Assembly (NCBI RefSeq): GCF_032051675.1
Contig: NZ_CP116968.1
Coordinates: 4,023,001-4,087,000, forward strand
DNA from: Candidatus Nitrospira neomarina
Lineage (GTDB): Bacteria > Nitrospirota > Nitrospiria > Nitrospirales > UBA8639
DNA: 64,000 bases
Reading direction: 5' to 3'
Under the pieces are notes generated by a model. That model saw only the letters and a program-made list of their open reading frames with translations. It did no database searches and had not been told where the DNA came from. Position numbers and translations under genes: made by a program. Positions 1 through 64,000 of this stretch are shown here, piece after piece (positions within the stretch are counted from its first letter, which is position 1; every line of letters starts with the position of its first letter).

Positions 1-768
1 TTGATTGGTTCCTCTGGTTTCCTGGGTGGGGTTTCATCCGATTGGCAGATCGTTGGAGTGGGTGATGTGAGTAATGACGGAATGGCTGATATTGTCTGGC
101 GCAACACCCTAAGTGGCGCGGTGGCTGTCTGGTTTTTGAATGGGTTGACGATCACCTCGGCCAGTTTCCCCGGGAGCGCTTCCTTGGATTGGGTGATTAA
201 GGGAGTGGGCGATATGGATGGCAATGGAAGTGCCGATCTCATCTGGCACAATATGCAAAACGGAGCTGTTGCGGTTTGGCTCATGGATGGGCCCTCAATT
301 AGCAGATTCCGTTCACTGCCCGGTGTGCCCTTAGCGTGGCAGATCGTTGGGATCGGTGATGTGAATGCGGACGGCCTGGCGGACATCATTTGGCGCCATA
401 GCGGAGGGGTATCTGCCGTGTGGGTGCTGGATGAGGCGAGGATCACCTCGGTGGGATTCCTCGGAGGGACCACACCAGAGTGGGAAAAAGCAGGCTTTGG
501 TGATCTGAACGGGGATGGGACGACTGATATGGTTTGGCGCCATACCGGTACCGGGAAGGTGGGCATCTGGTTGATGAACGGAGGGGCGATTGAGGAATCC
601 GGCTTTTTGCCGGGTATGCACTCGGGGTGGCGTATTGCGCAGGTCGGTGACGCAGATGGAGATGGGAAGGCCGATGTGATTTGGCATAATCGCAGTACAG
701 GACAGGTGGCGGTCTGGCTCATGGATGGCCTGACCTTGTCCTCGACAGAATTTCCCGGCAGCACGTAG
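1..768 (+). CDS. FG-GAP/VCBS repeat protein, 3' part
   Basis: The reading frame is open from the first base, so the N-terminus lies outside the window. The visible 255 residues are five tandem units of about 49 residues. Each has an Asp-rich loop such as DVSNDG, DMDGNG, DVNADG, DLNGDG or DADGDG (near residues 22, 71, 120, 168 and 217). The loop is followed by an [AT]D-hydrophobic-x-W-[RH] strand and an AVWLMDG-like strand. This is the calcium-binding FG-GAP/VCBS propeller pattern of secreted or surface proteins. No sorting signal is visible at the C-terminus, which ends right after the last repeat. The specific function is unknown. Confidence 0.85.
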   Translation: MIGSSGFLGGVSSDWQIVGVGDVSNDGMADIVWRNTLSGAVAVWFLNGLTITSASFPGSASLDWVIKGVGDMDGNGSADLIWHNMQNGAVAVWLMDGPSISRFRSLPGVPLAWQIVGIGDVNADGLADIIWRHSGGVSAVWVLDEARITSVGFLGGTTPEWEKAGFGDLNGDGTTDMVWRHTGTGKVGIWLMNGGAIEESGFLPGMHSGWRIAQVGDADGDGKADVIWHNRSTGQVAVWLMDGLTLSSTEFPGST

Positions 769-1122
769 ATATCAGTTTTATGACTACAGAACCTAGGTTC
801 GATAAGCTTCCCTATCAAAGATCGTTTCTTTGTTCCAACTCTCAATGCTCCCAATGAAAATGGGCGGATCTATTCGTTGAAGCCTGCTCTGAATGCCGTG
901 TTTATTCAAATCCTCTTTGGGGGGAGAGAATCATCATGTGGCGTGTTTCCCGTCTAAGACGTTGATTCCCCTATCCCCGGGTTGCCCTCCCTTTCGTGTG
1001 TTCAAAAATATTCTGGATAGCTCTAGAGACGACAATCACGGGCAGGGTGAAGACCGATTGTTTCAGAGCGTGGGCACGCGCAGGCGAGTACCAAGAGTTG
1101 CGGATTCTCGAATCACAATATC
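769..1122. other. intergenic stretch between convergent genes
   Basis: About 350 bases lie between the repeat-protein stop and the stop of the minus-strand PagL-like gene. The open frames here lack ribosome sites and recognisable protein character. I found no strong hairpin with a T-tract. Confidence 0.5.
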
Positions 1123-1752
1123 TCACGGGGAAAAAAAGGATATGCCGACATTGAAGAGACAGCCGTTCAACCCAATATTCCGTTCGCCAATTCCTGCGTT
1201 GGAAATATGATGGAAGCGAATACCGAGGGTCACCGCCGTGTTCTCTGTCACAAAATAGGAGACACCCGGCCCCGTTTGAAGGACGAAATTAAATTGCGTG
1301 CTTTGTTCGGGAATCCGGGGTCCCAGGTCTGTCCACAACATGCCTGCTCCACCATCCCAAAATGGCATCCACCGTCCAAAGTTAAGGAAGTTATATTTCA
1401 CCATTAACGAGCCTCCGAACGCTGAGGCGCTAAACGGTTGGTAATAGTGCGCAGCCAACGGTTCAATTAACACTTCGATGTTCCCGGAGGTCCAACCTGA
1501 GCTAATTTCATCCGTCAACACCAGGCCCAATTGAGGTAGGAAATAAACGGCGCTACGATTAGCTGACGGTTCATTTCCAAAGGCATTATTTCCTTGCCAA
1601 TACCCGGTGAGAAATCCGAATTCGAGAGTGCCCTTGGTCACACGATTTCTGGCGTCAAAATCCACCCCCCACGCCGTTCCAACCAAAAAGAGCATGAACA
1701 GCACGCCAGTCATTTCGATGATGAATTGTTCCCTTTTGAATCCCTTTAACAT
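1123..1752 (-). CDS. PagL-like lipid A 3-O-deacylase / acyloxyacyl hydrolase
   Basis: A 209-residue protein with a hydrophobic N-terminal signal (about residues 10-30), then alternating strands typical of an eight-stranded outer-membrane barrel. The C-terminal part has an HHISNAGIGERNIGLN-type segment, matching the His-x-Ser-Asn active-site region of PagL enzymes, which remove the 3-O acyl chain from lipid A. It ends in an aromatic residue region (GISFFSP) as many barrels do. The start is supported by AAGGA seven bases upstream of ATG. Family assignment is good. Activity is inferred, because the acidic member of the PagL triad is not obvious. Confidence 0.7.
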   Translation of the reverse strand: MLKGFKREQFIIEMTGVLFMLFLVGTAWGVDFDARNRVTKGTLEFGFLTGYWQGNNAFGNEPSANRSAVYFLPQLGLVLTDEISSGWTSGNIEVLIEPLAAHYYQPFSASAFGGSLMVKYNFLNFGRWMPFWDGGAGMLWTDLGPRIPEQSTQFNFVLQTGPGVSYFVTENTAVTLGIRFHHISNAGIGERNIGLNGCLFNVGISFFSP

Positions 1753-1964
1753 TAAAATTCCTTTTTTTGTCTTCAGAACATCCCGATGAGTTAGTCAGAG
1801 AATTTGCAAGTTAAGCCTCATTCAGCTTCCGTTTTCGCCAACTCTCTCATGAGCATTTCATGAAATTCCAATATTGAGCAGGAATTTCCCATAATTGGAA
1901 CCAACAATTCAATGAACTTTTTATTCTAAAGGGTTACAATCATTAGATTATTGAGGTCAAAAAA

Positions 1965-2162
1965 ATGGAATCTTCACCTTTATCTTTGAACATGCCATCC
2001 AAGAAACCTGTGAAAGATCCTCTTGCGCGACTGTCTTTGGCCGTCCGCGAGTTAGATAAACTCATCAACCGGGCCAATCAACTGGCTCATCTTTCAGAAC
2101 AAGCCCTCCCCATGGATCACTCAACCCAGTCTGACCAGTGTCCTTCACCTCAAAAGACCTGA
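1965..2162 (+). CDS. small hypothetical protein (65 aa)
   Basis: ATG is preceded by GAGG with eight bases of spacing. The product is polar and probably helical in the middle (a heptad-like LSLAVRELDKLINRANQLAHL stretch split by charged residues). It has no signal peptide or known motif. It stands alone between the divergent PagL-like gene and a gene-poor stretch. I do not recognise the family; the ribosome site is the main support. Confidence 0.4.
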   Translation: MESSPLSLNMPSKKPVKDPLARLSLAVRELDKLINRANQLAHLSEQALPMDHSTQSDQCPSPQKT

Positions 2163-2950
2163 CTCTAATCCTTTTAGTCAGAGCTATTTTCCTCAATCTG
2201 CATAAAATCCTTTCCGTTCCCCCACCAAAGAGAATTCCCGTTTTTTTAGTGATCAAGCTGTGAAAGTTTCTAACAAAAAATCTATGCAACTCACTAACAA
2301 GTGATTGTGCGGACAAAGAGTAAGCCATGCTTTAGATGGATTCCAAAGGCTTGTGAATCTTGGGGTGCTTAGAGTTAGGTAAACTCAGAGGGGAGTTTTC
2401 CCGGGTTGCCGAATAGATGTTTGGGCCACGGCTGCAGACAGGGATTCGACCAGGCTTCACTCCGGGTGGATGGTTCGTTTTCTGATACTAAATCGCGTTT
2501 TTCATTTAATGGGATGAATGACAGAGTTGAACGATGCTTGCTAAAGATTCACCTAAATTAACAGACAAGAAGTATGGAGGGATTAATGGGTGATCGATGC
2601 TGTCCCTTGGCTTAAAATTCCGGTGGCCATAGCCACCGTTCAGATTGAGACTACTTGTGGTTGGCGTGCAGGGCTTTGGCTTCCAATGAAAGCGATACTG
2701 TGTCTTGGGTGGAAGACGGTGACGGGTTTCCTTGGGATTGGGGAACGACGGCTGCTTGGATGAGCGGAAGCGAAGCTTGGGTAAGAAAGTTGGCGGCCGC
2801 TAATGCAGAAAATTCACTCATGAGGCATCTCCTTTCCTGAAGGTCTTATCGGTTTAGTTTCCGGGATTCTTGATCCATATTCGCCGGAAAAATCAGGACG
2901 TCTGTCTCATGCGTGCGGGAAAGATTTAGGGAAAGTTGCCGTCCTGCAGG
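2163..2950. other. gene-poor stretch
   Basis: About 790 bases before the transporter stop codon hold no convincing gene. A 61-codon frame at 2655-2840 starts without a ribosome site and has no family character. No tRNA, clear terminator or long repeat is seen. Confidence 0.5.
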
Positions 2951-4315
2951 CTATAGAATGCCGATCGCGTTGAGGAGGACAATAAACACAGCAACCGGGG
3001 CGATGTAACGTACGAGAGCCTGCCAGGCAAGGTAGAGGGTAGGGTTATGTATGTTGAGTTCGGATTTAGTGCTTTCGGCCTTCATGAGCCACCCGGCAAA
3101 GAGAGCAATGAGAATCCCACCCAGGGGGAGCATGAGATTGGATGTCACAAAATCTAACAGATCAAAAAAGGATAGACCGAAAAACTTGATTTCTGCCCAC
3201 CAGTTGAATGACCAGACTGTTCCGAGGCCAATCAGCCAGGTGGTTACCCCTGAATACAGAGAAGCCTTGATTCGTGAGAATCCAAAAGTTTCAATGAGCC
3301 AGGTGACCAGGGGTTCGATCAAAGAAATCGACGAGGTCCAAGCGGCTACAAGCAAGAGAATGAAAAAGAGCGAGCCGAAGGCGAGGCCGCCGGGCATGTT
3401 GCCGAACGCGACGGGCAGTGTTTGAAAAATGAGACCTGGTCCGGAGCCTGGTTCCATATTGTTTGCAAAGACGATTGGAAAAATGGCCATGCCGGCTAAT
3501 AAGGCAACAAGGGTGTCAGCTAGGCCAATGATAATTGAGGTGGAGGCGATTGACGTGTCTTTGGGAACATACGAGCCGTAGATCATGATGGTGCCCATGC
3601 CAAGACTGAGGCTAAAGAAGGCTTGCCCCATGGCTGTGAGCATGCTCGCGCCTGTCAATTTACTGAAGTCCGGCGTAAAGAGAAATTCCAGACCTTTTCC
3701 AAAAAAACCCGTGGTCATGCTGTAGGCGACCATAAGCAGCAAAAGCAGGAAAAGAGTCGGCATAAGAAATTGTATTGCTCTTTCCAATCCTCCTTTGACT
3801 CCCCCTGCCACGACGGTCATGGTCAGGGTCATAAATACCGTGTGCCAAAAGAAGAGCGTGGTTCCGCTCCCTATAAAATTGTTAAAGGTGTCTGCAGCAA
3901 ATTGGCCCGAGGTTCCGCTGAAAGTCCCCGCACCTGATTTGAAAATATAGGCCAGTGTCCAGCCGCCAATGACACTGTAGTAGGAAAGGATCAACATGCC
4001 CGCCAAAGTGCCTGACCAGCCAACAATTTGCCACCATTGGGTGGTGTTGGTTTCTTCCGCCAGCACTTGCATGGAACGAATTGGGGTGGAACGTCCTCTT
4101 CGGCCCAACAAAATTTCGGCCATCATTAAGGGGATCCCCAGGGCTGCCACGCAGAGGATATACACCAGAACAAACGCACTACCTCCATTTTCTCCCGTGA
4201 GGTAGGGGAATTTCCAAATATTGCCCAACCCCACGGCCGCACCGGTGGCCGCAAGGATGAAGGTCCATCGGGAGGACCATTGGCCATGCATGGATTGTCG
4301 ATCGGAAATATTCAT
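2951..4315 (-). CDS. sodium-dependent transporter, NSS/SNF family
   Basis: A 454-residue membrane protein with about 11-12 hydrophobic segments. The N-terminal region carries the family hallmark GLGNIWKFPYLTGENGG (near residues 30-46), the unwound TM1 segment that binds sodium and substrate in LeuT-type transporters. The family imports amino acids or related amines with sodium. The substrate cannot be read from sequence. It is a single gene, divergent from the thyX-like gene, with about 190 bases between the two starts for both promoters. Prokaryotic members usually have 11 or 12 helices and 440-510 residues, so it is full length. Confidence 0.9.
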   Translation of the reverse strand: MNISDRQSMHGQWSSRWTFILAATGAAVGLGNIWKFPYLTGENGGSAFVLVYILCVAALGIPLMMAEILLGRRGRSTPIRSMQVLAEETNTTQWWQIVGWSGTLAGMLILSYYSVIGGWTLAYIFKSGAGTFSGTSGQFAADTFNNFIGSGTTLFFWHTVFMTLTMTVVAGGVKGGLERAIQFLMPTLFLLLLLMVAYSMTTGFFGKGLEFLFTPDFSKLTGASMLTAMGQAFFSLSLGMGTIMIYGSYVPKDTSIASTSIIIGLADTLVALLAGMAIFPIVFANNMEPGSGPGLIFQTLPVAFGNMPGGLAFGSLFFILLLVAAWTSSISLIEPLVTWLIETFGFSRIKASLYSGVTTWLIGLGTVWSFNWWAEIKFFGLSFFDLLDFVTSNLMLPLGGILIALFAGWLMKAESTKSELNIHNPTLYLAWQALVRYIAPVAVFIVLLNAIGIL

Positions 4316-4502
4316 CGAGGATTGGATTTCTACCTGGAGATCCGGTGGAGTGTAGTGGAGGTGCCAGGCACTTTCAAGGTCTTTTGAGCATACCTGGCGG
4401 AGAGATAATGCCTGACTTGAGATGTCACTCCTGTCTGACTATAGTGTTGTCTTCTCTGTTTCGATGGTGTTTTCTTCGGGATAAGTTGAAAGGATTGAAT
4501 CG

Positions 4503-5993
4503 ATGAGCGACGAGCAACGAAATCGGAAAGTGATTGCTCTGGCCCCCATGCCGCCGGAAAAATCTGCCTATGCCCTGGCTCGATATAGTCGTTCACCGGA
4601 TTCTATTGAGGAGAGTCTGCGATGGGTCCATTCCCATTCTTCCGAAAAGTTTTGGGAACAGTTTTATTTTGCCTATGGGCACGGGTCAATTGCCGATCTT
4701 GGGCATGCAACGGTGTGTTTCGAACATATATCTGAACTGGCGGCTATTCGTCTTGAGGATGAACCTCTGTGGGATGGGCAAGCCAAATCCAGCCGCTATC
4801 AAAACTTTGCGGCAGCCGGCTGTTACGTGCCTGGCGAGATCGCTAATACGGAAATCGAAGGGGAATATCGCGGTATCCTTGGCAGCCTCTATAATATTTA
4901 TCGGTTGCTGAAAGATCCGATCCAAACCTATTTGGGGAAGCGGTATCCCAGGCCGGAGAGTATGAAACCCGCAGATTACGATCGAACCATCGGTGCTCGA
5001 ACCTATGATGTCATTCGCTATCTGCTTCCACTGGCGGCCATGACGAATGTGGGGCAGGTGGTCAGTATTCGCACATTGGAAAAGCAAATTACGCGGTTGC
5101 TGTCTGCTCAATTGCCGGAATTGAAGGGGATTGGAGAAGATCTGAAGAATGCGTGTGCCAAGTCACCCTCAACGGTGTGGGCCGAGTTGCAGCAAGAAGA
5201 GACCAAAGGGTTAGAGCCCTTGGCGCCGACCTTAGCCCGGTATGCGGGGGCAAACGAATATCAAGGTTCGGTATATAAGGACGTGCTTCGCCAGGTGAAG
5301 GGGCGACTCAAACAGGCCAGCTATGATGATCCGCAATCCTGGAAAGGGAGGGATCAGCCGGTTGATTTGCTGGAACCGCATGCGCCGTTGGATGAATTAG
5401 TGACGACGCTGGTATATCGAGTGAGCCATGCCCCGTACCGGTTCCTCCTTGAGTGGGTACAACAGTGGTCGGAAAAAGAGAAACAGGAAGTCGTCGATGC
5501 CGCGCTACGCGGTCGTGGTCCTCATGACGATTTGATAAAGGAATTCCGCTCCGGGTATGCCTTTATCTTTGACATTCTGATGGATATCGGTGGGTGGCGG
5601 GATATGCACCGGCACCGGCGTTGTCAGCAGATTCAGCAAAATTTTACCACGATTCATGGGTACGAGGTGCCGTCTGTTTTGTCGGAGGCAGGGGTGGAGA
5701 GAGAATATCGGCAAGCCATGGATGCCGTGCGACTGGATATAGAGCGGTTGCGTGTCAGCAATCAGGAGGCGGCTCTCTATGCCATTCCATTTGGGTTTCG
5801 TGTTCGGTGTTTGTTTAAAATGGATTTTGCTGAGGTTGAGTACATTGCCAAATTGCGGTCTGGAGTAAAGGGCCATTGGTCGTATCGAACAGTGGCCTGG
5901 GTTATGAAGCAAAAGATGCTTGAGCGACATCCGTATCTAGGAAGTCTCATGGAGGCCACGTCGCCGGATATTGAAGATTCGCTGACGCGTTAG
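4503..5993 (+). CDS. tandem ThyX-like (FAD-dependent thymidylate synthase family) protein
   Basis: At 496 residues this is about twice the usual ThyX length (about 220-250). The N-terminal half has YGHGSIADLGHATVCFEHIS (about residues 58-77) and ends its core with SSRYQNF, resembling the ThyX His/Ser and SxRY elements, but no RHR triplet lies between them. The C-terminal half has RDMHRHRRCQQIQ (near 366-378), resembling the RHR part of the RHRxxS signature, without SxRY. The family methylates dUMP using FAD, NADPH and methylenetetrahydrofolate. Whether this split-motif protein makes dTMP is uncertain. The start has AAAGGA upstream. A TPR gene follows after 43 bases. Confidence 0.8.
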   Translation: MSDEQRNRKVIALAPMPPEKSAYALARYSRSPDSIEESLRWVHSHSSEKFWEQFYFAYGHGSIADLGHATVCFEHISELAAIRLEDEPLWDGQAKSSRYQNFAAAGCYVPGEIANTEIEGEYRGILGSLYNIYRLLKDPIQTYLGKRYPRPESMKPADYDRTIGARTYDVIRYLLPLAAMTNVGQVVSIRTLEKQITRLLSAQLPELKGIGEDLKNACAKSPSTVWAELQQEETKGLEPLAPTLARYAGANEYQGSVYKDVLRQVKGRLKQASYDDPQSWKGRDQPVDLLEPHAPLDELVTTLVYRVSHAPYRFLLEWVQQWSEKEKQEVVDAALRGRGPHDDLIKEFRSGYAFIFDILMDIGGWRDMHRHRRCQQIQQNFTTIHGYEVPSVLSEAGVEREYRQAMDAVRLDIERLRVSNQEAALYAIPFGFRVRCLFKMDFAEVEYIAKLRSGVKGHWSYRTVAWVMKQKMLERHPYLGSLMEATSPDIEDSLTR

Positions 5994-6036
5994 CGAATGA
6001 ATAAGCATGATTGAACTCGATTAAAAGGATGTGGGC

Positions 6037-7056
6037 ATGAGTGTAGATTATGAGCATGTAATTAATGACGCCATTTGCCAGGGAGAATGGGATGTGGTCT
6101 ACGCAAAGGCGCGACAGTGGTCTGAACAGGCTGACTGCGGGCCTTTGCCCTATTTCGCGCTGAATGTCGTGTGCATGTTGCGTGGGGATTTTGCTGAAGC
6201 GTGGAAGATCTATCCTCGGGCTTTTGGTGAAGAGGCCGATGTGCAACTGCTTCAGGAGTGGATGGCGCGCTTGCGGGTTCAGGGATCGGATGCGCCGGAT
6301 TTTTTGTTATTTGAAGGAGTGTTTTATACACAATCCGGACGGATGGAGGAGGCGGTGGCCAGTTATGAACAAGTAGGAGCGTTGGCTCCTCACTCTCCCT
6401 ATCCATACTTTTTCCTGGCGCAAATTTATCAGGCCAAGGATCGTATCGATCAGGCCGTTAAAGCCTACCGCGAAGCCATTAAGCGGGACCCCTCTTATGT
6501 GGCAGCTCGCCTTAAACTCGGGGTGGCCTATCAGGATCAAGGACAGTTGGAAATGGCCATTCCACAATATCGGGAAGTCCTGAAGCTCCGTCCTGATGAT
6601 GCCTTTGGGCATACCAATCTAGCCTGTGCCTTAGCGGAACAAGGTAAAATTGAGCCGGCGATTGAAGAATATAAAAAGGCGTTGCAGATTGATCCTCATG
6701 ATGCTGAAGTGTATTTCGCCCTGGGAGGTCTTTATGAAAACAAGGGGAGACTGGATTTAGCGAAACGACAGTACGAAGAAGCCCTTCGGCTGGAACCAAA
6801 CTTTGCTCCGGCCGCGACCGCGATTGGCTGGTTTTTATATGATAAGGGGCAAGACGATTTTGCCATGGATTATTTTAGCCGAGCGCTCAAAGCCAACCCT
6901 GATGATGCCCAAGCGACATTCGGGGTTGGCCGGATCTATGAAGAAAAGCGTAAGCCGGAGTTGGCGGTGCAGCATTATCAGCGGGCACTGTCTTTAGAAA
7001 AAGACCCGGACAAGAAGATGCGCATTCTCAATTTTATGGATAAATTGCTTGGATAG
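6037..7056 (+). CDS. TPR-repeat protein (339 aa)
   Basis: Apart from an irregular N-terminal 80 residues, the protein is built of consecutive 34-residue TPR units with the usual G-x-x-Y, A-x-x-x-[FY] and P positions; seven or so can be counted. TPRs are protein-binding scaffolds. No signal peptide or membrane helix is seen, so it is probably cytoplasmic. ATG at 6037 is preferred over GTG at 6031, because the AAAAGGA site is properly spaced only from the ATG. It may be cotranscribed with the thyX-like gene upstream. The partner is unknown. Confidence 0.8.
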   Translation: MSVDYEHVINDAICQGEWDVVYAKARQWSEQADCGPLPYFALNVVCMLRGDFAEAWKIYPRAFGEEADVQLLQEWMARLRVQGSDAPDFLLFEGVFYTQSGRMEEAVASYEQVGALAPHSPYPYFFLAQIYQAKDRIDQAVKAYREAIKRDPSYVAARLKLGVAYQDQGQLEMAIPQYREVLKLRPDDAFGHTNLACALAEQGKIEPAIEEYKKALQIDPHDAEVYFALGGLYENKGRLDLAKRQYEEALRLEPNFAPAATAIGWFLYDKGQDDFAMDYFSRALKANPDDAQATFGVGRIYEEKRKPELAVQHYQRALSLEKDPDKKMRILNFMDKLLG

Positions 7057-7113
7057 ATTAGATAGCAGTAGGGAGCGGACGGGCATCAGGCATTCTTCGA
7101 AAGCGGTGTGAAG

Positions 7114-7404
7114 TTATTCCTTCCGAAAGAATTCTTGAATGGCTGATATTTGAGGATTAAGGTCTCCGGTGTTTCGTACTTCCCGGCGTATCTGCTCTTG
7201 CAAGTAGGATGAGTATCCCACCTTGTTGAGGAAAAGCGCGAAAAATTGATCAGGTGGAAGCGCAGTCTGGTTTCGCAATTCCTCAACAATGTCATCACTG
7301 ATGGGGATCAAAGTACTCCCGATGTGGAGAATGACTTTATAGTAATTCCCGTCCCCCCGTTGTTCCAATCTCAGACCTGTTTGTGTTCCCAAGTTGTGCT
7401 CCAA
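7114..7404 (-). CDS. hypothetical protein (about 96 aa)
   Basis: A small acidic/polar protein with an N-terminal strand-rich part (LRLEQRGDGNYYKVILHIG) and a helical C-terminal part ending FFRKE. It has no signal peptide, cysteines or known motif. The longest frame starts at TTG 7404, with AGAAGG almost touching the start codon, so the true start is uncertain. It converges on the TPR gene with only 57 bases between stops. I do not recognise the family. Confidence 0.5.
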   Translation of the reverse strand: MEHNLGTQTGLRLEQRGDGNYYKVILHIGSTLIPISDDIVEELRNQTALPPDQFFALFLNKVGYSSYLQEQIRREVRNTGDLNPQISAIQEFFRKE

Positions 7405-7490
7405 CCTTCTTGAAAATCTATGAAAGCCTTCTCCAATCGCGGGTCATTGTAGGGTATCCAAAATTGGAATAACAAGGTTCCGTCCTCTTC

Positions 7491-7519
7491 TTGACTGGTC
7501 TAGGACCCTGTGCTAGCGT
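7491..7519 (+). promoter_or_regulatory. candidate sigma-70 promoter for serC
   Basis: TTGACT (7491-7496), 17 bases, then TGC-TAGCGT (extended -10, hexamer 7514-7519), about 80 bases upstream of the serC start. The -35 is good and the -10 weak but carries the extended TG. A prediction by eye. Confidence 0.35.
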
Positions 7520-7596
7520 AACCTCTTTTTCACACTGGTGAGATTTGTAATTCAATAGGTATGACGCCAGTTTAGGGATGGAGGACAAGTCAGATA

Positions 7597-8679
7597 ATGC
7601 CGCGGTTATATAACTTTAGTGCGGGTCCGGCGATCTTGCCGGAAGAAGTGTTAAAACAGGCTCAGACCGAATTGCCGGATTGGCGTGGCTCTGGTGCATC
7701 AATCATGGAGATGAGCCATCGTGGGAAAGAGTTTGTCTCGGTGGCTGCAGAAGCCGAGCAAGATGTTCGCGATTTATTGGGAGTCCCTGCTAATTATAAA
7801 GTGCTTTTTTTGCAAGGCGGGGCGTCCACGCAATTTGCCACGATTCCCATGAATATTTTGCGTGGGAAAAGTAAAGCTGATTACATTTTAACCGGTGCGT
7901 GGGGCAAAAAAGCCGTAAGCGATGCAAAAAAATATTGTGGTGTCAATGTTGCGGCATCTTCCGAAAGCGATAAATTTACGAGTATTCCACCATTTGAAGG
8001 TTGGGCATTAAGTCAGGATGCCGCCTATGTGCATTACACGCCCAATGAGACGATCGGTGGGGTGGAATTTCACTGGGTCCCAGATACCGGCGAGGTGCCG
8101 TTAGTTGCCGATTTTTCATCCACTATACTATCGCGTCCCATTGATGTCAGTCGGTTCGGAATCATTTATGCTGGCGCACAAAAAAATATCGGCCCAGCCG
8201 GCTTGACATTAGTGATTGTGCGGGACGACCTCATTGGAAATGCGTTGCCAATTACCCCAAGCGTGTACGATTATGCCAAACAAGCAGAAGCGGATTCTAT
8301 GTTGAATACACCGCCAACTTATGCCGTGTATATTGCCGGTTTGGTGTTTAAATGGTTAAAAAAACAAGGTGGGCTTTCGGCGATGAGTGCCATTAATCAA
8401 CGGAAGGCCGATAAACTCTACGCAGCAATTGATGGGTCAAGATTTTACCGAAATCCCGTGGAAAAGGCCTCTCGGTCCTGGATGAACGTCCCCTTCGTAT
8501 TGGCCAAACCGGATTTGGATAAGGATTTCCTTGCAGGAGCGACAGAGGCAGGATTAACAACACTTGAAGGCCATCGTTCTGTTGGCGGAATGCGCGCCAG
8601 TATTTATAACGCGATGCCTGAAGCTGGCGTTGATGCGTTAATTGACTTTATGGCGGACTTTGAGAAACGCAAAGCCTAA
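7597..8679 (+). CDS. serC: phosphoserine aminotransferase
   Basis: A 360-residue class V aminotransferase, the normal SerC length. It converts 3-phosphohydroxypyruvate and glutamate to O-phosphoserine, the second step of serine synthesis, and usually also serves pyridoxal phosphate synthesis. The start [15 protein letters not shown] is the family signature. GGASTQF binds the cofactor phosphate, and the PLP lysine lies in [10 protein letters not shown] (about residue 198). The C-terminal [16 protein letters not shown] is also typical. GGAGG lies 12 bases before ATG, a little far. serA follows 158 bases downstream, giving two consecutive pathway genes in reverse enzymatic order. Confidence 0.97.
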
Positions 8680-8837
8680 CGTCGCCTTGGGAATCTGATT
8701 ACGAATGACCTGCCAAGTTACAAGATAAAGATAATAATACGAATATATTTGCGACAACCTTGCGTGTGGATGAGGCAAGACTGCTCAAGATTTCCCTGTA
8801 AGAACTAAAGTGGGGCCTCCCCTATATTGGAGATACT

Positions 8838-10421
8838 ATGAATATATTAGTGAGTGACAGCCTTTCCCCTAAAGGAGTTGAAGTCCTAGAGCGGGCCGGA
8901 TTTTCTGTGGATGTGAAAACCAAGCTCACGAAAGAGGAATTGCTTCAAGAAATTCCCAAATATGAAGGGTTGGTTGTTCGGTCTGCAACCAAAGTCACGA
9001 AAGACGTGATTGAGGCAGGTAGTCGTCTTCGTATTGTGGGGCGTGCCGGAACCGGTTTGGATAATGTTGACAGCGAGGCGGCAACCCGGCGCGGTATTGT
9101 GGTCATGAATACTCCAGGTGGAAATACGATTACCACTGCAGAGCACACCATGTCGATGATTGCGTCGATGAGTCGAAAGATCCCACAGGCGACCATGTCC
9201 ATGAAGGCAGGTAAGTGGGAAAAAACCCGGTTCATGGGAACAGAACTTTATAATAAAACTTTGGGGTTGGTAGGGTTAGGACAGATTGGGTCGTACGTTG
9301 CAAAATTGGCCCAGGGATGGTCCATGAATGTCATTGGCTATGATCCCTATCTGGCCGTGGAGCGGGCCAAACAAATGGGGATTGAAGTGGTGGACTTAAA
9401 TGAATTGTTCCATCGTTCTGATGTGATTTCGGTTCATACGCCCTTGACCAATGAAACGAGAGGCCTCATTAACACCGAGACCCTAGCAAAGATGAAAGAT
9501 GGAGTCATGATCGTAAATTGTGCCAGAGGCGGTATCATCAATGAACTGGATTTATGCGAAGCATTGAAATCCCAGAAAGTTGCCGCCGCGGCCTTTGATG
9601 TGTTTGAAAATGAGCCAGTGGATCCCAAGCATCCTCTCATGGATCTTGATAACTTTATCTGCACGCCTCATATAGGTGCTTCTACCGAAGAAGCTCAAGA
9701 GAATGTGGCAGTTGGCATTGCTGAACAATTCGTTGATTATTTCAAGCGAGGCATTGCCAGAGGGGCTGTGAATGTTCCCTCTGTGGCACCTGAAGTGCTT
9801 CCCCAACTGCAGCCCTATTTGGTCCTGGCCGAACGTATGGGTCGATTTCAGGCTCAATTATTAGATGGAGGGATTAAATCCGTTACCGTTGAATATTTTG
9901 GTGAGGTGGCTCAACTCACCGTGGCACCCGTGACCGTTGCTGTGTTAAAGGGCCTTCTCTCTCCTATTTTGGAAGATGTCATCAACTACGTGAATGCCCC
10001 TATCGTGGCAAAAGAACGTGGTATTGAAGTTAAGGAAGTGAAAAGTAGTGATGCCGGAGACTTCTCCAGTTTAATCCGGATCAAAGTCGAAGCCGGTTCG
10101 CATACCTATTCTCTGGGTGGAACTCTTTTTCATCGTCAGGAACCGCGTTTTGTCGAAATAAACCAATTTCAGGTTGAGGTGGTCTCGGAAGGGCAAATGA
10201 TTTTGATCGATAACGTGGATCGCCCTGGGGTGATTGGTATGGTTGGTCAGATTTTAGGCCAGCATGATGTCAACATTGCCAGGATGCAATGCGCCAGAGT
10301 CGAGCGTGGTGCATCAGCACTGCTGATTATTGGTCTGGATGCCCCGCTTGCTTCCGTCGTGTTGGATCTTCTCAAAAAAGAGAAAGATATTCTGTCCGTT
10401 CGCATGGTTGATCTCAGCTAG
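8838..10421 (+). CDS. serA: D-3-phosphoglycerate dehydrogenase
   Basis: A 527-residue enzyme of the long SerA type. It oxidises 3-phosphoglycerate to phosphohydroxypyruvate with NAD, the first step of serine synthesis. Visible elements are GRAGTGLDNVD in the substrate domain, the NAD fold GLVGLGQIGSYVAK (about residue 145), catalytic-region motifs ARGGIINE, FENEP and TPHIGAST, an intervening regulatory domain (about 320-450), and a C-terminal ACT domain (VDRPGVIGMVGQILG) that usually binds serine for feedback inhibition. serC lies upstream and hisZ starts 71 bases downstream. Confidence 0.97.
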   Translation: MNILVSDSLSPKGVEVLERAGFSVDVKTKLTKEELLQEIPKYEGLVVRSATKVTKDVIEAGSRLRIVGRAGTGLDNVDSEAATRRGIVVMNTPGGNTITTAEHTMSMIASMSRKIPQATMSMKAGKWEKTRFMGTELYNKTLGLVGLGQIGSYVAKLAQGWSMNVIGYDPYLAVERAKQMGIEVVDLNELFHRSDVISVHTPLTNETRGLINTETLAKMKDGVMIVNCARGGIINELDLCEALKSQKVAAAAFDVFENEPVDPKHPLMDLDNFICTPHIGASTEEAQENVAVGIAEQFVDYFKRGIARGAVNVPSVAPEVLPQLQPYLVLAERMGRFQAQLLDGGIKSVTVEYFGEVAQLTVAPVTVAVLKGLLSPILEDVINYVNAPIVAKERGIEVKEVKSSDAGDFSSLIRIKVEAGSHTYSLGGTLFHRQEPRFVEINQFQVEVVSEGQMILIDNVDRPGVIGMVGQILGQHDVNIARMQCARVERGASALLIIGLDAPLASVVLDLLKKEKDILSVRMVDLS

Positions 10422-10492
10422 CTTGACGGCTTCTTTCTGCAGACTATCTTGGCCAAACATTTCGAGTTGGCAGGTTCGCTTCCATTCGCCTC

Positions 10493-11818
10493 ATGAAACC
10501 ACTCCGCTCGCTTATCCCCATTGGTACAGCTACATTACTTCCTCATACGGCGCAAAGCGTCCGGTGGTTGGAAGATCAATTGTTGGCGCATTGTTCGACC
10601 TGGGGCTATCAGGAAATCATTCTTCCTACCTTTGAGTATCTTGATGTATTAGCCGTGGGCTTGGCTCCTGAGATCCTGGAGAAATGCTATAAATTTGCGG
10701 ATTGGGGGTCAGGCCGAATTCTGGTCTTGCGACCAGATGCGACCGCTCAGATTGCCCGGATGGTGGCCATGGGCCTCGGAGGAGATGCTCTTCCCTTGCG
10801 GTTTTCCTATCGGACCACGGTTTTTCGGTATGAACCGGAACATCGTGGACGGGACCGGGAAGTATTTCAGGTCGGATTTGAACTGCTTGGCAAGGATACG
10901 TCTCAAAGTGATGCCGAAGTCGTGACTTTATTGGCGGGGCTTTTGGAACGGATTGGATTGCCAGAATGGAAAATTTCTCTTGGTCATGTCGGATTTTTTA
11001 AAGCGTTGTTGGCCCAATCCGGTTTATCTCTTAGTGGGCGAAAGCAGGCAGAAATCGCGGCAGCCCATAAAGATATTCCTCAGCTGGAAAAAATTTTAGA
11101 GACTGAACGGTTATCTCGTTCTAAGGTAAAGGACATATTGCAGGTGCCCGAACGGTACGGCCGGGACGAAGTGCTGGAATGGGGAATGCGAATCGCCGGG
11201 AAGGATAAGCAATTGCTTAAGCCCTTACAACGTCTGACGCAGGTGTATCGTCAATTGATCGCAAACGGCGTGCAAGATCATATTCTTTTAGACCTTGGTG
11301 AATTTCGCGGGTTTGACTATTACGATGGTGTCGTATTTGATGTCTTTACCTCTACGTTCGGCAGTGAAATCGGTGGAGGAGGACGTTACAATCATTTGGT
11401 TGGGCGGTTTGGCCGGGACCTGTCTGCCATTGGATTAGGGCTGGATTTGGACCGCGTGTTTTCCGCCTTGGAGCGGGGAGGAAAGGTGGGCGGCAATGGA
11501 TTGAAGCCTGTCAGAATTTTTACTTCTCCTCATCAGTCTGAGGCATCCTTCGCTCTTGCTCAGCGTTTACGGGGGGCTGGAATTTGTGTGATTGAAGAAA
11601 TGATAGAAGGTTCTCCAAAATCGGCCTTGAGTTGGGTTACCACAGTTGCTCGGCGTCGAGGGGTGCCGTGTGCAATGATTTTTGAAGAAAAGACTTCCAC
11701 TCCGCAATCGGTGCTCTTGTTAGAATTCACTTCTTATTCTCAAAAACCCCGGCAAACCAGGATGCTAGTTCAAGAACTTCCTCAACGATTACAAGCATTC
11801 AACCATGGCAATATCTGA
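10493..11818 (+). CDS. hisZ: ATP phosphoribosyltransferase regulatory subunit HisZ
   Basis: A 441-residue class II histidyl-tRNA-synthetase-like protein. The motif 2 region reads FRYEPEHRGRDREVFQVGFELLG, a HisZ form rather than the HisS ExPQxGRxRQF pattern. The histidine-site segment is RGFDYYDGVVFDV. HisZ pairs with short HisG to start histidine synthesis and confers histidine feedback. Residues from about 345 on form a degenerate anticodon-binding-like tail. No hisG is in the window. ATG follows CGCCTC without a clear ribosome site. The end overlaps the dnaB start by 14 bases. A divergent HisS is the alternative but is less likely. Confidence 0.85.
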   Translation: MKPLRSLIPIGTATLLPHTAQSVRWLEDQLLAHCSTWGYQEIILPTFEYLDVLAVGLAPEILEKCYKFADWGSGRILVLRPDATAQIARMVAMGLGGDALPLRFSYRTTVFRYEPEHRGRDREVFQVGFELLGKDTSQSDAEVVTLLAGLLERIGLPEWKISLGHVGFFKALLAQSGLSLSGRKQAEIAAAHKDIPQLEKILETERLSRSKVKDILQVPERYGRDEVLEWGMRIAGKDKQLLKPLQRLTQVYRQLIANGVQDHILLDLGEFRGFDYYDGVVFDVFTSTFGSEIGGGGRYNHLVGRFGRDLSAIGLGLDLDRVFSALERGGKVGGNGLKPVRIFTSPHQSEASFALAQRLRGAGICVIEEMIEGSPKSALSWVTTVARRRGVPCAMIFEEKTSTPQSVLLLEFTSYSQKPRQTRMLVQELPQRLQAFNHGNI

Positions 11819-13160
11819 AGCACCAGAGATCCGGGTTCCTCCCCAAAATCTCGAAGCGGAACAATCCGTTCTTGGCGCCATTCTTCTTGATAATGCGGCG
11901 CTTAATCGAGCGATGGAAATTTTGTCGGAGGATGACTTTTATCGAACGGGAAACCGGATCGTGTATCGTGGCATGGTGGCATTATCCGAGCGGAATCAAC
12001 CTGTTGATCAAATTACGCTGACAGACTATTTGCGAGGGACCGGCGAACTCGACCAGATCGGAGGCGCTTCGTATATTGCAGAAATTGTACAGGTGGTTCC
12101 CAGTGCCGCCAATATCCGGTATCACAGTAATATTGTTCGAGATAAATCCCTGCTTCGTGGCCTTGTTCAAACCGCCACCGAGGTGGCCATGCGAGGCTAT
12201 GAGGGGACGACGGGGACGAATGAACTCCTTGAATTTGCCGAACGGGAAATTTTTCGATTAGCCCAGGGGCATTTGGGAGGAACTTTTGCGCCTGTCAGTA
12301 GTATCATTAAGGATAGTGTTGAGATTGTTGACCGGTTGTATAGCCGAAAAGAACGGATCACCGGAGTGCCCACCGGGTTTTCGGACTTGGATAATATGCT
12401 GGCTGGGCTTCAACCATCGGATTTAATTATTGTGGCGGGCAGGCCGAGTATGGGGAAGACCAGCTTGGCCTTGGGGATGGTCGAATATGCTTCACTTCGA
12501 TCCAATGCCGTAGTCGGAATCTTTAGCTTAGAAATGTCTCGTGCGCAGCTGGTTTTGCGTATGCTGAGTTCCCAGGCGCTGTTAGACTCTCATGCTCTCC
12601 GGACCGGGCAATTAACGAAACATGATTGGGTAGCCTTAACTGAGGCGGCGAGTCGGCTGGAGCAGGCCAGGATTTTCATAGACGATTCTGGAAATTTGAC
12701 TCTTCAGCAAATGCGCGGGAAAGCTCGACGGTTGAAAGCCGAACATGGGTTGGACCTTCTGGTAGTCGATTATTTGCAATTGATGGAAGGGCGTGGAGAT
12801 TCAGAATCTCGCCAACAAGAAATTTCGGATATTTCCCGGGCCTTAAAAGGATTGGCAAAAGAATTGAATATTCCTGTGATTGCCCTTTCTCAGTTAAGCC
12901 GGGCGGTGGAAAATCGAAAACCGCCCATCCCCGTGCTGGCTGATTTGCGCGAGTCGGGTGCGATTGAGCAAGATGCCGATGTGGTAATGTTTATCTATCG
13001 CGAGGAGGTCTATGAGCCTGATACTGAGCAGAAAGGCATTGCGCAAATCCTAGTGAGAAAACATCGGAATGGACCCATTGGAGAAGTGGATCTGCAATTT
13101 CATGACCGGTATGCCAAATTTAATAACTTAACGAGAGAGAGACAGGCTGGTATAGTATAA
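11805..13160 (+). CDS. dnaB: replicative DNA helicase DnaB
   Basis: A 451-residue replicative helicase that unwinds DNA ahead of the fork and recruits primase. The N-terminal DnaB domain begins RVPPQNLEAEQSVLGAILLDN. The RecA-like domain has Walker A GRPSMGKTS (about residue 210), Walker B LLVVDYLQLM, and the arginine-rich tail region DLRESGAIEQDADVVMFIYR. The length is normal and no intein interrupts the motifs, a common insertion point. It overlaps hisZ by 14 bases, so translation may be coupled. A TPR lipoprotein gene follows after 24 bases. Confidence 0.97.
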   Translation: MAISEAPEIRVPPQNLEAEQSVLGAILLDNAALNRAMEILSEDDFYRTGNRIVYRGMVALSERNQPVDQITLTDYLRGTGELDQIGGASYIAEIVQVVPSAANIRYHSNIVRDKSLLRGLVQTATEVAMRGYEGTTGTNELLEFAEREIFRLAQGHLGGTFAPVSSIIKDSVEIVDRLYSRKERITGVPTGFSDLDNMLAGLQPSDLIIVAGRPSMGKTSLALGMVEYASLRSNAVVGIFSLEMSRAQLVLRMLSSQALLDSHALRTGQLTKHDWVALTEAASRLEQARIFIDDSGNLTLQQMRGKARRLKAEHGLDLLVVDYLQLMEGRGDSESRQQEISDISRALKGLAKELNIPVIALSQLSRAVENRKPPIPVLADLRESGAIEQDADVVMFIYREEVYEPDTEQKGIAQILVRKHRNGPIGEVDLQFHDRYAKFNNLTRERQAGIV

Positions 13161-13184
13161 AGAATTATTGTTGAGGGACGGTAT

Positions 13185-14996
13185 ATGAATTCTACAAGGG
13201 TGCAAGCTATGGCGAAGAAGGTTAGGGCAGGAGAGACATTCCCAATGTGGTTGGGGCGTCTGAGAACTCTTTTGTGGGGAATTCCACTTCTGGTGGTCTC
13301 CTGTGGGACAGCTCCCCCTCCCACTTTGAATGGACAGGAAGCGTCCATGGTAACGCGGGAAACTGTCCATCCTCAGGCCTACTATCACTTCCTTCGAGGT
13401 TCCCTTGCCGAGTTGAATAACAATGCCACAACAGCTTTAGAGGAATATCAGGCAGGTTTGGCATTTGACGCGGATTCGAAGTTTTTAAAATTTCGGCTTG
13501 CCAAACTGCATTTCTCTATGTCGCATTTGACTAAAGCCGTGGACCTAGCAAGACAAATCCCTGTGTCGGAAATTTCTCAGGCGGCAATGTTTTTCGATTT
13601 GGCGAAAATTTTTGCCGGGGGAGGGGATACCGGGCGAGCTGTGGAAATTTTGGCTGAAGGGGAACGACATTTTCCTCAGGATGAACGAATATACATTTCT
13701 CATGGGACTCTTCTGTTGAATATCAAAGAGCTTCAAATGGCTGAAGATGTATTCCATGATTTATTAGTTCATGTCCCTGGCTCCGCTGAAGCCCATTATT
13801 ATTTGGGGGTGATTGCTTTGGAGGCGAAAACGAAACAGGAAGCCAAGGACCATTTTCAGGATGCCATTGCTCTTCATCCTACCTTTGAAAGGGCGTACCT
13901 GAAGTTAGTGGCCATTTCCGAAGAAGCAGAGGAGCCTCAGGAGGCTATCGATCTTTTGGAACGCTACTTGATTGAGGTCAATCCGCATCATCGGGAATTC
14001 CGGTTGCGTGTTATCCGGCTGTATATTGGCCAACATAACACGGACAAGGCTTTGAACCATTTGGATTATTTTCTCCAGCAAAATCCAGATGATTTGCATG
14101 CGCAGATTCTCAAGGCTCAAATTTATGGTGAAATGGGGAATTTTCCGGCTGCAATCGAGCAGTTAAACGCCATCTTGCGCGTGAGACCTAACGAATTGCG
14201 CGTTCGTGACTTTCTGGGATTGTTATATGAGGAAATGAAAGATTATGACCGCGCGATTCAGGCCTATCGAACGAATGTCCAAATGGACGACACTTTTTTT
14301 GATAGTATTCTGCATTTAGGCTTCGTGTCCTATCGGTTAAAACGCAACCAGGAAGCTCTCTCATATTTGGATCAGGCCGTTAGCCTCAATCCTAAGCGGC
14401 CAGAGCCATATTTATTGTTGGGGCTGACCCATTTTCAAATGGAAGAATATCACAAGGCCAAAGCCAGATTAGAGGAGGGTATTCACCATGACCCCTCAAA
14501 TGCCGAACTCCATTTTAATTTAGGCACGGTCTATGACAAATTAGACCATTTCGATAAAGTGGTCCGGGAAATGGAACAGGCTTTGGAGTTGGATCCGGAA
14601 CATGCGGATGCCTTGAATTATTTGGGGTATAGCTATGCCGATCGCGGCATCAAGGGGGAGCAGGCCTTGTCCCTTACGCAACGTGCCGTTGCCTTAAAAC
14701 CGAATAATGGGTATTACGTGGACAGTTTAGCTTGGGCACTCTATAAGCTGGGACGTATTGAAGAAGCACTGGAAACGATTCAACGAGCGGTCTCTTTAGT
14801 GTCCGATGATCCTGTTATTTATGAACATTTGGGGGATATTTTCTTAAAGCAAGATGAGCGAAATAAGGCACGAGAGGCTTGGCTTCATTCACTGCAACTC
14901 GATTCAACAAATAAGTTGCTGGGCAAGCGGTTTCGTGAGGCCGGTTTTGGGGAACCGATTCCCACCCTTTCCCATCAGTCTACCCTGACCCCCTAG
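13185..14996 (+). CDS. TPR-repeat lipoprotein (603 aa)
   Basis: A hydrophobic N-terminal segment ends in LLVVSC (Cys near residue 41), a lipobox, so the protein is probably anchored in the envelope. The rest is about 14-15 TPR-like units, with clear ones at about residues 200-560 (for example AHYYLGVIALEA, AELHFNLGTVYDKL). Such long TPR proteins scaffold envelope or secretion assemblies. ATG 13185 has GAGGG at good spacing. An internal ATG at 13209 would shorten a rather long signal peptide. No specific partner can be named. Confidence 0.85.
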   Translation: MNSTRVQAMAKKVRAGETFPMWLGRLRTLLWGIPLLVVSCGTAPPPTLNGQEASMVTRETVHPQAYYHFLRGSLAELNNNATTALEEYQAGLAFDADSKFLKFRLAKLHFSMSHLTKAVDLARQIPVSEISQAAMFFDLAKIFAGGGDTGRAVEILAEGERHFPQDERIYISHGTLLLNIKELQMAEDVFHDLLVHVPGSAEAHYYLGVIALEAKTKQEAKDHFQDAIALHPTFERAYLKLVAISEEAEEPQEAIDLLERYLIEVNPHHREFRLRVIRLYIGQHNTDKALNHLDYFLQQNPDDLHAQILKAQIYGEMGNFPAAIEQLNAILRVRPNELRVRDFLGLLYEEMKDYDRAIQAYRTNVQMDDTFFDSILHLGFVSYRLKRNQEALSYLDQAVSLNPKRPEPYLLLGLTHFQMEEYHKAKARLEEGIHHDPSNAELHFNLGTVYDKLDHFDKVVREMEQALELDPEHADALNYLGYSYADRGIKGEQALSLTQRAVALKPNNGYYVDSLAWALYKLGRIEEALETIQRAVSLVSDDPVIYEHLGDIFLKQDERNKAREAWLHSLQLDSTNKLLGKRFREAGFGEPIPTLSHQSTLTP

Positions 14997-15395
14997 GTTC
15001 CCACCATTTTAGATATTTCGCTGTGATTTACTCAATAAATTTTTCAAGTGATACCTCCAGTTTATTTTAAAAGGTGATATGAGCCTTCTTGATAGGTTCC
15101 GTGACTGAGTCATTTTCAGCCGCTGATTCTTAAGACTTGCTTTCTTTCTGGCGAATAAATAGTCACACCTGTTTGTATTTGCCTTGCATGAAGATGTGGC
15201 CCTCCATTTTTTGTGTCCCTGACATGGTCCGTTATATGAATTTTTGTGACGTTTAATGCCGTTTCATTGCCGTCTTTTAGGCCGTGTTAATTTTCATTGG
15301 AGCCCTGGCTACTTGAGAAAACCAGGTGTACCATCATCCGAGGGTGAGATATATAACAATCTGTTGGAGATAGTTCTCCATGGAGGATTCGTAGG
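14997..15395. promoter_or_regulatory. pilin upstream region
   Basis: This 400-base AT-rich leader before the pilin gene has no coding signal. It holds three GCCGT elements at 15258, 15269 and 15281 (11 and 12 bases apart), a short CCTGG/CCAGG hairpin near 15304-15326 and a TATAAC at 15352. I looked for a sigma-54 TGGCAC-N5-TTGC site and did not find a convincing one. Confidence 0.35.
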
Positions 15396-15842
15396 ATGCT
15401 GACTCAAATCAATGAACAAAAGGGTTTCAGTTTAACGGAGCTGATGATTGTGGTGGCAATTATTGGAATATTGGCGACTATAGCCATTCCAAATTTTTTG
15501 CGTTACCAAGCCAAGGCCAAGCAAACGGAGGCCAAAAGCAATTTGGTGGCAATCCATACCGCAGAAATTGCCTATTTTGCTGAAAATAATGGGTATATAG
15601 ACGATTTTAATGCAATTGGATTTGGCATGAGTGGGTCTTCGCAGCGATATTTTTATAAAATCGGCAATGCCAATCTTGGAACTTTACCTCCCGGGTGTAC
15701 CGACCCGAATTTGGATTCTGTGAGTGCATTAGGCTTTACGGCGGTTGCCATTGGAAACATTGATGGAGATGCAACCTGCGACGTGTGGACCATTAATGAG
15801 GGAAAGGTCATCACGAATGTGACGAATGATGTGTCTTCCTAG
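15396..15842 (+). CDS. pilA: type IV pilin (PilA-like)
   Basis: A 148-residue prepilin. A short positively charged leader ends GFSLTELMIVVAIIGILATI: cleavage after Gly by prepilin peptidase, N-methylated Phe and Glu at +5. This conserved helix packs in the pilus core. The C-terminal globular part has two cysteines (PPGCTDP and DATCDVW), likely the D-region disulfide. GGAGG lies nine bases upstream of ATG. Its isolation from other pil genes is normal for a major pilin. It could instead be a pseudopilin of a type II system, but the length and D-loop favour a major pilin. Confidence 0.88.
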   Translation: MLTQINEQKGFSLTELMIVVAIIGILATIAIPNFLRYQAKAKQTEAKSNLVAIHTAEIAYFAENNGYIDDFNAIGFGMSGSSQRYFYKIGNANLGTLPPGCTDPNLDSVSALGFTAVAIGNIDGDATCDVWTINEGKVITNVTNDVSS

Positions 15843-15950
15843 ATTTGTTGTGTCAGAGCGCAATGCATTCAACGGGAACCAACTCAAGAAAAGTTGATTT
15901 TCCCCGAACATAAACTGAATCGGTTAACGTGACCTCAAGAGGGGGCAACA

Positions 15951-17258
15951 GTGGACATACTTGAAAAAATAAAAAATCGGTCAGCCAATGTTGGAGTGAT
16001 TGGATTGGGTTATGTGGGGCTTCCCTTAGCCGTTCTTCAAGCCAAAGCGGGTTTCCATGTATTTGGAGTGGATGAAGTGGTAGCCAAGGTTGAAATGGTA
16101 AACCAAGGGCGTAATTATATTTTAGATGTGGTGGATTCTGAGTTACGAGAAGTCGTAGAGCAAAAAAAATTACAGGCGACAACTGATTTTTCCGTGTTGC
16201 GGCAGTGCGATGTCATACTTATTTGTGTGCCGACTCCACTGACCAAAAATAAAGAACCGGATATCTCGGCAATTGTGAAAGTTCTTGGGCATCTTGCCGA
16301 TTATTCACATCCGAATATGCTCGTTGTATTAGAAAGTACAACCTATCCAGGCACAACCGAGGAAGTCATTTTACCTGCCCTGACAGCAAAGGGCTTAACG
16401 GCTGGAAAAGATCTCTTTGTCGCATTTTCCCCAGAACGGGTTGACCCAGGAAATGCTGAGTTTAAAACTCATAACACCTTTAAGTTGGTGGGTGGTGTTA
16501 CAAAAGTGTGCGGGGAAGTTGCCAAAGCCTTTTATGAACAATCCATCGTGAAAATCTTCCCTCTCAGCTCTCCACGTGTTGCGGAAATGGCGAAGGTCTT
16601 TGAAAATGTTTTTCGCTCAGTGAATATTGCATTAGTGAATGAGCTGACTTTGTTGTGTGACCGGATGAATATTAATGTTTATGAAGTGATTGATGCGGCA
16701 GCCACAAAGAACTTTGGCTTCATGGCTTTTTATCCTGGCCCTGGTGTGGGTGGACATTGCATTCCGCTGGATCCATATTATTTAGCGTGGAAGTCAAAAG
16801 AATATGATGTCCATACCAGGTTCATTGAACTGGCTGGGGAGATCAACGAAAATATGCCCTATTTCGTCATGAATAAAGTTCAGCGGATTTTAAATCAACG
16901 AGGTAAATGTTTAAAAGATTCAATCATTTTAGTATTGGGAGTAACTTATAAAGCCGACATTGAAGACCCACGTGAATCGCCTGCCACCAAAGTCATGGAA
17001 CTATTGCAACATGAAGGAGCAACGCTGCAATATTCAGACCCCTTTACTCCTTCCCTTATTATTCAAGGAAAGGAATATAAATCTCAACAGATTAATCCTG
17101 AATTGTTAAAGCGCAGTGCGTGCGCCCTGATTTTGACTGCGCATTCTGCTTTTGATTACCAGTTGATCGTTGAGCACGCTCCCGTGGTATTTGATACCCG
17201 GAACGGAACTCGTCAGGTGAAGCATCACCGTGATCGTATTGTGTTGCTTTCAACCTAA
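15951..17258 (+). CDS. nucleotide-sugar (UDP-GlcNAc/UDP-ManNAc type) 6-dehydrogenase
   Basis: A 435-residue UDP-sugar dehydrogenase. The N-terminal NAD fold reads VIGLGYVGLPLA (about residues 17-28). FSPERVDPGN and the active-site Cys region PGPGVGGHCIPLDPYY (Cys near 270) follow, then the C-terminal GVTYKADIEDPRESP. The FSPERVDPGN and GGHCIPLDPYY forms are those of the WbpA/WecC/TviB group, which oxidise N-acetyl sugars, rather than plain UDP-glucose dehydrogenase. The product would feed surface polysaccharide. GTG start with AGAGGGGG upstream. A strong terminator follows. Confidence 0.88.
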   Translation: MDILEKIKNRSANVGVIGLGYVGLPLAVLQAKAGFHVFGVDEVVAKVEMVNQGRNYILDVVDSELREVVEQKKLQATTDFSVLRQCDVILICVPTPLTKNKEPDISAIVKVLGHLADYSHPNMLVVLESTTYPGTTEEVILPALTAKGLTAGKDLFVAFSPERVDPGNAEFKTHNTFKLVGGVTKVCGEVAKAFYEQSIVKIFPLSSPRVAEMAKVFENVFRSVNIALVNELTLLCDRMNINVYEVIDAAATKNFGFMAFYPGPGVGGHCIPLDPYYLAWKSKEYDVHTRFIELAGEINENMPYFVMNKVQRILNQRGKCLKDSIILVLGVTYKADIEDPRESPATKVMELLQHEGATLQYSDPFTPSLIIQGKEYKSQQINPELLKRSACALILTAHSAFDYQLIVEHAPVVFDTRNGTRQVKHHRDRIVLLST

Positions 17259-17314
17259 GGAGCGTTTCAGTAGAAAAACACATTCGGCTTGACAGTCTAA
17301 CGGTATTTAGTTAT

Positions 17315-17341
17315 AAAGCCCTGTTTAAACAGGGCTTTTTT
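17315..17341 (+). terminator. intrinsic terminator after the sugar dehydrogenase
   Basis: A 24-base perfect dyad (AAAGCCCTGTTT/AAACAGGGCTTT) runs into a T-tract, 56 bases after the dehydrogenase stop. Typical Rho-independent terminator. Confidence 0.92.
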
Positions 17342-17424
17342 GTGTCTTGTGAATCTCTCATTTGTTGGCAGCACTCCCCCAAAATTGCATTATTAAAAAG
17401 TTGAATCGCTGAAAGAACTACCGC

Positions 17425-19593
17425 ATGAAGTTGCTCAAGCAATTCTTAGTACGGTTATCGGGGAATATCTTTGAGACCCTGACTCCAAAGTTAGGACCTT
17501 ATCGTGTAAAGCAAAAGCCACCGCCCCTCAAGCTGGTTTCCCATAACCCTCATCCTGAGGTTTCTCAGGATCGTACCCTCCAACGAACAGCCAATCTTGG
17601 CCATATGAGTGCTCTGGAATCAGCTCTTCAAAAAGGGGAAGACTGGTTACTGAACATGCAGGATCCTGAACAGGGATTTTGGGTTGAAGAGTTGGAAGCG
17701 GATACGACCTTGACCTCTGAATATGTGATGCTTCGACGGTTTCTGGATGTGATTGATCTGGATAGAGAGCGGAAAGTCACTCGGTATTTGCTTCATACTC
17801 AGCTCGAGGATGGGGGTTGGCCGATTTTTTTCGGAGGGCCTGCAGATATCAGTGCATCAGTAAAGGCCTATTTTGCGCTCAAACTGGCCGGGTTTTCTCC
17901 TGATGAGCCTGTGATGCAGCGTGCGAGAAGTTTCATTCTCGGCAAGGGTGGTGTCGTTCAGGCCAATGTCTTCACCAAAATTACCTTAGCATTATTCGGG
18001 CAATATGATTGGCGCGGGATACCATGTATGCCTCCAGAAATATTCTTAGCCCCTCGATGGTTTTATTTTAATTTATATGCCGTTTCATATTGGTCCCGTG
18101 CAGTCATTATCCCGCTTTTAATTATTTTTGCCCATCGACCCATGTGCACCATCTCCAAGGAACAAGGGATTGATGAACTGTTTCTTCAGCCTCGTCAAGA
18201 GGTGGACTATGCTCAAGTGCCACCGTTGCACAGGGATTCCACCCTCATAAGCTGGCGGAATTTTTTTGTTTGGGTCGATGGGCTGCTCCGTTTATATGAG
18301 GCTTATCCCATAAAGGCCCTCCGGAAAAAAGCTTTGAGTAGCGCACAGTCTTGGGTGCTTGAACATATGGATGGGGAAGGAGGATTGGGAGCCATTTATC
18401 CGGCAATGGCCTATTCGGTTTTTGCCCTTCGAGCTTTGGGATACTCTACCGATCATCCGTTGGTTCAAAAAGCATTGAGGGAAATAGAAGCACTTGAAAT
18501 TTACTCGAATCCTGGAAATACCTCAACGCCCACTATGCTGCATTTACAGCCTTGTCATTCTCCAGTTTGGGATACAGCCTTAACGATGAATGCGCTGATC
18601 GAACGGGGCCTTGCGCTGGACCATTCGTCATTGCAACGTGCGGATGCCTGGTTGCGATCCCGTCAGTGTCAAAAAGTGGGAGATTGGGCGGTGTCGGCTC
18701 CAAAAGCTCGGTCTGGTGGATGGGCCTTCCAATTTGAAAATGAATGGTACCCCGATGTCGATGATACCGCGGCTGTGGTGACGGGGTTGGCCAAGATCAA
18801 TCCTGCCGACGTGTTCGGTTCAGATGAGGCCCTTGAACGAGGTTTACAATGGGCTTTGGCGTTGCAGGGGTCGGATGGTGGTTGGGGGGCATATGATAAG
18901 GATAACAATAAATTAATTTTCAATAAGATTCCCTTTGCGGATCATCAGGCTCTTTTAGACCCCAGTACGGCCGATTTAACCGGTCGATGCTTGGAAATGT
19001 TAGGAACGTTAGGGTATGACCAGTCTCACCCTGCCGTGAGCCCCGCAATTGGGTTCTTACGCCAGGAGCAAGAGCCAAACGGAAGTTGGTATGGCCGATG
19101 GGGGGTCAATTATATTTATGGGACCTGGTGTGTCCTTTCAGGTCTTCGTGCAATAGGCATTGATATGACCGTGCCGTGGATCCAGCAGGCGGTGATTTGG
19201 CTAGAGTCCGTTCAGAACTCTGATGGGGGTTGGGGGGAATCCTGTGATTCCTACGCTGATGTGGAGAAGGCCGGGCGAGGAGAAAGTGCGGCGTCTCAAA
19301 CGGCCTGGGCGCTCATGGCCCTCCTTCAAGCTGGAGAATCGGACTCCATTAGTGTTGTCCGGGGAGTCAACTGGCTCATTCGCCATCAACGTGAGAATGG
19401 AGTTTGGGATGAGCCGTTTCATACGGGTACCGGGTTCCCCAGAGTCTTTTATTTACGGTATCATGGGTATTTTAAGTATTTTCCCATCTGGGCCCTGAGT
19501 ATGTACCGGAATGTAAAAATAACCGGGGAAGCAAGGGCCGATCAATTACGAAAGGCCGCACAAGTGGCCAGACGCCAGAGTAAGCTTGTGTAA
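17425..19593 (+). CDS. shc: squalene-hopene cyclase
   Basis: A 722-residue triterpene cyclase that folds squalene into hopene/diplopterol, the core of hopanoid membrane lipids; family members are peripheral membrane proteins. The catalytic acid motif DVDDTA is at residues 444-449. Several QW repeats are visible (QGSDGGWGAYD, QNSDGGWGES, QEPNGSWYGRWG). The C-terminal YLRYHGYFKYFPIWAL is typical. About 50 residues precede the first conserved part, slightly more than usual. It starts after a terminator, so it likely opens a new transcript, with hpnG next. Confidence 0.96.
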   Translation: MKLLKQFLVRLSGNIFETLTPKLGPYRVKQKPPPLKLVSHNPHPEVSQDRTLQRTANLGHMSALESALQKGEDWLLNMQDPEQGFWVEELEADTTLTSEYVMLRRFLDVIDLDRERKVTRYLLHTQLEDGGWPIFFGGPADISASVKAYFALKLAGFSPDEPVMQRARSFILGKGGVVQANVFTKITLALFGQYDWRGIPCMPPEIFLAPRWFYFNLYAVSYWSRAVIIPLLIIFAHRPMCTISKEQGIDELFLQPRQEVDYAQVPPLHRDSTLISWRNFFVWVDGLLRLYEAYPIKALRKKALSSAQSWVLEHMDGEGGLGAIYPAMAYSVFALRALGYSTDHPLVQKALREIEALEIYSNPGNTSTPTMLHLQPCHSPVWDTALTMNALIERGLALDHSSLQRADAWLRSRQCQKVGDWAVSAPKARSGGWAFQFENEWYPDVDDTAAVVTGLAKINPADVFGSDEALERGLQWALALQGSDGGWGAYDKDNNKLIFNKIPFADHQALLDPSTADLTGRCLEMLGTLGYDQSHPAVSPAIGFLRQEQEPNGSWYGRWGVNYIYGTWCVLSGLRAIGIDMTVPWIQQAVIWLESVQNSDGGWGESCDSYADVEKAGRGESAASQTAWALMALLQAGESDSISVVRGVNWLIRHQRENGVWDEPFHTGTGFPRVFYLRYHGYFKYFPIWALSMYRNVKITGEARADQLRKAAQVARRQSKLV

Positions 19594-19656
19594 TTTCGGT
19601 CCTGACTGCCTGCCTTTTGCATATTTCCCACTCCCCGATGATGGCAGGAGCCTCCT

Positions 19657-20460
19657 CTGATCAGAATCGTCATATTGACTGCAACCCATCTAGAGTTTAA
19701 CGCTGTTGGCCGGACTCTTCCCTGTGTGGACTCTGTCAATCGCCATGGGTATGCCGGCCTAGAGAGTCAAGGCGCTTCAATCCATGTCTTGTTAGTGAAG
19801 ACGGGAATAGGTCCAGGAAATGCTGAAAGGGTTACCCGGCAAATTTTAGAGAGCGAAGCATGGGATGTCGTCATTTCTACCGGTTTTGCCGGCGCTCTCA
19901 ATTCTTCCCCAATCGGATCGCTGGTGATCGGTCAAGAGGTTCTGTTTGGGGAGACTACAGAGATGGTCTCTGATTCTAATCTGCCACGAATTGTGTGTCA
20001 TCCGGAGTGGGTCAAGGCGGCATTAAGGGTCCCATTGATGGATGGGTGCCATCTTCAAGCTGGACGGTTTGTCACGACGGATCGAGTGCTCACACAGACT
20101 TCACAAAAACGTATTCTGGGGGAACGGACCGGAGCGATGGCTGTAGATATGGAGAGTGGAGCTATAGGCGAAGTGGCGAAGCAGTACGGTTTCCCTTTTC
20201 TGATTATTCGTGCGATTTCTGATGGTATTAACGAGGATTTACCGGTAGACTTCAATATGTTTCTTAAGCCATTTGGGTGGGTTGGTGGTATAGGACAGGT
20301 CCTATCCTCACCTCGATGTTGGAAGGGATTTATTCGTTTGTACCGGCATTCGAGGCAGGCCGGAATCCAACTTTCTGGTTTTTTTGAAAATTTTTTCCCG
20401 ACTGTTTCGGCACAAACTTTCTCCATGGCCATTAATAAATCTGGCGCGGAAATTCCATGA
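19657..20460 (+). CDS. hpnG: hopanoid-associated phosphorylase/nucleosidase HpnG
   Basis: A member of the purine nucleoside phosphorylase/MTA-SAH nucleosidase fold (about 267 residues). HpnG releases adenine from adenosylhopane, the step after HpnH. Visible signs are the strand-turn VKTGIGPGNAERVTR, FAGALNSSPIGSLVIG, and AVDMESGAIGEVA, where the Glu binds ribose. The first ATG is far inside; an in-frame TGA at 19639-19641 and GGAG at 19647-19650 point to CTG 19657 (LIRIVILTATHLEFNAV, matching the family's opening strand) or TTG 19675. It ends overlapping mlaE by four bases. shc lies upstream. Confidence 0.85.
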   Translation: MIRIVILTATHLEFNAVGRTLPCVDSVNRHGYAGLESQGASIHVLLVKTGIGPGNAERVTRQILESEAWDVVISTGFAGALNSSPIGSLVIGQEVLFGETTEMVSDSNLPRIVCHPEWVKAALRVPLMDGCHLQAGRFVTTDRVLTQTSQKRILGERTGAMAVDMESGAIGEVAKQYGFPFLIIRAISDGINEDLPVDFNMFLKPFGWVGGIGQVLSSPRCWKGFIRLYRHSRQAGIQLSGFFENFFPTVSAQTFSMAINKSGAEIP

Positions 20461-21224
20461 TATTATTGCAACAAATTGGGAAACGGACTCTATTCTTAAT
20501 AGAAGAAATGGGGGCCATGTTTGTGTTTTTGATACGGACGTTTGGATGGTTGTTCCGACCACCGGTGAGAATCGCTCAAATTATCAAGCAAATGCATTTT
20601 GTGGGGTTCAAGTCTTCTTTTGTTGTGATTCTGACGGCGTTATTTACCGGGATGGTGCTAGCGCTTCAAGGGTACTATTCCCTGAGGAAGTTTGGGTCTG
20701 AAGGTTTGCTGGGGTCTGCGGTAGCAATAAGCATGATCCGTGAGCTAGGTCCGGTATTAGCGTCATTGATGGTGACGGCTCGCGCGGGATCAGCCATGAC
20801 CGCAGAAATAGGGATAATGCGTATTACCGAGCAAATTGACGCATTGGAGACCATGGCGATCAATTCTTTGCAGTATTTGATTACTCCCAAGGTGGTTGCG
20901 TCGCTTATTTCGGTACCCTTGTTGGTTGCTATGTTTGACGTGGTGGGAATTTGGGGGGGGTATCTGGTTGGGGTCAAGTTGCTTGGAGTCAGTGGGGGAT
21001 CCTATTGGAGTTCAATCGAATCAGCGGTGGAATGGAAAGATGTTTATGGGGGGATCTTAAAGTCGATTAGTTTTGGCCTGATTATCAGCTGGGTCTGCTG
21101 CTATAAAGGGTATTACACGAGAATGAGTGCCGAGGGTCTAGGAAAAGCTACCACTGAATCTGTGGTCTTGGCGGCAGTTCTCATTTTGGTGTGGGACTAT
21201 TTTTTAACCTCCGTCCTTATGTAA
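20457..21224 (+). CDS. mlaE: Mla-type ABC lipid transporter permease MlaE
   Basis: A 255-residue MlaE/TrbE-family permease with five to six membrane segments. The conserved central region SMIRELGPVLASLMVTARAG and EIGIMRITEQIDALETMA is diagnostic. With MlaF it forms the inner-membrane core that moves phospholipids (or here perhaps hopanoids) between the inner membrane and the MCE protein. The ATG overlaps the hpnG stop (ATGA), implying coupling. No mlaB STAS gene is seen nearby, unlike in E. coli. Confidence 0.93.
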   Translation: MILLQQIGKRTLFLIEEMGAMFVFLIRTFGWLFRPPVRIAQIIKQMHFVGFKSSFVVILTALFTGMVLALQGYYSLRKFGSEGLLGSAVAISMIRELGPVLASLMVTARAGSAMTAEIGIMRITEQIDALETMAINSLQYLITPKVVASLISVPLLVAMFDVVGIWGGYLVGVKLLGVSGGSYWSSIESAVEWKDVYGGILKSISFGLIISWVCCYKGYYTRMSAEGLGKATTESVVLAAVLILVWDYFLTSVLM

Positions 21225-21232
21225 CGTTACGC

Positions 21233-22000
21233 ATGTCTACGAGTCTACCGATGGTCATAAAGCTGGAAGGGGTGGAAAAGACCTTAGGGGGACAGGCTGT
21301 GCTCAAAGGGGTCACTCTCGATATTCCTAAAGGTAAAATTACGACGATTATCGGTCCGAGCGGTGAGGGCAAAAGTGTGATGCTTAAGCACATCATTGGA
21401 TTGATTCGCCCGGATCGAGGCCGAGTCATTATTGATGGAACGGACCTCACGCAAATTAATGACCAAGAATTGAATGACATACGCAAAAAGTTTGCTATGT
21501 TGTTTCAATCGGCTGCCTTGTTTGATTCTATGAATGTATTTGATAATGTCGCTTTTCCCTTACGAGAAAAACGCATGATGACTGAACAGGAAATTTGTCG
21601 ATGGGTACCAGAGATGTTGGAGAGGGTAGGGTTGGACAAGATGGGCCATAAATTTCCTGCAGAACTGAGCGGAGGAATGAAGAAACGTGCAGGATTGGCC
21701 CGGGCACTGGTAATGGGGCCGGAGATTATTTTGTTTGATGAACCGACGACGGGGTTGGACCCGTTGATGGCCCATGCCATCCATGACCTCATTTTGGCTA
21801 TGCATAAAACCTTTGGATTTACCGGTGTGATGGTGAGTCATGAAATTCCAGAGATCTTCCCTATCTCTGATTGGGTTGCTATGTTAAAAAATGGGAAGAT
21901 TATTGCTATGTGTCCTTCAGATGAATTTCAGCAGACTGCCGATCCTGTGGTGCGTGAGTTTATTTCGGTCAATAATGGCATTCACCTCGCTCAAGTCTAA
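21233..22000 (+). CDS. mlaF: Mla-type ABC lipid transporter ATPase MlaF
   Basis: An ABC ATPase of about 255 residues. It has Walker A GPSGEGKS, the Q-loop region KKFAMLFQSAALFDSMNVFDN, signature LSGGMKKR, Walker B EIILFDEPTTGLDP and switch His in VMVSHE. The FDSMNVFDNVAFPLRE segment is characteristic of MlaF/Ttg2A. ATG 21233 was chosen because it leaves eight bases after the mlaE stop; upstream starts in the frame would extend into mlaE. No clear ribosome site is present, consistent with coupling. Confidence 0.92.
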   Translation: MSTSLPMVIKLEGVEKTLGGQAVLKGVTLDIPKGKITTIIGPSGEGKSVMLKHIIGLIRPDRGRVIIDGTDLTQINDQELNDIRKKFAMLFQSAALFDSMNVFDNVAFPLREKRMMTEQEICRWVPEMLERVGLDKMGHKFPAELSGGMKKRAGLARALVMGPEIILFDEPTTGLDPLMAHAIHDLILAMHKTFGFTGVMVSHEIPEIFPISDWVAMLKNGKIIAMCPSDEFQQTADPVVREFISVNNGIHLAQV

Positions 22001-22123
22001 ATCTCCTGGCTCTCGAGTGTGAATTAGGGAGTGAGATGGATTTTAGTGTCACGCTGAACTATATGCATTATCCTTCCTGGGCTTTGCCCCAATAACAATA
22101 TCAATTACCCTAACTTCATTTTT

Positions 22124-22570
22124 ATGATTGAACGTGGAAAACTTGAATTAATCGTCGGAATATTTGTATTAGTGGGGGTCATCTGCCTGGGGTATTTGGC
22201 AATCAAGCTTGGAAAGCTTGAGCTGGTTGGAGGGGATTATTACGAACTCCAGGCAGAATTTTCTTCCACTTCCGGGTTGAAAAACGGAGCGTCGGTAGAA
22301 ATCGCCGGAGTAGAGGTGGGCCGAGTAAAAAAAATCGGACTGAACGAAGATCGGGCTGAAGTGGTCCTAGCGATCCAGGATGGGATCCCGGTGTTTGACG
22401 ATGCGATTGCTTCAATCAAGACTCGTGGCATTATCGGAGAAAAATTCATGGAATTATCTCCCGGCGGGGCGGGAGAGCGTTTGAAGACTGGTGGGACCAT
22501 TGTGGACACTGAATCTGGAATTGATCTAGAGCAGGTGATTAGTCAATTTATCCATGGCAATGTTGAGTGA
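22124..22570 (+). CDS. mlaD: MCE-domain lipid-binding protein MlaD
   Basis: A 148-residue protein with one N-terminal membrane helix (about residues 9-27) and a single MCE domain (about 38-118: YYELQAEFSSTSGLKNGASV, VEIAGVEVGRVKKI, KTRGIIGEKFMEL). MlaD forms a periplasmic hexameric ring on the MlaFE core that passes lipids through a central pore. It is shorter than E. coli MlaD (183) at the C-terminal end. 123 bases separate it from mlaF, and no ribosome site is obvious before ATG. Confidence 0.92.
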   Translation: MIERGKLELIVGIFVLVGVICLGYLAIKLGKLELVGGDYYELQAEFSSTSGLKNGASVEIAGVEVGRVKKIGLNEDRAEVVLAIQDGIPVFDDAIASIKTRGIIGEKFMELSPGGAGERLKTGGTIVDTESGIDLEQVISQFIHGNVE

Positions 22571-22601
22571 TGCTTGTTGGTGAAATAAATGTGGAGGAAA
22601 T

Positions 22602-23294
22602 ATGCAAAGGGAATTGGTTAAGAAACCTGAGTTAAAGGTGAGAACCAGAGCAGGTGAACCAGGAAGAGTGCAGTTTAAAAATTCCTCAAGAAATGTGGCA
22701 GTAATATTTCTTGGTTGTATAGTAGTTTCTCTTGCCTGTATGACCGCCGCATGGGGAGGAGGTACTCCGACCGGGGCAGTCAAAGAAACCGTTGATCAGG
22801 TTTTTGTGGTGCTGAGGGATCAAGCGTTGAAGGATCCTTCGAGAGAGACGGAGCGGCGAGCGAAGCTGGAAGAAATCATCGGAAAGCGATTTGATTATGC
22901 AGAAATGGCCAAGCGTACCCTGGCTTCTCAGTGGAAGGGGTTAAGTACAGACCAACAACAAGAATTTGTGACTTTATTTCAGCAGTTTTTGGCTAATTCC
23001 TACGTCGGCAATGTAGACGGGTATTCGGGAGAAGAAGTGGAGTACCTCAAGGAGCGCGAAAAGGGAGAATTTGCTGAAGTCCAGACCAAAGTGGTGTCTC
23101 CGAAAGTGCAAATACCCTTAGACTATCGCCTGTTGCAAAAAAATGGAGAGTGGCGGGTGTATGACGTAGTGATTGATGGAGTAAGTTTGATGAAAAATTA
23201 CCGTGGGCAATTTTCCCGTATTATTAACTCCTCATCGTTTGAAGCTCTTCTCGAGAAGCTTCGTTCAAAAGCCGACCTGGGGACTTCGTCCTAA
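22602..23294 (+). CDS. mlaC: periplasmic lipid carrier MlaC / HpnM-like
   Basis: A 230-residue Tol-tolerance (Ttg2D/MlaC) family protein with GGAGG before ATG. A basic N-terminus precedes a hydrophobic segment (about 32-50) as signal or anchor. The mature domain has LEEIIGKRFDYAEMAKRTL, LSTDQQQEFVTLFQQFLANSY and DYRLLQKNGEWRVYDVVIDG, which form the lipid-binding pocket. MlaC shuttles lipids between MlaD and the outer membrane. Hopanoid clusters of other bacteria carry a related protein, HpnM, and the setting here beside shc and hpnG makes a hopanoid link plausible. Confidence 0.92.
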   Translation: MQRELVKKPELKVRTRAGEPGRVQFKNSSRNVAVIFLGCIVVSLACMTAAWGGGTPTGAVKETVDQVFVVLRDQALKDPSRETERRAKLEEIIGKRFDYAEMAKRTLASQWKGLSTDQQQEFVTLFQQFLANSYVGNVDGYSGEEVEYLKEREKGEFAEVQTKVVSPKVQIPLDYRLLQKNGEWRVYDVVIDGVSLMKNYRGQFSRIINSSSFEALLEKLRSKADLGTSS

Positions 23295-23306
23295 GGAGTC
23301 GGTTTT

Positions 23307-24515
23307 GTGATATCGTTTCGTTCGTGGGGCCTGGTGTTGTCGTGCCTGGCCTTAGGCGGCGTTATCCTTCCTTCCTCTACAGTCCTCGCCGAAAATTCTT
23401 TTTTTGTGGTTCCTGCGTTTTCTACCTCCAAAAATGATGGACAAGACTTTGGATTGATTGCCCCGTCATTGAATTCAGATGCGGAAGGTAACCTTCGCTC
23501 TCTCTTTGCCCCGATGCTGATTCACAATTCATTTTTAGGAGTTCGGGGAACCTTGAACTATTTTCATTATTGGTCTGGTGGGAGACAAATGGAGACAGTC
23601 GGTTCGTATACTGAGGAAATTGAACGAAAGCTGAAGTTTCGTTACCAGGATCCTGGGTTTATCGAAGGACTGTTCTTTGTGGATGTTGGAGCACAGTTTT
23701 TCAAAAATGCGACCAAGCGGTTTTATGGTTTAGGACAAACCACTCCCAAAGGTAACGAATCAAACTATACGGGGCGTGAAATTCAAATTCATTGGAACTT
23801 TGGTATCCATTTGAATGATGTGACGCGATTATCCGTTAACCAAAGGTTTCGAAATGTTGACATCCAACCGGGAGGTGTAGATGACGAGCCATATACAAAG
23901 GATCGTTTCCCGGGAGATCCGGGGATACAGGGTGCGACGATTTTGGCCCACCGTCTGGTGTTCCAATATGATTCCAGAGATAACCTGAATACCCCGACCG
24001 CGGGCACCCGAGCTGAAATATTTGGGGAATTGGCGCAGAACTTCGATTTTGGGAACGAAGAGGATCTGTTGTATTTTCGTTCAGGGTTTGATATCAGGCA
24101 CCTGATACCGAGTCCCTCCAAACGGTATATTTTTGTGGCCCGAGCGATGCTGCAATTAAGTTTTGGCGATGGAATCCCCTTTTACGAACAAAGTTCCTTG
24201 GGAGGAGAAGACAATCTGAGAGGATATGGGAAGGATCGGTTTATTGATAAACATATGGTGGCATTTAATGTGGAGGAACGCATACATCTTTTCGGGATGA
24301 AGATGTTCAATGTCAGTATTGAATGTGAATTAACACCATTTGTGGATATGGGGAGAACCTATAAGGATTTTAAATTTCGCCAATTTCATGATTGGGAAGT
24401 TACACCTGGAGTAGGCTTCCGAGCCATTGTCCGTCCCAATGTCATGGCCCGGGTGGATTGGGGGTACAGTAGGGAAGGTGGAGCAGTTTTTGCTGGCCTC
24501 AACTATCCTTTCTGA
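23307..24515 (+). CDS. Omp85/D15-type outer-membrane barrel without POTRA domains
   Basis: A 402-residue protein with a signal peptide (cut near residue 28) and mostly amphipathic strands. The C-terminal half shows the Omp85 signature SSLGGEDNLRGYGKDRF (near 296) and ends in an aromatic residue (GLNYPF). BamA/TamA carry several N-terminal POTRA domains, but there is no room for them here, so this is the short surface-antigen form. It sits 12 bases after mlaC with AGGAG upstream of GTG, so it is probably in the same operon. It is a candidate outer-membrane partner of the Mla system (inference). Confidence 0.8.
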   Translation: MISFRSWGLVLSCLALGGVILPSSTVLAENSFFVVPAFSTSKNDGQDFGLIAPSLNSDAEGNLRSLFAPMLIHNSFLGVRGTLNYFHYWSGGRQMETVGSYTEEIERKLKFRYQDPGFIEGLFFVDVGAQFFKNATKRFYGLGQTTPKGNESNYTGREIQIHWNFGIHLNDVTRLSVNQRFRNVDIQPGGVDDEPYTKDRFPGDPGIQGATILAHRLVFQYDSRDNLNTPTAGTRAEIFGELAQNFDFGNEEDLLYFRSGFDIRHLIPSPSKRYIFVARAMLQLSFGDGIPFYEQSSLGGEDNLRGYGKDRFIDKHMVAFNVEERIHLFGMKMFNVSIECELTPFVDMGRTYKDFKFRQFHDWEVTPGVGFRAIVRPNVMARVDWGYSREGGAVFAGLNYPF

Positions 24516-24573
24516 TACAGCTCATAGTCAATCTGCTTTTCCGAAACAACTTGTATTGACAAGATCAAGGACT

Positions 24574-25326
24574 ATGCGTCTATTTGTGCCAATAAGGTTA
24601 ACCTTACTGATGGGGGTCTTCCTTCTCCCTTGTGGGGCGTTGCAGGGTGAGGACTCAACCGACCAGCAATATCCCGAGAGCCTTGAAAGGGAGCTGGAAA
24701 TTTTGGTGAGGGAGGGAGCAGCCGATTCCAGCGACCTTACGCGATTGCTTCGGATGTCCGGATTGTATTTGGATCTGGGTTATGGGGTGTACCTTGATCG
24801 GGAGCAGAAGTTGGCAGCTTTCCAGGAAGGAGCCCGTCTCGCTCAAAAAGCCTTTGGCCTTCGTGAATCTTCTGCAGATGCCCATTTTTTGTACGCCGCC
24901 AATCTTGGGAGTGCGGCGGAGTTGGAGGGTCTGGTTTCAGCGGCTTTGACGATTCAGAAGTTAAAGAAACATGTGAATCGGGTGTTGGAGCTTGATCCAA
25001 ACAATGTTCAGGCTCACCATATGTTAGGGCGGATGTATGAGGAGTTACCCTGGGTGTTAGGAGGCGATCAGAAGGTAGCTGGAGAGCATTTGAAAAAAGC
25101 GGTTTCTCTCGATAGCAGGTATGCCCCGGCAGGGTTGGATCTTGCGAAATGGTACCTGAAACACGGACAACATTTGGAGGCAGTGAGGGAGCTAACCCGG
25201 GTGGTAAACACCCCCCCTCTTAAAAAGCGATGGATATGGGAACGGATTCATCGACCGGAAGCCCAAGCCTTGCTCCAGCAGACCCTACGCCAGGTGGATG
25301 TTGACCGTTCCAATGCTCATCCCTGA
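24574..25326 (+). CDS. secreted TPR-like protein (about 250 aa)
   Basis: ATG 24574 gives a clear signal peptide (MRLFVPIRLTLLMGVFLLPC, which could also be a lipobox end). The rest is helical repeats: three or so TPR-like hairpins around residues 45-220, including VLELDPNNVQAHHMLGRMYEELPW and AGEHLKKAVSLDSRYAPA in pieces. The last part resembles the periplasmic TRAP-associated TPR group, a weak match. Longer starts would overlap the barrel gene, so they were rejected. Its position after the barrel gene suggests an envelope role. Confidence 0.7.
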   Translation: MRLFVPIRLTLLMGVFLLPCGALQGEDSTDQQYPESLERELEILVREGAADSSDLTRLLRMSGLYLDLGYGVYLDREQKLAAFQEGARLAQKAFGLRESSADAHFLYAANLGSAAELEGLVSAALTIQKLKKHVNRVLELDPNNVQAHHMLGRMYEELPWVLGGDQKVAGEHLKKAVSLDSRYAPAGLDLAKWYLKHGQHLEAVRELTRVVNTPPLKKRWIWERIHRPEAQALLQQTLRQVDVDRSNAHP

Positions 25327-25449
25327 AGTTAGATAAAATGCTTGACAGGCAATAGCAGCTATGGGAAGATTTTGTTTAATCATGTCGGAATTTGGACATT
25401 TTTAGTTATTCCCCTACAAAACATTAGGTTCTTCAAGAAAGGATGCCCA

Positions 25450-27345
25450 ATGTCCTTGTTAAAAAGGATTGAAAGTCCAGCAGATTTAAAGAAACTTTCT
25501 CGGGACCAATTTCCCGAACTTTGTCAGGAAATTCGGGAACTCATTATAGAGGTGATCTCCCATGTGGGTGGGCATTTAGCTTCCAATTTAGGCGTGGTGG
25601 AATTGACGGTGGCTTTGCAGTATTTATTGAACACGCCAGAAGATAAAATTGTTTGGGATACCAGTAATCAGGCTTACACACATAAATTATTAACGGGCCG
25701 TCGTGAACAATTCCATACGGTCCGCCAGTTTGGGGGAATAAGCGGATTTTGTAAACGAGAAGAAAGCATCTATGACACGTTTAATGCCGGACACGCCGGA
25801 ACCGGAGTGTCCGCTGCCGTGGGCTTTGTAGAGGCACGTGAGCAGTTAGGCAAGTCCAATAAGGTAGTTTGCGTCGTAGGAGACGGGGCCCTCACTGCTG
25901 GAATGACATTGGAAGGATTGCAGCATGCCGGAGATATGGGCCGGGACTGTGTGGTGATCTTGAATGATAATCAAATGTCGATTTCCCGAAATGTCGGAGC
26001 TATTTCCGCCTATCTTAACCGGACCTTTACCGGGGAGTTCTACACAAGACTTCGTGAGGAAACCTCTCAACTCCTGGAAACCATTCCGCAAATTGGAGAG
26101 CCCGTAAAGCGAATGGCGATTCGGGCCGAAGAGCTGGCCAAAGGCTTGCTGCTCCCGGGTCTGCTATTTGAAGAATTGGGTTTTCGATATGTCGGTCCAA
26201 TTGATGGGCACAATTTTGAGCACTTACTCCCGACGTTGGAAAATGTTTTGAAATTAAAAGGGCCAACTCTCCTGCATGTAATTACCAAAAAAGGATTGGG
26301 CTTTCAGCCGGCAATGAAGAATCCGGTTTGGTTCCATGCCTGTTCACCGTTTGATTCGAAGACTGGGCAACCGATGAAAAGGCCCGGCCACCCCTCGTAT
26401 AGTTCTATCGCCGCTAAAACACTGATTCGTCAAGCCAAAAAAGACAATCGGGTGGTGGTCATTACGGCAGCGATGTGCGAGGGAACGGGAATGTCTGAGT
26501 TTGAAAAGGAGTTTCCCTCCCGTTTGATTGATGTCGGGATTGCTGAGCAACATGCAGTGACATATGCAGCTGGTCTCGCTGCGGATAATATGCGGCCGGT
26601 TATCTGTATGTACTCGACGTTTCTGCAACGGGCCTATGATCAGGTTGTGCACGATGTGGCAACCCAAAATCTGCCTGTGACCTTTTGTATTGATCGGGGA
26701 GGATTGGTGGCCGAAGACGGAACGACTCATCATGGGGCTTTTGATTTTGCGTTTCTGCGGCATGTTCCCAACATGGTAATTATGGCCCCAAAAGATGAAA
26801 ATGAACTACAACATATGGTCCAAACAGGATTGGTGCATGATGGTCCGGTGGCGGTTCGATATCCTCGCGGCAGTAGCCTCGGGGTGCCTTTAGATTCTGA
26901 GCCCATTCCGCTTTCAATCGGCCAGGGTGAGCTGTTATCTGATGGGCGAGATGTGGCGATTATCGCGATTGGGGTTATGGTTTCGGAGGCCATGAAAGCG
27001 GCTGAGCGCTTACAAGAAGAAGGCGTATCGGTGGCTGTCATTAATGCACGTTTTGTGAAGCCTCTGGATAAAAACCTCATTCGAGAAATTGCCAACAAAG
27101 TGAAATGCTTAATTACGGTTGAAGAAGGGTGCCGAATGGGCGGATTTGGATCCGCTGTATTAGAGTTTTTATCCGAAGAAGAATGTTGGAGTATGCCGAC
27201 CAAAGTACTCGGATTGCCAGATTGGTACATTGAACAGGGGCCTCAGGATTTGCTCAGGGAAAAGTATGGTCTCACGGCGGATGGAATTTATGATCAGGCC
27301 AAGGCGTTGCATGACCGGGTTTCCCTGCAAGCCGTGATACGCTAG
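25450..27345 (+). CDS. dxs: 1-deoxy-D-xylulose-5-phosphate synthase
   Basis: A 631-residue thiamine-diphosphate enzyme that condenses pyruvate and glyceraldehyde 3-phosphate, the first and controlling step of the MEP isoprenoid pathway. It has VGDGALTAGM (ThDP/Mg site), the linker GPIDGHNFEHLL, and the transketolase pyrimidine domain with VGIAEQHAVTYAAGLA and DRGGLVAEDGTTHHGAFD. ATG 25450 with AAAGGA upstream gives the usual MSLL...I.SPADLK start. The upstream in-frame codons lack family similarity. ispG follows within 10 bases. Together they raise isoprenoid supply for hopanoids and quinones. Confidence 0.97.
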   Translation: MSLLKRIESPADLKKLSRDQFPELCQEIRELIIEVISHVGGHLASNLGVVELTVALQYLLNTPEDKIVWDTSNQAYTHKLLTGRREQFHTVRQFGGISGFCKREESIYDTFNAGHAGTGVSAAVGFVEAREQLGKSNKVVCVVGDGALTAGMTLEGLQHAGDMGRDCVVILNDNQMSISRNVGAISAYLNRTFTGEFYTRLREETSQLLETIPQIGEPVKRMAIRAEELAKGLLLPGLLFEELGFRYVGPIDGHNFEHLLPTLENVLKLKGPTLLHVITKKGLGFQPAMKNPVWFHACSPFDSKTGQPMKRPGHPSYSSIAAKTLIRQAKKDNRVVVITAAMCEGTGMSEFEKEFPSRLIDVGIAEQHAVTYAAGLAADNMRPVICMYSTFLQRAYDQVVHDVATQNLPVTFCIDRGGLVAEDGTTHHGAFDFAFLRHVPNMVIMAPKDENELQHMVQTGLVHDGPVAVRYPRGSSLGVPLDSEPIPLSIGQGELLSDGRDVAIIAIGVMVSEAMKAAERLQEEGVSVAVINARFVKPLDKNLIREIANKVKCLITVEEGCRMGGFGSAVLEFLSEEECWSMPTKVLGLPDWYIEQGPQDLLREKYGLTADGIYDQAKALHDRVSLQAVIR

Positions 27346-27354
27346 TCTATTCTC

Positions 27355-28551
27355 GTGTATATTTCTCGACGAAAAACCAAACAAATCCAGGTGGGATCGG
27401 TCAAAGTTGGTGGGGATGCCCCCATATCGGTCCAGTCTATGACGATTCCTCATCCGAGGGACGTTGCTGGGACTCTGGAGCAGATTCACCGATTAGAGAA
27501 AGCTGGATGTGAATTAATTAGGGTAGCCGTGCCCGATATGGAAGCAGCTGACGCGCTTCCAAAAATAAAATCACAAATGACGGTACCTTTAATCGCAGAT
27601 ATCCATTTTGACCATCGTCTTGCTCTAAAAGCCGCCAAAGTTGTGGATTGCGTCCGTATTAATCCAGGGAATATTGGGCCATGGTGGAAAACCGAAGAAG
27701 TGATTCAAGCCGTCAATGATTATGGCATTCCACTCAGAATTGGCGTGAATGGGGGTTCATTAGAAAAGCATCTTCTTGAAAAATACGGCTACCCCACCGC
27801 TGAAGCCCTTGCCGAGTCGGCATTGAACGCGGTTCATGCTTTGGAGGATGTTGGGTTTACCAATATGAAAGTGTCCCTGAAGGCCTCTGACGTGCACATG
27901 GCGATGGATGCTTATTGGTTGTTTGCCCAGCAAGCCAATTATCCATTGCATATCGGCATTACCGAAGCAGGAACGGCGATGACCGGTGCGGTGAAATCTG
28001 CTATGGGATTAGGTTGGCTGCTTTCTCAGGGTATCGGAGACACCCTTCGGGTCTCTTTAGCGGCCGATCCGGTAGAAGAAGTCAAAGTTGGATTTGAAAT
28101 TTTGAAATCGCTGGAGCTTCGGCATCGTGGTGTCAATGTGATTGCTTGTCCGACATGTGGGCGGGTGGAAATTGATGTGGTGAAAATGGCTAACGAATTA
28201 GAGCATCGACTGGGACATATCACCACCCCAATCACCGTATCTGTCTTGGGTTGTGTCGTGAATGGAATTGGTGAAGGGAAAGAAGCTGATATTGGAATTG
28301 CCGGAGGTCAAGGCGTAGGAATTCTATTTAAAAAAGGGAAATTATATAAACGTGTGCCATCTGAAGACCTTCTTCATACTTTGATTGAAGAAGTGGAGTT
28401 GATGGCCAAAGAGCAGGGTGGTCAGGGACCAAGCGTCAATGGTCATGAGACGCCCGATGGCGTTTCCATTCATCAATCCCCAATGGAAGATCTTTCCTTA
28501 AGCCCGATACGATCTGTCTCCAGAGAGCTTCCCGTGTTGCCTCGTCAGTAA
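27355..28551 (+). CDS. ispG: 4-hydroxy-3-methylbut-2-en-1-yl diphosphate synthase (IspG/GcpE)
   Basis: A 398-residue [4Fe-4S] enzyme that turns methylerythritol cyclodiphosphate into HMBPP, the penultimate MEP step. The barrel starts RRKTKQIQVGSVKVGG and carries LIADIHFDHRLAL and CVRINPGNIG. The cluster cysteines lie in ACPTCGR (265 and 268) and VLGCVVNGIGEG (near 300). The last 45 or so residues (from about 350) are a low-complexity tail beyond the usual end. GTG start, nine bases after dxs. tRNA-Cys follows downstream with its own promoter. Confidence 0.97.
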   Translation: MYISRRKTKQIQVGSVKVGGDAPISVQSMTIPHPRDVAGTLEQIHRLEKAGCELIRVAVPDMEAADALPKIKSQMTVPLIADIHFDHRLALKAAKVVDCVRINPGNIGPWWKTEEVIQAVNDYGIPLRIGVNGGSLEKHLLEKYGYPTAEALAESALNAVHALEDVGFTNMKVSLKASDVHMAMDAYWLFAQQANYPLHIGITEAGTAMTGAVKSAMGLGWLLSQGIGDTLRVSLAADPVEEVKVGFEILKSLELRHRGVNVIACPTCGRVEIDVVKMANELEHRLGHITTPITVSVLGCVVNGIGEGKEADIGIAGGQGVGILFKKGKLYKRVPSEDLLHTLIEEVELMAKEQGGQGPSVNGHETPDGVSIHQSPMEDLSLSPIRSVSRELPVLPRQ

Positions 28552-28599
28552 TGATTCCAGCCTTTTGAGGACTAAAAAAGAGAAAGTCAGACTTTCTGC

Positions 28600-28629
28600 T
28601 TGTACAAGAGAAAATAGACTTCTTATAAT
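28600..28629 (+). promoter_or_regulatory. sigma-70 promoter of tRNA-Cys
   Basis: TTGTAC (28600-28605), 18 bases, TATAAT (28624-28629, perfect -10). The predicted start is about 28636, just before the tRNA. A small hairpin AGAAAGT-CAG-ACTTTCT (28581-28597) precedes it. Confidence 0.7.
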
Positions 28630-28640
28630 GAGCTCGCAAA

Positions 28641-28716
28641 GGCGCCGTACCCAAGTGGCTAAGGGAGCAGTCTGCAAAACTGCGATTCAGCGGTTCGAAC
28701 CCGCTCGGCGCCTCCA
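28641..28716 (+). tRNA. tRNA-Cys (GCA), CCA encoded
   Basis: The acceptor stem GGCGCCG (28641-28647) pairs with CGGCGCC (28706-28712), followed by T and an encoded CCA. The anticodon loop CTGCAAA gives GCA. The T arm GCGGTTCGAACCCGC is canonical. 76 bases including CCA. Confidence 0.97.
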
Positions 28717-28821
28717 TTTAATATATCCTGTTTAACCCAGGCCTTGGTTTTAAAATGTATGCTCGGGGTAGGAGTGGATGCTCTTGAAATATGGTGAAAA
28801 TCTAGAGGGAGTAAAATAACA

Positions 28822-29838
28822 ATGTCGGTACCTGTATCTCAAATGTATACCGTAGCTCATTATGCCCTCTCAAAGCACTTACGGGGTGTGAAGCGATACC
28901 CTCTTGTGCTCATGTTAGAGCCGCTCTTTCGGTGTAACCTGGAATGTGCAGGGTGTGGGAAAATCCAGTACCCGGATCATATTTTGAATCGGCGCCTGAC
29001 GCCTGAGCAATGTTGGGCTGCTGCGGATGAATGTGGTGCACCTATTGTGAGTATTCCTGGAGGAGAGCCCCTGATTCATCCTGAAATGCCAGCCATTGCC
29101 GAAGGGCTTGTGAAGCGAAAGAAATATGTTTACCTCTGTACCAATGCCATTCTGCTTGAACGAAAATTACAGGATTATACTCCCTCGAAATATCTTACAT
29201 TTAGCATCCATATGGATGGTCTCAAGGAAGAGCATGACCATGCCGTTTGTCGAGATGGCGTCTATGATGTTGCCGTGAAAGCCATTAAAGCCGCTTTAGC
29301 CAAAGGTTTTCGAGTGACGACCAATACGACATTATTTAATGATGCGGCGCCAGCTCGTGTCAGGCGATTTTTTGATGAAATGATGGAGTTAGGTGTGGAA
29401 GGCATGATGATTTCTCCTGGATATAGTTATGAAAAGGCTCCAGATCAACATAGTTTTTTGAGTCGTGATCGGACGCATTCGTTATTTGCGCAATTGCTGG
29501 CTCAACGTAAACGCGCTTGGCAGTTCAACCAATCTCCGTTATTTCTTGAATTCCTGATGGGAAAACGGGAGTATGAATGCACCCCTTGGGGGAATCCCAC
29601 GTACAATATTTTTGGGTGGCAGCGCCCCTGCTATTTGTTGCAGGATGGGTACGTATCCACTTTTCGAGAATTAATGGAAAAAACGGAGTGGGAGCGATAT
29701 GGAACGGGACGTCATGAACAATGCCGGGATTGTATGGTGCATTGTGGGTATGAAGCCTCTGCCGTGAAGGATACCTTCAGCTCATGGAGTGGGTTTTTTG
29801 GAACCGTCAGGGCGACCCTGTTTCCCAATGCTGTGTGA
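28822..29838 (+). CDS. hpnH: adenosylhopane synthase, radical SAM protein HpnH
   Basis: A 338-residue radical SAM enzyme that adds the 5'-deoxyadenosyl group to diploptene, making adenosylhopane, the entry to extended hopanoids. The cluster motif is C38-NLE-C42-AG-C45, in LFRCNLECAGCGKIQYPD, which is the HpnH form. SIPGGEPLIHPE is the SAM-binding GGEP element. The C-terminal part has clustered cysteines (CRDCMVHCGYE). GGGAG is well spaced from ATG. HpnG, the next enzyme, lies 8 kb upstream beside shc, and the genes between make lipid transporters and isoprenoid precursors. Confidence 0.96.
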   Translation: MSVPVSQMYTVAHYALSKHLRGVKRYPLVLMLEPLFRCNLECAGCGKIQYPDHILNRRLTPEQCWAAADECGAPIVSIPGGEPLIHPEMPAIAEGLVKRKKYVYLCTNAILLERKLQDYTPSKYLTFSIHMDGLKEEHDHAVCRDGVYDVAVKAIKAALAKGFRVTTNTTLFNDAAPARVRRFFDEMMELGVEGMMISPGYSYEKAPDQHSFLSRDRTHSLFAQLLAQRKRAWQFNQSPLFLEFLMGKREYECTPWGNPTYNIFGWQRPCYLLQDGYVSTFRELMEKTEWERYGTGRHEQCRDCMVHCGYEASAVKDTFSSWSGFFGTVRATLFPNAV

Positions 29839-29926
29839 GGCTTCTTCTCGTTGGTTTTCTTTCCCCTCCTTAACTTTGGGTCATCTGGAAATTGTCTCCA
29901 CGTTTCGCTGTAAGTAAGAGGTCATC

Positions 29927-30274
29927 ATGGGTTTAGATGTCACTTCAACAGATCCTCCTCAATCATGGGAAGGCCGGCATCTGCAGCCTTCGAATGAGAA
30001 AGAATTGCACGAAGCCATGGATTGCGTATTTGATTATCGAGGCGATGTGACGATTCATCTCCAAACAGGGGAGCAGGTTATAGGATTTGTATTTGATCGT
30101 CAGGAGAAGGCTCCTCAGCCGTATATTAAGCTATTCCTGCCAGGAGATCAGCAGCCTCGTACGGTTTTATACCAAGAGGTGGCTGGAATCTTATTCTCGG
30201 GGCAAGATACGGCGTTTGGTCGATCATGGGAAGACTGGGCGCAAAAGTGGAAGAAGCCCGAGGCAAGCTCTTAA
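29927..30274 (+). CDS. hypothetical protein after hpnH (115 aa)
   Basis: A small soluble protein with an AGAGG ribosome site. The middle is strand-rich (GDVTIHLQTGEQVIGFVFDR, then YIKLFLPG and RTVLYQEVAGILFSG), suggesting a small barrel reminiscent of Sm/SH3-like folds, and the C-terminus is a Trp/Lys-rich helix (WEDWAQKWKK). No signal peptide. It starts 88 bases after hpnH, so it may be cotranscribed and linked to hopanoid metabolism. The family is not recognised with confidence. Confidence 0.75.
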   Translation: MGLDVTSTDPPQSWEGRHLQPSNEKELHEAMDCVFDYRGDVTIHLQTGEQVIGFVFDRQEKAPQPYIKLFLPGDQQPRTVLYQEVAGILFSGQDTAFGRSWEDWAQKWKKPEASS

Positions 30275-31078
30275 CGATACGACTCACCCAAGCCTTCTTA
30301 TCCCTTCAATGTTCTGAAACATCCATATAATCCAAAGCAGATTTTCCTTGTCATCGGACTCTGGCGGGATGAGAAATTTAATTCTCTCTCGACTCATTCA
30401 CTATTCTGTTTATTCTCTGAAAACACAGGAATGGCGAGTGGGAAACAGCGCGCAAGAACGGAAGAAATAATTGACGGTTGGCTTCTGACTGTGATAGAAG
30501 TCCTGAACTTTTTTGGGCCCAGGAGACCTATGTAGCCCAAAGATTTTTGAATGGGAAAAATGGGGTTGGCAGAGTGTTGTCAATGAAGGAAATATAAAGG
30601 CTCGTGAAAACTGAGTGATGTAGGGTGTACGCATATGTTCACTCCCGTCACCTCGTTTTACCTTTTATTCATATTCTGTTAAACCACTTTTCCTATCCGT
30701 GTGTTTTATGCTCTTCATGATGTAGACCATCGCCTTACGATGGATGGCCGATTTTGTGGTAATGGCGGGAATAACTTTGAATCGGCTATCGTTTCCGTGC
30801 TGGATGCTCGGACAGATGTTTCGAGGAATGGAAAGCAGATAACATGAATTTAACAGAGTGCTTTTCTATTATGACAATGAAAGACAGGGGCATCTCATGG
30901 TTATTCGATCTGGAGCGTTTTGGTCGGCGCGGTGAGTGGAATTTGACCGGGCTGATACTAAGGACAGATCGAATCATTTTGGCAAACATTTGGCACCCAT
31001 GCCATGTTGTCCGTAGTTACTAAGATTTTGTGAGGAATGTCGAATTTAAATCAAGTATCAGGTAAACGAGGGGGAACA
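30275..31078. other. leader region of the respiratory cluster
   Basis: About 800 bases without a supported gene separate the hopanoid block from the cytochrome operon. One hairpin, TTTGGGC (30512-30518) with GCCCAAA (30535-30541) followed by GATTTTT, could end upstream transcription. I found no convincing -35/-10 pair for the operon, although its promoter must lie here. Confidence 0.4.
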
Positions 31079-31654
31079 ATGAACGAGTTTCAAACAGTAA
31101 AAAGCCTTTTTGTCAGTGGTTTGGCCGTCATGGGCCTTTTGATGTCAGCATGTGGTGGTGGCGAAGGTCCCCCGCAACCGCCTCCTCCTGCTCCACCGGA
31201 GTATGCGGATAAGCATATGCCGGCTGGCTATTGGAATAATCCAGAGATACTCGAAGAGGGAAAAGCGATTTTTACTGGTCAGCAGAATATTGATGTAAAT
31301 TGTGCGAGCTGTCACGGAAAAGATGGAAAGCCTGTTAAGGCCGGTGCGCGGGATTTCCGTCGGACAGAGCAAATGCAACTCTATTCTGATGCCGTATGGT
31401 TTTGGCGAATTTCTGAGGGAGTGAGTGGGACAAAAATGAAAGCGTGGAAGAGCAAGCTTTCCGAGGACGCCATTTGGAAGGTCATTGCGTATGAAGCGAC
31501 ATTTGGGCTCAATGGCATGGAATATGATGTTGCGAAAAAGCAATGGGTTCCTGCGGGAACAGCCGGGTCAAGCCCTGGAGGTGATGCTCCAGCCGCCGAA
31601 GCTCCAGCTGCCGAAGCTCCAGCCGGTGGAGAGGCTGAAAAAGCGGCAGAGTAA
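31079..31654 (+). CDS. monohaem cytochrome c lipoprotein
   Basis: 191 residues. The signal peptide ends LLMSAC, a lipobox with Cys25, so it is anchored to a membrane by lipid. A proline-rich stretch follows, then one haem site CASCH (Cys75 to His79). The C-terminal 30 residues repeat APAAE, an alanine/glutamate-rich tail. ATG 31079 is chosen because of GAGGGGG just upstream; an earlier ATG at 31037 lacks a site and would spoil the signal peptide. It is the first gene of the respiratory cluster and probably carries electrons to or from the membrane complex. Confidence 0.88.
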   Translation: MNEFQTVKSLFVSGLAVMGLLMSACGGGEGPPQPPPPAPPEYADKHMPAGYWNNPEILEEGKAIFTGQQNIDVNCASCHGKDGKPVKAGARDFRRTEQMQLYSDAVWFWRISEGVSGTKMKAWKSKLSEDAIWKVIAYEATFGLNGMEYDVAKKQWVPAGTAGSSPGGDAPAAEAPAAEAPAGGEAEKAAE

Positions 31655-31692
31655 TACAGGAATTGAATGAAAAATAAGGAGGGCGGGGACCC

Positions 31693-33408
31693 TTGAAAAC
31701 ACTGAATCGAAGTCTATGGATAATTCTAACGTTGGGCCTATGTGGTGGGGCTACGGCCTTTGGACAGGTTCCGGATGCTCCACTTGTGGACTTTCCTTAT
31801 TCGGGAAATCGAACGGCGGTGTGGGTCGTCGCTCAACTTCATATTTTGTTCGCGGCGTTTATTTTAGGTGCTCCGATATTTGCCGTGGTGGCTGAATGGC
31901 TTGGGTATAAGAATAACGACCCTAAATATGACCGTCTGGCCAAGGAAGTCATTAAGGTTACGGTCATCTTATACAGCATGACTGCCTTAACCGGTGGATT
32001 GTTCATTTTTGTCCTGCTCGGGACCTATCCTGACTTTTCGACATGGTTGATCAAGCATTTTTTCCTTGTGTTTGCGGTAATCTATCCTCTGCTGTTTATC
32101 CTTGAAACCATTATTTTATATACCTATTTTTATTCATGGGATTCCATGAAAGGAGCGAAAAAGGGACGCCACATCGCTCTTGGCATTCTGTTGAATATTG
32201 TGGGAACTGTGACACTCTTTGTCATTGACGGTCCAACGTCTTTCATGAATACCCCGGCTAAAGCGGCAGGAGATTTATCCCTGGTAGAGTTTATCCAAAC
32301 GGCTAGCCTGTGGGATAAAATGGCGAATTTTAGCTGGATGCCCCTCAACCTGCATCGCCTGGTTGGAAATGTGACGTTTGGGGGTTTTATTGCCGGGCTA
32401 ATTGCGGCTTATATGTTTATGGGGTCAAAAACAGATGAGGAGCGGGCCTATTACGACTGGATGGGATTTGTGGGTAACATGATCGGTGTAGGAGCGCTCT
32501 TGCTTCTTCCTTTCATGGGTTATCTCCTAGCCTACGAGTTGTGTGATTATGACGCCTCAATTTGTCCCTATATGATGGCTGATCAGTTGTCCATGTTCTT
32601 TGAAATGCAAGGTGCCATGGTCGGACTGATCTTCCTGGCCAGTAACTACTATATATGGTTAAGTCTAAAGCGAATACAGGGAGTTGAACAGGTACGAATA
32701 TCAGGATTTGTCGCGGTAGTTGTGCTGCTCATGCCAGCCATCATGGGATTTACATGGAAAATGTTCCCTCCGCCTGAATGGCAATCGTTAATTGTTTTAG
32801 TAATAATAGTCGTCCTTCCTATTATTCTTGGTAAAGTGCCTGGCCTCAAGAATTTCACGGTGTCGGCATTCACCATGATCAAAGTCGGCTTTTTAATGAT
32901 AGTGGTGGCCGATGCGATTTGGATGACCCCTCATGGTTTTGTCCCGACTCAAGGGCTGGCCACCGAGGAACTGGAGCTGCCTTCTTGGGCGAGTGAATTA
33001 GCACTCATGCCGGCGAAGAATGCTGCAGCCTTTACTCTCGTATTCCTGACTGTGGTCAATTATCTGCTTTATAACCGCGCCATTAAGCGAGGGACGATTG
33101 TATGGGGGAAAATTGATTTTGCATCCCAATTCGTCCTCATATTCCTGGCCTTTAGCGCCATCTGGACTATGGGCCTCATGGGCGCGGTGCGCTCGTTAAC
33201 TCGAAAATATTACCATGTCTATAACCTCGTTCCAGATTTTACTCCTGAAGCGTTTACGCCGACTCTGGCCTACTCGGCCTGGTGGATAACGGGGGTGACT
33301 ATTGTGTTTTACGCTGTCGTGAGTTTTGCCATCCTTGTCACGCTGAGAGCGGGAAGTCCGAAGCCGGCCACGTCATTGGCATCGTCAGTGCCGGTTGAAG
33401 CTAAATGA
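31693..33408 (+). CDS. cytochrome bd oxidase subunit I-like protein (CydA-like 1)
   Basis: 571 residues, an N-terminal signal-like helix plus about 13 membrane helices. Similarity to CydA is seen at AQLHILFAAF (His50, aligned with the CydA haem ligand His19), LETIILYTYFYSWD (Glu138; compare the CydA ESTFVGLFFFGWD region) and LNLHRLVGN (His221, aligned with CydA His186). The quinol-loop GRQPW motif is not found; WMTPH (410-414) sits in a comparable late position. No CydB gene accompanies it. TTG start with AGGAGGG upstream. It may bind haem and move electrons or protons in the cluster; oxygen reduction is unproven. Confidence 0.85.
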   Translation: MKTLNRSLWIILTLGLCGGATAFGQVPDAPLVDFPYSGNRTAVWVVAQLHILFAAFILGAPIFAVVAEWLGYKNNDPKYDRLAKEVIKVTVILYSMTALTGGLFIFVLLGTYPDFSTWLIKHFFLVFAVIYPLLFILETIILYTYFYSWDSMKGAKKGRHIALGILLNIVGTVTLFVIDGPTSFMNTPAKAAGDLSLVEFIQTASLWDKMANFSWMPLNLHRLVGNVTFGGFIAGLIAAYMFMGSKTDEERAYYDWMGFVGNMIGVGALLLLPFMGYLLAYELCDYDASICPYMMADQLSMFFEMQGAMVGLIFLASNYYIWLSLKRIQGVEQVRISGFVAVVVLLMPAIMGFTWKMFPPPEWQSLIVLVIIVVLPIILGKVPGLKNFTVSAFTMIKVGFLMIVVADAIWMTPHGFVPTQGLATEELELPSWASELALMPAKNAAAFTLVFLTVVNYLLYNRAIKRGTIVWGKIDFASQFVLIFLAFSAIWTMGLMGAVRSLTRKYYHVYNLVPDFTPEAFTPTLAYSAWWITGVTIVFYAVVSFAILVTLRAGSPKPATSLASSVPVEAK

Positions 33409-33432
33409 GTAGGTTGAAAAAAGAGGAAACAA

Positions 33433-34245
33433 ATGGCTAACCAGAGTTTTGCCAAGAGTGTCATGAAGAAGACCGCCTTGGGGGTCATTATTGGGCTGTT
33501 GTTGGTGGTGGGCGCTAAATACACCCATTTCCCACCAGTCTTTCAGATCATGTTTTTTCTTTACGCGATCCTAGGGGCTTTGGTGTTCATTCTTTTAGAT
33601 GCTCCAGCGATGAAACGGTTGGAAGGCGTGAAGGCGGTGGGAGCGTTGGTGGTATTTTACCTCCTACTCTCAGGTCTCTATATTGCCGGAGCGTCGATTT
33701 TACCACAGTTTGACCCGGAGGATGAGAAGGGGAAAATTGAAAAAGTCTTGAAGCTTCGCCGGGCCCAAACAGAGCAAGGGAAGGCTGATGAATTAATTGC
33801 CAGGGCAAAGGAATTGGATGAACGGGCTAAGGCTATTTCGAAGCAACTGAGTTCTTTAGGTGCTGATGCTAAAGTTGAGGTGGCGGTTGCGACCAGTGGA
33901 GGTGGGGGTGGAGCAGCTTCAGGCGATCTTGTAGCCCTTGGGAAAGAACAATGGGAACTACAGGAATGTTATAACTGCCATAAATTGTATGGACAAGGTG
34001 GGAAAAAACGTGGGCCTGAGATGGATAATATCGGTAATCTTATGACTGTTGAACAGTTGAAAGAAAAGATTATTGATCCAAAGAGTTGGAAAGCAGAAGG
34101 ATTCGATAAGGATTTCGATAAAGGGAAAATGCCTGATAAGTATAAAGATCTCATGTTCCCACAAGAAATTGATGCGCTTGTTGCCTTTCTTGCTTCGTTA
34201 AAAGACGAGTCAGTTAAAACTCCGAAGCCAATAAAAATGAATTAA
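33433..34245 (+). CDS. membrane-anchored monohaem cytochrome c with coiled coil
   Basis: 270 residues. Three membrane helices (about 12-28, 36-56 and 66-88) are followed by a charged helical stretch (about 97-140) likely to form a coiled coil. A Gly-rich hinge (GGGGGAASG) and a C-terminal cytochrome c domain with CYNCH (179-183) come next. A Met in GKMPDKY may be the sixth ligand. The hinge would let the haem domain swing between partners. AGAGGA lies before ATG and 24 bases separate it from CydA-like 1. Confidence 0.88.
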   Translation: MANQSFAKSVMKKTALGVIIGLLLVVGAKYTHFPPVFQIMFFLYAILGALVFILLDAPAMKRLEGVKAVGALVVFYLLLSGLYIAGASILPQFDPEDEKGKIEKVLKLRRAQTEQGKADELIARAKELDERAKAISKQLSSLGADAKVEVAVATSGGGGGAASGDLVALGKEQWELQECYNCHKLYGQGGKKRGPEMDNIGNLMTVEQLKEKIIDPKSWKAEGFDKDFDKGKMPDKYKDLMFPQEIDALVAFLASLKDESVKTPKPIKMN

Positions 34246-34271
34246 TCAACATCTGAGGTTTTTCCCTGGCT

Positions 34272-35216
34272 ATGCAACCAAAATTGACAGCAAAAGCAGT
34301 GTGTGCGAACAAGGAAGTCGGGAAGATTTCTAAGGTTATTGTTGATCCCCTTTCCCACGAAATCAGCCATATCATTGTTCAAGAATTGAATGGCCACGGG
34401 GCGCAACGCCAGATTCCTATTGACCAAATTCAGGAAGTAGTGAGCGAGGAGGAAATTATCCTTCGGTGTTCACCCGAAGAATTCGCTCAATTTCCGATAC
34501 TCGAGCGAGATCAGTACGTCACGATTAAGGAAGTTGAAATTGCCCATTTGGAAGATCATTTGCATGTGGAGCCCGGTGAGATTTTGGTTCCTCTTCCTCG
34601 GTTAGAGCAAGGGGTTCCCAGGCGCACATTTTTTACCAATATGACGCATGCGATTGGGACCTTAATTGCCTTGCCCTTAGTGTTTCCTGTGTTGAAGTAT
34701 CTCATGAAGCCCATGTTCAAACCCTACGATAATGCCTGGTTTTCCGTCGGCAATGTAAAGAAGGTGAATAAAGAGAATATTGGCTTCCAATTTAAATTTA
34801 CCCGCGGGTTTAAAGAAGCCTTTATGCCAGAGCAACAGATTGAGAAAAATATTTGGGTGGTTAAGGCGACTCCGGCTGTACAACAAGCCGTATATGAGGG
34901 AAATGATAGAAAGTTTTATGATGATAAGGGGGATGTTATCTGGGTCAACAAGTCAAATTCTCCCTATATCGGCTACTCTGGGAAATGTCCCCATCTAGGT
35001 TGTGGATATAAATGGAGAAAAACGAAAAATTTCCCAGATGGGGTGTTTTTATGCCCTTGTCATCTGAGTATTTATGATGAAGCTGGAAAAGTTATCGAAG
35101 GGCCGGCACCGAGACCGCTCGATGTGCTTCCTCTGAAAGTTGATGCCGGGGGAGAAGTGAAGATCATTGATGTTGAATATAAAGCCGGGGTTAATAACCA
35201 AATTCGGCTTCTGTAA
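34272..35216 (+). CDS. petC: Rieske iron-sulfur protein with N-terminal PRC-barrel-like domain
   Basis: 314 residues. The first 75 or so resemble a PRC-barrel (CANKEVGKISKVIVDPLSHE and ISHIIVQE), normally a small RNA- or protein-binding barrel. One membrane helix lies at about 125-147. The Rieske domain binds [2Fe-2S] with CPHLGC (Cys239, His241) and CPCH (Cys261, His264); Cys244 and Cys263 can form the usual disulfide. It passes electrons from quinol at cytochrome b to a cytochrome c. Normal Rieske proteins are about 180-200 residues, so the N-terminal domain is an addition. Confidence 0.93.
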   Translation: MQPKLTAKAVCANKEVGKISKVIVDPLSHEISHIIVQELNGHGAQRQIPIDQIQEVVSEEEIILRCSPEEFAQFPILERDQYVTIKEVEIAHLEDHLHVEPGEILVPLPRLEQGVPRRTFFTNMTHAIGTLIALPLVFPVLKYLMKPMFKPYDNAWFSVGNVKKVNKENIGFQFKFTRGFKEAFMPEQQIEKNIWVVKATPAVQQAVYEGNDRKFYDDKGDVIWVNKSNSPYIGYSGKCPHLGCGYKWRKTKNFPDGVFLCPCHLSIYDEAGKVIEGPAPRPLDVLPLKVDAGGEVKIIDVEYKAGVNNQIRLL

Positions 35217-35244
35217 AAGCCTAGGATGGAATGGTGAAAGGCGC

Positions 35245-36357
35245 ATGAAGGAAGACAGTCAAGTCGCAAGTCAACAAAACGCATTCGAGAAGGTTGTTGA
35301 ATTTGTTGATGAGCGGGTAGGTCTGAAAAATATTCAGGCCAAAATGCTGAATGAGCCAATTCCTGGCGGCTCCCGCTGGGCCTATGCATTTGGCTCCGTT
35401 TTGCTATTTATCTTTGTTCTTCAAGTCGTCACGGGGATACTGTTGATGTTTTATTATGTCCCCAGTACCGATCACGCTTACGCGAGCACTCAATACATCA
35501 TCCACGAAGTGGACTACGGGTGGTTTCTCCTGAGCTACCATTTTTGGGGATCCTCTGCCATGGTGGTGATGGTCTTCGCGCATATGTCCCAAGTTTTTTT
35601 ATGGGGTGCCTATAAAAAGCCACGAGAACTCATCTGGTTGGTAGGCTTGGCTTTATTTGGCATTGTGATGGGTTTTGGCTTTACAGGCTATCTCCTTCCC
35701 TGGGATCAACGCGCATATTGGGCAACGGTGGTCGGGGTTGAAATCATGGATAAAACCCCGATTGTGGGGGATTTTATAGCTCGATTTCTTAAGGGTGGTC
35801 CCACCCCGGGGCAAATGACGCTAAGTCGGTTTTTTGTCATCCATGTCATGATCTTGCCGGCTGCATTAGCAGGGCTGGCCGGCCTTCATATTTTCCTTTT
35901 TAGAAAGGCCGGGCCCGCAGGTCCGTTTAGGGGCACACCTGATGAGATCAAGGCCAAAACAGATTATTTTTTTCCTCGTCAGATTTGGAAAGATATTGTG
36001 GCCATGGCCACGGTCTTTTTAATCATCTGTTCCCTTGCCTTCATTGAGCCAGTGGTGTTGCTGGAAAAAGCGACTCCTGATCCCGGTGATTATCATCCGG
36101 AGCCGGAATGGTATTTCTTGTTCTTGTTTCAGTTGCTTCGATTGAAAATTTTTGGCGGGGAATTTGGCCAATTTCTTGGGGCTATGGCCATACCAGGGGC
36201 ATTTATGGCGTTTTTAGCGGCCCTGCCTTTTTTGGATACAAGTTCAGAGCGAAATATCTTTAAGCGGCCAATAGCTCTGATTGGTTGGACGGTGATTATG
36301 GTATTTATTCTGGTGTTTACTGTGTCAGCCATTATAAACCGACACTTTTTAGACTAA
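35245..36357 (+). CDS. petB: cytochrome b of a b6f-like bc complex, b6 and subunit IV fused
   Basis: 370 residues with about eight membrane helices. Haem ligands are His99 and His113 (14 apart) and His200 and His215 (15 apart). The 15-residue spacing is the b6f type, while mitochondrial-type cytochrome b has 14. The quinol-oxidation PEWY motif is present (YHPEPEWYFLF), normally in subunit IV, so the two b6f subunits are fused. ATG 35245 with AAAGG was preferred; longer starts overlap the Rieske gene. It is the core of the quinol-oxidising complex. Confidence 0.94.
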   Translation: MKEDSQVASQQNAFEKVVEFVDERVGLKNIQAKMLNEPIPGGSRWAYAFGSVLLFIFVLQVVTGILLMFYYVPSTDHAYASTQYIIHEVDYGWFLLSYHFWGSSAMVVMVFAHMSQVFLWGAYKKPRELIWLVGLALFGIVMGFGFTGYLLPWDQRAYWATVVGVEIMDKTPIVGDFIARFLKGGPTPGQMTLSRFFVIHVMILPAALAGLAGLHIFLFRKAGPAGPFRGTPDEIKAKTDYFFPRQIWKDIVAMATVFLIICSLAFIEPVVLLEKATPDPGDYHPEPEWYFLFLFQLLRLKIFGGEFGQFLGAMAIPGAFMAFLAALPFLDTSSERNIFKRPIALIGWTVIMVFILVFTVSAIINRHFLD

Positions 36358-36370
36358 TCTCTGGGAACAT

Positions 36371-37267
36371 ATGTCAAATACGAAGTTAGGGCTTTTAGTT
36401 TTCTGGCCTACATTCTGGACCGGATTTCCAATAAAGATGGTGGTCGCCTTGTTGTTGCTTGCGGCACATATGCATCCATGGGAGGGGAGCGGGCTTTTTC
36501 TTTTGTTACTTGTCTCCATACCAGTTGATATTTGGGCTCTTGGTCTCTGTGCAAGAACCGTATTTATTGACAGGTTAAAGGTCGATCCAAAACCAGGCTT
36601 TGGTCTCCATCTATGGATCAGATGGGCAGCCTTTAGTGCTTTGGCATTACCAGTCATCATGATCGTGGTGTCCACGGTGACCGAAACCACTCAGTCGGTG
36701 GTCTCAAATATTGTTGAATCTATTAAAGAAAATATATTCGTCATTCCCGTCGCTGAACAGATAAGTCTTGAGCTGGTGATGTGGGGGAGTGTGTCGTCTA
36801 TCGTACTTATTCTTTGTATATTGGGGTGGCTGTATGGCCTAGGGTGGCTCGCTCAACCATTTGTAAAAAATGCGACACCGGTAAAAGGGTCAGCAGTGGA
36901 CCAGGCTAAATTTTGGGACAGCTTGCGTATTCCATCCGATCAACCTCTGCTCCTAACTGCATTTACTGGGGCGGGGGTCGTACTAGTGTTTATCTTCTGG
37001 GTTCTTCTGCCTTCTACGACGCCACACCCACATGAAGAATATGTCTATACTTTTGAAAAAAAAGGAGTGGTCAAAGTTGAGCCACAAAAGGTGTTAAAGG
37101 AAACGGAGCAAGTTCTGGCCAACGCGGAACTTGTGGTGAGTAAGCTTCAGGAAGAAAAGTCTGGAGATACAAAAACGTCTTCAGAAGCTGGCGACCTTTC
37201 ACCTAAAGCCAAACCGGAAAAAAAGGCTGAAAAACAGCCTCCAGTAGAGGATGGGGGAAAGCCATAG
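36371..37267 (+). CDS. membrane protein of the respiratory cluster, function unknown
   Basis: 298 residues with about five hydrophobic segments (near 20-55, 75-100, 135-160 and 190-220). A charged C-terminal tail of about 75 residues is rich in Lys, Glu and Pro (KPEKKAEKQPP). There is no haem motif and no recognised family. It starts 13 bases after cytochrome b and is followed by CydA-like 2, so it is probably a structural subunit. Its two early His residues in AHMHPWEG could bind a cofactor, which is only a suggestion. Confidence 0.8.
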   Translation: MSNTKLGLLVFWPTFWTGFPIKMVVALLLLAAHMHPWEGSGLFLLLLVSIPVDIWALGLCARTVFIDRLKVDPKPGFGLHLWIRWAAFSALALPVIMIVVSTVTETTQSVVSNIVESIKENIFVIPVAEQISLELVMWGSVSSIVLILCILGWLYGLGWLAQPFVKNATPVKGSAVDQAKFWDSLRIPSDQPLLLTAFTGAGVVLVFIFWVLLPSTTPHPHEEYVYTFEKKGVVKVEPQKVLKETEQVLANAELVVSKLQEEKSGDTKTSSEAGDLSPKAKPEKKAEKQPPVEDGGKP

Positions 37268-37332
37268 AAAAGGTTGGCGGGCTCTGGTGAATTGCCTTGA
37301 ACAAAATTATGAACGATCGAAGGGGGGCCAGA

Positions 37333-39195
37333 ATGACATCGGCCGGCCAATTACGACACGCAACCGTTGTGCAAGGAATGAATAGAATGCCTGGATTGCT
37401 TAAATTTGGAAGTTTTTTGGCCCTTCTCTTTCTCCCGGCTTTGGCTATGGCGGCTGGAGGTGCTGAGATTCAGGCCATGTCGGTTGAATATCGGGATGTC
37501 CCTGGAATCGGTAGTCGTAACCTGGTGTGGGTTGTCGCGCAACAACATTTGTTGCTGGCTGGTTTCGTGTTAGGTGTTCCGATTTTTGCCTGGATATGCG
37601 AATTGGTTGGATGGAAAACCAAGGAACAACGGTATGACAAGCTCGCCAAAGAGTTTACAAAGCTCCTAACGTCAGCTTATGCCACCACCGCCCTTTTCGG
37701 CGGAATCCTTTTATTCCTTCTGATCGGACTCTATCCAAAGTTGATGGCCTACCTGACCGATATGTTTTTCCCTTCTTTCCTTGTTTATTGTCTGCTTTTC
37801 TTATTGGAAACGGCCACCCTGTATATGTATTGGTATGGGTGGGATTACATGCAGGGCAATAAAAAAACTTTCCATCTTTTTTTAGGGTTTCTTTTAAATC
37901 TTTTTGCCCTCGGAATCATGATCGTCCCCAACTCATGGGCAACCTTTCAGGCCAGTCCAGTGGTGGTGGGGGAGGGAGATGCTTGGGCTAGGGCTTGGAT
38001 GGCCATGCAAAACCCAACCTGGTGGCCTGTCAATATCCATAGATTGATCGCCAACGTGGTGTTGGGTGGATTCATAGTGGGAGCGTATGCGGGTGTCCGC
38101 TATTTACTCGCAGTTTCACGTGAAGAGCGGGAGCACTACGATTGGATGGGGTATGTCGGGAATTTTATTGGTGTGTTTGGTATGTTACCCCTCCCATTTG
38201 CCGGCTATTGGCTTATGCGGGAGGTCTACCAATACAACCAACAAATGGGGATTACCCTTATGGGTGGTTTCCTGGCATGGCTGTTTATCCTTCAGGCTAT
38301 GCTCATTGGAGTGCTCTTCCTTGGAGCCAACTATTATTTTTGGTTGGGAATTACCCACCGAATTCCAGGGTCTGAAAACCAATATAAAAAACCGGTAATG
38401 GGGATGTTGATTGTCCTGTTATTGTGCCTTGGTGTGTGGATGACTCCGCATTCCTTGGTGGCGAGTTTGGCGGAAGCACAAAAAATGGGCGGTACTCACC
38501 ATCCGTTACTCGGGGTGTTCGGCGTGATGTCCGCAAAGATGACCGTGTCCAATATCATGATACTCGTGACGTTTATGAGTTTCATCATGTATTGGCGGGC
38601 GGGAAAACAAGAGACCGCAGGATGGGCCAAAGCTGCCAAGGCCATTATGGGAGGTTTACTGGTTATCGCAGGTATCGCCGTTGTGGTTCTTGGGGTATGG
38701 GGATATTTTGTCCCAGCCATTATCCGGATTAATTATTTCTCGGTTGCCCAGGTGTTAATTGTGCTGTTCATCATGGTTACGTTCACCCCACTAACCGCTT
38801 TGTTAATGAAAAGTGCTAAAACGACAACGGAAATGGTATGGGGAAAAATGCCTATTCGGGCTGGCTATAGTCTGGTCTTAAATGCGGTGATGGTGATTTT
38901 GCTCATGTCCTTAATGGGATATGCACGCTCATCATCTCGTGTGCACTGGCACATTTATGGCGTCATGAGAGATACCTCGGAGTATGCATATTCCCCTGCG
39001 TTAGGGTATGCGGCGGCATTTATGTCCCTTAATACATTTGTGTTTTGCCTGATCGTCGCATTTATTTTTTGGGTGGCGACCTTGGGCGATAAGGCCAAAG
39101 CCCAGCCGCCAAAGGGATCTACTATGGGAATTCCTGGCCACACCGCTCCGGCAATGGCTGGTGGTGCACCAATTTCAGGGGAAAAACTTGAATAG
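37333..39195 (+). CDS. cytochrome bd oxidase subunit I-like protein (CydA-like 2)
   Basis: About 620 residues, a paralogue of CydA-like 1. Shared elements are WVVAQQHLLLAGF (His72), LLETATLYMYWYGWD (Glu159), NIHRLIANVVLGGF (His236), YDWMGYVGNFIGV and WMTPH (369-373). A signal-like helix ends ALAMAAGG. The GRQPW motif is absent. ATG 37333 is chosen for the AGGGGGG site; TTG 37297 or ATG 37309 are possible. No CydB-like partner is present. The two CydA-like proteins may take the place of a CydAB pair or act as haem b wires beside the bc core. Confidence 0.85.
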   Translation: MTSAGQLRHATVVQGMNRMPGLLKFGSFLALLFLPALAMAAGGAEIQAMSVEYRDVPGIGSRNLVWVVAQQHLLLAGFVLGVPIFAWICELVGWKTKEQRYDKLAKEFTKLLTSAYATTALFGGILLFLLIGLYPKLMAYLTDMFFPSFLVYCLLFLLETATLYMYWYGWDYMQGNKKTFHLFLGFLLNLFALGIMIVPNSWATFQASPVVVGEGDAWARAWMAMQNPTWWPVNIHRLIANVVLGGFIVGAYAGVRYLLAVSREEREHYDWMGYVGNFIGVFGMLPLPFAGYWLMREVYQYNQQMGITLMGGFLAWLFILQAMLIGVLFLGANYYFWLGITHRIPGSENQYKKPVMGMLIVLLLCLGVWMTPHSLVASLAEAQKMGGTHHPLLGVFGVMSAKMTVSNIMILVTFMSFIMYWRAGKQETAGWAKAAKAIMGGLLVIAGIAVVVLGVWGYFVPAIIRINYFSVAQVLIVLFIMVTFTPLTALLMKSAKTTTEMVWGKMPIRAGYSLVLNAVMVILLMSLMGYARSSSRVHWHIYGVMRDTSEYAYSPALGYAAAFMSLNTFVFCLIVAFIFWVATLGDKAKAQPPKGSTMGIPGHTAPAMAGGAPISGEKLE

Positions 39196-39255
39196 GGATG
39201 GAGTAAGAGCAAGACTCAAGAGCCATACATCTTTGAAAAGCATGGGTGAGGAAAC

Positions 39256-39894
39256 ATGAGTGAAGTCGCGCTATTGCAGATAATCGGCATGTGTGTCATT
39301 GGGGTGGGTATCCTCATCCTGTTGTTTATTAAGGGCATGTTCCTTCGGGTGCTTGGATTCGTCGCGATGGTCTTGGGAGTCTTTAGCTTAATTGCCTTGA
39401 GTGTTCCCCAAATGGCGTCCTTGCCTCCGGCGGTAGAAACCTTCGATCTTGCCAGCGTCAAAAGTCCAGATGATTTGGCCTCGATTGGGCAAAAAATATT
39501 TTTCAGCAAGGGACAATGTGCGTTATGCCATTCCATTGGACCGAGCGAATCGGCCAGATGCCCTGATTTAAATGGCATTGGAGCAAAACTGTCTGCTGAA
39601 TTTCTCTATGAAAGTTTAACCCAGCCTCAAGCCTATATTTATTTGGATTTCAGGCATGATGGTATTCCAAAAGAATATCCTGCACAGATGCCCCATATTG
39701 ACCAGGATCCCATCGGCTTAAGCAATCAGGAAATTTATTCGGTTATTGCGTTTCTCCAAAAAATGAGTGGGGAGCCCATCAGTATCAAAGTTGAAGATAT
39801 AATGGAAACTGCGCAAGAAACAGCCAATTCCTTAAAGGTGGCTTCGGTCTCCTCCACACTTAAATCTCAATTGCCGAATTTGGCGGACCGCTAA
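39256..39894 (+). CDS. membrane-anchored monohaem cytochrome c
   Basis: 212 residues. Two N-terminal membrane helices (about 8-26 and 31-50) are followed by one cytochrome c domain with CALCH (88-92). A later AQMPHID offers a candidate methionine ligand. The C-terminal 40 residues are polar. ATG has GAGGAAAC upstream. It lies between CydA-like 2 and another cytochrome c, with 60 and 27 bases of spacing. Likely an electron carrier within the membrane assembly. Confidence 0.87.
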   Translation: MSEVALLQIIGMCVIGVGILILLFIKGMFLRVLGFVAMVLGVFSLIALSVPQMASLPPAVETFDLASVKSPDDLASIGQKIFFSKGQCALCHSIGPSESARCPDLNGIGAKLSAEFLYESLTQPQAYIYLDFRHDGIPKEYPAQMPHIDQDPIGLSNQEIYSVIAFLQKMSGEPISIKVEDIMETAQETANSLKVASVSSTLKSQLPNLADR

Positions 39895-39921
39895 AGGAAT
39901 AGCCACAATGAGGAGAATATC

Positions 39922-40650
39922 ATGAAAGGCCCAATCATTAGTGGAGCTATCATTCTTGCTGGAATGTTCATATTTTTGAAATTCCTTCTTCCGTTAGTGA
40001 CGGCACCTCTTCCAGCCAGTTTAATTTACCTGTATTTGGCCCTTGTTCTGAGTGGAATAATGATTTACGGAACCATGAGTGCGCCTTCCTTGGAGGCCAT
40101 GATGGGGCCAATCTTCAGATTTTTGTCGGGGAAAGGACAGACGGGAGCAGGGCAGATGGCCCGGTTGGCGGTGTTGGTTATGTTCCCGCTTTTGGTGGGG
40201 TGGCAAACGTACAGTCGACTGGTCCCTAGCGACCTTCCACCTGCCGAAAACAGGACCATTCATCCGGCCCCGCCAGGTGAATTTGTCGGCTTATCAAACC
40301 CTTATCCCAAAACCCCTGAGAATATTATGATGGGCAAAGGCCTGTATGCCGCCTACTGCTCGCCCTGTCACGGAGCCAATTATGATGGAAAGGGTCCAGC
40401 GGCCCCTGGCTTTAATCCACCTCCTGCCAACTTCAGTGATCCGGGAACTATTGCGCAATTACAAGAGGCGTATTTGTTCTGGAGAATCAAAAAAGGGGGA
40501 GTGGGTTTACCCGTCGAAGGAATGCCTTGGAAGTCGGCTATGCCACGATGGGAAGAGGAATTGCCAGAAGAGTTTATTTGGAAAATTATTATGGGTGAAT
40601 ATGATGGGGCACACCAATCCCCTCGGACTTGGGAAGAAGAAGAAGAATAG
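39922..40650 (+). CDS. membrane-anchored monohaem cytochrome c
   Basis: 242 residues with three hydrophobic segments (about 7-25, 32-50 and 80-95) and a C-terminal cytochrome c domain, CSPCH (146-150), followed by GANYDGKGPAAPGFNPPPANFSD in parts typical of class I cytochromes. AMPRWEEE gives a possible axial Met. The C-terminus is acidic (EEEEE). AGGAG upstream of ATG. It resembles the cytochrome c partner in bc complexes and alternative quinol complexes, but the exact family is not certain. Confidence 0.87.
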   Translation: MKGPIISGAIILAGMFIFLKFLLPLVTAPLPASLIYLYLALVLSGIMIYGTMSAPSLEAMMGPIFRFLSGKGQTGAGQMARLAVLVMFPLLVGWQTYSRLVPSDLPPAENRTIHPAPPGEFVGLSNPYPKTPENIMMGKGLYAAYCSPCHGANYDGKGPAAPGFNPPPANFSDPGTIAQLQEAYLFWRIKKGGVGLPVEGMPWKSAMPRWEEELPEEFIWKIIMGEYDGAHQSPRTWEEEEE

Positions 40651-40694
40651 ACTCAAGCCAATTATGTTGTGGATGAATGAGTGGAGAATATGAC

Positions 40695-41531
40695 ATGTTG
40701 AATGGACTAGGAAGCCTCAGGACACTATCCATTATTGGGCTGTTCGGGGTCCTGGGATTTTCGTCAGCTTTTGCCAATGAGCCCCCTGCTTCAGATGAGC
40801 CAGGTAGTGTCTCGGTTCGATTGTATCAATTAGAAGGCAGCTTGCCGTCAGAAGACCCAAATTCTTCACAATGGGATTCGGTGCCTAGTTCGGAATTTAA
40901 CCTGGCGCCCCAGGTGCATTGGCCTCCTAGAATCCAGGAGGTGACGGTGAAGTCGGTCAAGGTCAAAGGGGTTCATAATGGCCAGGAACTGGCTATTCTC
41001 GTGGAATATGCAGATCCTACCGAAGATGCCGCCGATGCCGCAGCACTTGAATTTATGGTGGGTGATAAAATGGCTCATTTCGCACATGGCCAAGAAATGT
41101 TGCAGGTTGAAGGCGGACCGGTAAATATTTGGTTTTGGAAAAATGAAAGTGGCAAAGCAGTTGATATGAGCGCAAAAGGGTTTAAGACCTTGGAAACCCA
41201 ACCCCATCAGGATGTTCAAGCAAAAGGTGTTTGGCAAAACGGTATTTGGAAAGTGGTCTTTTCCCGTTTATTGAAAACCGAGGATGCTCAGGATGTGCAA
41301 GTAGAGGAAGGCGAATGGCGTAATGTCGCATTTGCTTTTTGGGATGGGGCGGTTGTCGATGGTCTGGTAAAGGAAAAGGGGGGCCAGAAAGCCGTCTCTA
41401 CTTGGTGGTATGTTCGAGCAGAACCGAGTGCAGATAATTCCATTTTTGGTTGGGTTATTTTAGGATTAGCTCTCGCAGCGGCATTTGAATTGGTGATAGT
41501 CAGAAAACTGAGAAAGGGGCAATCAGTATGA
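40695..41531 (+). CDS. NxrC/ethylbenzene-dehydrogenase-gamma-like haem b protein with C-terminal anchor
   Basis: About 278 residues. The signal peptide ends AFANEP. The body matches the EB_dh/NxrC-type haem-binding beta domain (VRLYQLEGSLPSE, WDSVPSSEFNLAPQ, ELAILVEYADPTEDAA, GVWQNGIWKVVFSR). The C-terminus carries one membrane helix (about 250-270) with RKLRKG after it. In molybdopterin oxidoreductases such as nitrite oxidoreductase, this subunit binds haem b and passes electrons on. ATG 40695 has GGAG eight bases upstream. It overlaps the next gene by four bases. Confidence 0.82.
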   Translation: MLNGLGSLRTLSIIGLFGVLGFSSAFANEPPASDEPGSVSVRLYQLEGSLPSEDPNSSQWDSVPSSEFNLAPQVHWPPRIQEVTVKSVKVKGVHNGQELAILVEYADPTEDAADAAALEFMVGDKMAHFAHGQEMLQVEGGPVNIWFWKNESGKAVDMSAKGFKTLETQPHQDVQAKGVWQNGIWKVVFSRLLKTEDAQDVQVEEGEWRNVAFAFWDGAVVDGLVKEKGGQKAVSTWWYVRAEPSADNSIFGWVILGLALAAAFELVIVRKLRKGQSV

Positions 41532-42565
41532 AACGGGTAGCGGGAGGCGGTCGCGATATGACAGTCATCGGGTTGGCCGTCCTCGGAATAACCTTCACGT
41601 TGTTTTCTGGCTGTGCGCTTTTTGAGGATGAAAGAACGGCGAAGGGTCGAAAGCTCTATAACCACTATTGTAGTCATTGCCATGGAGAGACCGGACAACA
41701 GGGAGAAGGATTCAATTGGGATCGCATGTCGGACCCCCGACCGAAAAATCTCGCATCCAATGCCGAAATGTCCACTTTCAGTGATGAGGAGATTTTTCAT
41801 ACTGTTTATCGAGATATGAAAGATACCACGGATCAAAAAGTCCTTGATGATGAGGACTATTTTGCAGTACCAACCATGCCGACCTTTAAGTATACGTTAT
41901 CGGAGGAAGAAATCTGGTCAATTGTGGGATATGTTCGAACCCTTCATGGGATGTCGCTGAGCTATGATTTGGAAACAAGAAAGAAGGAATTAGAAGAGGC
42001 ATTGCAGGTGGCGCAGCAAGAGATGGAAACCACAAAGGCCGCCTATGAGGCAGCCGTTGAAAAAGCAGAGGCCGCACAAGCAGCGTATGAAGAAACGTTA
42101 ACTGATGAGCAGCTTGAAAACTACGAACCCAAAGAAGTGACCATTCCTGAAGAAGAAGTGTTTCTTGCCGCCAATGAAAAATATGAAACGGCAAAAGCCG
42201 CCGTTGATAATTTTTTAAAACGACCGAAAAAGCCGCAAGTCTCACGACCTGATCTTACCATTGCTGAAGAAGACCGTGCGGCTCAAGCTAAATTGGGAAA
42301 GCAGTTATATAATGAAAAATATGGATGCCAGGGATGTCATAGTCTCAACGATGAAGGCGGGGTGGTTGGCCCTGCATTGGATCGAGCAGGCTTTCGCCTC
42401 AATCCTACATGGGTCTATCGATGGATTCTATATCCCCAAGCCATGAAAAAACATACCAGGATGCCAAATTTGGGGATTTCAGAGCAAGATGCAAAGGCTC
42501 TTACGTATTATCTCGGGACGCTCCAGGCTCCAAAACCTGAAAATCAAAGTTCGACATCAGAATAA
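41528..42565 (+). CDS. dihaem cytochrome c lipoprotein with coiled-coil linker
   Basis: 345 residues. The lipobox LFSGC (Cys29) predicts a lipid anchor. The first cytochrome domain has CSHCH (48-52). Residues about 148-230 are a highly charged Ala/Glu/Lys helix, probably a coiled coil, linking to a second domain with CQGCH (267-271) and Met in TRMPN. The linker would hold the two haems apart or let them reach separate partners. ATG overlaps the stop of the NxrC-like gene (ATGA). It is the last gene of the cluster. Confidence 0.88.
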   Translation: MKRVAGGGRDMTVIGLAVLGITFTLFSGCALFEDERTAKGRKLYNHYCSHCHGETGQQGEGFNWDRMSDPRPKNLASNAEMSTFSDEEIFHTVYRDMKDTTDQKVLDDEDYFAVPTMPTFKYTLSEEEIWSIVGYVRTLHGMSLSYDLETRKKELEEALQVAQQEMETTKAAYEAAVEKAEAAQAAYEETLTDEQLENYEPKEVTIPEEEVFLAANEKYETAKAAVDNFLKRPKKPQVSRPDLTIAEEDRAAQAKLGKQLYNEKYGCQGCHSLNDEGGVVGPALDRAGFRLNPTWVYRWILYPQAMKKHTRMPNLGISEQDAKALTYYLGTLQAPKPENQSSTSE

Positions 42566-42580
42566 TCTCCCAACGGCCCT

Positions 42581-42607
42581 TTCTCTTTTTGAGAAGTGTA
42601 TTTTTTA
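42581..42607 (+). terminator. possible terminator of the respiratory cluster
   Basis: A short hairpin TTCTC-TTTTT-GAGAA (42581-42595) is followed by GTGTATTTTTT. The five-base stem is weak; the place, 15 bases after the last stop, supports it. Confidence 0.35.
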
Positions 42608-42829
42608 GGCTAAACCCTATCCTGACCAGGTGCTTTTCTATAATATTAGTTTCTAACAGGAACCGTTAAACGCCGATGGTCGTAAGATTAAAAGTACCGG
42701 CAAATGCTCTTGATGACCAGGGGCAGGTTGAAAATTAGAAAAAGAAGATGAGTGCCTAAGATATGAGGGAGGTGTTTGGCTAATAAACATTAAAGCAAGC
42801 GGTCGTTTTGTAATCCTTTCCAAGTGTAC

Positions 42830-43681
42830 CTAACGAAGCCCCATCAAAATTCCTCCTAAAATAAGAATCCCAATCCAGATATGTTGTTTGAATAAGGACA
42901 AGGCTTTCTCCCCTGAAATATTTGAGCGGAGAAGAAGGACTTGATAGCCCAATATGACAGCTACTCCCCCTAAGGTGAAAGAATATTCAACTCCCAGCTG
43001 ATTGATTCTGGCGACCAAGGCCAAGCACCCCAGCATAAACAAAGCGGCAATTCCCACCCCAAGCCAGGTGAAGGATCCAAAGAGAATGGCGGTGGATTTG
43101 ACTCCAATCCTTTGGTCATCATCTTTATCCTGTATGGCGTAAATCGTATCGTAGACCATCGCCCAACATACCGTTGCTGCAAAAAGAATCCAGGCCGACA
43201 GGTCTAATTCGTTGCGAACAGCGGCCCACGCCAAGACGCCACCCCACCCAAATGCTAAGCCCAAAACAAATTGAGGAACATGGATGAAACGCTTGCAGAA
43301 CGGATATCCTCCAGCAAGCACCAATGCCACAGGACTCAAAGCAAGCGTCAGGGGATTCAAGAACAATAACAAGATGGCTGCTAGCCCAAGCAAGACGGCC
43401 AGAAATGCTACTGCTTGGGAAGGGGTTAATTGGCCGGAAGCGAGGGGGCGGTGCCGTGTCCGTTGAACTTCCCGATCGAATGACCGGTCTGCCAGGTCAT
43501 TCATAATCACTCCCGCACTCCGCATGAGGAATGATCCCAAAATAAAAATCATAAGAAGTTTAAGGCTGGGCCAACCCTCGGAAGCAAGAAACAGGGACCA
43601 AAGCGTGGGGAAGAGTAAAAGTAGAGTCCCTGTTTGATTGAACAACCGAATTAGATTGGCAAATGCAACGGAAGAAGGCAT
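42830..43681 (-). CDS. ubiA: UbiA-family 4-hydroxybenzoate-type prenyltransferase
   Basis: A 283-residue protein with about eight membrane helices. It has both aspartate-rich motifs of the UbiA superfamily: NDLADRSFDRE (about 61-71) and DTIYAIQDKDDD (about 180-191). Such enzymes attach a prenyl chain to an aromatic acceptor, for quinones or haem. The DTIYAIQDKDDD form is that of 4-hydroxybenzoate polyprenyltransferases. Bacteria of this phylum usually use menaquinone, so it may belong to another quinone route such as the futalosine pathway; the acceptor is inferred only by family. Confidence 0.9.
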   Translation of the reverse strand: MPSSVAFANLIRLFNQTGTLLLLFPTLWSLFLASEGWPSLKLLMIFILGSFLMRSAGVIMNDLADRSFDREVQRTRHRPLASGQLTPSQAVAFLAVLLGLAAILLLFLNPLTLALSPVALVLAGGYPFCKRFIHVPQFVLGLAFGWGGVLAWAAVRNELDLSAWILFAATVCWAMVYDTIYAIQDKDDDQRIGVKSTAILFGSFTWLGVGIAALFMLGCLALVARINQLGVEYSFTLGGVAVILGYQVLLLRSNISGEKALSLFKQHIWIGILILGGILMGLR

Positions 43682-43826
43682 AGACCGTCTATAGGGATGA
43701 CTAGAAGATTATGTGAAACGTTTATGGTGTGACATGAGATGGCTTAATCCGCCTGATCAGAGCAAATAACCCATGAGTTCTGGTTCATGTGAATGTGAAT
43801 CCCATGACTAACGAAGTCCTACAGGT

Positions 43827-44312
43827 TTATTTCACCGTAAATCGGGCGATACAGAGGATTCGATCCGGTTCTTTTGAAGGGGCAACCACGATCATCCATT
43901 CGCCGATATGTAGATCTGGATGTAGTGATTTTCTGCTCCACATGCGATAGCCTGGAGAAGGCTGAATCGGGATGTCCACTTCTGAAATTTTTGTCCATGT
44001 TCCGTCGGTTTTGTGATGCCAACTGTGACGAATCTTTCCTGTTGAGGTTGCTTCGATTTTGGTCCAAAATATCACGTGGGAGGTTTTTGAAGTTTGAACC
44101 TCTGGAATGGCCGCTTGCCCGTTTTTATCTTTTTCGCAATAGGCCGGAGGCAGGAATATTCCCTGTGGGGTTCTCTTTTTCACATCCTTGGATAACACGA
44201 CAGTCTTAACCAGAAAATCAGCCTGTGCCAATAGAGGTGTACCTGCCAAACCGATTATGAGCCCAATTCCGCTAAATATGTGTTTTACTCGATCACCCAC
44301 TTCCGCCCTCAT
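43827..44312 (-). CDS. DUF2914-like exported protein
   Basis: 161 residues with a signal peptide (FSGIGLIIGLAGTPLLAQA). The rest is strand-rich and fits the DUF2914 pattern: HVIFWTKIEATSTGKIRHSW, then YRMWSRKSLHPDLHIGEWMIVV and a C-terminal RFTVK strand. Function of the family is unknown; members are predicted periplasmic or outer-surface domains. A GTG start 12 bases inside would also keep the signal peptide. It sits alone between ubiA and tRNA-Thr, both on different transcripts. Confidence 0.7.
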   Translation of the reverse strand: MRAEVGDRVKHIFSGIGLIIGLAGTPLLAQADFLVKTVVLSKDVKKRTPQGIFLPPAYCEKDKNGQAAIPEVQTSKTSHVIFWTKIEATSTGKIRHSWHHKTDGTWTKISEVDIPIQPSPGYRMWSRKSLHPDLHIGEWMIVVAPSKEPDRILCIARFTVK

Positions 44313-44460
44313 ATGGATCTTGAGATAACGTCAACCCAAGAAACTAAAATATACCTGCTGCCTTGTCAATGGAGAGAGTGAGGTGAGGATAAATGGGCGG
44401 ACTCTACGATTGATCGCCCAAAATCCTCTATTTTTCCAAAAGAGCCGGAATCTTTGGAAG

Positions 44461-44490
44461 TTGACGTTACCAAGCGACGAAAGGTATAAA
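44461..44490 (+). promoter_or_regulatory. sigma-70 promoter of tRNA-Thr
   Basis: TTGACG (44461-44466), 18 bases, TATAAA (44485-44490). The transcript would begin about 70 bases before the mature tRNA, leaving a 5' leader for RNase P. Confidence 0.6.
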
Positions 44491-44565
44491 CGACCACAAA
44501 GAAAACCTACCAACCTTGTGCTCCAGAGCGTACTGTCTTTCGCGATTTGATTCCTTCCAATGTGA

Positions 44566-44640
44566 GCCGGCGTAGCTCAGTGGTAGAGCAGCTGATTCGT
44601 AATCAGCAGGTCGGTGGTTCAATCCCACTCGCCGGCTCCA
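44566..44640 (+). tRNA. tRNA-Thr (CGT), CCA encoded
   Basis: The acceptor stem GCCGGCG (44566-44572) pairs with CGCCGGC (44630-44636), followed by T and CCA. The anticodon stem GCTGA/TCAGC holds the loop TTCGTAA, so the anticodon is CGT. The D arm GCTCAGTGGTAGAGC and T arm GGTGGTTCAATCCCACT are canonical. 75 bases. Confidence 0.97.
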
Positions 44641-45158
44641 GCCAATATCCTAATCGGACAGGCTTTTAAAGTTATAGGTCCAAGAGATTCGGCTTTTTTC
44701 TTCTTTCACAACGAGTTTCGGTAATCTGATCTGGAAGCATAGAGCCTACATGGCTGCTATTTCTTTTCCGGTCAGAGTCTAACTCGTTGGCACTTCTCCT
44801 TACCTTCCTCTGAAATTCAGGCTCTCAAGCTAGAGAAAATATTTCGACCATTTATCTAATTTAAATGTGGTGTCTCCTGTCAGATTCCCTAACGGATTTG
44901 TCGCCACTCAACTCTAATTAACCTGCTCTCAAAGCATATGATCTCACCCTACTGCCCAAGGTCGACTAGAGCCAACTGTCAACGGATTTAACACCGGGTT
45001 CTTGTCGATCCAGATTATCGTGGTGTTCCAATACTTCAATCATTCCTGTTCGTTTAGATTTTATGGAAATGGTGGTTGTCGGATGAGTTCGGAAGAGAGG
45101 CACATGGTTTGCACAACCGAAGCTGAGAACAGGAACACTTATTATTTTGAGGGACATT
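44641..45158. other. gene-poor stretch after tRNA-Thr
   Basis: About 520 bases. A T-rich run near 44693 could end the tRNA transcript but lacks a strong hairpin. A 63-codon minus-strand frame at 44966-45157 has no ribosome site. Nothing else is supported. Confidence 0.45.
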
Positions 45159-45305
45159 ATGAAAATCTGTGAAAAATGTCAGGGATCAATGGTGCTAGAA
45201 CGCGCCGTGGATTTAGAGGTTGGATTATGTCTTTTGTATTTTGCTTGCTTGAATTGTGGAAAACGGATTCAGGCCGAAAAAGAGCCGCGCCCTTTAGTAC
45301 ATTAA
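45159..45305 (+). CDS. small zinc-ribbon protein (48 aa)
   Basis: ATG with GAGGG seven bases upstream. The 48-residue product has two CxxC pairs, CEKC (residues 4-7) and CLNC (30-33), separated by a strand-rich segment, ending in KRIQAEKEP. This is the layout of a minimal zinc ribbon, which binds nucleic acid or protein. An 82-residue gene starts 37 bases downstream with a strong ribosome site, so the two may form a small operon. It is too short for many automatic gene callers. Confidence 0.72.
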   Translation: MKICEKCQGSMVLERAVDLEVGLCLLYFACLNCGKRIQAEKEPRPLVH

Positions 45306-45342
45306 TGATTGTAATCCATATAACTATGAATACGGAGGAGTT

Positions 45343-45591
45343 ATGAAAAAACAGAATCGACCATTGACTTATGATGAACGGAAGGCGGCCGAAGCAGCGT
45401 TTCGAGGGGCACCGTTCGACCCGGAATTGTCCGAATCTGCCAGAAGGGTATATCTAGGAATTTCCTCTGCAATGGCGAACAAACGTAATGAGGCGTTCCA
45501 GGATTATGATCTTACACAACCGAACGTTAGGGCCAAGAGCCCGTCAACGGAATCGCAGAATCGATCAAGAGCAAAATCTTCCTCATGGTAA
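45343..45591 (+). CDS. small hypothetical protein (82 aa)
   Basis: ATG with GGAGG at ideal spacing. The protein is polar: an N-terminal LTYDERKAAEAAFRGAPFDP segment, a helix around SESARRVYLGISSAMANKRNEA, and a Ser/Arg/Lys-rich disordered tail. No signal or membrane segment. I do not recognise a family by name. A GC-rich hairpin follows 18 bases after the stop. Confidence 0.75.
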   Translation: MKKQNRPLTYDERKAAEAAFRGAPFDPELSESARRVYLGISSAMANKRNEAFQDYDLTQPNVRAKSPSTESQNRSRAKSSSW

Positions 45592-45609
45592 TTTCAGTCC
45601 ACTCTTCTC

Positions 45610-45636
45610 AGGACAACCCGGGAATCGGGTTGTCCT
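45610..45636 (+). terminator. strong hairpin, possible terminator
   Basis: AGGACAACCCG (45610-45620), loop GGAAT, CGGGTTGTCCT (45626-45636): an 11-bp perfect stem. No T-tract follows, so it may be a Rho-dependent or processing structure. Confidence 0.5.
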
Positions 45637-45761
45637 CAGCCATTCCCTTCCGTTAGCGCTCGACAGCGCGTTATTCCTCATCTACAATAATTTTTTGGTT
45701 ACGGGATCTCCTTGGCGTTGAGCTTAGTCGGAGAGACTGTATCTGTATGGTGGAGTGGATT

Positions 45762-45875
45762 ATGCCAAAGAAAGTTTGGATTCCTTCCTGGTATTGGATC
45801 CCGTTTTTTCACCAAATTTTGTGGTGGAGTATAATGATCATACTGTCATCACGCTACTCAACCCATCTATGAAGC
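45762..45875 (+). CDS. 36-aa ORF coupled to the TPR gene
   Basis: The frame as read ends at the TGA at 45870-45872, so the final bases given are approximate padding of the stop region. ATG 45762 has GGAG six bases upstream. The peptide is Trp-rich and hydrophobic (MPKKVWIPSWYWIPFFHQ, then ILWWSIMIILSSRYSTHL), like a small membrane peptide or leader peptide. Its stop overlaps the ATG of the next gene as ATGA, so translation of the TPR gene, which lacks its own site, could depend on it. Function unknown; it may be only a translational leader. Confidence 0.4.
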
Positions 45876-47626
45876 TGGCAATCAATACACATAATTTATG
45901 GGCTCGACTTCCACAGAAGGCAGGAGCCATTTATGGGTCGGTGCTTCTTATAACTCTTTTTGCCGGGACCTGGGCGTTTGCCTATGCGGAGGGAATGAAG
46001 TCCGAGGAGGAGGTGATCAACCAAGCACGGGCTGCGTGGATGAAAGGATCCGCTAATCAAGCATTAGATATTCTTGACCAGGAAATTTCCCATTTTCCCC
46101 ATAATACAAATTTCCAAAAACTTCGAGGAAACATTCTGACGACAATCCGTCGGAACCAGGAAGCCTTAGAGGTCTATGATGCCATACTGGAACGTGAGCC
46201 CGATTCGTTGCAAGTTCGGTGGGCAAAATGGAGTGTATTGATTCGGATAGGAGAGGGAGATTCGGCCATTACCGAGCTTAGAAGTATCGCCAAACGATCA
46301 TCTCATAACCCTCTGGTTCATCTGCGTTTAGCACAAGAACTTCGGAAACTTGATCGTTTAGAGGAGTCCCTAGAATCATATCGCCAAGCGGTACTCCTGG
46401 CTCCGGAAATGACAGGATGGCGATTGTCTTTAGGCCGCGCGCTTTTTGATGTCTTGGATTATGAAGGGGCCAGAAAGGAAGTGGAAGGGGTATTGAAAAA
46501 TGTCCCAAAAGGCTCTCCGGTCGAAGCTGCTGCTCGCAATTTGTTAATGGTGGTGTATGGGGCTACAAAGGAGAGAGGGCGCCGTTTTCAACCCATATTT
46601 ACCCCGGAGGGCACTGGGGCAGATCTTAAGCAATGGGCGTTGATCCGTAATAAGGCCTGGAAACTTTTTACGGCTGGCCGGTATGAGGAAGCCGAGCCGG
46701 TATATCGAGAAGTTCTCATCCTCAAACCTTCCGATCATCGAGCGGCTTATGAACTCGGTCAGACTTTAATGGAATTGAATCGCTATCAGGATGCCATCGA
46801 CTTTCTCCAAAAGGGGATTGATCAGGGTGCGTCCAATGAGGTGTATTTGGACTCTATTTTTCGTATTGGCCAGTGCCTGGTGGAATTGGAACGATGGCCT
46901 GAAGCGTTGATGCATTTTGAATTACTTCAGGAGTTAGGCCCTGCACCAAGAGTGACTTCAGAGGAGAGCCAGGAAAGTACCGATGATGCTCCGATCGTTG
47001 CCGGGGCACCAGTTCTCGATATGCAAAAGGTGGCACAATGGTTGGAGATGATTCGGACGCATCTTCCCAGTACCCCACAGTCCACTGTGGTTCCCAGCCC
47101 AGTCAGCCCTGATCCCGGTATCCCCGATCCGCCGCCGGTTCAAACTGAGGAATTACCAACAAGAAGTCTAGAGGGGTTGGAACCGGTTCATTCCCGAGCA
47201 TCCCTAATGGGGCGTGACGCGGATTTCAGTTGGTTCCGATTCGCCATTCCCGCAGAGATGGTGATGCGTGATGACCTACTTATGGGGTCTCATGAATTTA
47301 TTCCCATTGATCCGGGAGACACTTTTCCCGTTACTCAACCAGAAATTTATGTGGTGTTTGGCTTAGTCACCCCTTCCTACGATGAAATTCCTTTAACTGC
47401 CAAATGCTTTCTTGAAAAGTCTGAGATTTTGTCCAGTCAGGTCGCGTTAGTCCAGGATCGGGTCATCATGAGCATGAATGATCAATCCGGATACTTTCGG
47501 CTTCAAATTTCACCGGAAGGAGGCTGGGAACCCGGACTTTATCGTTGTGGTTTATTTGTGGGAGACGAGGCCTCGGCTTATAACGTGGCCGATGATGTGA
47601 GATTTCGGATTGTTGCCTCAGATTAG
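45869..47626 (+). CDS. exported TPR-repeat protein (about 585 aa)
   Basis: ATG 45869 gives a signal peptide (AGAIYGSVLLITLFAGTWAFAYA). TPR units follow in two blocks: one right after the signal (about 40-200) and one after a linker (about 250-370, with FTAGRYEEAEPVYREVL and GQTLMELNRYQDAIDFL). A Pro-rich stretch (about 405-445) leads to a strand-rich C-terminal domain (about 460-585) with two Cys in AKCFLEK and YRCGLFVG. Longer frames from GTG 45755 lack a ribosome site. Likely periplasmic; the substrate or partner is unknown. Confidence 0.78.
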   Translation: MKLAINTHNLWARLPQKAGAIYGSVLLITLFAGTWAFAYAEGMKSEEEVINQARAAWMKGSANQALDILDQEISHFPHNTNFQKLRGNILTTIRRNQEALEVYDAILEREPDSLQVRWAKWSVLIRIGEGDSAITELRSIAKRSSHNPLVHLRLAQELRKLDRLEESLESYRQAVLLAPEMTGWRLSLGRALFDVLDYEGARKEVEGVLKNVPKGSPVEAAARNLLMVVYGATKERGRRFQPIFTPEGTGADLKQWALIRNKAWKLFTAGRYEEAEPVYREVLILKPSDHRAAYELGQTLMELNRYQDAIDFLQKGIDQGASNEVYLDSIFRIGQCLVELERWPEALMHFELLQELGPAPRVTSEESQESTDDAPIVAGAPVLDMQKVAQWLEMIRTHLPSTPQSTVVPSPVSPDPGIPDPPPVQTEELPTRSLEGLEPVHSRASLMGRDADFSWFRFAIPAEMVMRDDLLMGSHEFIPIDPGDTFPVTQPEIYVVFGLVTPSYDEIPLTAKCFLEKSEILSSQVALVQDRVIMSMNDQSGYFRLQISPEGGWEPGLYRCGLFVGDEASAYNVADDVRFRIVASD

Positions 47627-49016
47627 ACAGGAGTGCTAGATAGAGCATTCGAAGGTCAAATGATCTCGTTCTTCTTGAAGCGCGTGTGGGTTGTGCGGGC
47701 TATTCCTTTTTGTCCTTCATCAATATTTTTTGGCTCCATTCCAAATCTTTTTCTGGTACTTGCATTTTCTTGCACACCTCACTTCTCCATTTAAACTACC
47801 TCCGATTAACCGACAAGAGCCCGTACCTACATGGGAGCTTCTGTCCCCCAATGGCCCCATCGCAAAATGATTTATTCGTTCAGGCGGATAATCAGGGCGA
47901 TCGGTGGACAGATAATGGGATTCGGTGTTCTTCCTTTCTTTCCTCGTCCGTTTGTCAAAATCTGTTTACCCTCAGTAAGGATAAAGCTTCATTTTTCACC
48001 AATACGGCTTCGGCTTTCTTGTAGTAGTACGGTGTTTCCATCCCATCAATGGGTGCGGTAGCCAGATTACTTGGAGAGAGCTGTTGTTTTTTTGAGCAAA
48101 CAAGCGAAATATTGGATTTTTGAACATGTGTGAAAAGAGTGTGCAGCCATTACCCTTCCGGCAAAACGACCAAATGCATATGGCAATTAATCACTGATTT
48201 TTGCGGGGATGGTGAATGTGGATCCGTTTTGGATGTGGGCCTGTTGTCAATCGTGAATGGATTGACCGATAAGTGGTTCGTCGGGGGTCGGATGGGGGCC
48301 AATGGGATATCGCATGGTGTATCCCATTTATCACCATGAGTTCCCGTAAAGTTTGTGACAGCTTCTCCGGTGATGCGGGCTGTGATTCATTCAAATATTT
48401 CATACCCCGCTCCGAAAAGCCAGACATTCGGAAGTGGCCAGACAAAACATCCATTGTCATGAGGCAAGAGGCGATTGTCTGAGTAGTATTTCACGTATGG
48501 AGCCGGCCGGAACCCATTCTTGATAAAAGCGGTCAAGACCGGCGAAGTGTTTCTGCCCAAGCAACCAGGCCCTGCATCCAGAAGTTCAGTGGAACCTCGG
48601 CGTACGTAGAATGTCCACCTAGGATGAGAGTAACTGCATGAATGGTGAGTAACTGATAGGTAATTGGGATGGAAGGGAATGAAGGTGAGCTTGCCTCTGG
48701 AAAGGGGGATGCCGATCAGAACAGAAAGTCCTTCCAGTAAACAGGCGAAACGGTCCTTGGATTTAACGGCCGATCAAAGTAGAAGAACCACTATTCCCAA
48801 TATCCAAAAATGTCATATTTAGATTGAGGCATGCCTCTATAGGTTACGGAAAACGTCTTCGGTCCGTGTGGTCGGAGGTTGTGCCGCAGCGAAGCCTATT
48901 TCATTATTGTTTGAGTTTGCTTTAAAGGTACTTCTTGGACAGTCATTTTTTTGCCACTTTGTGTCCATGAGTTACCCGAAGATAAAGTCAATTGGGAGCA
49001 CGTTCACTGACCGGTA
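47627..49016. other. 1.4 kb gene-poor stretch, part resembling structured RNA
   Basis: No frame here has both a ribosome site and protein-like composition. The part at about 48481-48800 differs from its surroundings: it is purine-rich with phrases such as CCTAGGATGAGAG, GGTGAGTAACTGATAGG and GGGGGATGCCGATCAGAAC, which read like the domain I region of a group II intron. No reverse transcriptase and no domain V hairpin were found, so at most it is a remnant. Confidence 0.3.
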
Positions 49017-52000
49017 TTAAGGAAGTTGTGCATTTGATAGTTTTTCCAGTGCCAGTTGTTTTAAGGTGCGCAAGTCCAATTTTCCCGTTCCCAATACGGG
49101 GATGTGATCTACTTTGATAAAATTGTCCCGTTTGGGAATGAACAGATTGGGCAATCCACTAGCCGAGACCTTTTCCAAGATCTCCGGAATGGCCGATTCT
49201 TCGAGGGTGTGTAAGACGACCAGCTGCTCCCCTTTCCGTTCATCAGGTACGGCGGTGACAGCCAAAACCATGGTTTCGGCGTTTGACGCTTCCAATAACG
49301 CATTCTCAACCCGTCCATGAGGGATCATCTCGCCACCGATTTTGGAAAATCGGGATAGGCGATCCGTAATCGTAATAAACCCATCCTCATCCAGGGCCGC
49401 AATATCTCCGGTAGTGTACCATCCCTGTCGTATCACTTTTGCTGTCAAATCTTCACGGCCTAAATACCCATCCATCACGTTTGGCCCTTTGACTAAGAGC
49501 ATACCTGGGGTGCCGATCGGCAACGGTTGCTCAGTATCAGGATCAACAATTCTAACAGACACGCCTGGAAGTGGCTGTCCGACCGTTCCCCGCCGAGAGG
49601 CGGATTGGAAAAACCCCGAAGCTCGAAAATCTGGACAATTGACTGCAATCACGGGCGAACATTCTGTGACTCCATATCCTTCAATGGGACGAATGCCAAA
49701 TCGTTCTTCGAATGCGATCAGAAGCCGGTCGGGTAACTTTTCTGCGCCTGTGAGTACGATCCGGAGGGAACCGAATTGTTCCGGGGTGCAGCGGCGAAGA
49801 TATAATTGCAGGAAAGTCGGGGTCGTTAAGAGGATGGTGATTCGATGCTGGTGGATTAGGTCTCCAATGGGCCCGGCATCCAAGGGAGAGGGATGGTAGA
49901 TCACGCCGGCTCCATGGATGAGTGGAAACCACAGTGTGGTCAGATATCCGAAAGAATGAAAAAACGGCAAAATCCCCAAAAGTCGGTCATTGTGATCCAG
50001 GTGCAGGACTTGGGCAATTCCTTCCACGTTTGAATCAAGGTTGAAATGACTCAGCAGGACGCCTTTAGGTTCTCCCGTGCTCCCGCTACTAAAAATAATG
50101 GTGGCGATATCATCGATAGAAGGATGAATTGTGGCTCCACAGTGACGCTCCAACATTCGGACTGGAGCGAAGAGCGCTAACAACGCCGCGGTGAGCCGAG
50201 CCTGTAAATTAATTGTGTTTCGAATCTCCTCGATCCAGATAGGAGTAAGGTAAGCCGGGAGTTCGACTTTGGCTTTATTTAAGAAGATGCGGCTGGTGAG
50301 AACCGTTATTAATCCCGCTTGTTTGGCGGTGGCCTCCAACCCTTGTACCCCAAGGGTGTAATTCAAATTGACGGTGGTTTTTCCCGAAAGAGTTGCAGCC
50401 ACATTGGCGAGTGCGCCGCCCACACTCGGAGGCAGTAGAATTCCAACCGTGTGTTGCCCTTCCCAGCGAGGTCTGAGTGCTCTTGCCAAGGCGATAGCGC
50501 CTGTCAGCGCCTTGAAGCAGGACACATGAGGTGTAGTCGCATCTCCAAACATGAGGCGAAAAGGGTGTTTGCGCATGGACCATACAAAACTGTGATGGAG
50601 AGGGCGTCGGCTGGGTTTTCGTAAACGCCAGGCGGCTTCTCCTAATTCTTGAACGGCTTGCCTCACCTCTTCAGCAGATGTGGTTGAGGGGAGGGGATCG
50701 CCGATAGAGAGCGTGATGGGGTAGGGGAAGCAGGTCGGCCATTTTGCCAAAAATCGTCCACCGATGAAACTGAAGATACTCCCCCAGACACGGTCAAGGT
50801 TGATGGGAACAATGGGGACATCCCGACCTTTGACGATACGGGTGAATCCCGACCGGAAGGGTAAGAGGTTACCGGTACGGGTAATTTGGCCTTCTGGAAA
50901 AATGCATACCAGTTCGCCTCGATCGAGACTCTGTCCTGCTTGCCGTAACGCAGATAAAATTTCTCTGGGAGATCCGTTCGAGGAAATGGGAATGACCCCC
51001 ATGATTTTGGCAAAGGGATGGAGCACGCGATGGTCATAATAATGTTGGTCGACGAGAAATCGAATAGGGCGATCGGTGGTGGCGAGTAGGAGCAGTCCGT
51101 CAATGAAGGAGACATGGTTGGGCACCAGAAGTGCCCCGCCTTCTTGCGGAATACGATCCCGCCCGGTGATGGTGAGTCGATAAATGGTGTGGGTGAACAA
51201 GACTAACATCAACCGAATAAACATTTCGGGGAGAACCCGAAGCGCCCAAATGGTCAGAGTCGCGCTCCCGATGCCTGAGACGAGAAAGATATTGCTGGCG
51301 CTAAGCCCGATCTTTGACAGGAATCCTGATCCCAGAGATCCCAAAAGGACTCCTCCAAAGACCAGGGTGTTGGCAAAGGCAATCACGGCCCCTCGTCGAT
51401 CAGCCGGGGATCGCCATTGGATCAGAGCGTTGAGCGGGACCACCACAAATCCGCTGGCGAGGCCGAGACAACCCATGGCCATGAGGGTTCCTCCTAATTG
51501 TGGCTCCCCAAACCCTAAGGCGAAAAGACTGGCGGTTATCCCTGTGCCTCCCAAGGGAAGGTAGCCTAATTCCACTTTGGCCGCTGAGAGTTTTCCGACC
51601 AACAGGGAGCCAATGCCAACCCCAATTCCGAAGGCTGCCAGGGGTAGCCCTGAAAGAGAATCAGATAATTGAAGGACGGCTTTTGCGTAGATCAACACAT
51701 CCTGCCCAACCAAACTGGCCAACGTCCAAAATGCCATGGCCCCCAATATACCCAATTTCAAAACTCGATCTAACCGAAGGGCTTCAATGGCGGCTTTCCA
51801 GGTTTCTCGCACTCCGCCCTCAAGTCGAGCCCGTGGGACTGTGGGAATAAACAAAGAAGCCCATAAACCTATTCCCGAACACACCATAAGCACTAAGCCT
51901 GTTAGCCATGGGGTTTGGCCGGAAAGGTCCAGCAAGGGACCCGCCAATGCGGTCCCTGCAATGATGGCGATGAAGGTCCACATCTCGAGTTGACCATTTC

Positions 52001-52475
52001 CCCATGACAGGCGATGGTGAGGCAGGAGTTCAGGAAGAATTCCATATTTGGAAGGACTAAAAAGGGCGCTTTGGGCACCCATTGCGGCTAGTACCAGGAG
52101 GGGGAGGACTCCACCCAGCGGATTCCAAAAAAGGGCTGCGGTACCGGCTCCCATCAACAAAACTTCTACGGCTTTCATGACGACGATCACGGTTCGCTTA
52201 CTGAACCGATCGGAAAAGACTCCGGCAAAGGCCGAAACCACCATCAGGGGAAGGGTAAAGATGACAAAAGCTTGTGTGGTGGTCGTCTGGGAGGCTGCTT
52301 CAAAATCCGGCCCAGATGCACCTACCGAGGCGGCGACTTGCTTAATAGCCAGGAGAGCGACAATAAGTTTCCAGGCATTATCATTAAAGGCTCCAAAAAA
52401 TTGCGCGACTAGCAGGCCGCGGAGAGCTGCAGACTGAGCTGCAGGTGGTGGGGAGGCTGAGGAAGATTCAGTCAC
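49017..52475 (-). CDS. MFS/acyltransferase/acyl-ACP synthetase fusion (Aas-LplT type)
   Basis: 1152 residues in three parts. Residues 1-430 are a 12-helix major facilitator domain like the lysophospholipid flippase LplT. Residues about 440-620 are a PlsC acyltransferase with NHVSFIDG (His454, Asp459) and FPEG (526-529). Residues about 640-1150 are an AMP-forming acyl-ACP synthetase with SSGSTGEPKG (796-805), YGVTECSP, YTTGDIAALDEDGF and a C-terminal GTGKLDLR lysine. Together they would import lysophospholipid, activate a fatty acid and re-acylate it. E. coli splits this between lplT and aas. Confidence 0.93.
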   Translation of the reverse strand: MTESSSASPPPAAQSAALRGLLVAQFFGAFNDNAWKLIVALLAIKQVAASVGASGPDFEAASQTTTTQAFVIFTLPLMVVSAFAGVFSDRFSKRTVIVVMKAVEVLLMGAGTAALFWNPLGGVLPLLVLAAMGAQSALFSPSKYGILPELLPHHRLSWGNGQLEMWTFIAIIAGTALAGPLLDLSGQTPWLTGLVLMVCSGIGLWASLFIPTVPRARLEGGVRETWKAAIEALRLDRVLKLGILGAMAFWTLASLVGQDVLIYAKAVLQLSDSLSGLPLAAFGIGVGIGSLLVGKLSAAKVELGYLPLGGTGITASLFALGFGEPQLGGTLMAMGCLGLASGFVVVPLNALIQWRSPADRRGAVIAFANTLVFGGVLLGSLGSGFLSKIGLSASNIFLVSGIGSATLTIWALRVLPEMFIRLMLVLFTHTIYRLTITGRDRIPQEGGALLVPNHVSFIDGLLLLATTDRPIRFLVDQHYYDHRVLHPFAKIMGVIPISSNGSPREILSALRQAGQSLDRGELVCIFPEGQITRTGNLLPFRSGFTRIVKGRDVPIVPINLDRVWGSIFSFIGGRFLAKWPTCFPYPITLSIGDPLPSTTSAEEVRQAVQELGEAAWRLRKPSRRPLHHSFVWSMRKHPFRLMFGDATTPHVSCFKALTGAIALARALRPRWEGQHTVGILLPPSVGGALANVAATLSGKTTVNLNYTLGVQGLEATAKQAGLITVLTSRIFLNKAKVELPAYLTPIWIEEIRNTINLQARLTAALLALFAPVRMLERHCGATIHPSIDDIATIIFSSGSTGEPKGVLLSHFNLDSNVEGIAQVLHLDHNDRLLGILPFFHSFGYLTTLWFPLIHGAGVIYHPSPLDAGPIGDLIHQHRITILLTTPTFLQLYLRRCTPEQFGSLRIVLTGAEKLPDRLLIAFEERFGIRPIEGYGVTECSPVIAVNCPDFRASGFFQSASRRGTVGQPLPGVSVRIVDPDTEQPLPIGTPGMLLVKGPNVMDGYLGREDLTAKVIRQGWYTTGDIAALDEDGFITITDRLSRFSKIGGEMIPHGRVENALLEASNAETMVLAVTAVPDERKGEQLVVLHTLEESAIPEILEKVSASGLPNLFIPKRDNFIKVDHIPVLGTGKLDLRTLKQLALEKLSNAQLP

Positions 52476-53243
52476 CGGGATTACGAGGTGTGAGTATTGG
52501 TTTTTTCTTCAATTATCCTTGAGTTCAAGGAGATATTAAACAAATATACTTCATAACGAAACCGAAACTACCTGTCGGTTGTTGCCCTGAATAGGACTCC
52601 AAGGGGGTATACCCTGAGGCCGAGAGGGTTCAATGGTAGGCATGGTTTGTATGGTTTCCCGGTAAAAAGAAGTCGAGACCGCCCTCAGAATTCAAAAGGG
52701 GGTACGTCATTTTTCGAATAGCGAGAAAAATAAGTTGAGTTATCTTGTAGGAACCATTCTTCCCCGTCAATCATTTTTAGGTCCATGTATTTTATCCTTT
52801 GAAGTGAGTTGGCGAAACACATGGTTCGATCCTTGAGGGCCACACATCTTATCAAAGAAAACACGCCAATACCTACTTGCAGTTTCGATCAATACCTCTC
52901 GTGAAGGGATACCTCCGTTTTAAATGGTTCGGAAATCTTACACCGTTCTGGAAGTGCATACCGTAGGCCAGCTACAGCAGGTGCCTTTTCTTCCAAAGCT
53001 AATCCTTCTCCCTTGAGAATCCGGCTTTTCTCTGGATGCAGAAACATGCGAGCTAAGCTTCCAGGGCTCTTAAGGTTCCTTCGTATACAGCCGATTCATT
53101 CCCATATGCCGCGCCAAGGTTTCGGTTGAGATGTTTTGGCATGTTTTCTTCCGTTTTCATAACCGGGATTCCTAGAATTAATAGATTTCGCAATATAGTA
53201 GAAATGCCATCTCGGTAAAGGGGACTGGACGGCTATTTTCGCG
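52476..53243. other. divergent intergenic region
   Basis: About 770 bases between the divergent acyltransferase fusion and the first kinase gene. No supported gene, tRNA or repeat. Promoters for both sides must lie here; I could not single out a convincing one. Confidence 0.45.
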
Positions 53244-54104
53244 ATGACGACTCAGACGAAATCATCAGGTGTTTCGACCGGACAAATGGGAGGAGTGGGG
53301 GAGTCCATCTTCCATCGAATGCGAAACGTCTTGAATAGCATACATGTGTCTGCCGGTCTCATTAGCCATCGGCTTCGGGAATGTCATGTGGCAGATGTTG
53401 GGCGGGTTGCAGATATGTTGGAGGCCCACAGCCATGAATATGGGAAGTACCTCACTCAAGATCCCAAAGGGAAAAAAATTCCACATTTCTTGGGGCAGTT
53501 GAGTGAGGAATTGGCACAGAACCACCTCGACACTCTGACAGAATTGACCACACTCAATTATCACCTTGAACAATTGGAATATTTTCTGACGGTTGGGCAA
53601 GCACCCCTTCGGGTCGGGGGATTTAAAGATACCATTCAGTTTGCAACGATTATGGACGAGGCCTTGGCTCCCCATCAGGGGGAATTGGATCGGATGGGAG
53701 TCCAAGTGTGTCGGGAGTATCAAATGGTTGGCGAAGGTATTCTGGAGGTATCCAAGCTCTTCTGCATTGTGGTGAATTTGATCCGAAACGCGATCAATGG
53801 GATGCGGAAGAAAACCGACCGGACCCATCGTCTCACTCTATCTGTGTTGCCTTGCCCTGACCGCGAAGGGTTTGTCCGCTTGCAGGTCGCTGATACTGGC
53901 AGCGGAATCCCTTTGGATTGTCTCACGCGGGTGTTTTTCCCGCAGGCGCCGGGAGAGCAATCAGACCTGTTGCCGAATCTTCATGCCAGTGCTATAGCGG
54001 CCAAAGAGCTTGCTGGATCACTGCGGGTGTGGAGTGACGGTCCAATGCAGGGAGCAATTTTTACCCTTGATTTGCCAGTTATTCACATGGAGGGAGAACA
54101 GTAA
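53244..54104 (+). CDS. histidine kinase-like protein, LHNVGN-type, degenerate ATP lid (HK1)
   Basis: 286 residues without a sensor or membrane segment. The H-box is FHRMRNVLNS (His24), aligned with LHNVGNVLNS of the two relatives downstream. A conserved spacer (YLTQDPKGKKIP) follows, then the ATPase domain: N-box NLIRNAINGM (about 178-187) and G1 DTGSGI (217-222). The G2 region is LLPNLHASA, without the usual glycines, so ATP-lid function may be impaired. The stop shares a base with the ATG of the receiver gene, so the two are coupled. Confidence 0.8.
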   Translation: MTTQTKSSGVSTGQMGGVGESIFHRMRNVLNSIHVSAGLISHRLRECHVADVGRVADMLEAHSHEYGKYLTQDPKGKKIPHFLGQLSEELAQNHLDTLTELTTLNYHLEQLEYFLTVGQAPLRVGGFKDTIQFATIMDEALAPHQGELDRMGVQVCREYQMVGEGILEVSKLFCIVVNLIRNAINGMRKKTDRTHRLTLSVLPCPDREGFVRLQVADTGSGIPLDCLTRVFFPQAPGEQSDLLPNLHASAIAAKELAGSLRVWSDGPMQGAIFTLDLPVIHMEGEQ

Positions 54105-54667
54105 TGGAGAAGGAACAAGGCAACCGGCGTATTTTGGTGATTGATGATAATGTGGCGATCCACGATGATTTTCGAAAAATTCTTGAGAGATCATTAGACA
54201 CCTCGCTGCTTCAAGAGGTTCGGGCCGAATTGTTTGATGATGTGGAAGAACAAAAAATCGTTGAGAAGTTTGAAGTTGAAACGGCGGACCAAGGGCAAAT
54301 GGGACATCGAATGGTGCAGGATGCGATGAAGGCTGAACGGCCGTATGCGGTTGCCTTTGTGGATATGCGCATGCCTCCAGGCTGGGATGGCGTAGAGACT
54401 GTGGAGCATCTGTGGGAAGAAGATCCTGATTTGCAGATTGTGATCTGTACAGCATTCTCGGATCATGCATGGGAAGATGTCATTCAACGATTGAATAACA
54501 ATGGCCAACTCCTCATCTTGCGGAAGCCGTTTGATAATATTGAAGTTTGGCAATTGGCGAATTCCCTCACCAAACGCTGGGCGGAATCGCGTCAAGCAAA
54601 GTCGCAGTTGGAATTATTAGCCAAATGGGCAGAAGAACGGGCCGAGGAAACAATCAAAGCCCACTGA
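54104..54667 (+). CDS. response regulator, receiver only (RR1)
   Basis: 187 residues. The receiver has the acidic pair in LVIDDN (Asp14, Asp15), the phospho-acceptor FVDMRMPPGWDG (Asp87), Thr116 and Lys141 in LRKPFD. The acceptor is about 30 residues farther along than usual because of an insert (ELFDDVEEQKIVEKFEVE). A short helix follows the receiver, and there is no DNA-binding domain. HK1 immediately upstream is the likely partner. The N-terminus of the hybrid kinase at 56219 is its closest relative in the window. Confidence 0.88.
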   Translation: MEKEQGNRRILVIDDNVAIHDDFRKILERSLDTSLLQEVRAELFDDVEEQKIVEKFEVETADQGQMGHRMVQDAMKAERPYAVAFVDMRMPPGWDGVETVEHLWEEDPDLQIVICTAFSDHAWEDVIQRLNNNGQLLILRKPFDNIEVWQLANSLTKRWAESRQAKSQLELLAKWAEERAEETIKAH

Positions 54668-54923
54668 AGTAAGTGAATCTCTCATATTCTGTCAATTCGT
54701 GCATATGGGATGTTCTCCTTTTTGGAAGGATATTTGTGAATTAGGGGATGGCGTCTCTTTACAGAGTGCGCAATATGTCGGCGTGAATTCGCATGGTCCC
54801 GATAATGAATACCATGGATGTTCAAGGCGAAATTTCAGTCGTCCACCGTGGACTGCTATTTTTTTTCGTTGATGAGCTATTTCTCCTTCATGATTGATCT
54901 TCTCTCCTTATCCCCTTCATGTG

Positions 54924-56222
54924 ATGGCCCACGGCATGTCGGAATTTAATAGGCAGGTGCTTTCAGAATTTCCGCTTCTTCGTATGGGGATCGTGGGACT
55001 TCAGGAAAGGGATCTTCCCCCATCCTGTCAAAGGGTGTTGGCTTCTCGGGGTTCCATGCTTCAGATCACCTGGTTTGACTATACCTCAGTGCATCTCTCC
55101 TGTTTTAACTCTGACAACCCATTTGATCTCATTTTCGTGGACTGTCGCGTGAAGCGGAGGGGAGAGGAGATTGCGCGCGATATCAAAAAAACCTTTGGCA
55201 ATGCGTTCATTTTGGGATTGATCCATGATGATATGCACGATGGGGAGGGAATAAACGAACCGGCTATTGATTGGCTGGTAAATGAGCATATGGCGGGTGT
55301 CGCGATTCCCTGGGCCATTCAAGAGGGGTTGGTTCGACGTCGGGATTTGATCGAGCGGGAACAATTGCGCAGGCAGGTGGAGGATGCCTCTTATAAAATT
55401 GAGATGGCGGATGTCGCCTCAACCGTGTTGCACAATGTGGGTAATGTGCTCAATAGCGTCAATGTGGCGGTGCATGTGGTCCATGAGTTGCTTAATCAGT
55501 CTTCAGTGATTTTGGTTCATCGAATTGCGGAACTATTAAAGCGGCATGATGAGAATTGGGAAATTTTCCTCACTCAGGATCCAAAAGGAAGGCGGATTCC
55601 ACCGGCGATTATGAAATTGGGGAGCCACCTCATAGAAGAGCAACAGACGGTGCTAAAAGAATTGGAAGGTCTGGCTCGCAATATTGATCACGTGAAACAA
55701 ATTATCATTTCACATCAGACGATGGCGAAGTCTCGGGGCACCAGCGAGGCTCTCTCTGTAGTGGAACTTTTGGACCAAGCGGTGGAGTTAAGTTTTCAAC
55801 CTGGGGATGCGAAGTGGATCAGGATCAAACGAGACTATCAGCCTGTCCCGGCTGTTGTAACCGATCGGCATCAGCTCCTTCAAATTCTCGTGAATCTGCT
55901 ACGAAATGCTAAACAGGCGATGCAATCAAAGGACGGAGTTGACCACCAGCTCACCATACGAGTCGAAGTTCGGACCGATGATGGATTTTCCGTTGTCATC
56001 ACCATTCAAGACACGGGCATAGGAATTGCGCCTGAACATTTGGCCAGAATGTTTACTCGCGGTTTTACGACAAAACACGATGGCAATGGGATTGGTCTGC
56101 ATAGTTCGATGGTCAAGATTCATCGTATGGGTGGATTGTTGCAGGCTCATAGCGAAGGGGTTGGCGCCGGCGCAATCTTGACGCTGATCCTTCCGGTTGA
56201 GGCAGAGGTCGGACAGACATGA
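54924..56222 (+). CDS. LHNVGN-type histidine kinase with N-terminal receiver-like domain (HK2)
   Basis: About 432 residues. Residues 15-140 look like a receiver fold: FDLIFVDCRVKRRG has an Asp73 at the acceptor place, but the acidic pair and the Lys are not clear. The H-box LHNVGNVLNSVNV (His170) and spacer FLTQDPKGRRIP follow. The ATPase domain is intact: NLLRNAKQAM, DTGIGIAPE, FTTKHDGNGIGLHSS. Start choice between ATG 54924, ATG 54936 and TTG 54894 is open; none has a good ribosome site. It overlaps the hybrid kinase gene by four bases. Confidence 0.85.
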   Translation: MAHGMSEFNRQVLSEFPLLRMGIVGLQERDLPPSCQRVLASRGSMLQITWFDYTSVHLSCFNSDNPFDLIFVDCRVKRRGEEIARDIKKTFGNAFILGLIHDDMHDGEGINEPAIDWLVNEHMAGVAIPWAIQEGLVRRRDLIEREQLRRQVEDASYKIEMADVASTVLHNVGNVLNSVNVAVHVVHELLNQSSVILVHRIAELLKRHDENWEIFLTQDPKGRRIPPAIMKLGSHLIEEQQTVLKELEGLARNIDHVKQIIISHQTMAKSRGTSEALSVVELLDQAVELSFQPGDAKWIRIKRDYQPVPAVVTDRHQLLQILVNLLRNAKQAMQSKDGVDHQLTIRVEVRTDDGFSVVITIQDTGIGIAPEHLARMFTRGFTTKHDGNGIGLHSSMVKIHRMGGLLQAHSEGVGAGAILTLILPVEAEVGQT

Positions 56223-57682
56223 ATCCCGTCTGTACTCTTAATCGACGGATCTTAGTGATCGATGATAGCCCGAACGTTTTACAGGATTTTCGGAAAATTC
56301 TGTGTCCCGCCATAAGGTTCATTTCCGATGCGTGTTCGGAGGGGAGTCATGATCTTTTTGATGAGCTCTTCCTGCATCATGGAAAAGAACCCTTCGATCT
56401 CGATTGTGTGGACAATGGAGAGTCAGGGCGTGATCTGGTCACGCAAGCTAAGGCGGAGGGGTCTCCCTTTGCGGTGGTGTTCTTGGATGTCCAATTGCCC
56501 AATGGCTGGGATGGGTTTGAAACGGTTGAGCGAATTTGGAATGAGGATTCTGACGTACAAGTCGTATTGTGTACGGCCAATCTTGATTGTGGGTGGTCAG
56601 AGGTATTGCCTCGCTTAGGACGCCGGGATCAATTATTAATTTTACGTAAGCCCTTTGATCCGATTGAGGTGTGGCAATTGTCTTCGGTTTTGACGATGAA
56701 GTGGCATTGGGCTCAGCAGGCCCGGTTGCGGGTTCAGGAACTCGAGCAGATCGTCATGACGCGCACGGGCCTCCTTGAAGATACCAACCGTCGTTTGGAG
56801 CAGGCTTTGCTCAGGCGACAAGCGGTTGAGGTTCAGTTGGCTCAAGCGATCCGTGATGTCGAAGAACGCACTCTCGAACTTTCTGCTGTCCGTGACCGTG
56901 CGTTGAATGAAATTCATGAACGGGAACGGGTCGAAGTCATATTGCGTCACAAAACCGATGAATTGGCCAGGTCGAATCGCGACTTGGAGCAATTTGCGTC
57001 GGTTGCAGCCCATGATTTACAGGAACCGCTTCATTCCATCCAGGTATTCCTTGATCTCTTACGGCTGAAGTATGGATCAGCTCTTACCACTCATGGTCTG
57101 GGGTACGTTGATCGCGTCAAAAATGCGGCTGGTCGTATGCAACAGCTGATTCAAAGCCTGTTGGTGTATTCCAGGGTCGAGTTGCCGCAAATGGCAGAGG
57201 AGAAGCTTGTCTTGCGGGAGTTGGTTGAGGAAATCCTATCGGATCTCGGCGCCCGAATCGAGGAATCGCGGGCTGTCGTTCAACTTGGGGAATTACCCGT
57301 CATTTATGGAAATCCGATTCAAATCAGACAATTGTTACAAAATTTGCTGGGCAATGCCTTGAAATTTCATCAGCAGGGGGTGCCACCTGTCATTCGTATC
57401 ACAGCAACGATCATGCAGGATCGACGTCACACAGGTTCAGGCCAGCATGGGAAGCTTTGTCAAATCGAAATTCATGATCAGGGAATTGGTATTCCGCCAG
57501 AACAGTTCGAACATATTTTTGGGATGTTTAAGCGACTTCATCGGAAAGAGGAATTCGAAGGGACAGGGATGGGGTTAGCAGTGTGTCAACGTATTGTCGA
57601 GCAGTGCGGTGGAGCCATCTCCGTTCGTTCCAAGCCGGGAAAAGGATCAACCTTTATAGTCACGCTTCCCATTCCGCGATGA
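56219..57682 (+). CDS. receiver/histidine kinase hybrid
   Basis: 487 residues. Receiver domain: LVIDDS pair, acceptor Asp90 in VFLDVQLPNGWDG, Lys144 in LRKPFD. Residues about 165-255 are a coiled coil. The kinase part is the HisKA phytochrome-like type, with VAAHDLQEPLHSIQ (His265) and an intact ATPase domain (NLLGNALKFH, DQGIGIPPE, GTGMGLAVCQRIVE). The receiver resembles RR1, so phosphate could arrive from HK2, whose gene overlaps this one, and then control this second kinase. Cytoplasmic; no DNA-binding domain. Confidence 0.9.
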   Translation: MNPVCTLNRRILVIDDSPNVLQDFRKILCPAIRFISDACSEGSHDLFDELFLHHGKEPFDLDCVDNGESGRDLVTQAKAEGSPFAVVFLDVQLPNGWDGFETVERIWNEDSDVQVVLCTANLDCGWSEVLPRLGRRDQLLILRKPFDPIEVWQLSSVLTMKWHWAQQARLRVQELEQIVMTRTGLLEDTNRRLEQALLRRQAVEVQLAQAIRDVEERTLELSAVRDRALNEIHERERVEVILRHKTDELARSNRDLEQFASVAAHDLQEPLHSIQVFLDLLRLKYGSALTTHGLGYVDRVKNAAGRMQQLIQSLLVYSRVELPQMAEEKLVLRELVEEILSDLGARIEESRAVVQLGELPVIYGNPIQIRQLLQNLLGNALKFHQQGVPPVIRITATIMQDRRHTGSGQHGKLCQIEIHDQGIGIPPEQFEHIFGMFKRLHRKEEFEGTGMGLAVCQRIVEQCGGAISVRSKPGKGSTFIVTLPIPR

Positions 57683-57802
57683 GAAGAGTGGACGGCCAGT
57701 TCCAAAGATGACCCACAGAGCTTTACCGATTGGGAGAAGCATAGATTGCTGGCATTTGCTTTGTGAATATTGGGAAGAAATTTTTAAATTTCATTATAAT
57801 TT

Positions 57803-59650
57803 ATGGCACCGATTCCTGCGCATCGCCCTGTATTACTAATTTGGACGCATCCCGAAATCCAGGTCTTGTTGCGCGATGCATTGTCTGCGCCGTCTGTGGA
57901 TGTCCGGCCGGTAGAAAGCTTATTAAGTGACAATAGTATTGTAAGCTCCGGTGTTCAGCCATATTTACCGCAGTTCACTCTTGTCAGCGTGGAAATGGGG
58001 CCTCAGGCATTAGCGACGTTCGCAGAGGCTCAAGCTGCCAACAATCGTTTTGCACTCGTTGTGATTGAGGGTCGTTCAGGGGATTGGGAGATCGTGCGAG
58101 ATCTGGCTGAGGAGTTGTGGAATTGTGATCAGACCTTACGGTGCATCTTCTGTCTTCCCTCTAATCGCACATCCTGGCCCCATCGACTGGTTGTGAGCCG
58201 GCCCGAGCAATGGGCGATACTTCGGGTCCCATTTCTTGGAGAGGAGGCCTTTCAATTAGCCAGTTGTTTGAGCCTGCCGTTACCGAAACCCGTGCCGCCT
58301 GCGTTTGATAGGGCAACCGACTCTGAGGAAATCAGTTGCTCCTCTACCCCCTATCTGGATATTGATGCCCCTAATGGCGAAGAGGCGACAGGGGCATTGG
58401 CATCTGCACGTGGCGAATTAGCCGCTTCCAGATATTATGTTGAGAATATTCTCAGATCGATGGCCGACTCTCTATTAGTCATTAACGCCGATATGACCAT
58501 CGGAGCGGTGAATCCTTCTTTGCTAAACCTTTTGGGTTATCAGGAGAATGAACTCATTGGGCAGTCGCCCGGCTTGATTTTTGGCGAGGAATTTTCCCAA
58601 GGTGCTATTATCGAAAATCTTTTACTTCAAGGATCGGTGAGTGGTGTGGAGTCCAGTTTCCTGACTCATGAGGGACAGAAAATTACCATTTCCGTCTCTG
58701 GTTCGATGATGCAGGATTTGCAAGGGCAATTTCAGGGGTTGGTATGTGTTGCTCAGGATATCACTGAACGAAAACGGATGGAAGAAGAGAAGCTGCAATT
58801 GCATGAGCAGTTAATGGAAACCTCAAGACAGTTGGGAATGGCCGAAGTGGCGACGGGTGTGCTGCATAATGTTGGGAATGTGTTAAATAGCATTAACGTA
58901 TCCATCGGGGTCATCACAGATCTTTTGAAAAATTCGATGGTGGGGGATGTAGGTCGGATCTCACAGTTATTGGATAAGCATCGTGAAGATCTGGGAACGT
59001 ACTTATCGCAAAACCCCAAGGGGAAACAAGTACCGCATTATTTGGGGAAATTATCGGGGCAATTGAAAGAAGAGCAGCGAGTGGCACTGTTGGAATTGGA
59101 GCGCTTGAGGGAGAATGCCGGGCATGCCCAGCAATGTGTTGCAGCCCAACAGGATCTGGCTAAGCCCAACGGGATGACGGAACAGGTAGGTGTACCTGAG
59201 GTGATAGCGGAAGCTCTGGCCGTGAATCAAAAGATGTTGGAGGAGACCAACGTGGCGGTGATTCAAGAGTTTCAGGAGGTGCCACAGCTCAACGTGGATA
59301 AGCATCAACTCCTTCAAATTTTAGTGGATGTCATTCGCAATGCCTGTCAGGCCATGGAATCGGCTGCCCAGAGGCACTTAATTGTGCGTATCAAGCTCAT
59401 CGTTGGCCCTCCGGATTCTCTTTGCTTGGAAGTTCAGGATACCGGCAGCGGGATTCCTCCCGACGACATTACGAAAATTTTTGGTCAAGGGTATAGCACC
59501 AAATATGGAGGACGGGGCTTGAGTCTGCATCACGGTGCGTTAATGGCAAAAAATATGGGCGGGGCGCTTCGCGCTCAAAGTGAGGGTTTGGGGCAAGGCG
59601 CCACATTTTTTCTAGACCTGCCAGGGAATTTTCATTTTCCCGATTTGTAA
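57803..59650 (+). CDS. PAS-domain LHNVGN-type histidine kinase with pseudo-receiver (HK3)
   Basis: 615 residues. The N-terminal 170 look like a receiver that has lost its active site: ALVVIEGRSGDWE stands where the Asp acceptor is found in RR1, and ILRVPFLGEEAFQLAS where RR1 has LILRKPFD. A PAS domain (about 210-325: ILRSMADSLLVINADM, VCVAQDITERKRMEEE) follows, then H-box LHNVGNVLNSINV (His355), spacer YLSQNPKGKQVP and an intact ATPase domain (DTGSGIPPDD, STKYGGRGLSLHHG). PAS suggests sensing of a small ligand or redox state. Confidence 0.87.
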   Translation: MAPIPAHRPVLLIWTHPEIQVLLRDALSAPSVDVRPVESLLSDNSIVSSGVQPYLPQFTLVSVEMGPQALATFAEAQAANNRFALVVIEGRSGDWEIVRDLAEELWNCDQTLRCIFCLPSNRTSWPHRLVVSRPEQWAILRVPFLGEEAFQLASCLSLPLPKPVPPAFDRATDSEEISCSSTPYLDIDAPNGEEATGALASARGELAASRYYVENILRSMADSLLVINADMTIGAVNPSLLNLLGYQENELIGQSPGLIFGEEFSQGAIIENLLLQGSVSGVESSFLTHEGQKITISVSGSMMQDLQGQFQGLVCVAQDITERKRMEEEKLQLHEQLMETSRQLGMAEVATGVLHNVGNVLNSINVSIGVITDLLKNSMVGDVGRISQLLDKHREDLGTYLSQNPKGKQVPHYLGKLSGQLKEEQRVALLELERLRENAGHAQQCVAAQQDLAKPNGMTEQVGVPEVIAEALAVNQKMLEETNVAVIQEFQEVPQLNVDKHQLLQILVDVIRNACQAMESAAQRHLIVRIKLIVGPPDSLCLEVQDTGSGIPPDDITKIFGQGYSTKYGGRGLSLHHGALMAKNMGGALRAQSEGLGQGATFFLDLPGNFHFPDL

Positions 59651-59865
59651 CTTCTTCTATCCAGCGAATTCCATCGTTTTTTCTGGCCGTCTCTTCATGA
59701 GCGTTGTGTTGTTCTGTTGCCTCTTCCTTTTGTTTGGCATTTTTCTTGGACTGTCTTACGGATTCCTACCTCAAGAGTCTGTCTGGTGAAACCGAGAAAA
59801 TTTGAAGGAGTGATAAAAAACTTCCAGCCCCCTGCAATTTTTCTGTGTTTCCTGGAGTATCTCAC

Positions 59866-60714
59866 GTGATTGAATATTGGCATCAAACCGATGATGACTT
59901 TTGGAAGGGGGAGGGAGAAAGGACTCATGAAAATCGGATGTCTTCGTTTCATACTGGAAAGCTACTGGCCCCCTGGTCCAGACCTTTTTCACCGCGGTTA
60001 CTGATGGGAAGGCATACAACATTTGATGAGCTTCCATCTCAAGCGTCACCTTATCTTCACCTTGAGGTGGAAATGCATGTGCAGGCAGTAGCGGGTGATG
60101 CGGGAATGATTCCGGTTGATCTGGAGCGTGCGTTAGGCCTTGGGATCGAAGTATTTCTTTTATCCGAGGGATGTGCAGTAGAGTCTTCGTGTATTGCCGC
60201 CTTGTGGCGGCATAGCCTCAGAACGGGATACCTGGCTGCACGGATTGCCATGAATCAGGAATCGAATTCACGCATGGTCTGGCAATCGTTTGTGGGAGGG
60301 GTGCTTCATGATATTGGCATGCTTGTGTTTTTGACTCAGCATCCGGAGGTATTTTCGACGGTTGTAGAGACATCTCAATGCCGAGGAGGGAGCTTGGCGG
60401 AGTTGGAAAGGCGGGTTTTAGGATATACTCACGGGGAAAGTGGAGCCACTTTCCTGGCGCGATGGGGTATAGATGATGTGTTACTGACCATTGCGGCGTT
60501 CCATGATGATCCATGGAAGGTTCCCCATGCAACCTTCGGCTCTTTGACGGCGGTGTATGCCGGAAATTTTGTTGAGGGAGGAGGGATCGCTCAGGATGGG
60601 GATGGAGTCATTGGAAGAGAAGGAGAAGCCTATTTAACCCGTTTAGGTCTGTGGGAAGATCTACCGATTTGGCAAAGCTGGATGCCAAGTATTCCGAAAC
60701 CGGCGATTCATTGA
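59866..60714 (+). CDS. HDOD-domain signalling protein
   Basis: About 282 residues. The central part matches HDOD/HD-related domains: ALWRHSLRTGYLAARIA and GGVLHDIGMLVF, then AAFHDDPW. These domains occur in bacterial signalling proteins, often next to two-component genes; some have lost phosphodiesterase activity. GTG 59866 has GGAG nine bases upstream and is preferred over GTG 59845. It lies 215 bases after HK3 and may be an output or partner of the array. Confidence 0.8.
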   Translation: MIEYWHQTDDDFWKGEGERTHENRMSSFHTGKLLAPWSRPFSPRLLMGRHTTFDELPSQASPYLHLEVEMHVQAVAGDAGMIPVDLERALGLGIEVFLLSEGCAVESSCIAALWRHSLRTGYLAARIAMNQESNSRMVWQSFVGGVLHDIGMLVFLTQHPEVFSTVVETSQCRGGSLAELERRVLGYTHGESGATFLARWGIDDVLLTIAAFHDDPWKVPHATFGSLTAVYAGNFVEGGGIAQDGDGVIGREGEAYLTRLGLWEDLPIWQSWMPSIPKPAIH

Positions 60715-61067
60715 ACCCTCGCATCGCTCAATTTAGTATCCGACGGTCGGCATGCCCCCCAATGTCCCGCCCATATTTTCGGAGATGTTTATCATTAACC
60801 TTCGTTAGTATTGGCCTCGTCATAATCTTTTCTTCTTTCTTTAGTCTGGTCTAAAATTCCGGAATTCTTTGGGTTCCCATTGCCAAGAAGAGGGTGTAGG
60901 ATTTGTCTGAAGAGTGTCTTCCCGAGTTATCGAACTGAGGGGAATGAAGGTCAGCCATCCAGGTGGCTTGATTTATCGCTTTACTGATTGAAATTTTCTG
61001 GCATTCTGGTGATTGTATGCAGGACGAATACTGGGTAAGCTGGTAGATAATGATATTGAGGAAAGTC
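60715..61067. other. intergenic stretch before the lytic transglycosylase
   Basis: About 350 bases with no supported gene; open frames lack ribosome sites. No hairpin with a T-tract was found. Confidence 0.45.
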
Positions 61068-63320
61068 ATGAAGATTCTGTCGATACATCTGCTTGTCGGA
61101 GTGTTCGTGGGAGGATGCATCCTTTTCCTTCCTCAGACCGTCGTCTCCTTGGACCCTCCTTCCGCCCCGTGTCAAAATTCTGATGGATGTGTCGCGCGAT
61201 TTCTTGAACAACTAGAATCTTCCGGAACTGGTCCTGGAGCCCGCTTGGATCATGCCAAGTTTTTCAATGAGTTTGTCGCAGCCAATGATAATTCCGCTTT
61301 GGCCAAACATGCCGGGATTCGTTATGGATATTGGCTTAAGGAATCCTCCCCTCTAGAGGCCATTACTCTGTTGCAAACCTCTCTTCATGATTTCCCTATT
61401 CTGAGAGATTATCTCACCTTTTGGATCGGGCAGGCATACGTCCATGCTGGTTTGGGGAAGGAAGCAGCAGAGGCATTTCAGCAGTTTAGTGAGCATTTTT
61501 CAGATTCATTGCTTCGAGCTGATGCACTCTATGCTGGTGGGGATGTTTTGGCAAACCTGGGGGATTGTGAAGCCGCTCTCTCCATGTGGTCTCAGGCTCT
61601 CAGTATAAAATCTGACCATCCCAAATCTGCAAATGCCTTCTTTCAAATGGGTCTATGCTTTGCTCAGATGGGAGAACGTGAAAGGGCTGTTGAGATTTTC
61701 CGTGAATTATGGTGGAAATTTCCCTTAGCCCCGGAGCGGGTGCAGGCTGAGTCGTGGCTACGCCGGGAAGTGGGTTCTTTGTTTTTACCCTCACTAGACG
61801 AGCGATACAAGCGTAGCATGGCATTATATAATGGCGGGGCTTTAGAAGAAGCCGTACAGGAGTTTCAACACATTACGTCTCTCTCTCCTCCCACTCCTCA
61901 GCTTTTTCAGGTCCAATATACCATGGCCATGGCCTTAGTTCGTTTAAAACGCTATGACCAGGCAGAAGGGATTCTGACCTCACTATCGCGTTCCTCTTCC
62001 CCCAGAAGAGATGATGCATGGGTCTGGTTGGGGAGAGTGTATTTGCGTCAGGGGAAAGGGCCAGAATTAGAGGCTCTTGTCGGAGCCCTGGCAACTGAAA
62101 AAGTAACAGGTGATCAGCAATCATTGCTCCTCACCTTTTATGGCATTTGGTTGGAAGATCATGCGCGTTGGCTAGAGGCTGGGAAGGCCTATAAGCGGGC
62201 AGCGGCTGTGGCTCACACGCTGACGCAGAGGTTGGATGCGCTTTGGCGAGTAGGGTGGATTCATTATCAACAGAAACAATTTCTTGAAGCCATGGAAATG
62301 TTTCAGGAGATTATCCAGGCAGTTGGAACTCCCCAAACCGATTCTTCTCTGCATGCGGCTTCACAGGCCTTCTATTGGCTGGCCCGTGCCCAGGAACGTC
62401 TTGGGCAGATGGAACCCGCGCGAGAACGTCTAAAAAATCTAAGCCAGGACTACCCCTTTACCTACTACGGGCAATTGGCGGATATTCGACTCGGTCCCAC
62501 GGAATTTTCGACTAAACAATGGGCGGTGTTGGCATCAACAGACATAATGAATGTGGAGACGTCAGCTCATCTTCAGCAGGATATCCATTATCAAAAAACT
62601 CTAGAGTTACAAACCCTTCGCCTGTATAAGGAGGCAGTCAAGGAGCTTGAGGTTGTTTTTACCCGCTTCGGAGCGGATCCCAAAGCCTTTCCTCAATTGG
62701 TCTCGTTAGCAAGCGAAATTGGGGCCTACGACGTCGGGATTCGATTATCTATTCGTCATTTTGGCGGGACGTTGCGGAAAGGCCAGCTTCATTCCTCGTC
62801 TGCCGCCTGGTTGGGAGCTTTTCCCATGGGCTACCAAAGTGTCATTCAATCGTTTGCCCCCAAGCATGTGGATCCGTTTTTAGTCGCGGGGCTTATACGA
62901 GAAGAAAGTCTTTATAGTGCTCGTGTTGTCTCACCGGTCGGTGCGATTGGCCTGATGCAGCTCATGCCAGAGACAGCCAAAAAAGTTGGTCGTCAATTGG
63001 GATTACAGGATTCCGATTCTGATCGAAAGGGCCTGAATGAGCCAAACCGCAATATTCAATTGGGGACGTATTACCTGGGGCAATTACTGAATGAATTTCA
63101 GGGCAATATTATTTATGCAGTAGCCGCGTATAACGCTGGACCTCAGGCGGTCAAACGGTGGGTTGGGCAAAATGGTCATCGAGATCCGGATGAATTCATC
63201 GAGCTGATTGGATATCGAGAAACCCGTGGATATGTGAAACGCGTGCTTGGAAGTTATCGAATTTATCGGACATTGTTTGGGGATGCCTGCCGAGGTGTTT
63301 CTCTTGACAGGTTTTGTTGA
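61068..63320 (+). CDS. slt: Slt-type soluble lytic murein transglycosylase, lipoprotein
   Basis: About 750 residues. The signal peptide ends VGGC, a lipobox. Residues about 60-560 are helical/TPR repeats forming the Slt superhelix (FWIGQAYVHAGLGKEA, ALWRVGWIHYQQKQF). The catalytic domain starts near 605 with AGLIREESLYSARV (Glu613), SPVGAIGLMQLMPETA and AVAAYNAGPQAVKRW. It cleaves peptidoglycan glycan chains to anhydro products in the periplasm. ATG 61068 has GAGGA at good spacing and gives a compact signal. zapB- and zapA-like genes follow closely, which suggests a division link. Confidence 0.93.
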   Translation: MKILSIHLLVGVFVGGCILFLPQTVVSLDPPSAPCQNSDGCVARFLEQLESSGTGPGARLDHAKFFNEFVAANDNSALAKHAGIRYGYWLKESSPLEAITLLQTSLHDFPILRDYLTFWIGQAYVHAGLGKEAAEAFQQFSEHFSDSLLRADALYAGGDVLANLGDCEAALSMWSQALSIKSDHPKSANAFFQMGLCFAQMGERERAVEIFRELWWKFPLAPERVQAESWLRREVGSLFLPSLDERYKRSMALYNGGALEEAVQEFQHITSLSPPTPQLFQVQYTMAMALVRLKRYDQAEGILTSLSRSSSPRRDDAWVWLGRVYLRQGKGPELEALVGALATEKVTGDQQSLLLTFYGIWLEDHARWLEAGKAYKRAAAVAHTLTQRLDALWRVGWIHYQQKQFLEAMEMFQEIIQAVGTPQTDSSLHAASQAFYWLARAQERLGQMEPARERLKNLSQDYPFTYYGQLADIRLGPTEFSTKQWAVLASTDIMNVETSAHLQQDIHYQKTLELQTLRLYKEAVKELEVVFTRFGADPKAFPQLVSLASEIGAYDVGIRLSIRHFGGTLRKGQLHSSSAAWLGAFPMGYQSVIQSFAPKHVDPFLVAGLIREESLYSARVVSPVGAIGLMQLMPETAKKVGRQLGLQDSDSDRKGLNEPNRNIQLGTYYLGQLLNEFQGNIIYAVAAYNAGPQAVKRWVGQNGHRDPDEFIELIGYRETRGYVKRVLGSYRIYRTLFGDACRGVSLDRFC

Positions 63321-63369
63321 ACGAATTATAGTCCGCCTCGTTTGACCTTGCGAATAAGGAGGCGTGCAC

Positions 63370-63603
63370 GTGAGCGTAGAGAAATTAGAAACGTTGGAGG
63401 TTCGAGTTAAGAAATTACTCGATCTGGTCATTGAACTACGGCAGGATAAATCCCATCTTGAACAGGAGTTGGAATCGACTCGGGAACGGCTGGCCAAACA
63501 CGAAGAAATGTCTGAAGGATGGGAAGAGGAGCGAACCACGATTCGATCCAGAATTGAAAAAGTACTCGGCGAGCTTGAATTTTTAGACCGTTCAAACGAT
63601 TAA
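63370..63603 (+). CDS. zapB: ZapB-like coiled-coil protein
   Basis: 77 residues, almost wholly a coiled coil with heptads (LETLEVRVKKLLDLVIELRQ and onward). Its length and position directly before zapA match ZapB-like cell division proteins, which bind ZapA and stabilise the Z-ring. GTG 63370 is preferred to GTG 63364 because AAGGAGG is seven bases upstream of the former and only one from the latter. Coiled coils are easily misassigned, so the context carries the call. Confidence 0.75.
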   Translation: MSVEKLETLEVRVKKLLDLVIELRQDKSHLEQELESTRERLAKHEEMSEGWEEERTTIRSRIEKVLGELEFLDRSND

Positions 63604-63619
63604 TCTACAGGACTTAAAA

Positions 63620-63913
63620 ATGACGAGGACCATTGAAGTGGAAATCTTTGGTCATCGAATCTCTCTCCAGGGAGAGGGAGATGAGGCGTACTTTCATGAG
63701 TTGGCCGGGTATGTTGATGCGCAAATGCGTACCCTCGCCCAAAAAACCCGAACAAGCACTCCCACAAAGCTGGCTATTTTGGCCGCAATTAACATTACGG
63801 ATCAGCTCTTTCGACAGGAGAGACACCGGCAGTTTGGAGAGGCTGAAATTGAGCGACGGACTCAAGTCCTACTGGAAACGATAGAAAAACACCTCGCGGC
63901 CAACCCGCATTGA
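63620..63913 (+). CDS. zapA: cell division protein ZapA
   Basis: 97 residues, normal for ZapA. The N-terminal strand pair IEVEIFGHRISLQGEGDEAYF and the following helix VDAQMRTLAQKT are typical, then TKLAILAAINITDQLF and a long C-terminal coiled coil. ZapA tetramers bundle FtsZ protofilaments at the division site. It starts 16 bases after the zapB-like gene. The 87 bases after it are non-coding in the window. A 6S RNA gene often follows zapA in bacteria, but no 6S signature is visible before the window ends. Confidence 0.92.
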   Translation: MTRTIEVEIFGHRISLQGEGDEAYFHELAGYVDAQMRTLAQKTRTSTPTKLAILAAINITDQLFRQERHRQFGEAEIERRTQVLLETIEKHLAANPH

Positions 63914-64000
63914 CCATTCTCTCCTGCATTTCCTCTTGTCCAGGGTTAAGGTATTACCTTTGAAATCAATTGGTTGAAGTGCTTCGTTCCATTGGTTGGC

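Follow-up and report, generated by a model that had tools for sequence, protein, structure and literature searches.

Neighbouring two-component genes raise the question of where the phosphate goes, either stepwise from each kinase through a receiver to the next kinase, or from several kinases to a common target. Five such genes (HK1, RR1, HK2, HYB and HK3) are located in a row on the forward strand at positions 53244-59650 of the window, the 64,000-nucleotide stretch of Candidatus Nitrospira neomarina DNA analysed here. The original prediction took their layout to suggest a kinase-receiver pair duplication and a possible phosphorelay.

Layout and surroundings of the array

The array and its parts are as follows.

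HK1, 53244..54104, + strand: without sensor domain; bare DHp domain (HRMRN, His24 codon 53313-53315), then a degenerate CA domain with DLLPNLH in place of the G2 box
RR1, 54104..54667, + strand: stand-alone extended-type receiver with helical tail and no output domain; acceptor Asp87 codon 54362-54364
Possible intrinsic terminator in the RR1/HK2 gap, 54841..54866, + strand: hairpin followed by a U-run; z -2.45, weak
HK2, 54936..56222, + strand: decayed N-terminal receiver, long signalling helix, HNVGN DHp domain (His codon 55431-55433)
HK2 CA domain, within 54936..56222, + strand: canonical, intact G2 box (GNGIGL)
HYB, 56219..57682, + strand: Rec-controlled kinase made up of a receiver, a coiled coil, an ordinary HisKA domain (His codon 57011-57013) and HATPase
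HYB receiver, within 56219..57682, + strand: RR1-type, Asp codon 56486-56488
HK3, 57803..59650, + strand: pseudo-receiver, PAS (58442-58789), HNVGN DHp domain (58835-59212, His codon 58865-58867)
HK3 N-terminal pseudo-receiver, 57803..58297, + strand: descended from a receiver of the RR1 type, without the acceptor Asp and the Lys
HK3 CA domain, within 57803..59650, + strand: G2 box partly degraded (GRGLSL)
HDOD-domain protein, 59845..60714, + strand: syntenic in the array, possible downstream partner

The HDOD protein downstream of HK3 is followed by a TPR-containing lytic transglycosylase (SLT). Pfam recognised HATPase_c alone in HK1 and HK2, HATPase_c and PAS in HK3, a lone receiver in RR1 and receiver-HisKA-HATPase in HYB. 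The PAS domain of HK3 had been predicted, as had the lack of a DNA-binding output, and no such domain was found by Pfam in the array. The overlap is 1 base between HK1 and RR1 (TAATG, 54102-54106) and 4 bases between HK2 and HYB (ATGA, 56219-56222), in line with both gene couplings of the original prediction. Judged by the starts of its orthologs, HK2 probably begins at the ATG at 54936 rather than at the TTG at 54894 of the listed open reading frame. If real, the terminator candidate would divide the array into two separately transcribed parts, but the number of terminators found in the scan was close to that in shuffled sequences. Promoter scans at the array performed no better than shuffles. 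A search of the window against Rfam returned two tRNAs and nothing else, and PHROGs gave generic kinase and receiver matches only. Literature searches on the HNVGN motif found nothing, and those on two-component and HDOD work in Nitrospira found nothing on the array locus.

Divergent to the array, the minus strand encodes a 1152-aa fusion (49017-52475), by eye composed of an MFS transporter, an acyltransferase and an AMP-binding ligase, which is syntenic with the array in the genus. The approximately 760 bases between the divergent genes (52480-53243) contain no open reading frame of at least 80 aa and no Rfam match.

A kinase family and its receiver type

The three kinases share an H-box (FHRMRNVLNS in HK1, LHNVGNVLNS in HK2 and HK3) and a PKG spacer (DPKGKKIP, DPKGRRIP and NPKGKQVP, respectively), as had been noticed before. 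No Pfam DHp model, HisKA and HisKA_2 included, matches the DHp domains of HK1, HK2, HK3 and their relatives, and those of HK1 to HK3 have no sequence relative in the PDB. HATPase_c is present in HK1, HK2, HYB and HK3, and the AlphaFold2 model of HK1 contains a helical hairpin with His24. A DHp profile search of the single-contig 4.80-Mb genome returned exactly HK1, HK2 and HK3 (E <= 2e-54). Since the profile matches these three places only, their arrangement in an array is far beyond chance. Among the 41 other kinase matches of HK2 in the genome, all except HYB align only from about residue 240, past the phospho-accepting helix; HYB aligns weakly from residue 154.

Of 296 Nitrospirota genomes, 35 encode an HNxGN DHp domain and 36 an RR1-type receiver, 34 of them both (hypergeometric 4e-41, without correction for phylogeny). 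Genera g7, g8 and g10 each comprise genomes holding both and genomes holding neither (labels of this kind, such as g1, g5, f1 and f2, are codes and not taxon names). In other phyla, the DHp domain was found in 9/284, 3/247 and 4/198 genomes in a profile survey that included the seed genomes and sampled each phylum rather than covering it exhaustively. There, an RR1-type receiver gene is located directly downstream of 10 out of 22 HNxGN kinases surveyed, and the two genes frequently overlap by 4 bases (e.g. in Variovorax); an Acidobacteria locus has the same adjacency. Co-occurrence in genomes and downstream adjacency together suggest that RR1-type receivers are likely the targets of HNxGN kinases. 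In other phyla and in family f2, these receivers have HisKA kinases, GGDEF or GGDEF-EAL as outputs. The HNxGN kinases with REC-GGDEF or REC-GGDEF-EAL modules (family f2, Variovorax) thus show the same kinase-receiver pairing as the array, whereas the receivers in the window have no GGDEF or EAL output.

Several other arrangements of the family were observed. The genomes G337 and G788 encode 15 and 16 HNxGN DHp copies, a large expansion (loci L141, L149, L151-L163 and L165-L180). At L200 (1-6216), the open frame that ends in an HNxGN kinase is very long, 3419 aa according to the genome table, and only PAS and HATPase, near its end, are recognised in it. A dispersed HNxGN copy with an intact ordinary receiver (L188 4921-6252, L189 4858-6168, L192 5134-6459, L194 4655-5944 and L196 5926-7215) lies near other HisKA kinase genes, with no RR1-type receiver gene in the fetched locus; this copy is absent from the genome of the window. 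In family f2 (L197-L203), a related array has the opposite shape: downstream of a single HNxGN kinase come up to four genes whose products begin with an RR1-type receiver and continue with HisKA only, a kinase, a hybrid kinase or GGDEF.

Synteny, duplication and receiver decay

The order HK1, RR1, HK2, HYB, HK3, HDOD and SLT is syntenic across the genus and was kept in contigs L024-L037 and L039 and in genomes G191, G231 and G253, as far as the contigs reach. The 1-base overlap of HK1 and RR1 is conserved in the complete copies. Three sister-genus genomes (G137, G206 and G243) encode RR1, HYB and HK3, only G206 encodes HK2, and HK1, restricted to the genus of the window, is absent from all three.

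In IQ-TREE trees of 81 and 39 rows, all HNxGN kinases of Nitrospirales fall on one side with respect to other phyla (99 and 98/98, respectively). HK1, HK2, HK3, the dispersed copy and the copies of family f2 each form their own clade, HK1 having the longest stem. AU tests fix no order among the HK1, HK2 and HK3 clades (p 0.148 for a single clade among the Nitrospirales copies). As judged from these trees, the clades of HK1, HK2 and HK3 are old and separate from one another. The receivers of Nitrospirales group together as well (93/96), with those of RR1 and HYB closest to each other (87/81, not starred). Within the genome, RR1 is strongly related to the HYB receiver (46%) and weakly to the HK3 N-terminus. 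With the Nitrospirales copies grouped together in kinase and receiver trees, duplication within the Nitrospirales lineage is supported. Of the proposed pair duplication, this part held, but a clean copying of the pair did not, because HK1 is confined to one genus while the sister genus has RR1. The GWDG motif and RKPFD end, present in both receivers as predicted, were rejected as proof of a local duplication, as GWDG and KPF are common in the receiver family of other phyla.

Sequence comparison across the genus establishes the decay of two input receivers. The N-terminus of HK2 is an ordinary-type receiver, intact in G206 (IVEDD, LFDY, LTG, VLKP) and decayed in the genus of the window (Pfam), where the acidic pair and the Lys of a phosphorylatable receiver are lost. 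The HK2 model (a monomer model of middling confidence) has receiver topology at the N-terminus, and its best whole-chain PDB match is LvrB (8vc9). The N-terminus of HK3 is still recognisable as an RR1-type receiver (RPEQWAILRVPF compared to NGQLLILRKPF), without acceptor Asp and Lys; its receiver profile score is 199 in G206, 92 in G243 and approximately 30 in the genus of the window. The dN/dS values (four pairwise comparisons with Nei-Gojobori counting, as for all values given here) are 0.41-0.69 for the HK3 pseudo-receiver, 0.40-0.69 for the HK2 and HK3 pseudo-receivers together and 0.02-0.08 for the HK3 PAS domain.

HYB has a kinase H-box (HDLQEP, Pfam HisKA) unlike that of HK1, HK2 and HK3. 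REC, HisKA and HATPase, together with the acidic pair, Asp90 and RKPFD, characterise it as a Rec-controlled kinase. The receiver is apparently intact in the genome of the window, but it is missing from HYB in at least six loci of the genus (L034-L037, L039 and G231). The LvrA-LvrB system of Leptospira (PMC13269768, PMC5863495) includes such a Rec-controlled histidine kinase, a REC-DHp-CA protein fed by an upstream kinase, which resembles HYB and, formerly, HK2. In contrast to LvrA-LvrB, the upstream kinase of the array has a DHp domain of the HNxGN type, the HK2 receiver is decayed, and the HYB receiver, which belongs to the extended RR1 type, is lost in some relatives. An LvrC-like effector was not identified for the array.

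These data argue against the phosphorelay of the original prediction. The array contains no Pfam Hpt match and no DNA-binding or GGDEF output, as needed for an HK-REC-HPt-REC hybrid relay. Since HYB has neither a C-terminal receiver nor an HPt domain, it is at most a receiver-controlled kinase, its own receiver is missing in part of the genus, and HK1 is devoid of the ATP-lid glycines that a kinase needs. A related reading, a stepwise cascade in which two duplicated cognate pairs act in series (HK1 signalling to RR1, HK2 to HYB) and HK3 is an additional sensor, appears unlikely. It would account for both gene overlaps, for the close relationship of the RR1 and HYB receivers and for the HK2-HYB arrangement, found also in Acidobacteria (L041) and in the sister genus (G206). 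On the other hand, the G2 box is lacking in all 13 HK1 orthologs, the three sister-genus genomes with RR1 have no HK1, and HK2 is still intact in those loci in which the HYB receiver is gone. Convergence of the kinases on RR1 fits the data better than a stepwise relay.

HK1 and a proposed convergence on RR1

In HK1, the G2 box GxGxG is replaced by LLPNL in 13/13 orthologs, whereas GxGxG is kept in 95 of 121 relatives; most of the exceptions are HK3 proteins of the genus of the window, with a milder change. The lid reads LLPNLH in place of GxGxGLH, and its Lys/Thr is gone in all orthologs. The phospho-accepting His24 is invariant, and the N-box (Asn182) and G1 box (Asp217, DTGxGI) are kept, so nucleotide binding is possible. 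From the absence of G2 throughout the orthologs, HK1 may have lost its ATPase activity, although N and G1 are present. Purifying selection acts on the CA domain (dN/dS 0.08-0.19), so HK1 is neither a pseudogene nor a decaying gene. In the AlphaFold2 monomer model (mean pLDDT 77), a DHp hairpin is followed by a CA fold; His24 is located in helix 17-46, paired with helix 79-118, and an extra helix and the PKG turn lie between these main helices. A Foldseek search with the model matched ordinary kinases, and ChpT was absent among the 50 best fold matches shown.

The H-box of HK1 is H(R/K)MRN, compared to HNxGN in the other kinases, with R/K at position +1 and Asn at +4. For HisKA enzymes, an acid at +1 is needed for kinase activity and T/N at +4 for phosphatase activity (PMC3510030). 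Of these two positions, HK1 has altered +1 and retained +4. The rule may not carry over, since +1 is Asn and not acidic in presumably active HNxGN members; kinases of the HRxxN type are active with Arg at this position.

Dead-lid kinases turned phosphotransferases have precedents in ChpT and Spo0B (PMC3433190) and PhyT (PMC5898713). ChpT and Spo0B are kinase-like two-domain proteins without sensor; they carry a phospho-accepting His, and the ATP lid of their CA domain is not functional. HK1 appears similar, but it keeps N-box and G1 and arose independently inside the HNxGN kinase family. PhyT of the Sphingomonas PhyT/PhyP system, a demonstrated phosphotransferase, combines HRxxN with a degenerate ATPase and works with a single-domain receiver, as HK1 might. 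However, PhyT is membrane-bound, has a periplasmic sensor and belongs to the general stress response, whereas HK1 is small, without sensor domain and without Pfam HisKA_2 match. HK1 is probably a DHp protein without kinase function that acts on RR1.

RR1 is the most conserved member of the array and nearly frozen (dN/dS 0-0.05), with 88-97% identity within the genus compared to 48-85% for HK2 and 58-90% for HK3. This conservation is a sign of constraint, without telling which kinase phosphorylates RR1. In G231, a single RR1-type receiver is encoded along with four HNxGN kinases.

We consider it an even chance that HK2 and HK3 phosphorylate RR1, that HK1 is a kinase-dead phosphatase or phosphotransferase of RR1 and that the array is a signalling hub of Nitrospirales in which a multi-step cascade was simplified to convergence on this receiver. 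HK2 (canonical CA domain) and HK3 (PAS sensor, weakened CA domain) would autophosphorylate at the His of HNxGN and transfer the phosphate to RR1, HK2 in the genome of the window also to the receiver of HYB. HK1, whose translation is coupled to that of RR1, would not autophosphorylate and would be dedicated to RR1~P, either as its phosphatase or as a histidine phosphotransferase. Phosphorylated RR1 would act via protein-protein contact, for example with HYB or the HDOD protein. The N-box and G1 of HK1, the intact HYB receiver in the genome of the window and the part of G2 kept in HK3 count against this model.

HK1 could instead be a regulatory subunit, its DHp domain forming heterodimers with HK2 or HK3, where His24 is phosphorylated in trans by their CA domains or HK1 dampens as inactive partner. 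This is rather doubtful. The DHp family is common to the three proteins (30-37% identity of HK1 to HK2 and HK3), and an invariant His next to a dead lid is expected of such a subunit, but the strong divergence of HK1, with the longest stem of the Nitrospirales clades, speaks for insulation and not for heterodimers. It is quite improbable that HK1 retains kinase activity with its unusual ATP lid, as the retained Asn182 and Asp217, the modelled CA fold and the Foldseek matches could suggest, because the glycines and the Lys/Thr of the lid are lost in every ortholog. Neutral decay of a redundant system is hardly credible: relaxed constraint on the pseudo-receivers of HK2 and HK3 would agree with it, but the CA domain of HK1, the PAS domain of HK3 and RR1 are constrained and synteny is kept genus-wide.

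Returning to the proposed convergence on RR1, the changes at this locus touch on the gain and loss of phosphorelays and on the change from kinase to phosphotransferase, which are known from few cases (Spo0B, ChpT, PhyT). The HNxGN DHp family is unmatched in Pfam and the PDB, yet pairs with one receiver type across several phyla. As sister genera keep intact forms, the order of changes is readable. It is conceivable, at somewhat less than even chance, that HK1 evolved independently within this uncatalogued family into a kinase-dead phosphotransferase or phosphatase, and that the locus records how a cascade of receiver-controlled kinases collapsed step by step onto a frozen RR1, with intact, intermediate and lost states in living relatives.
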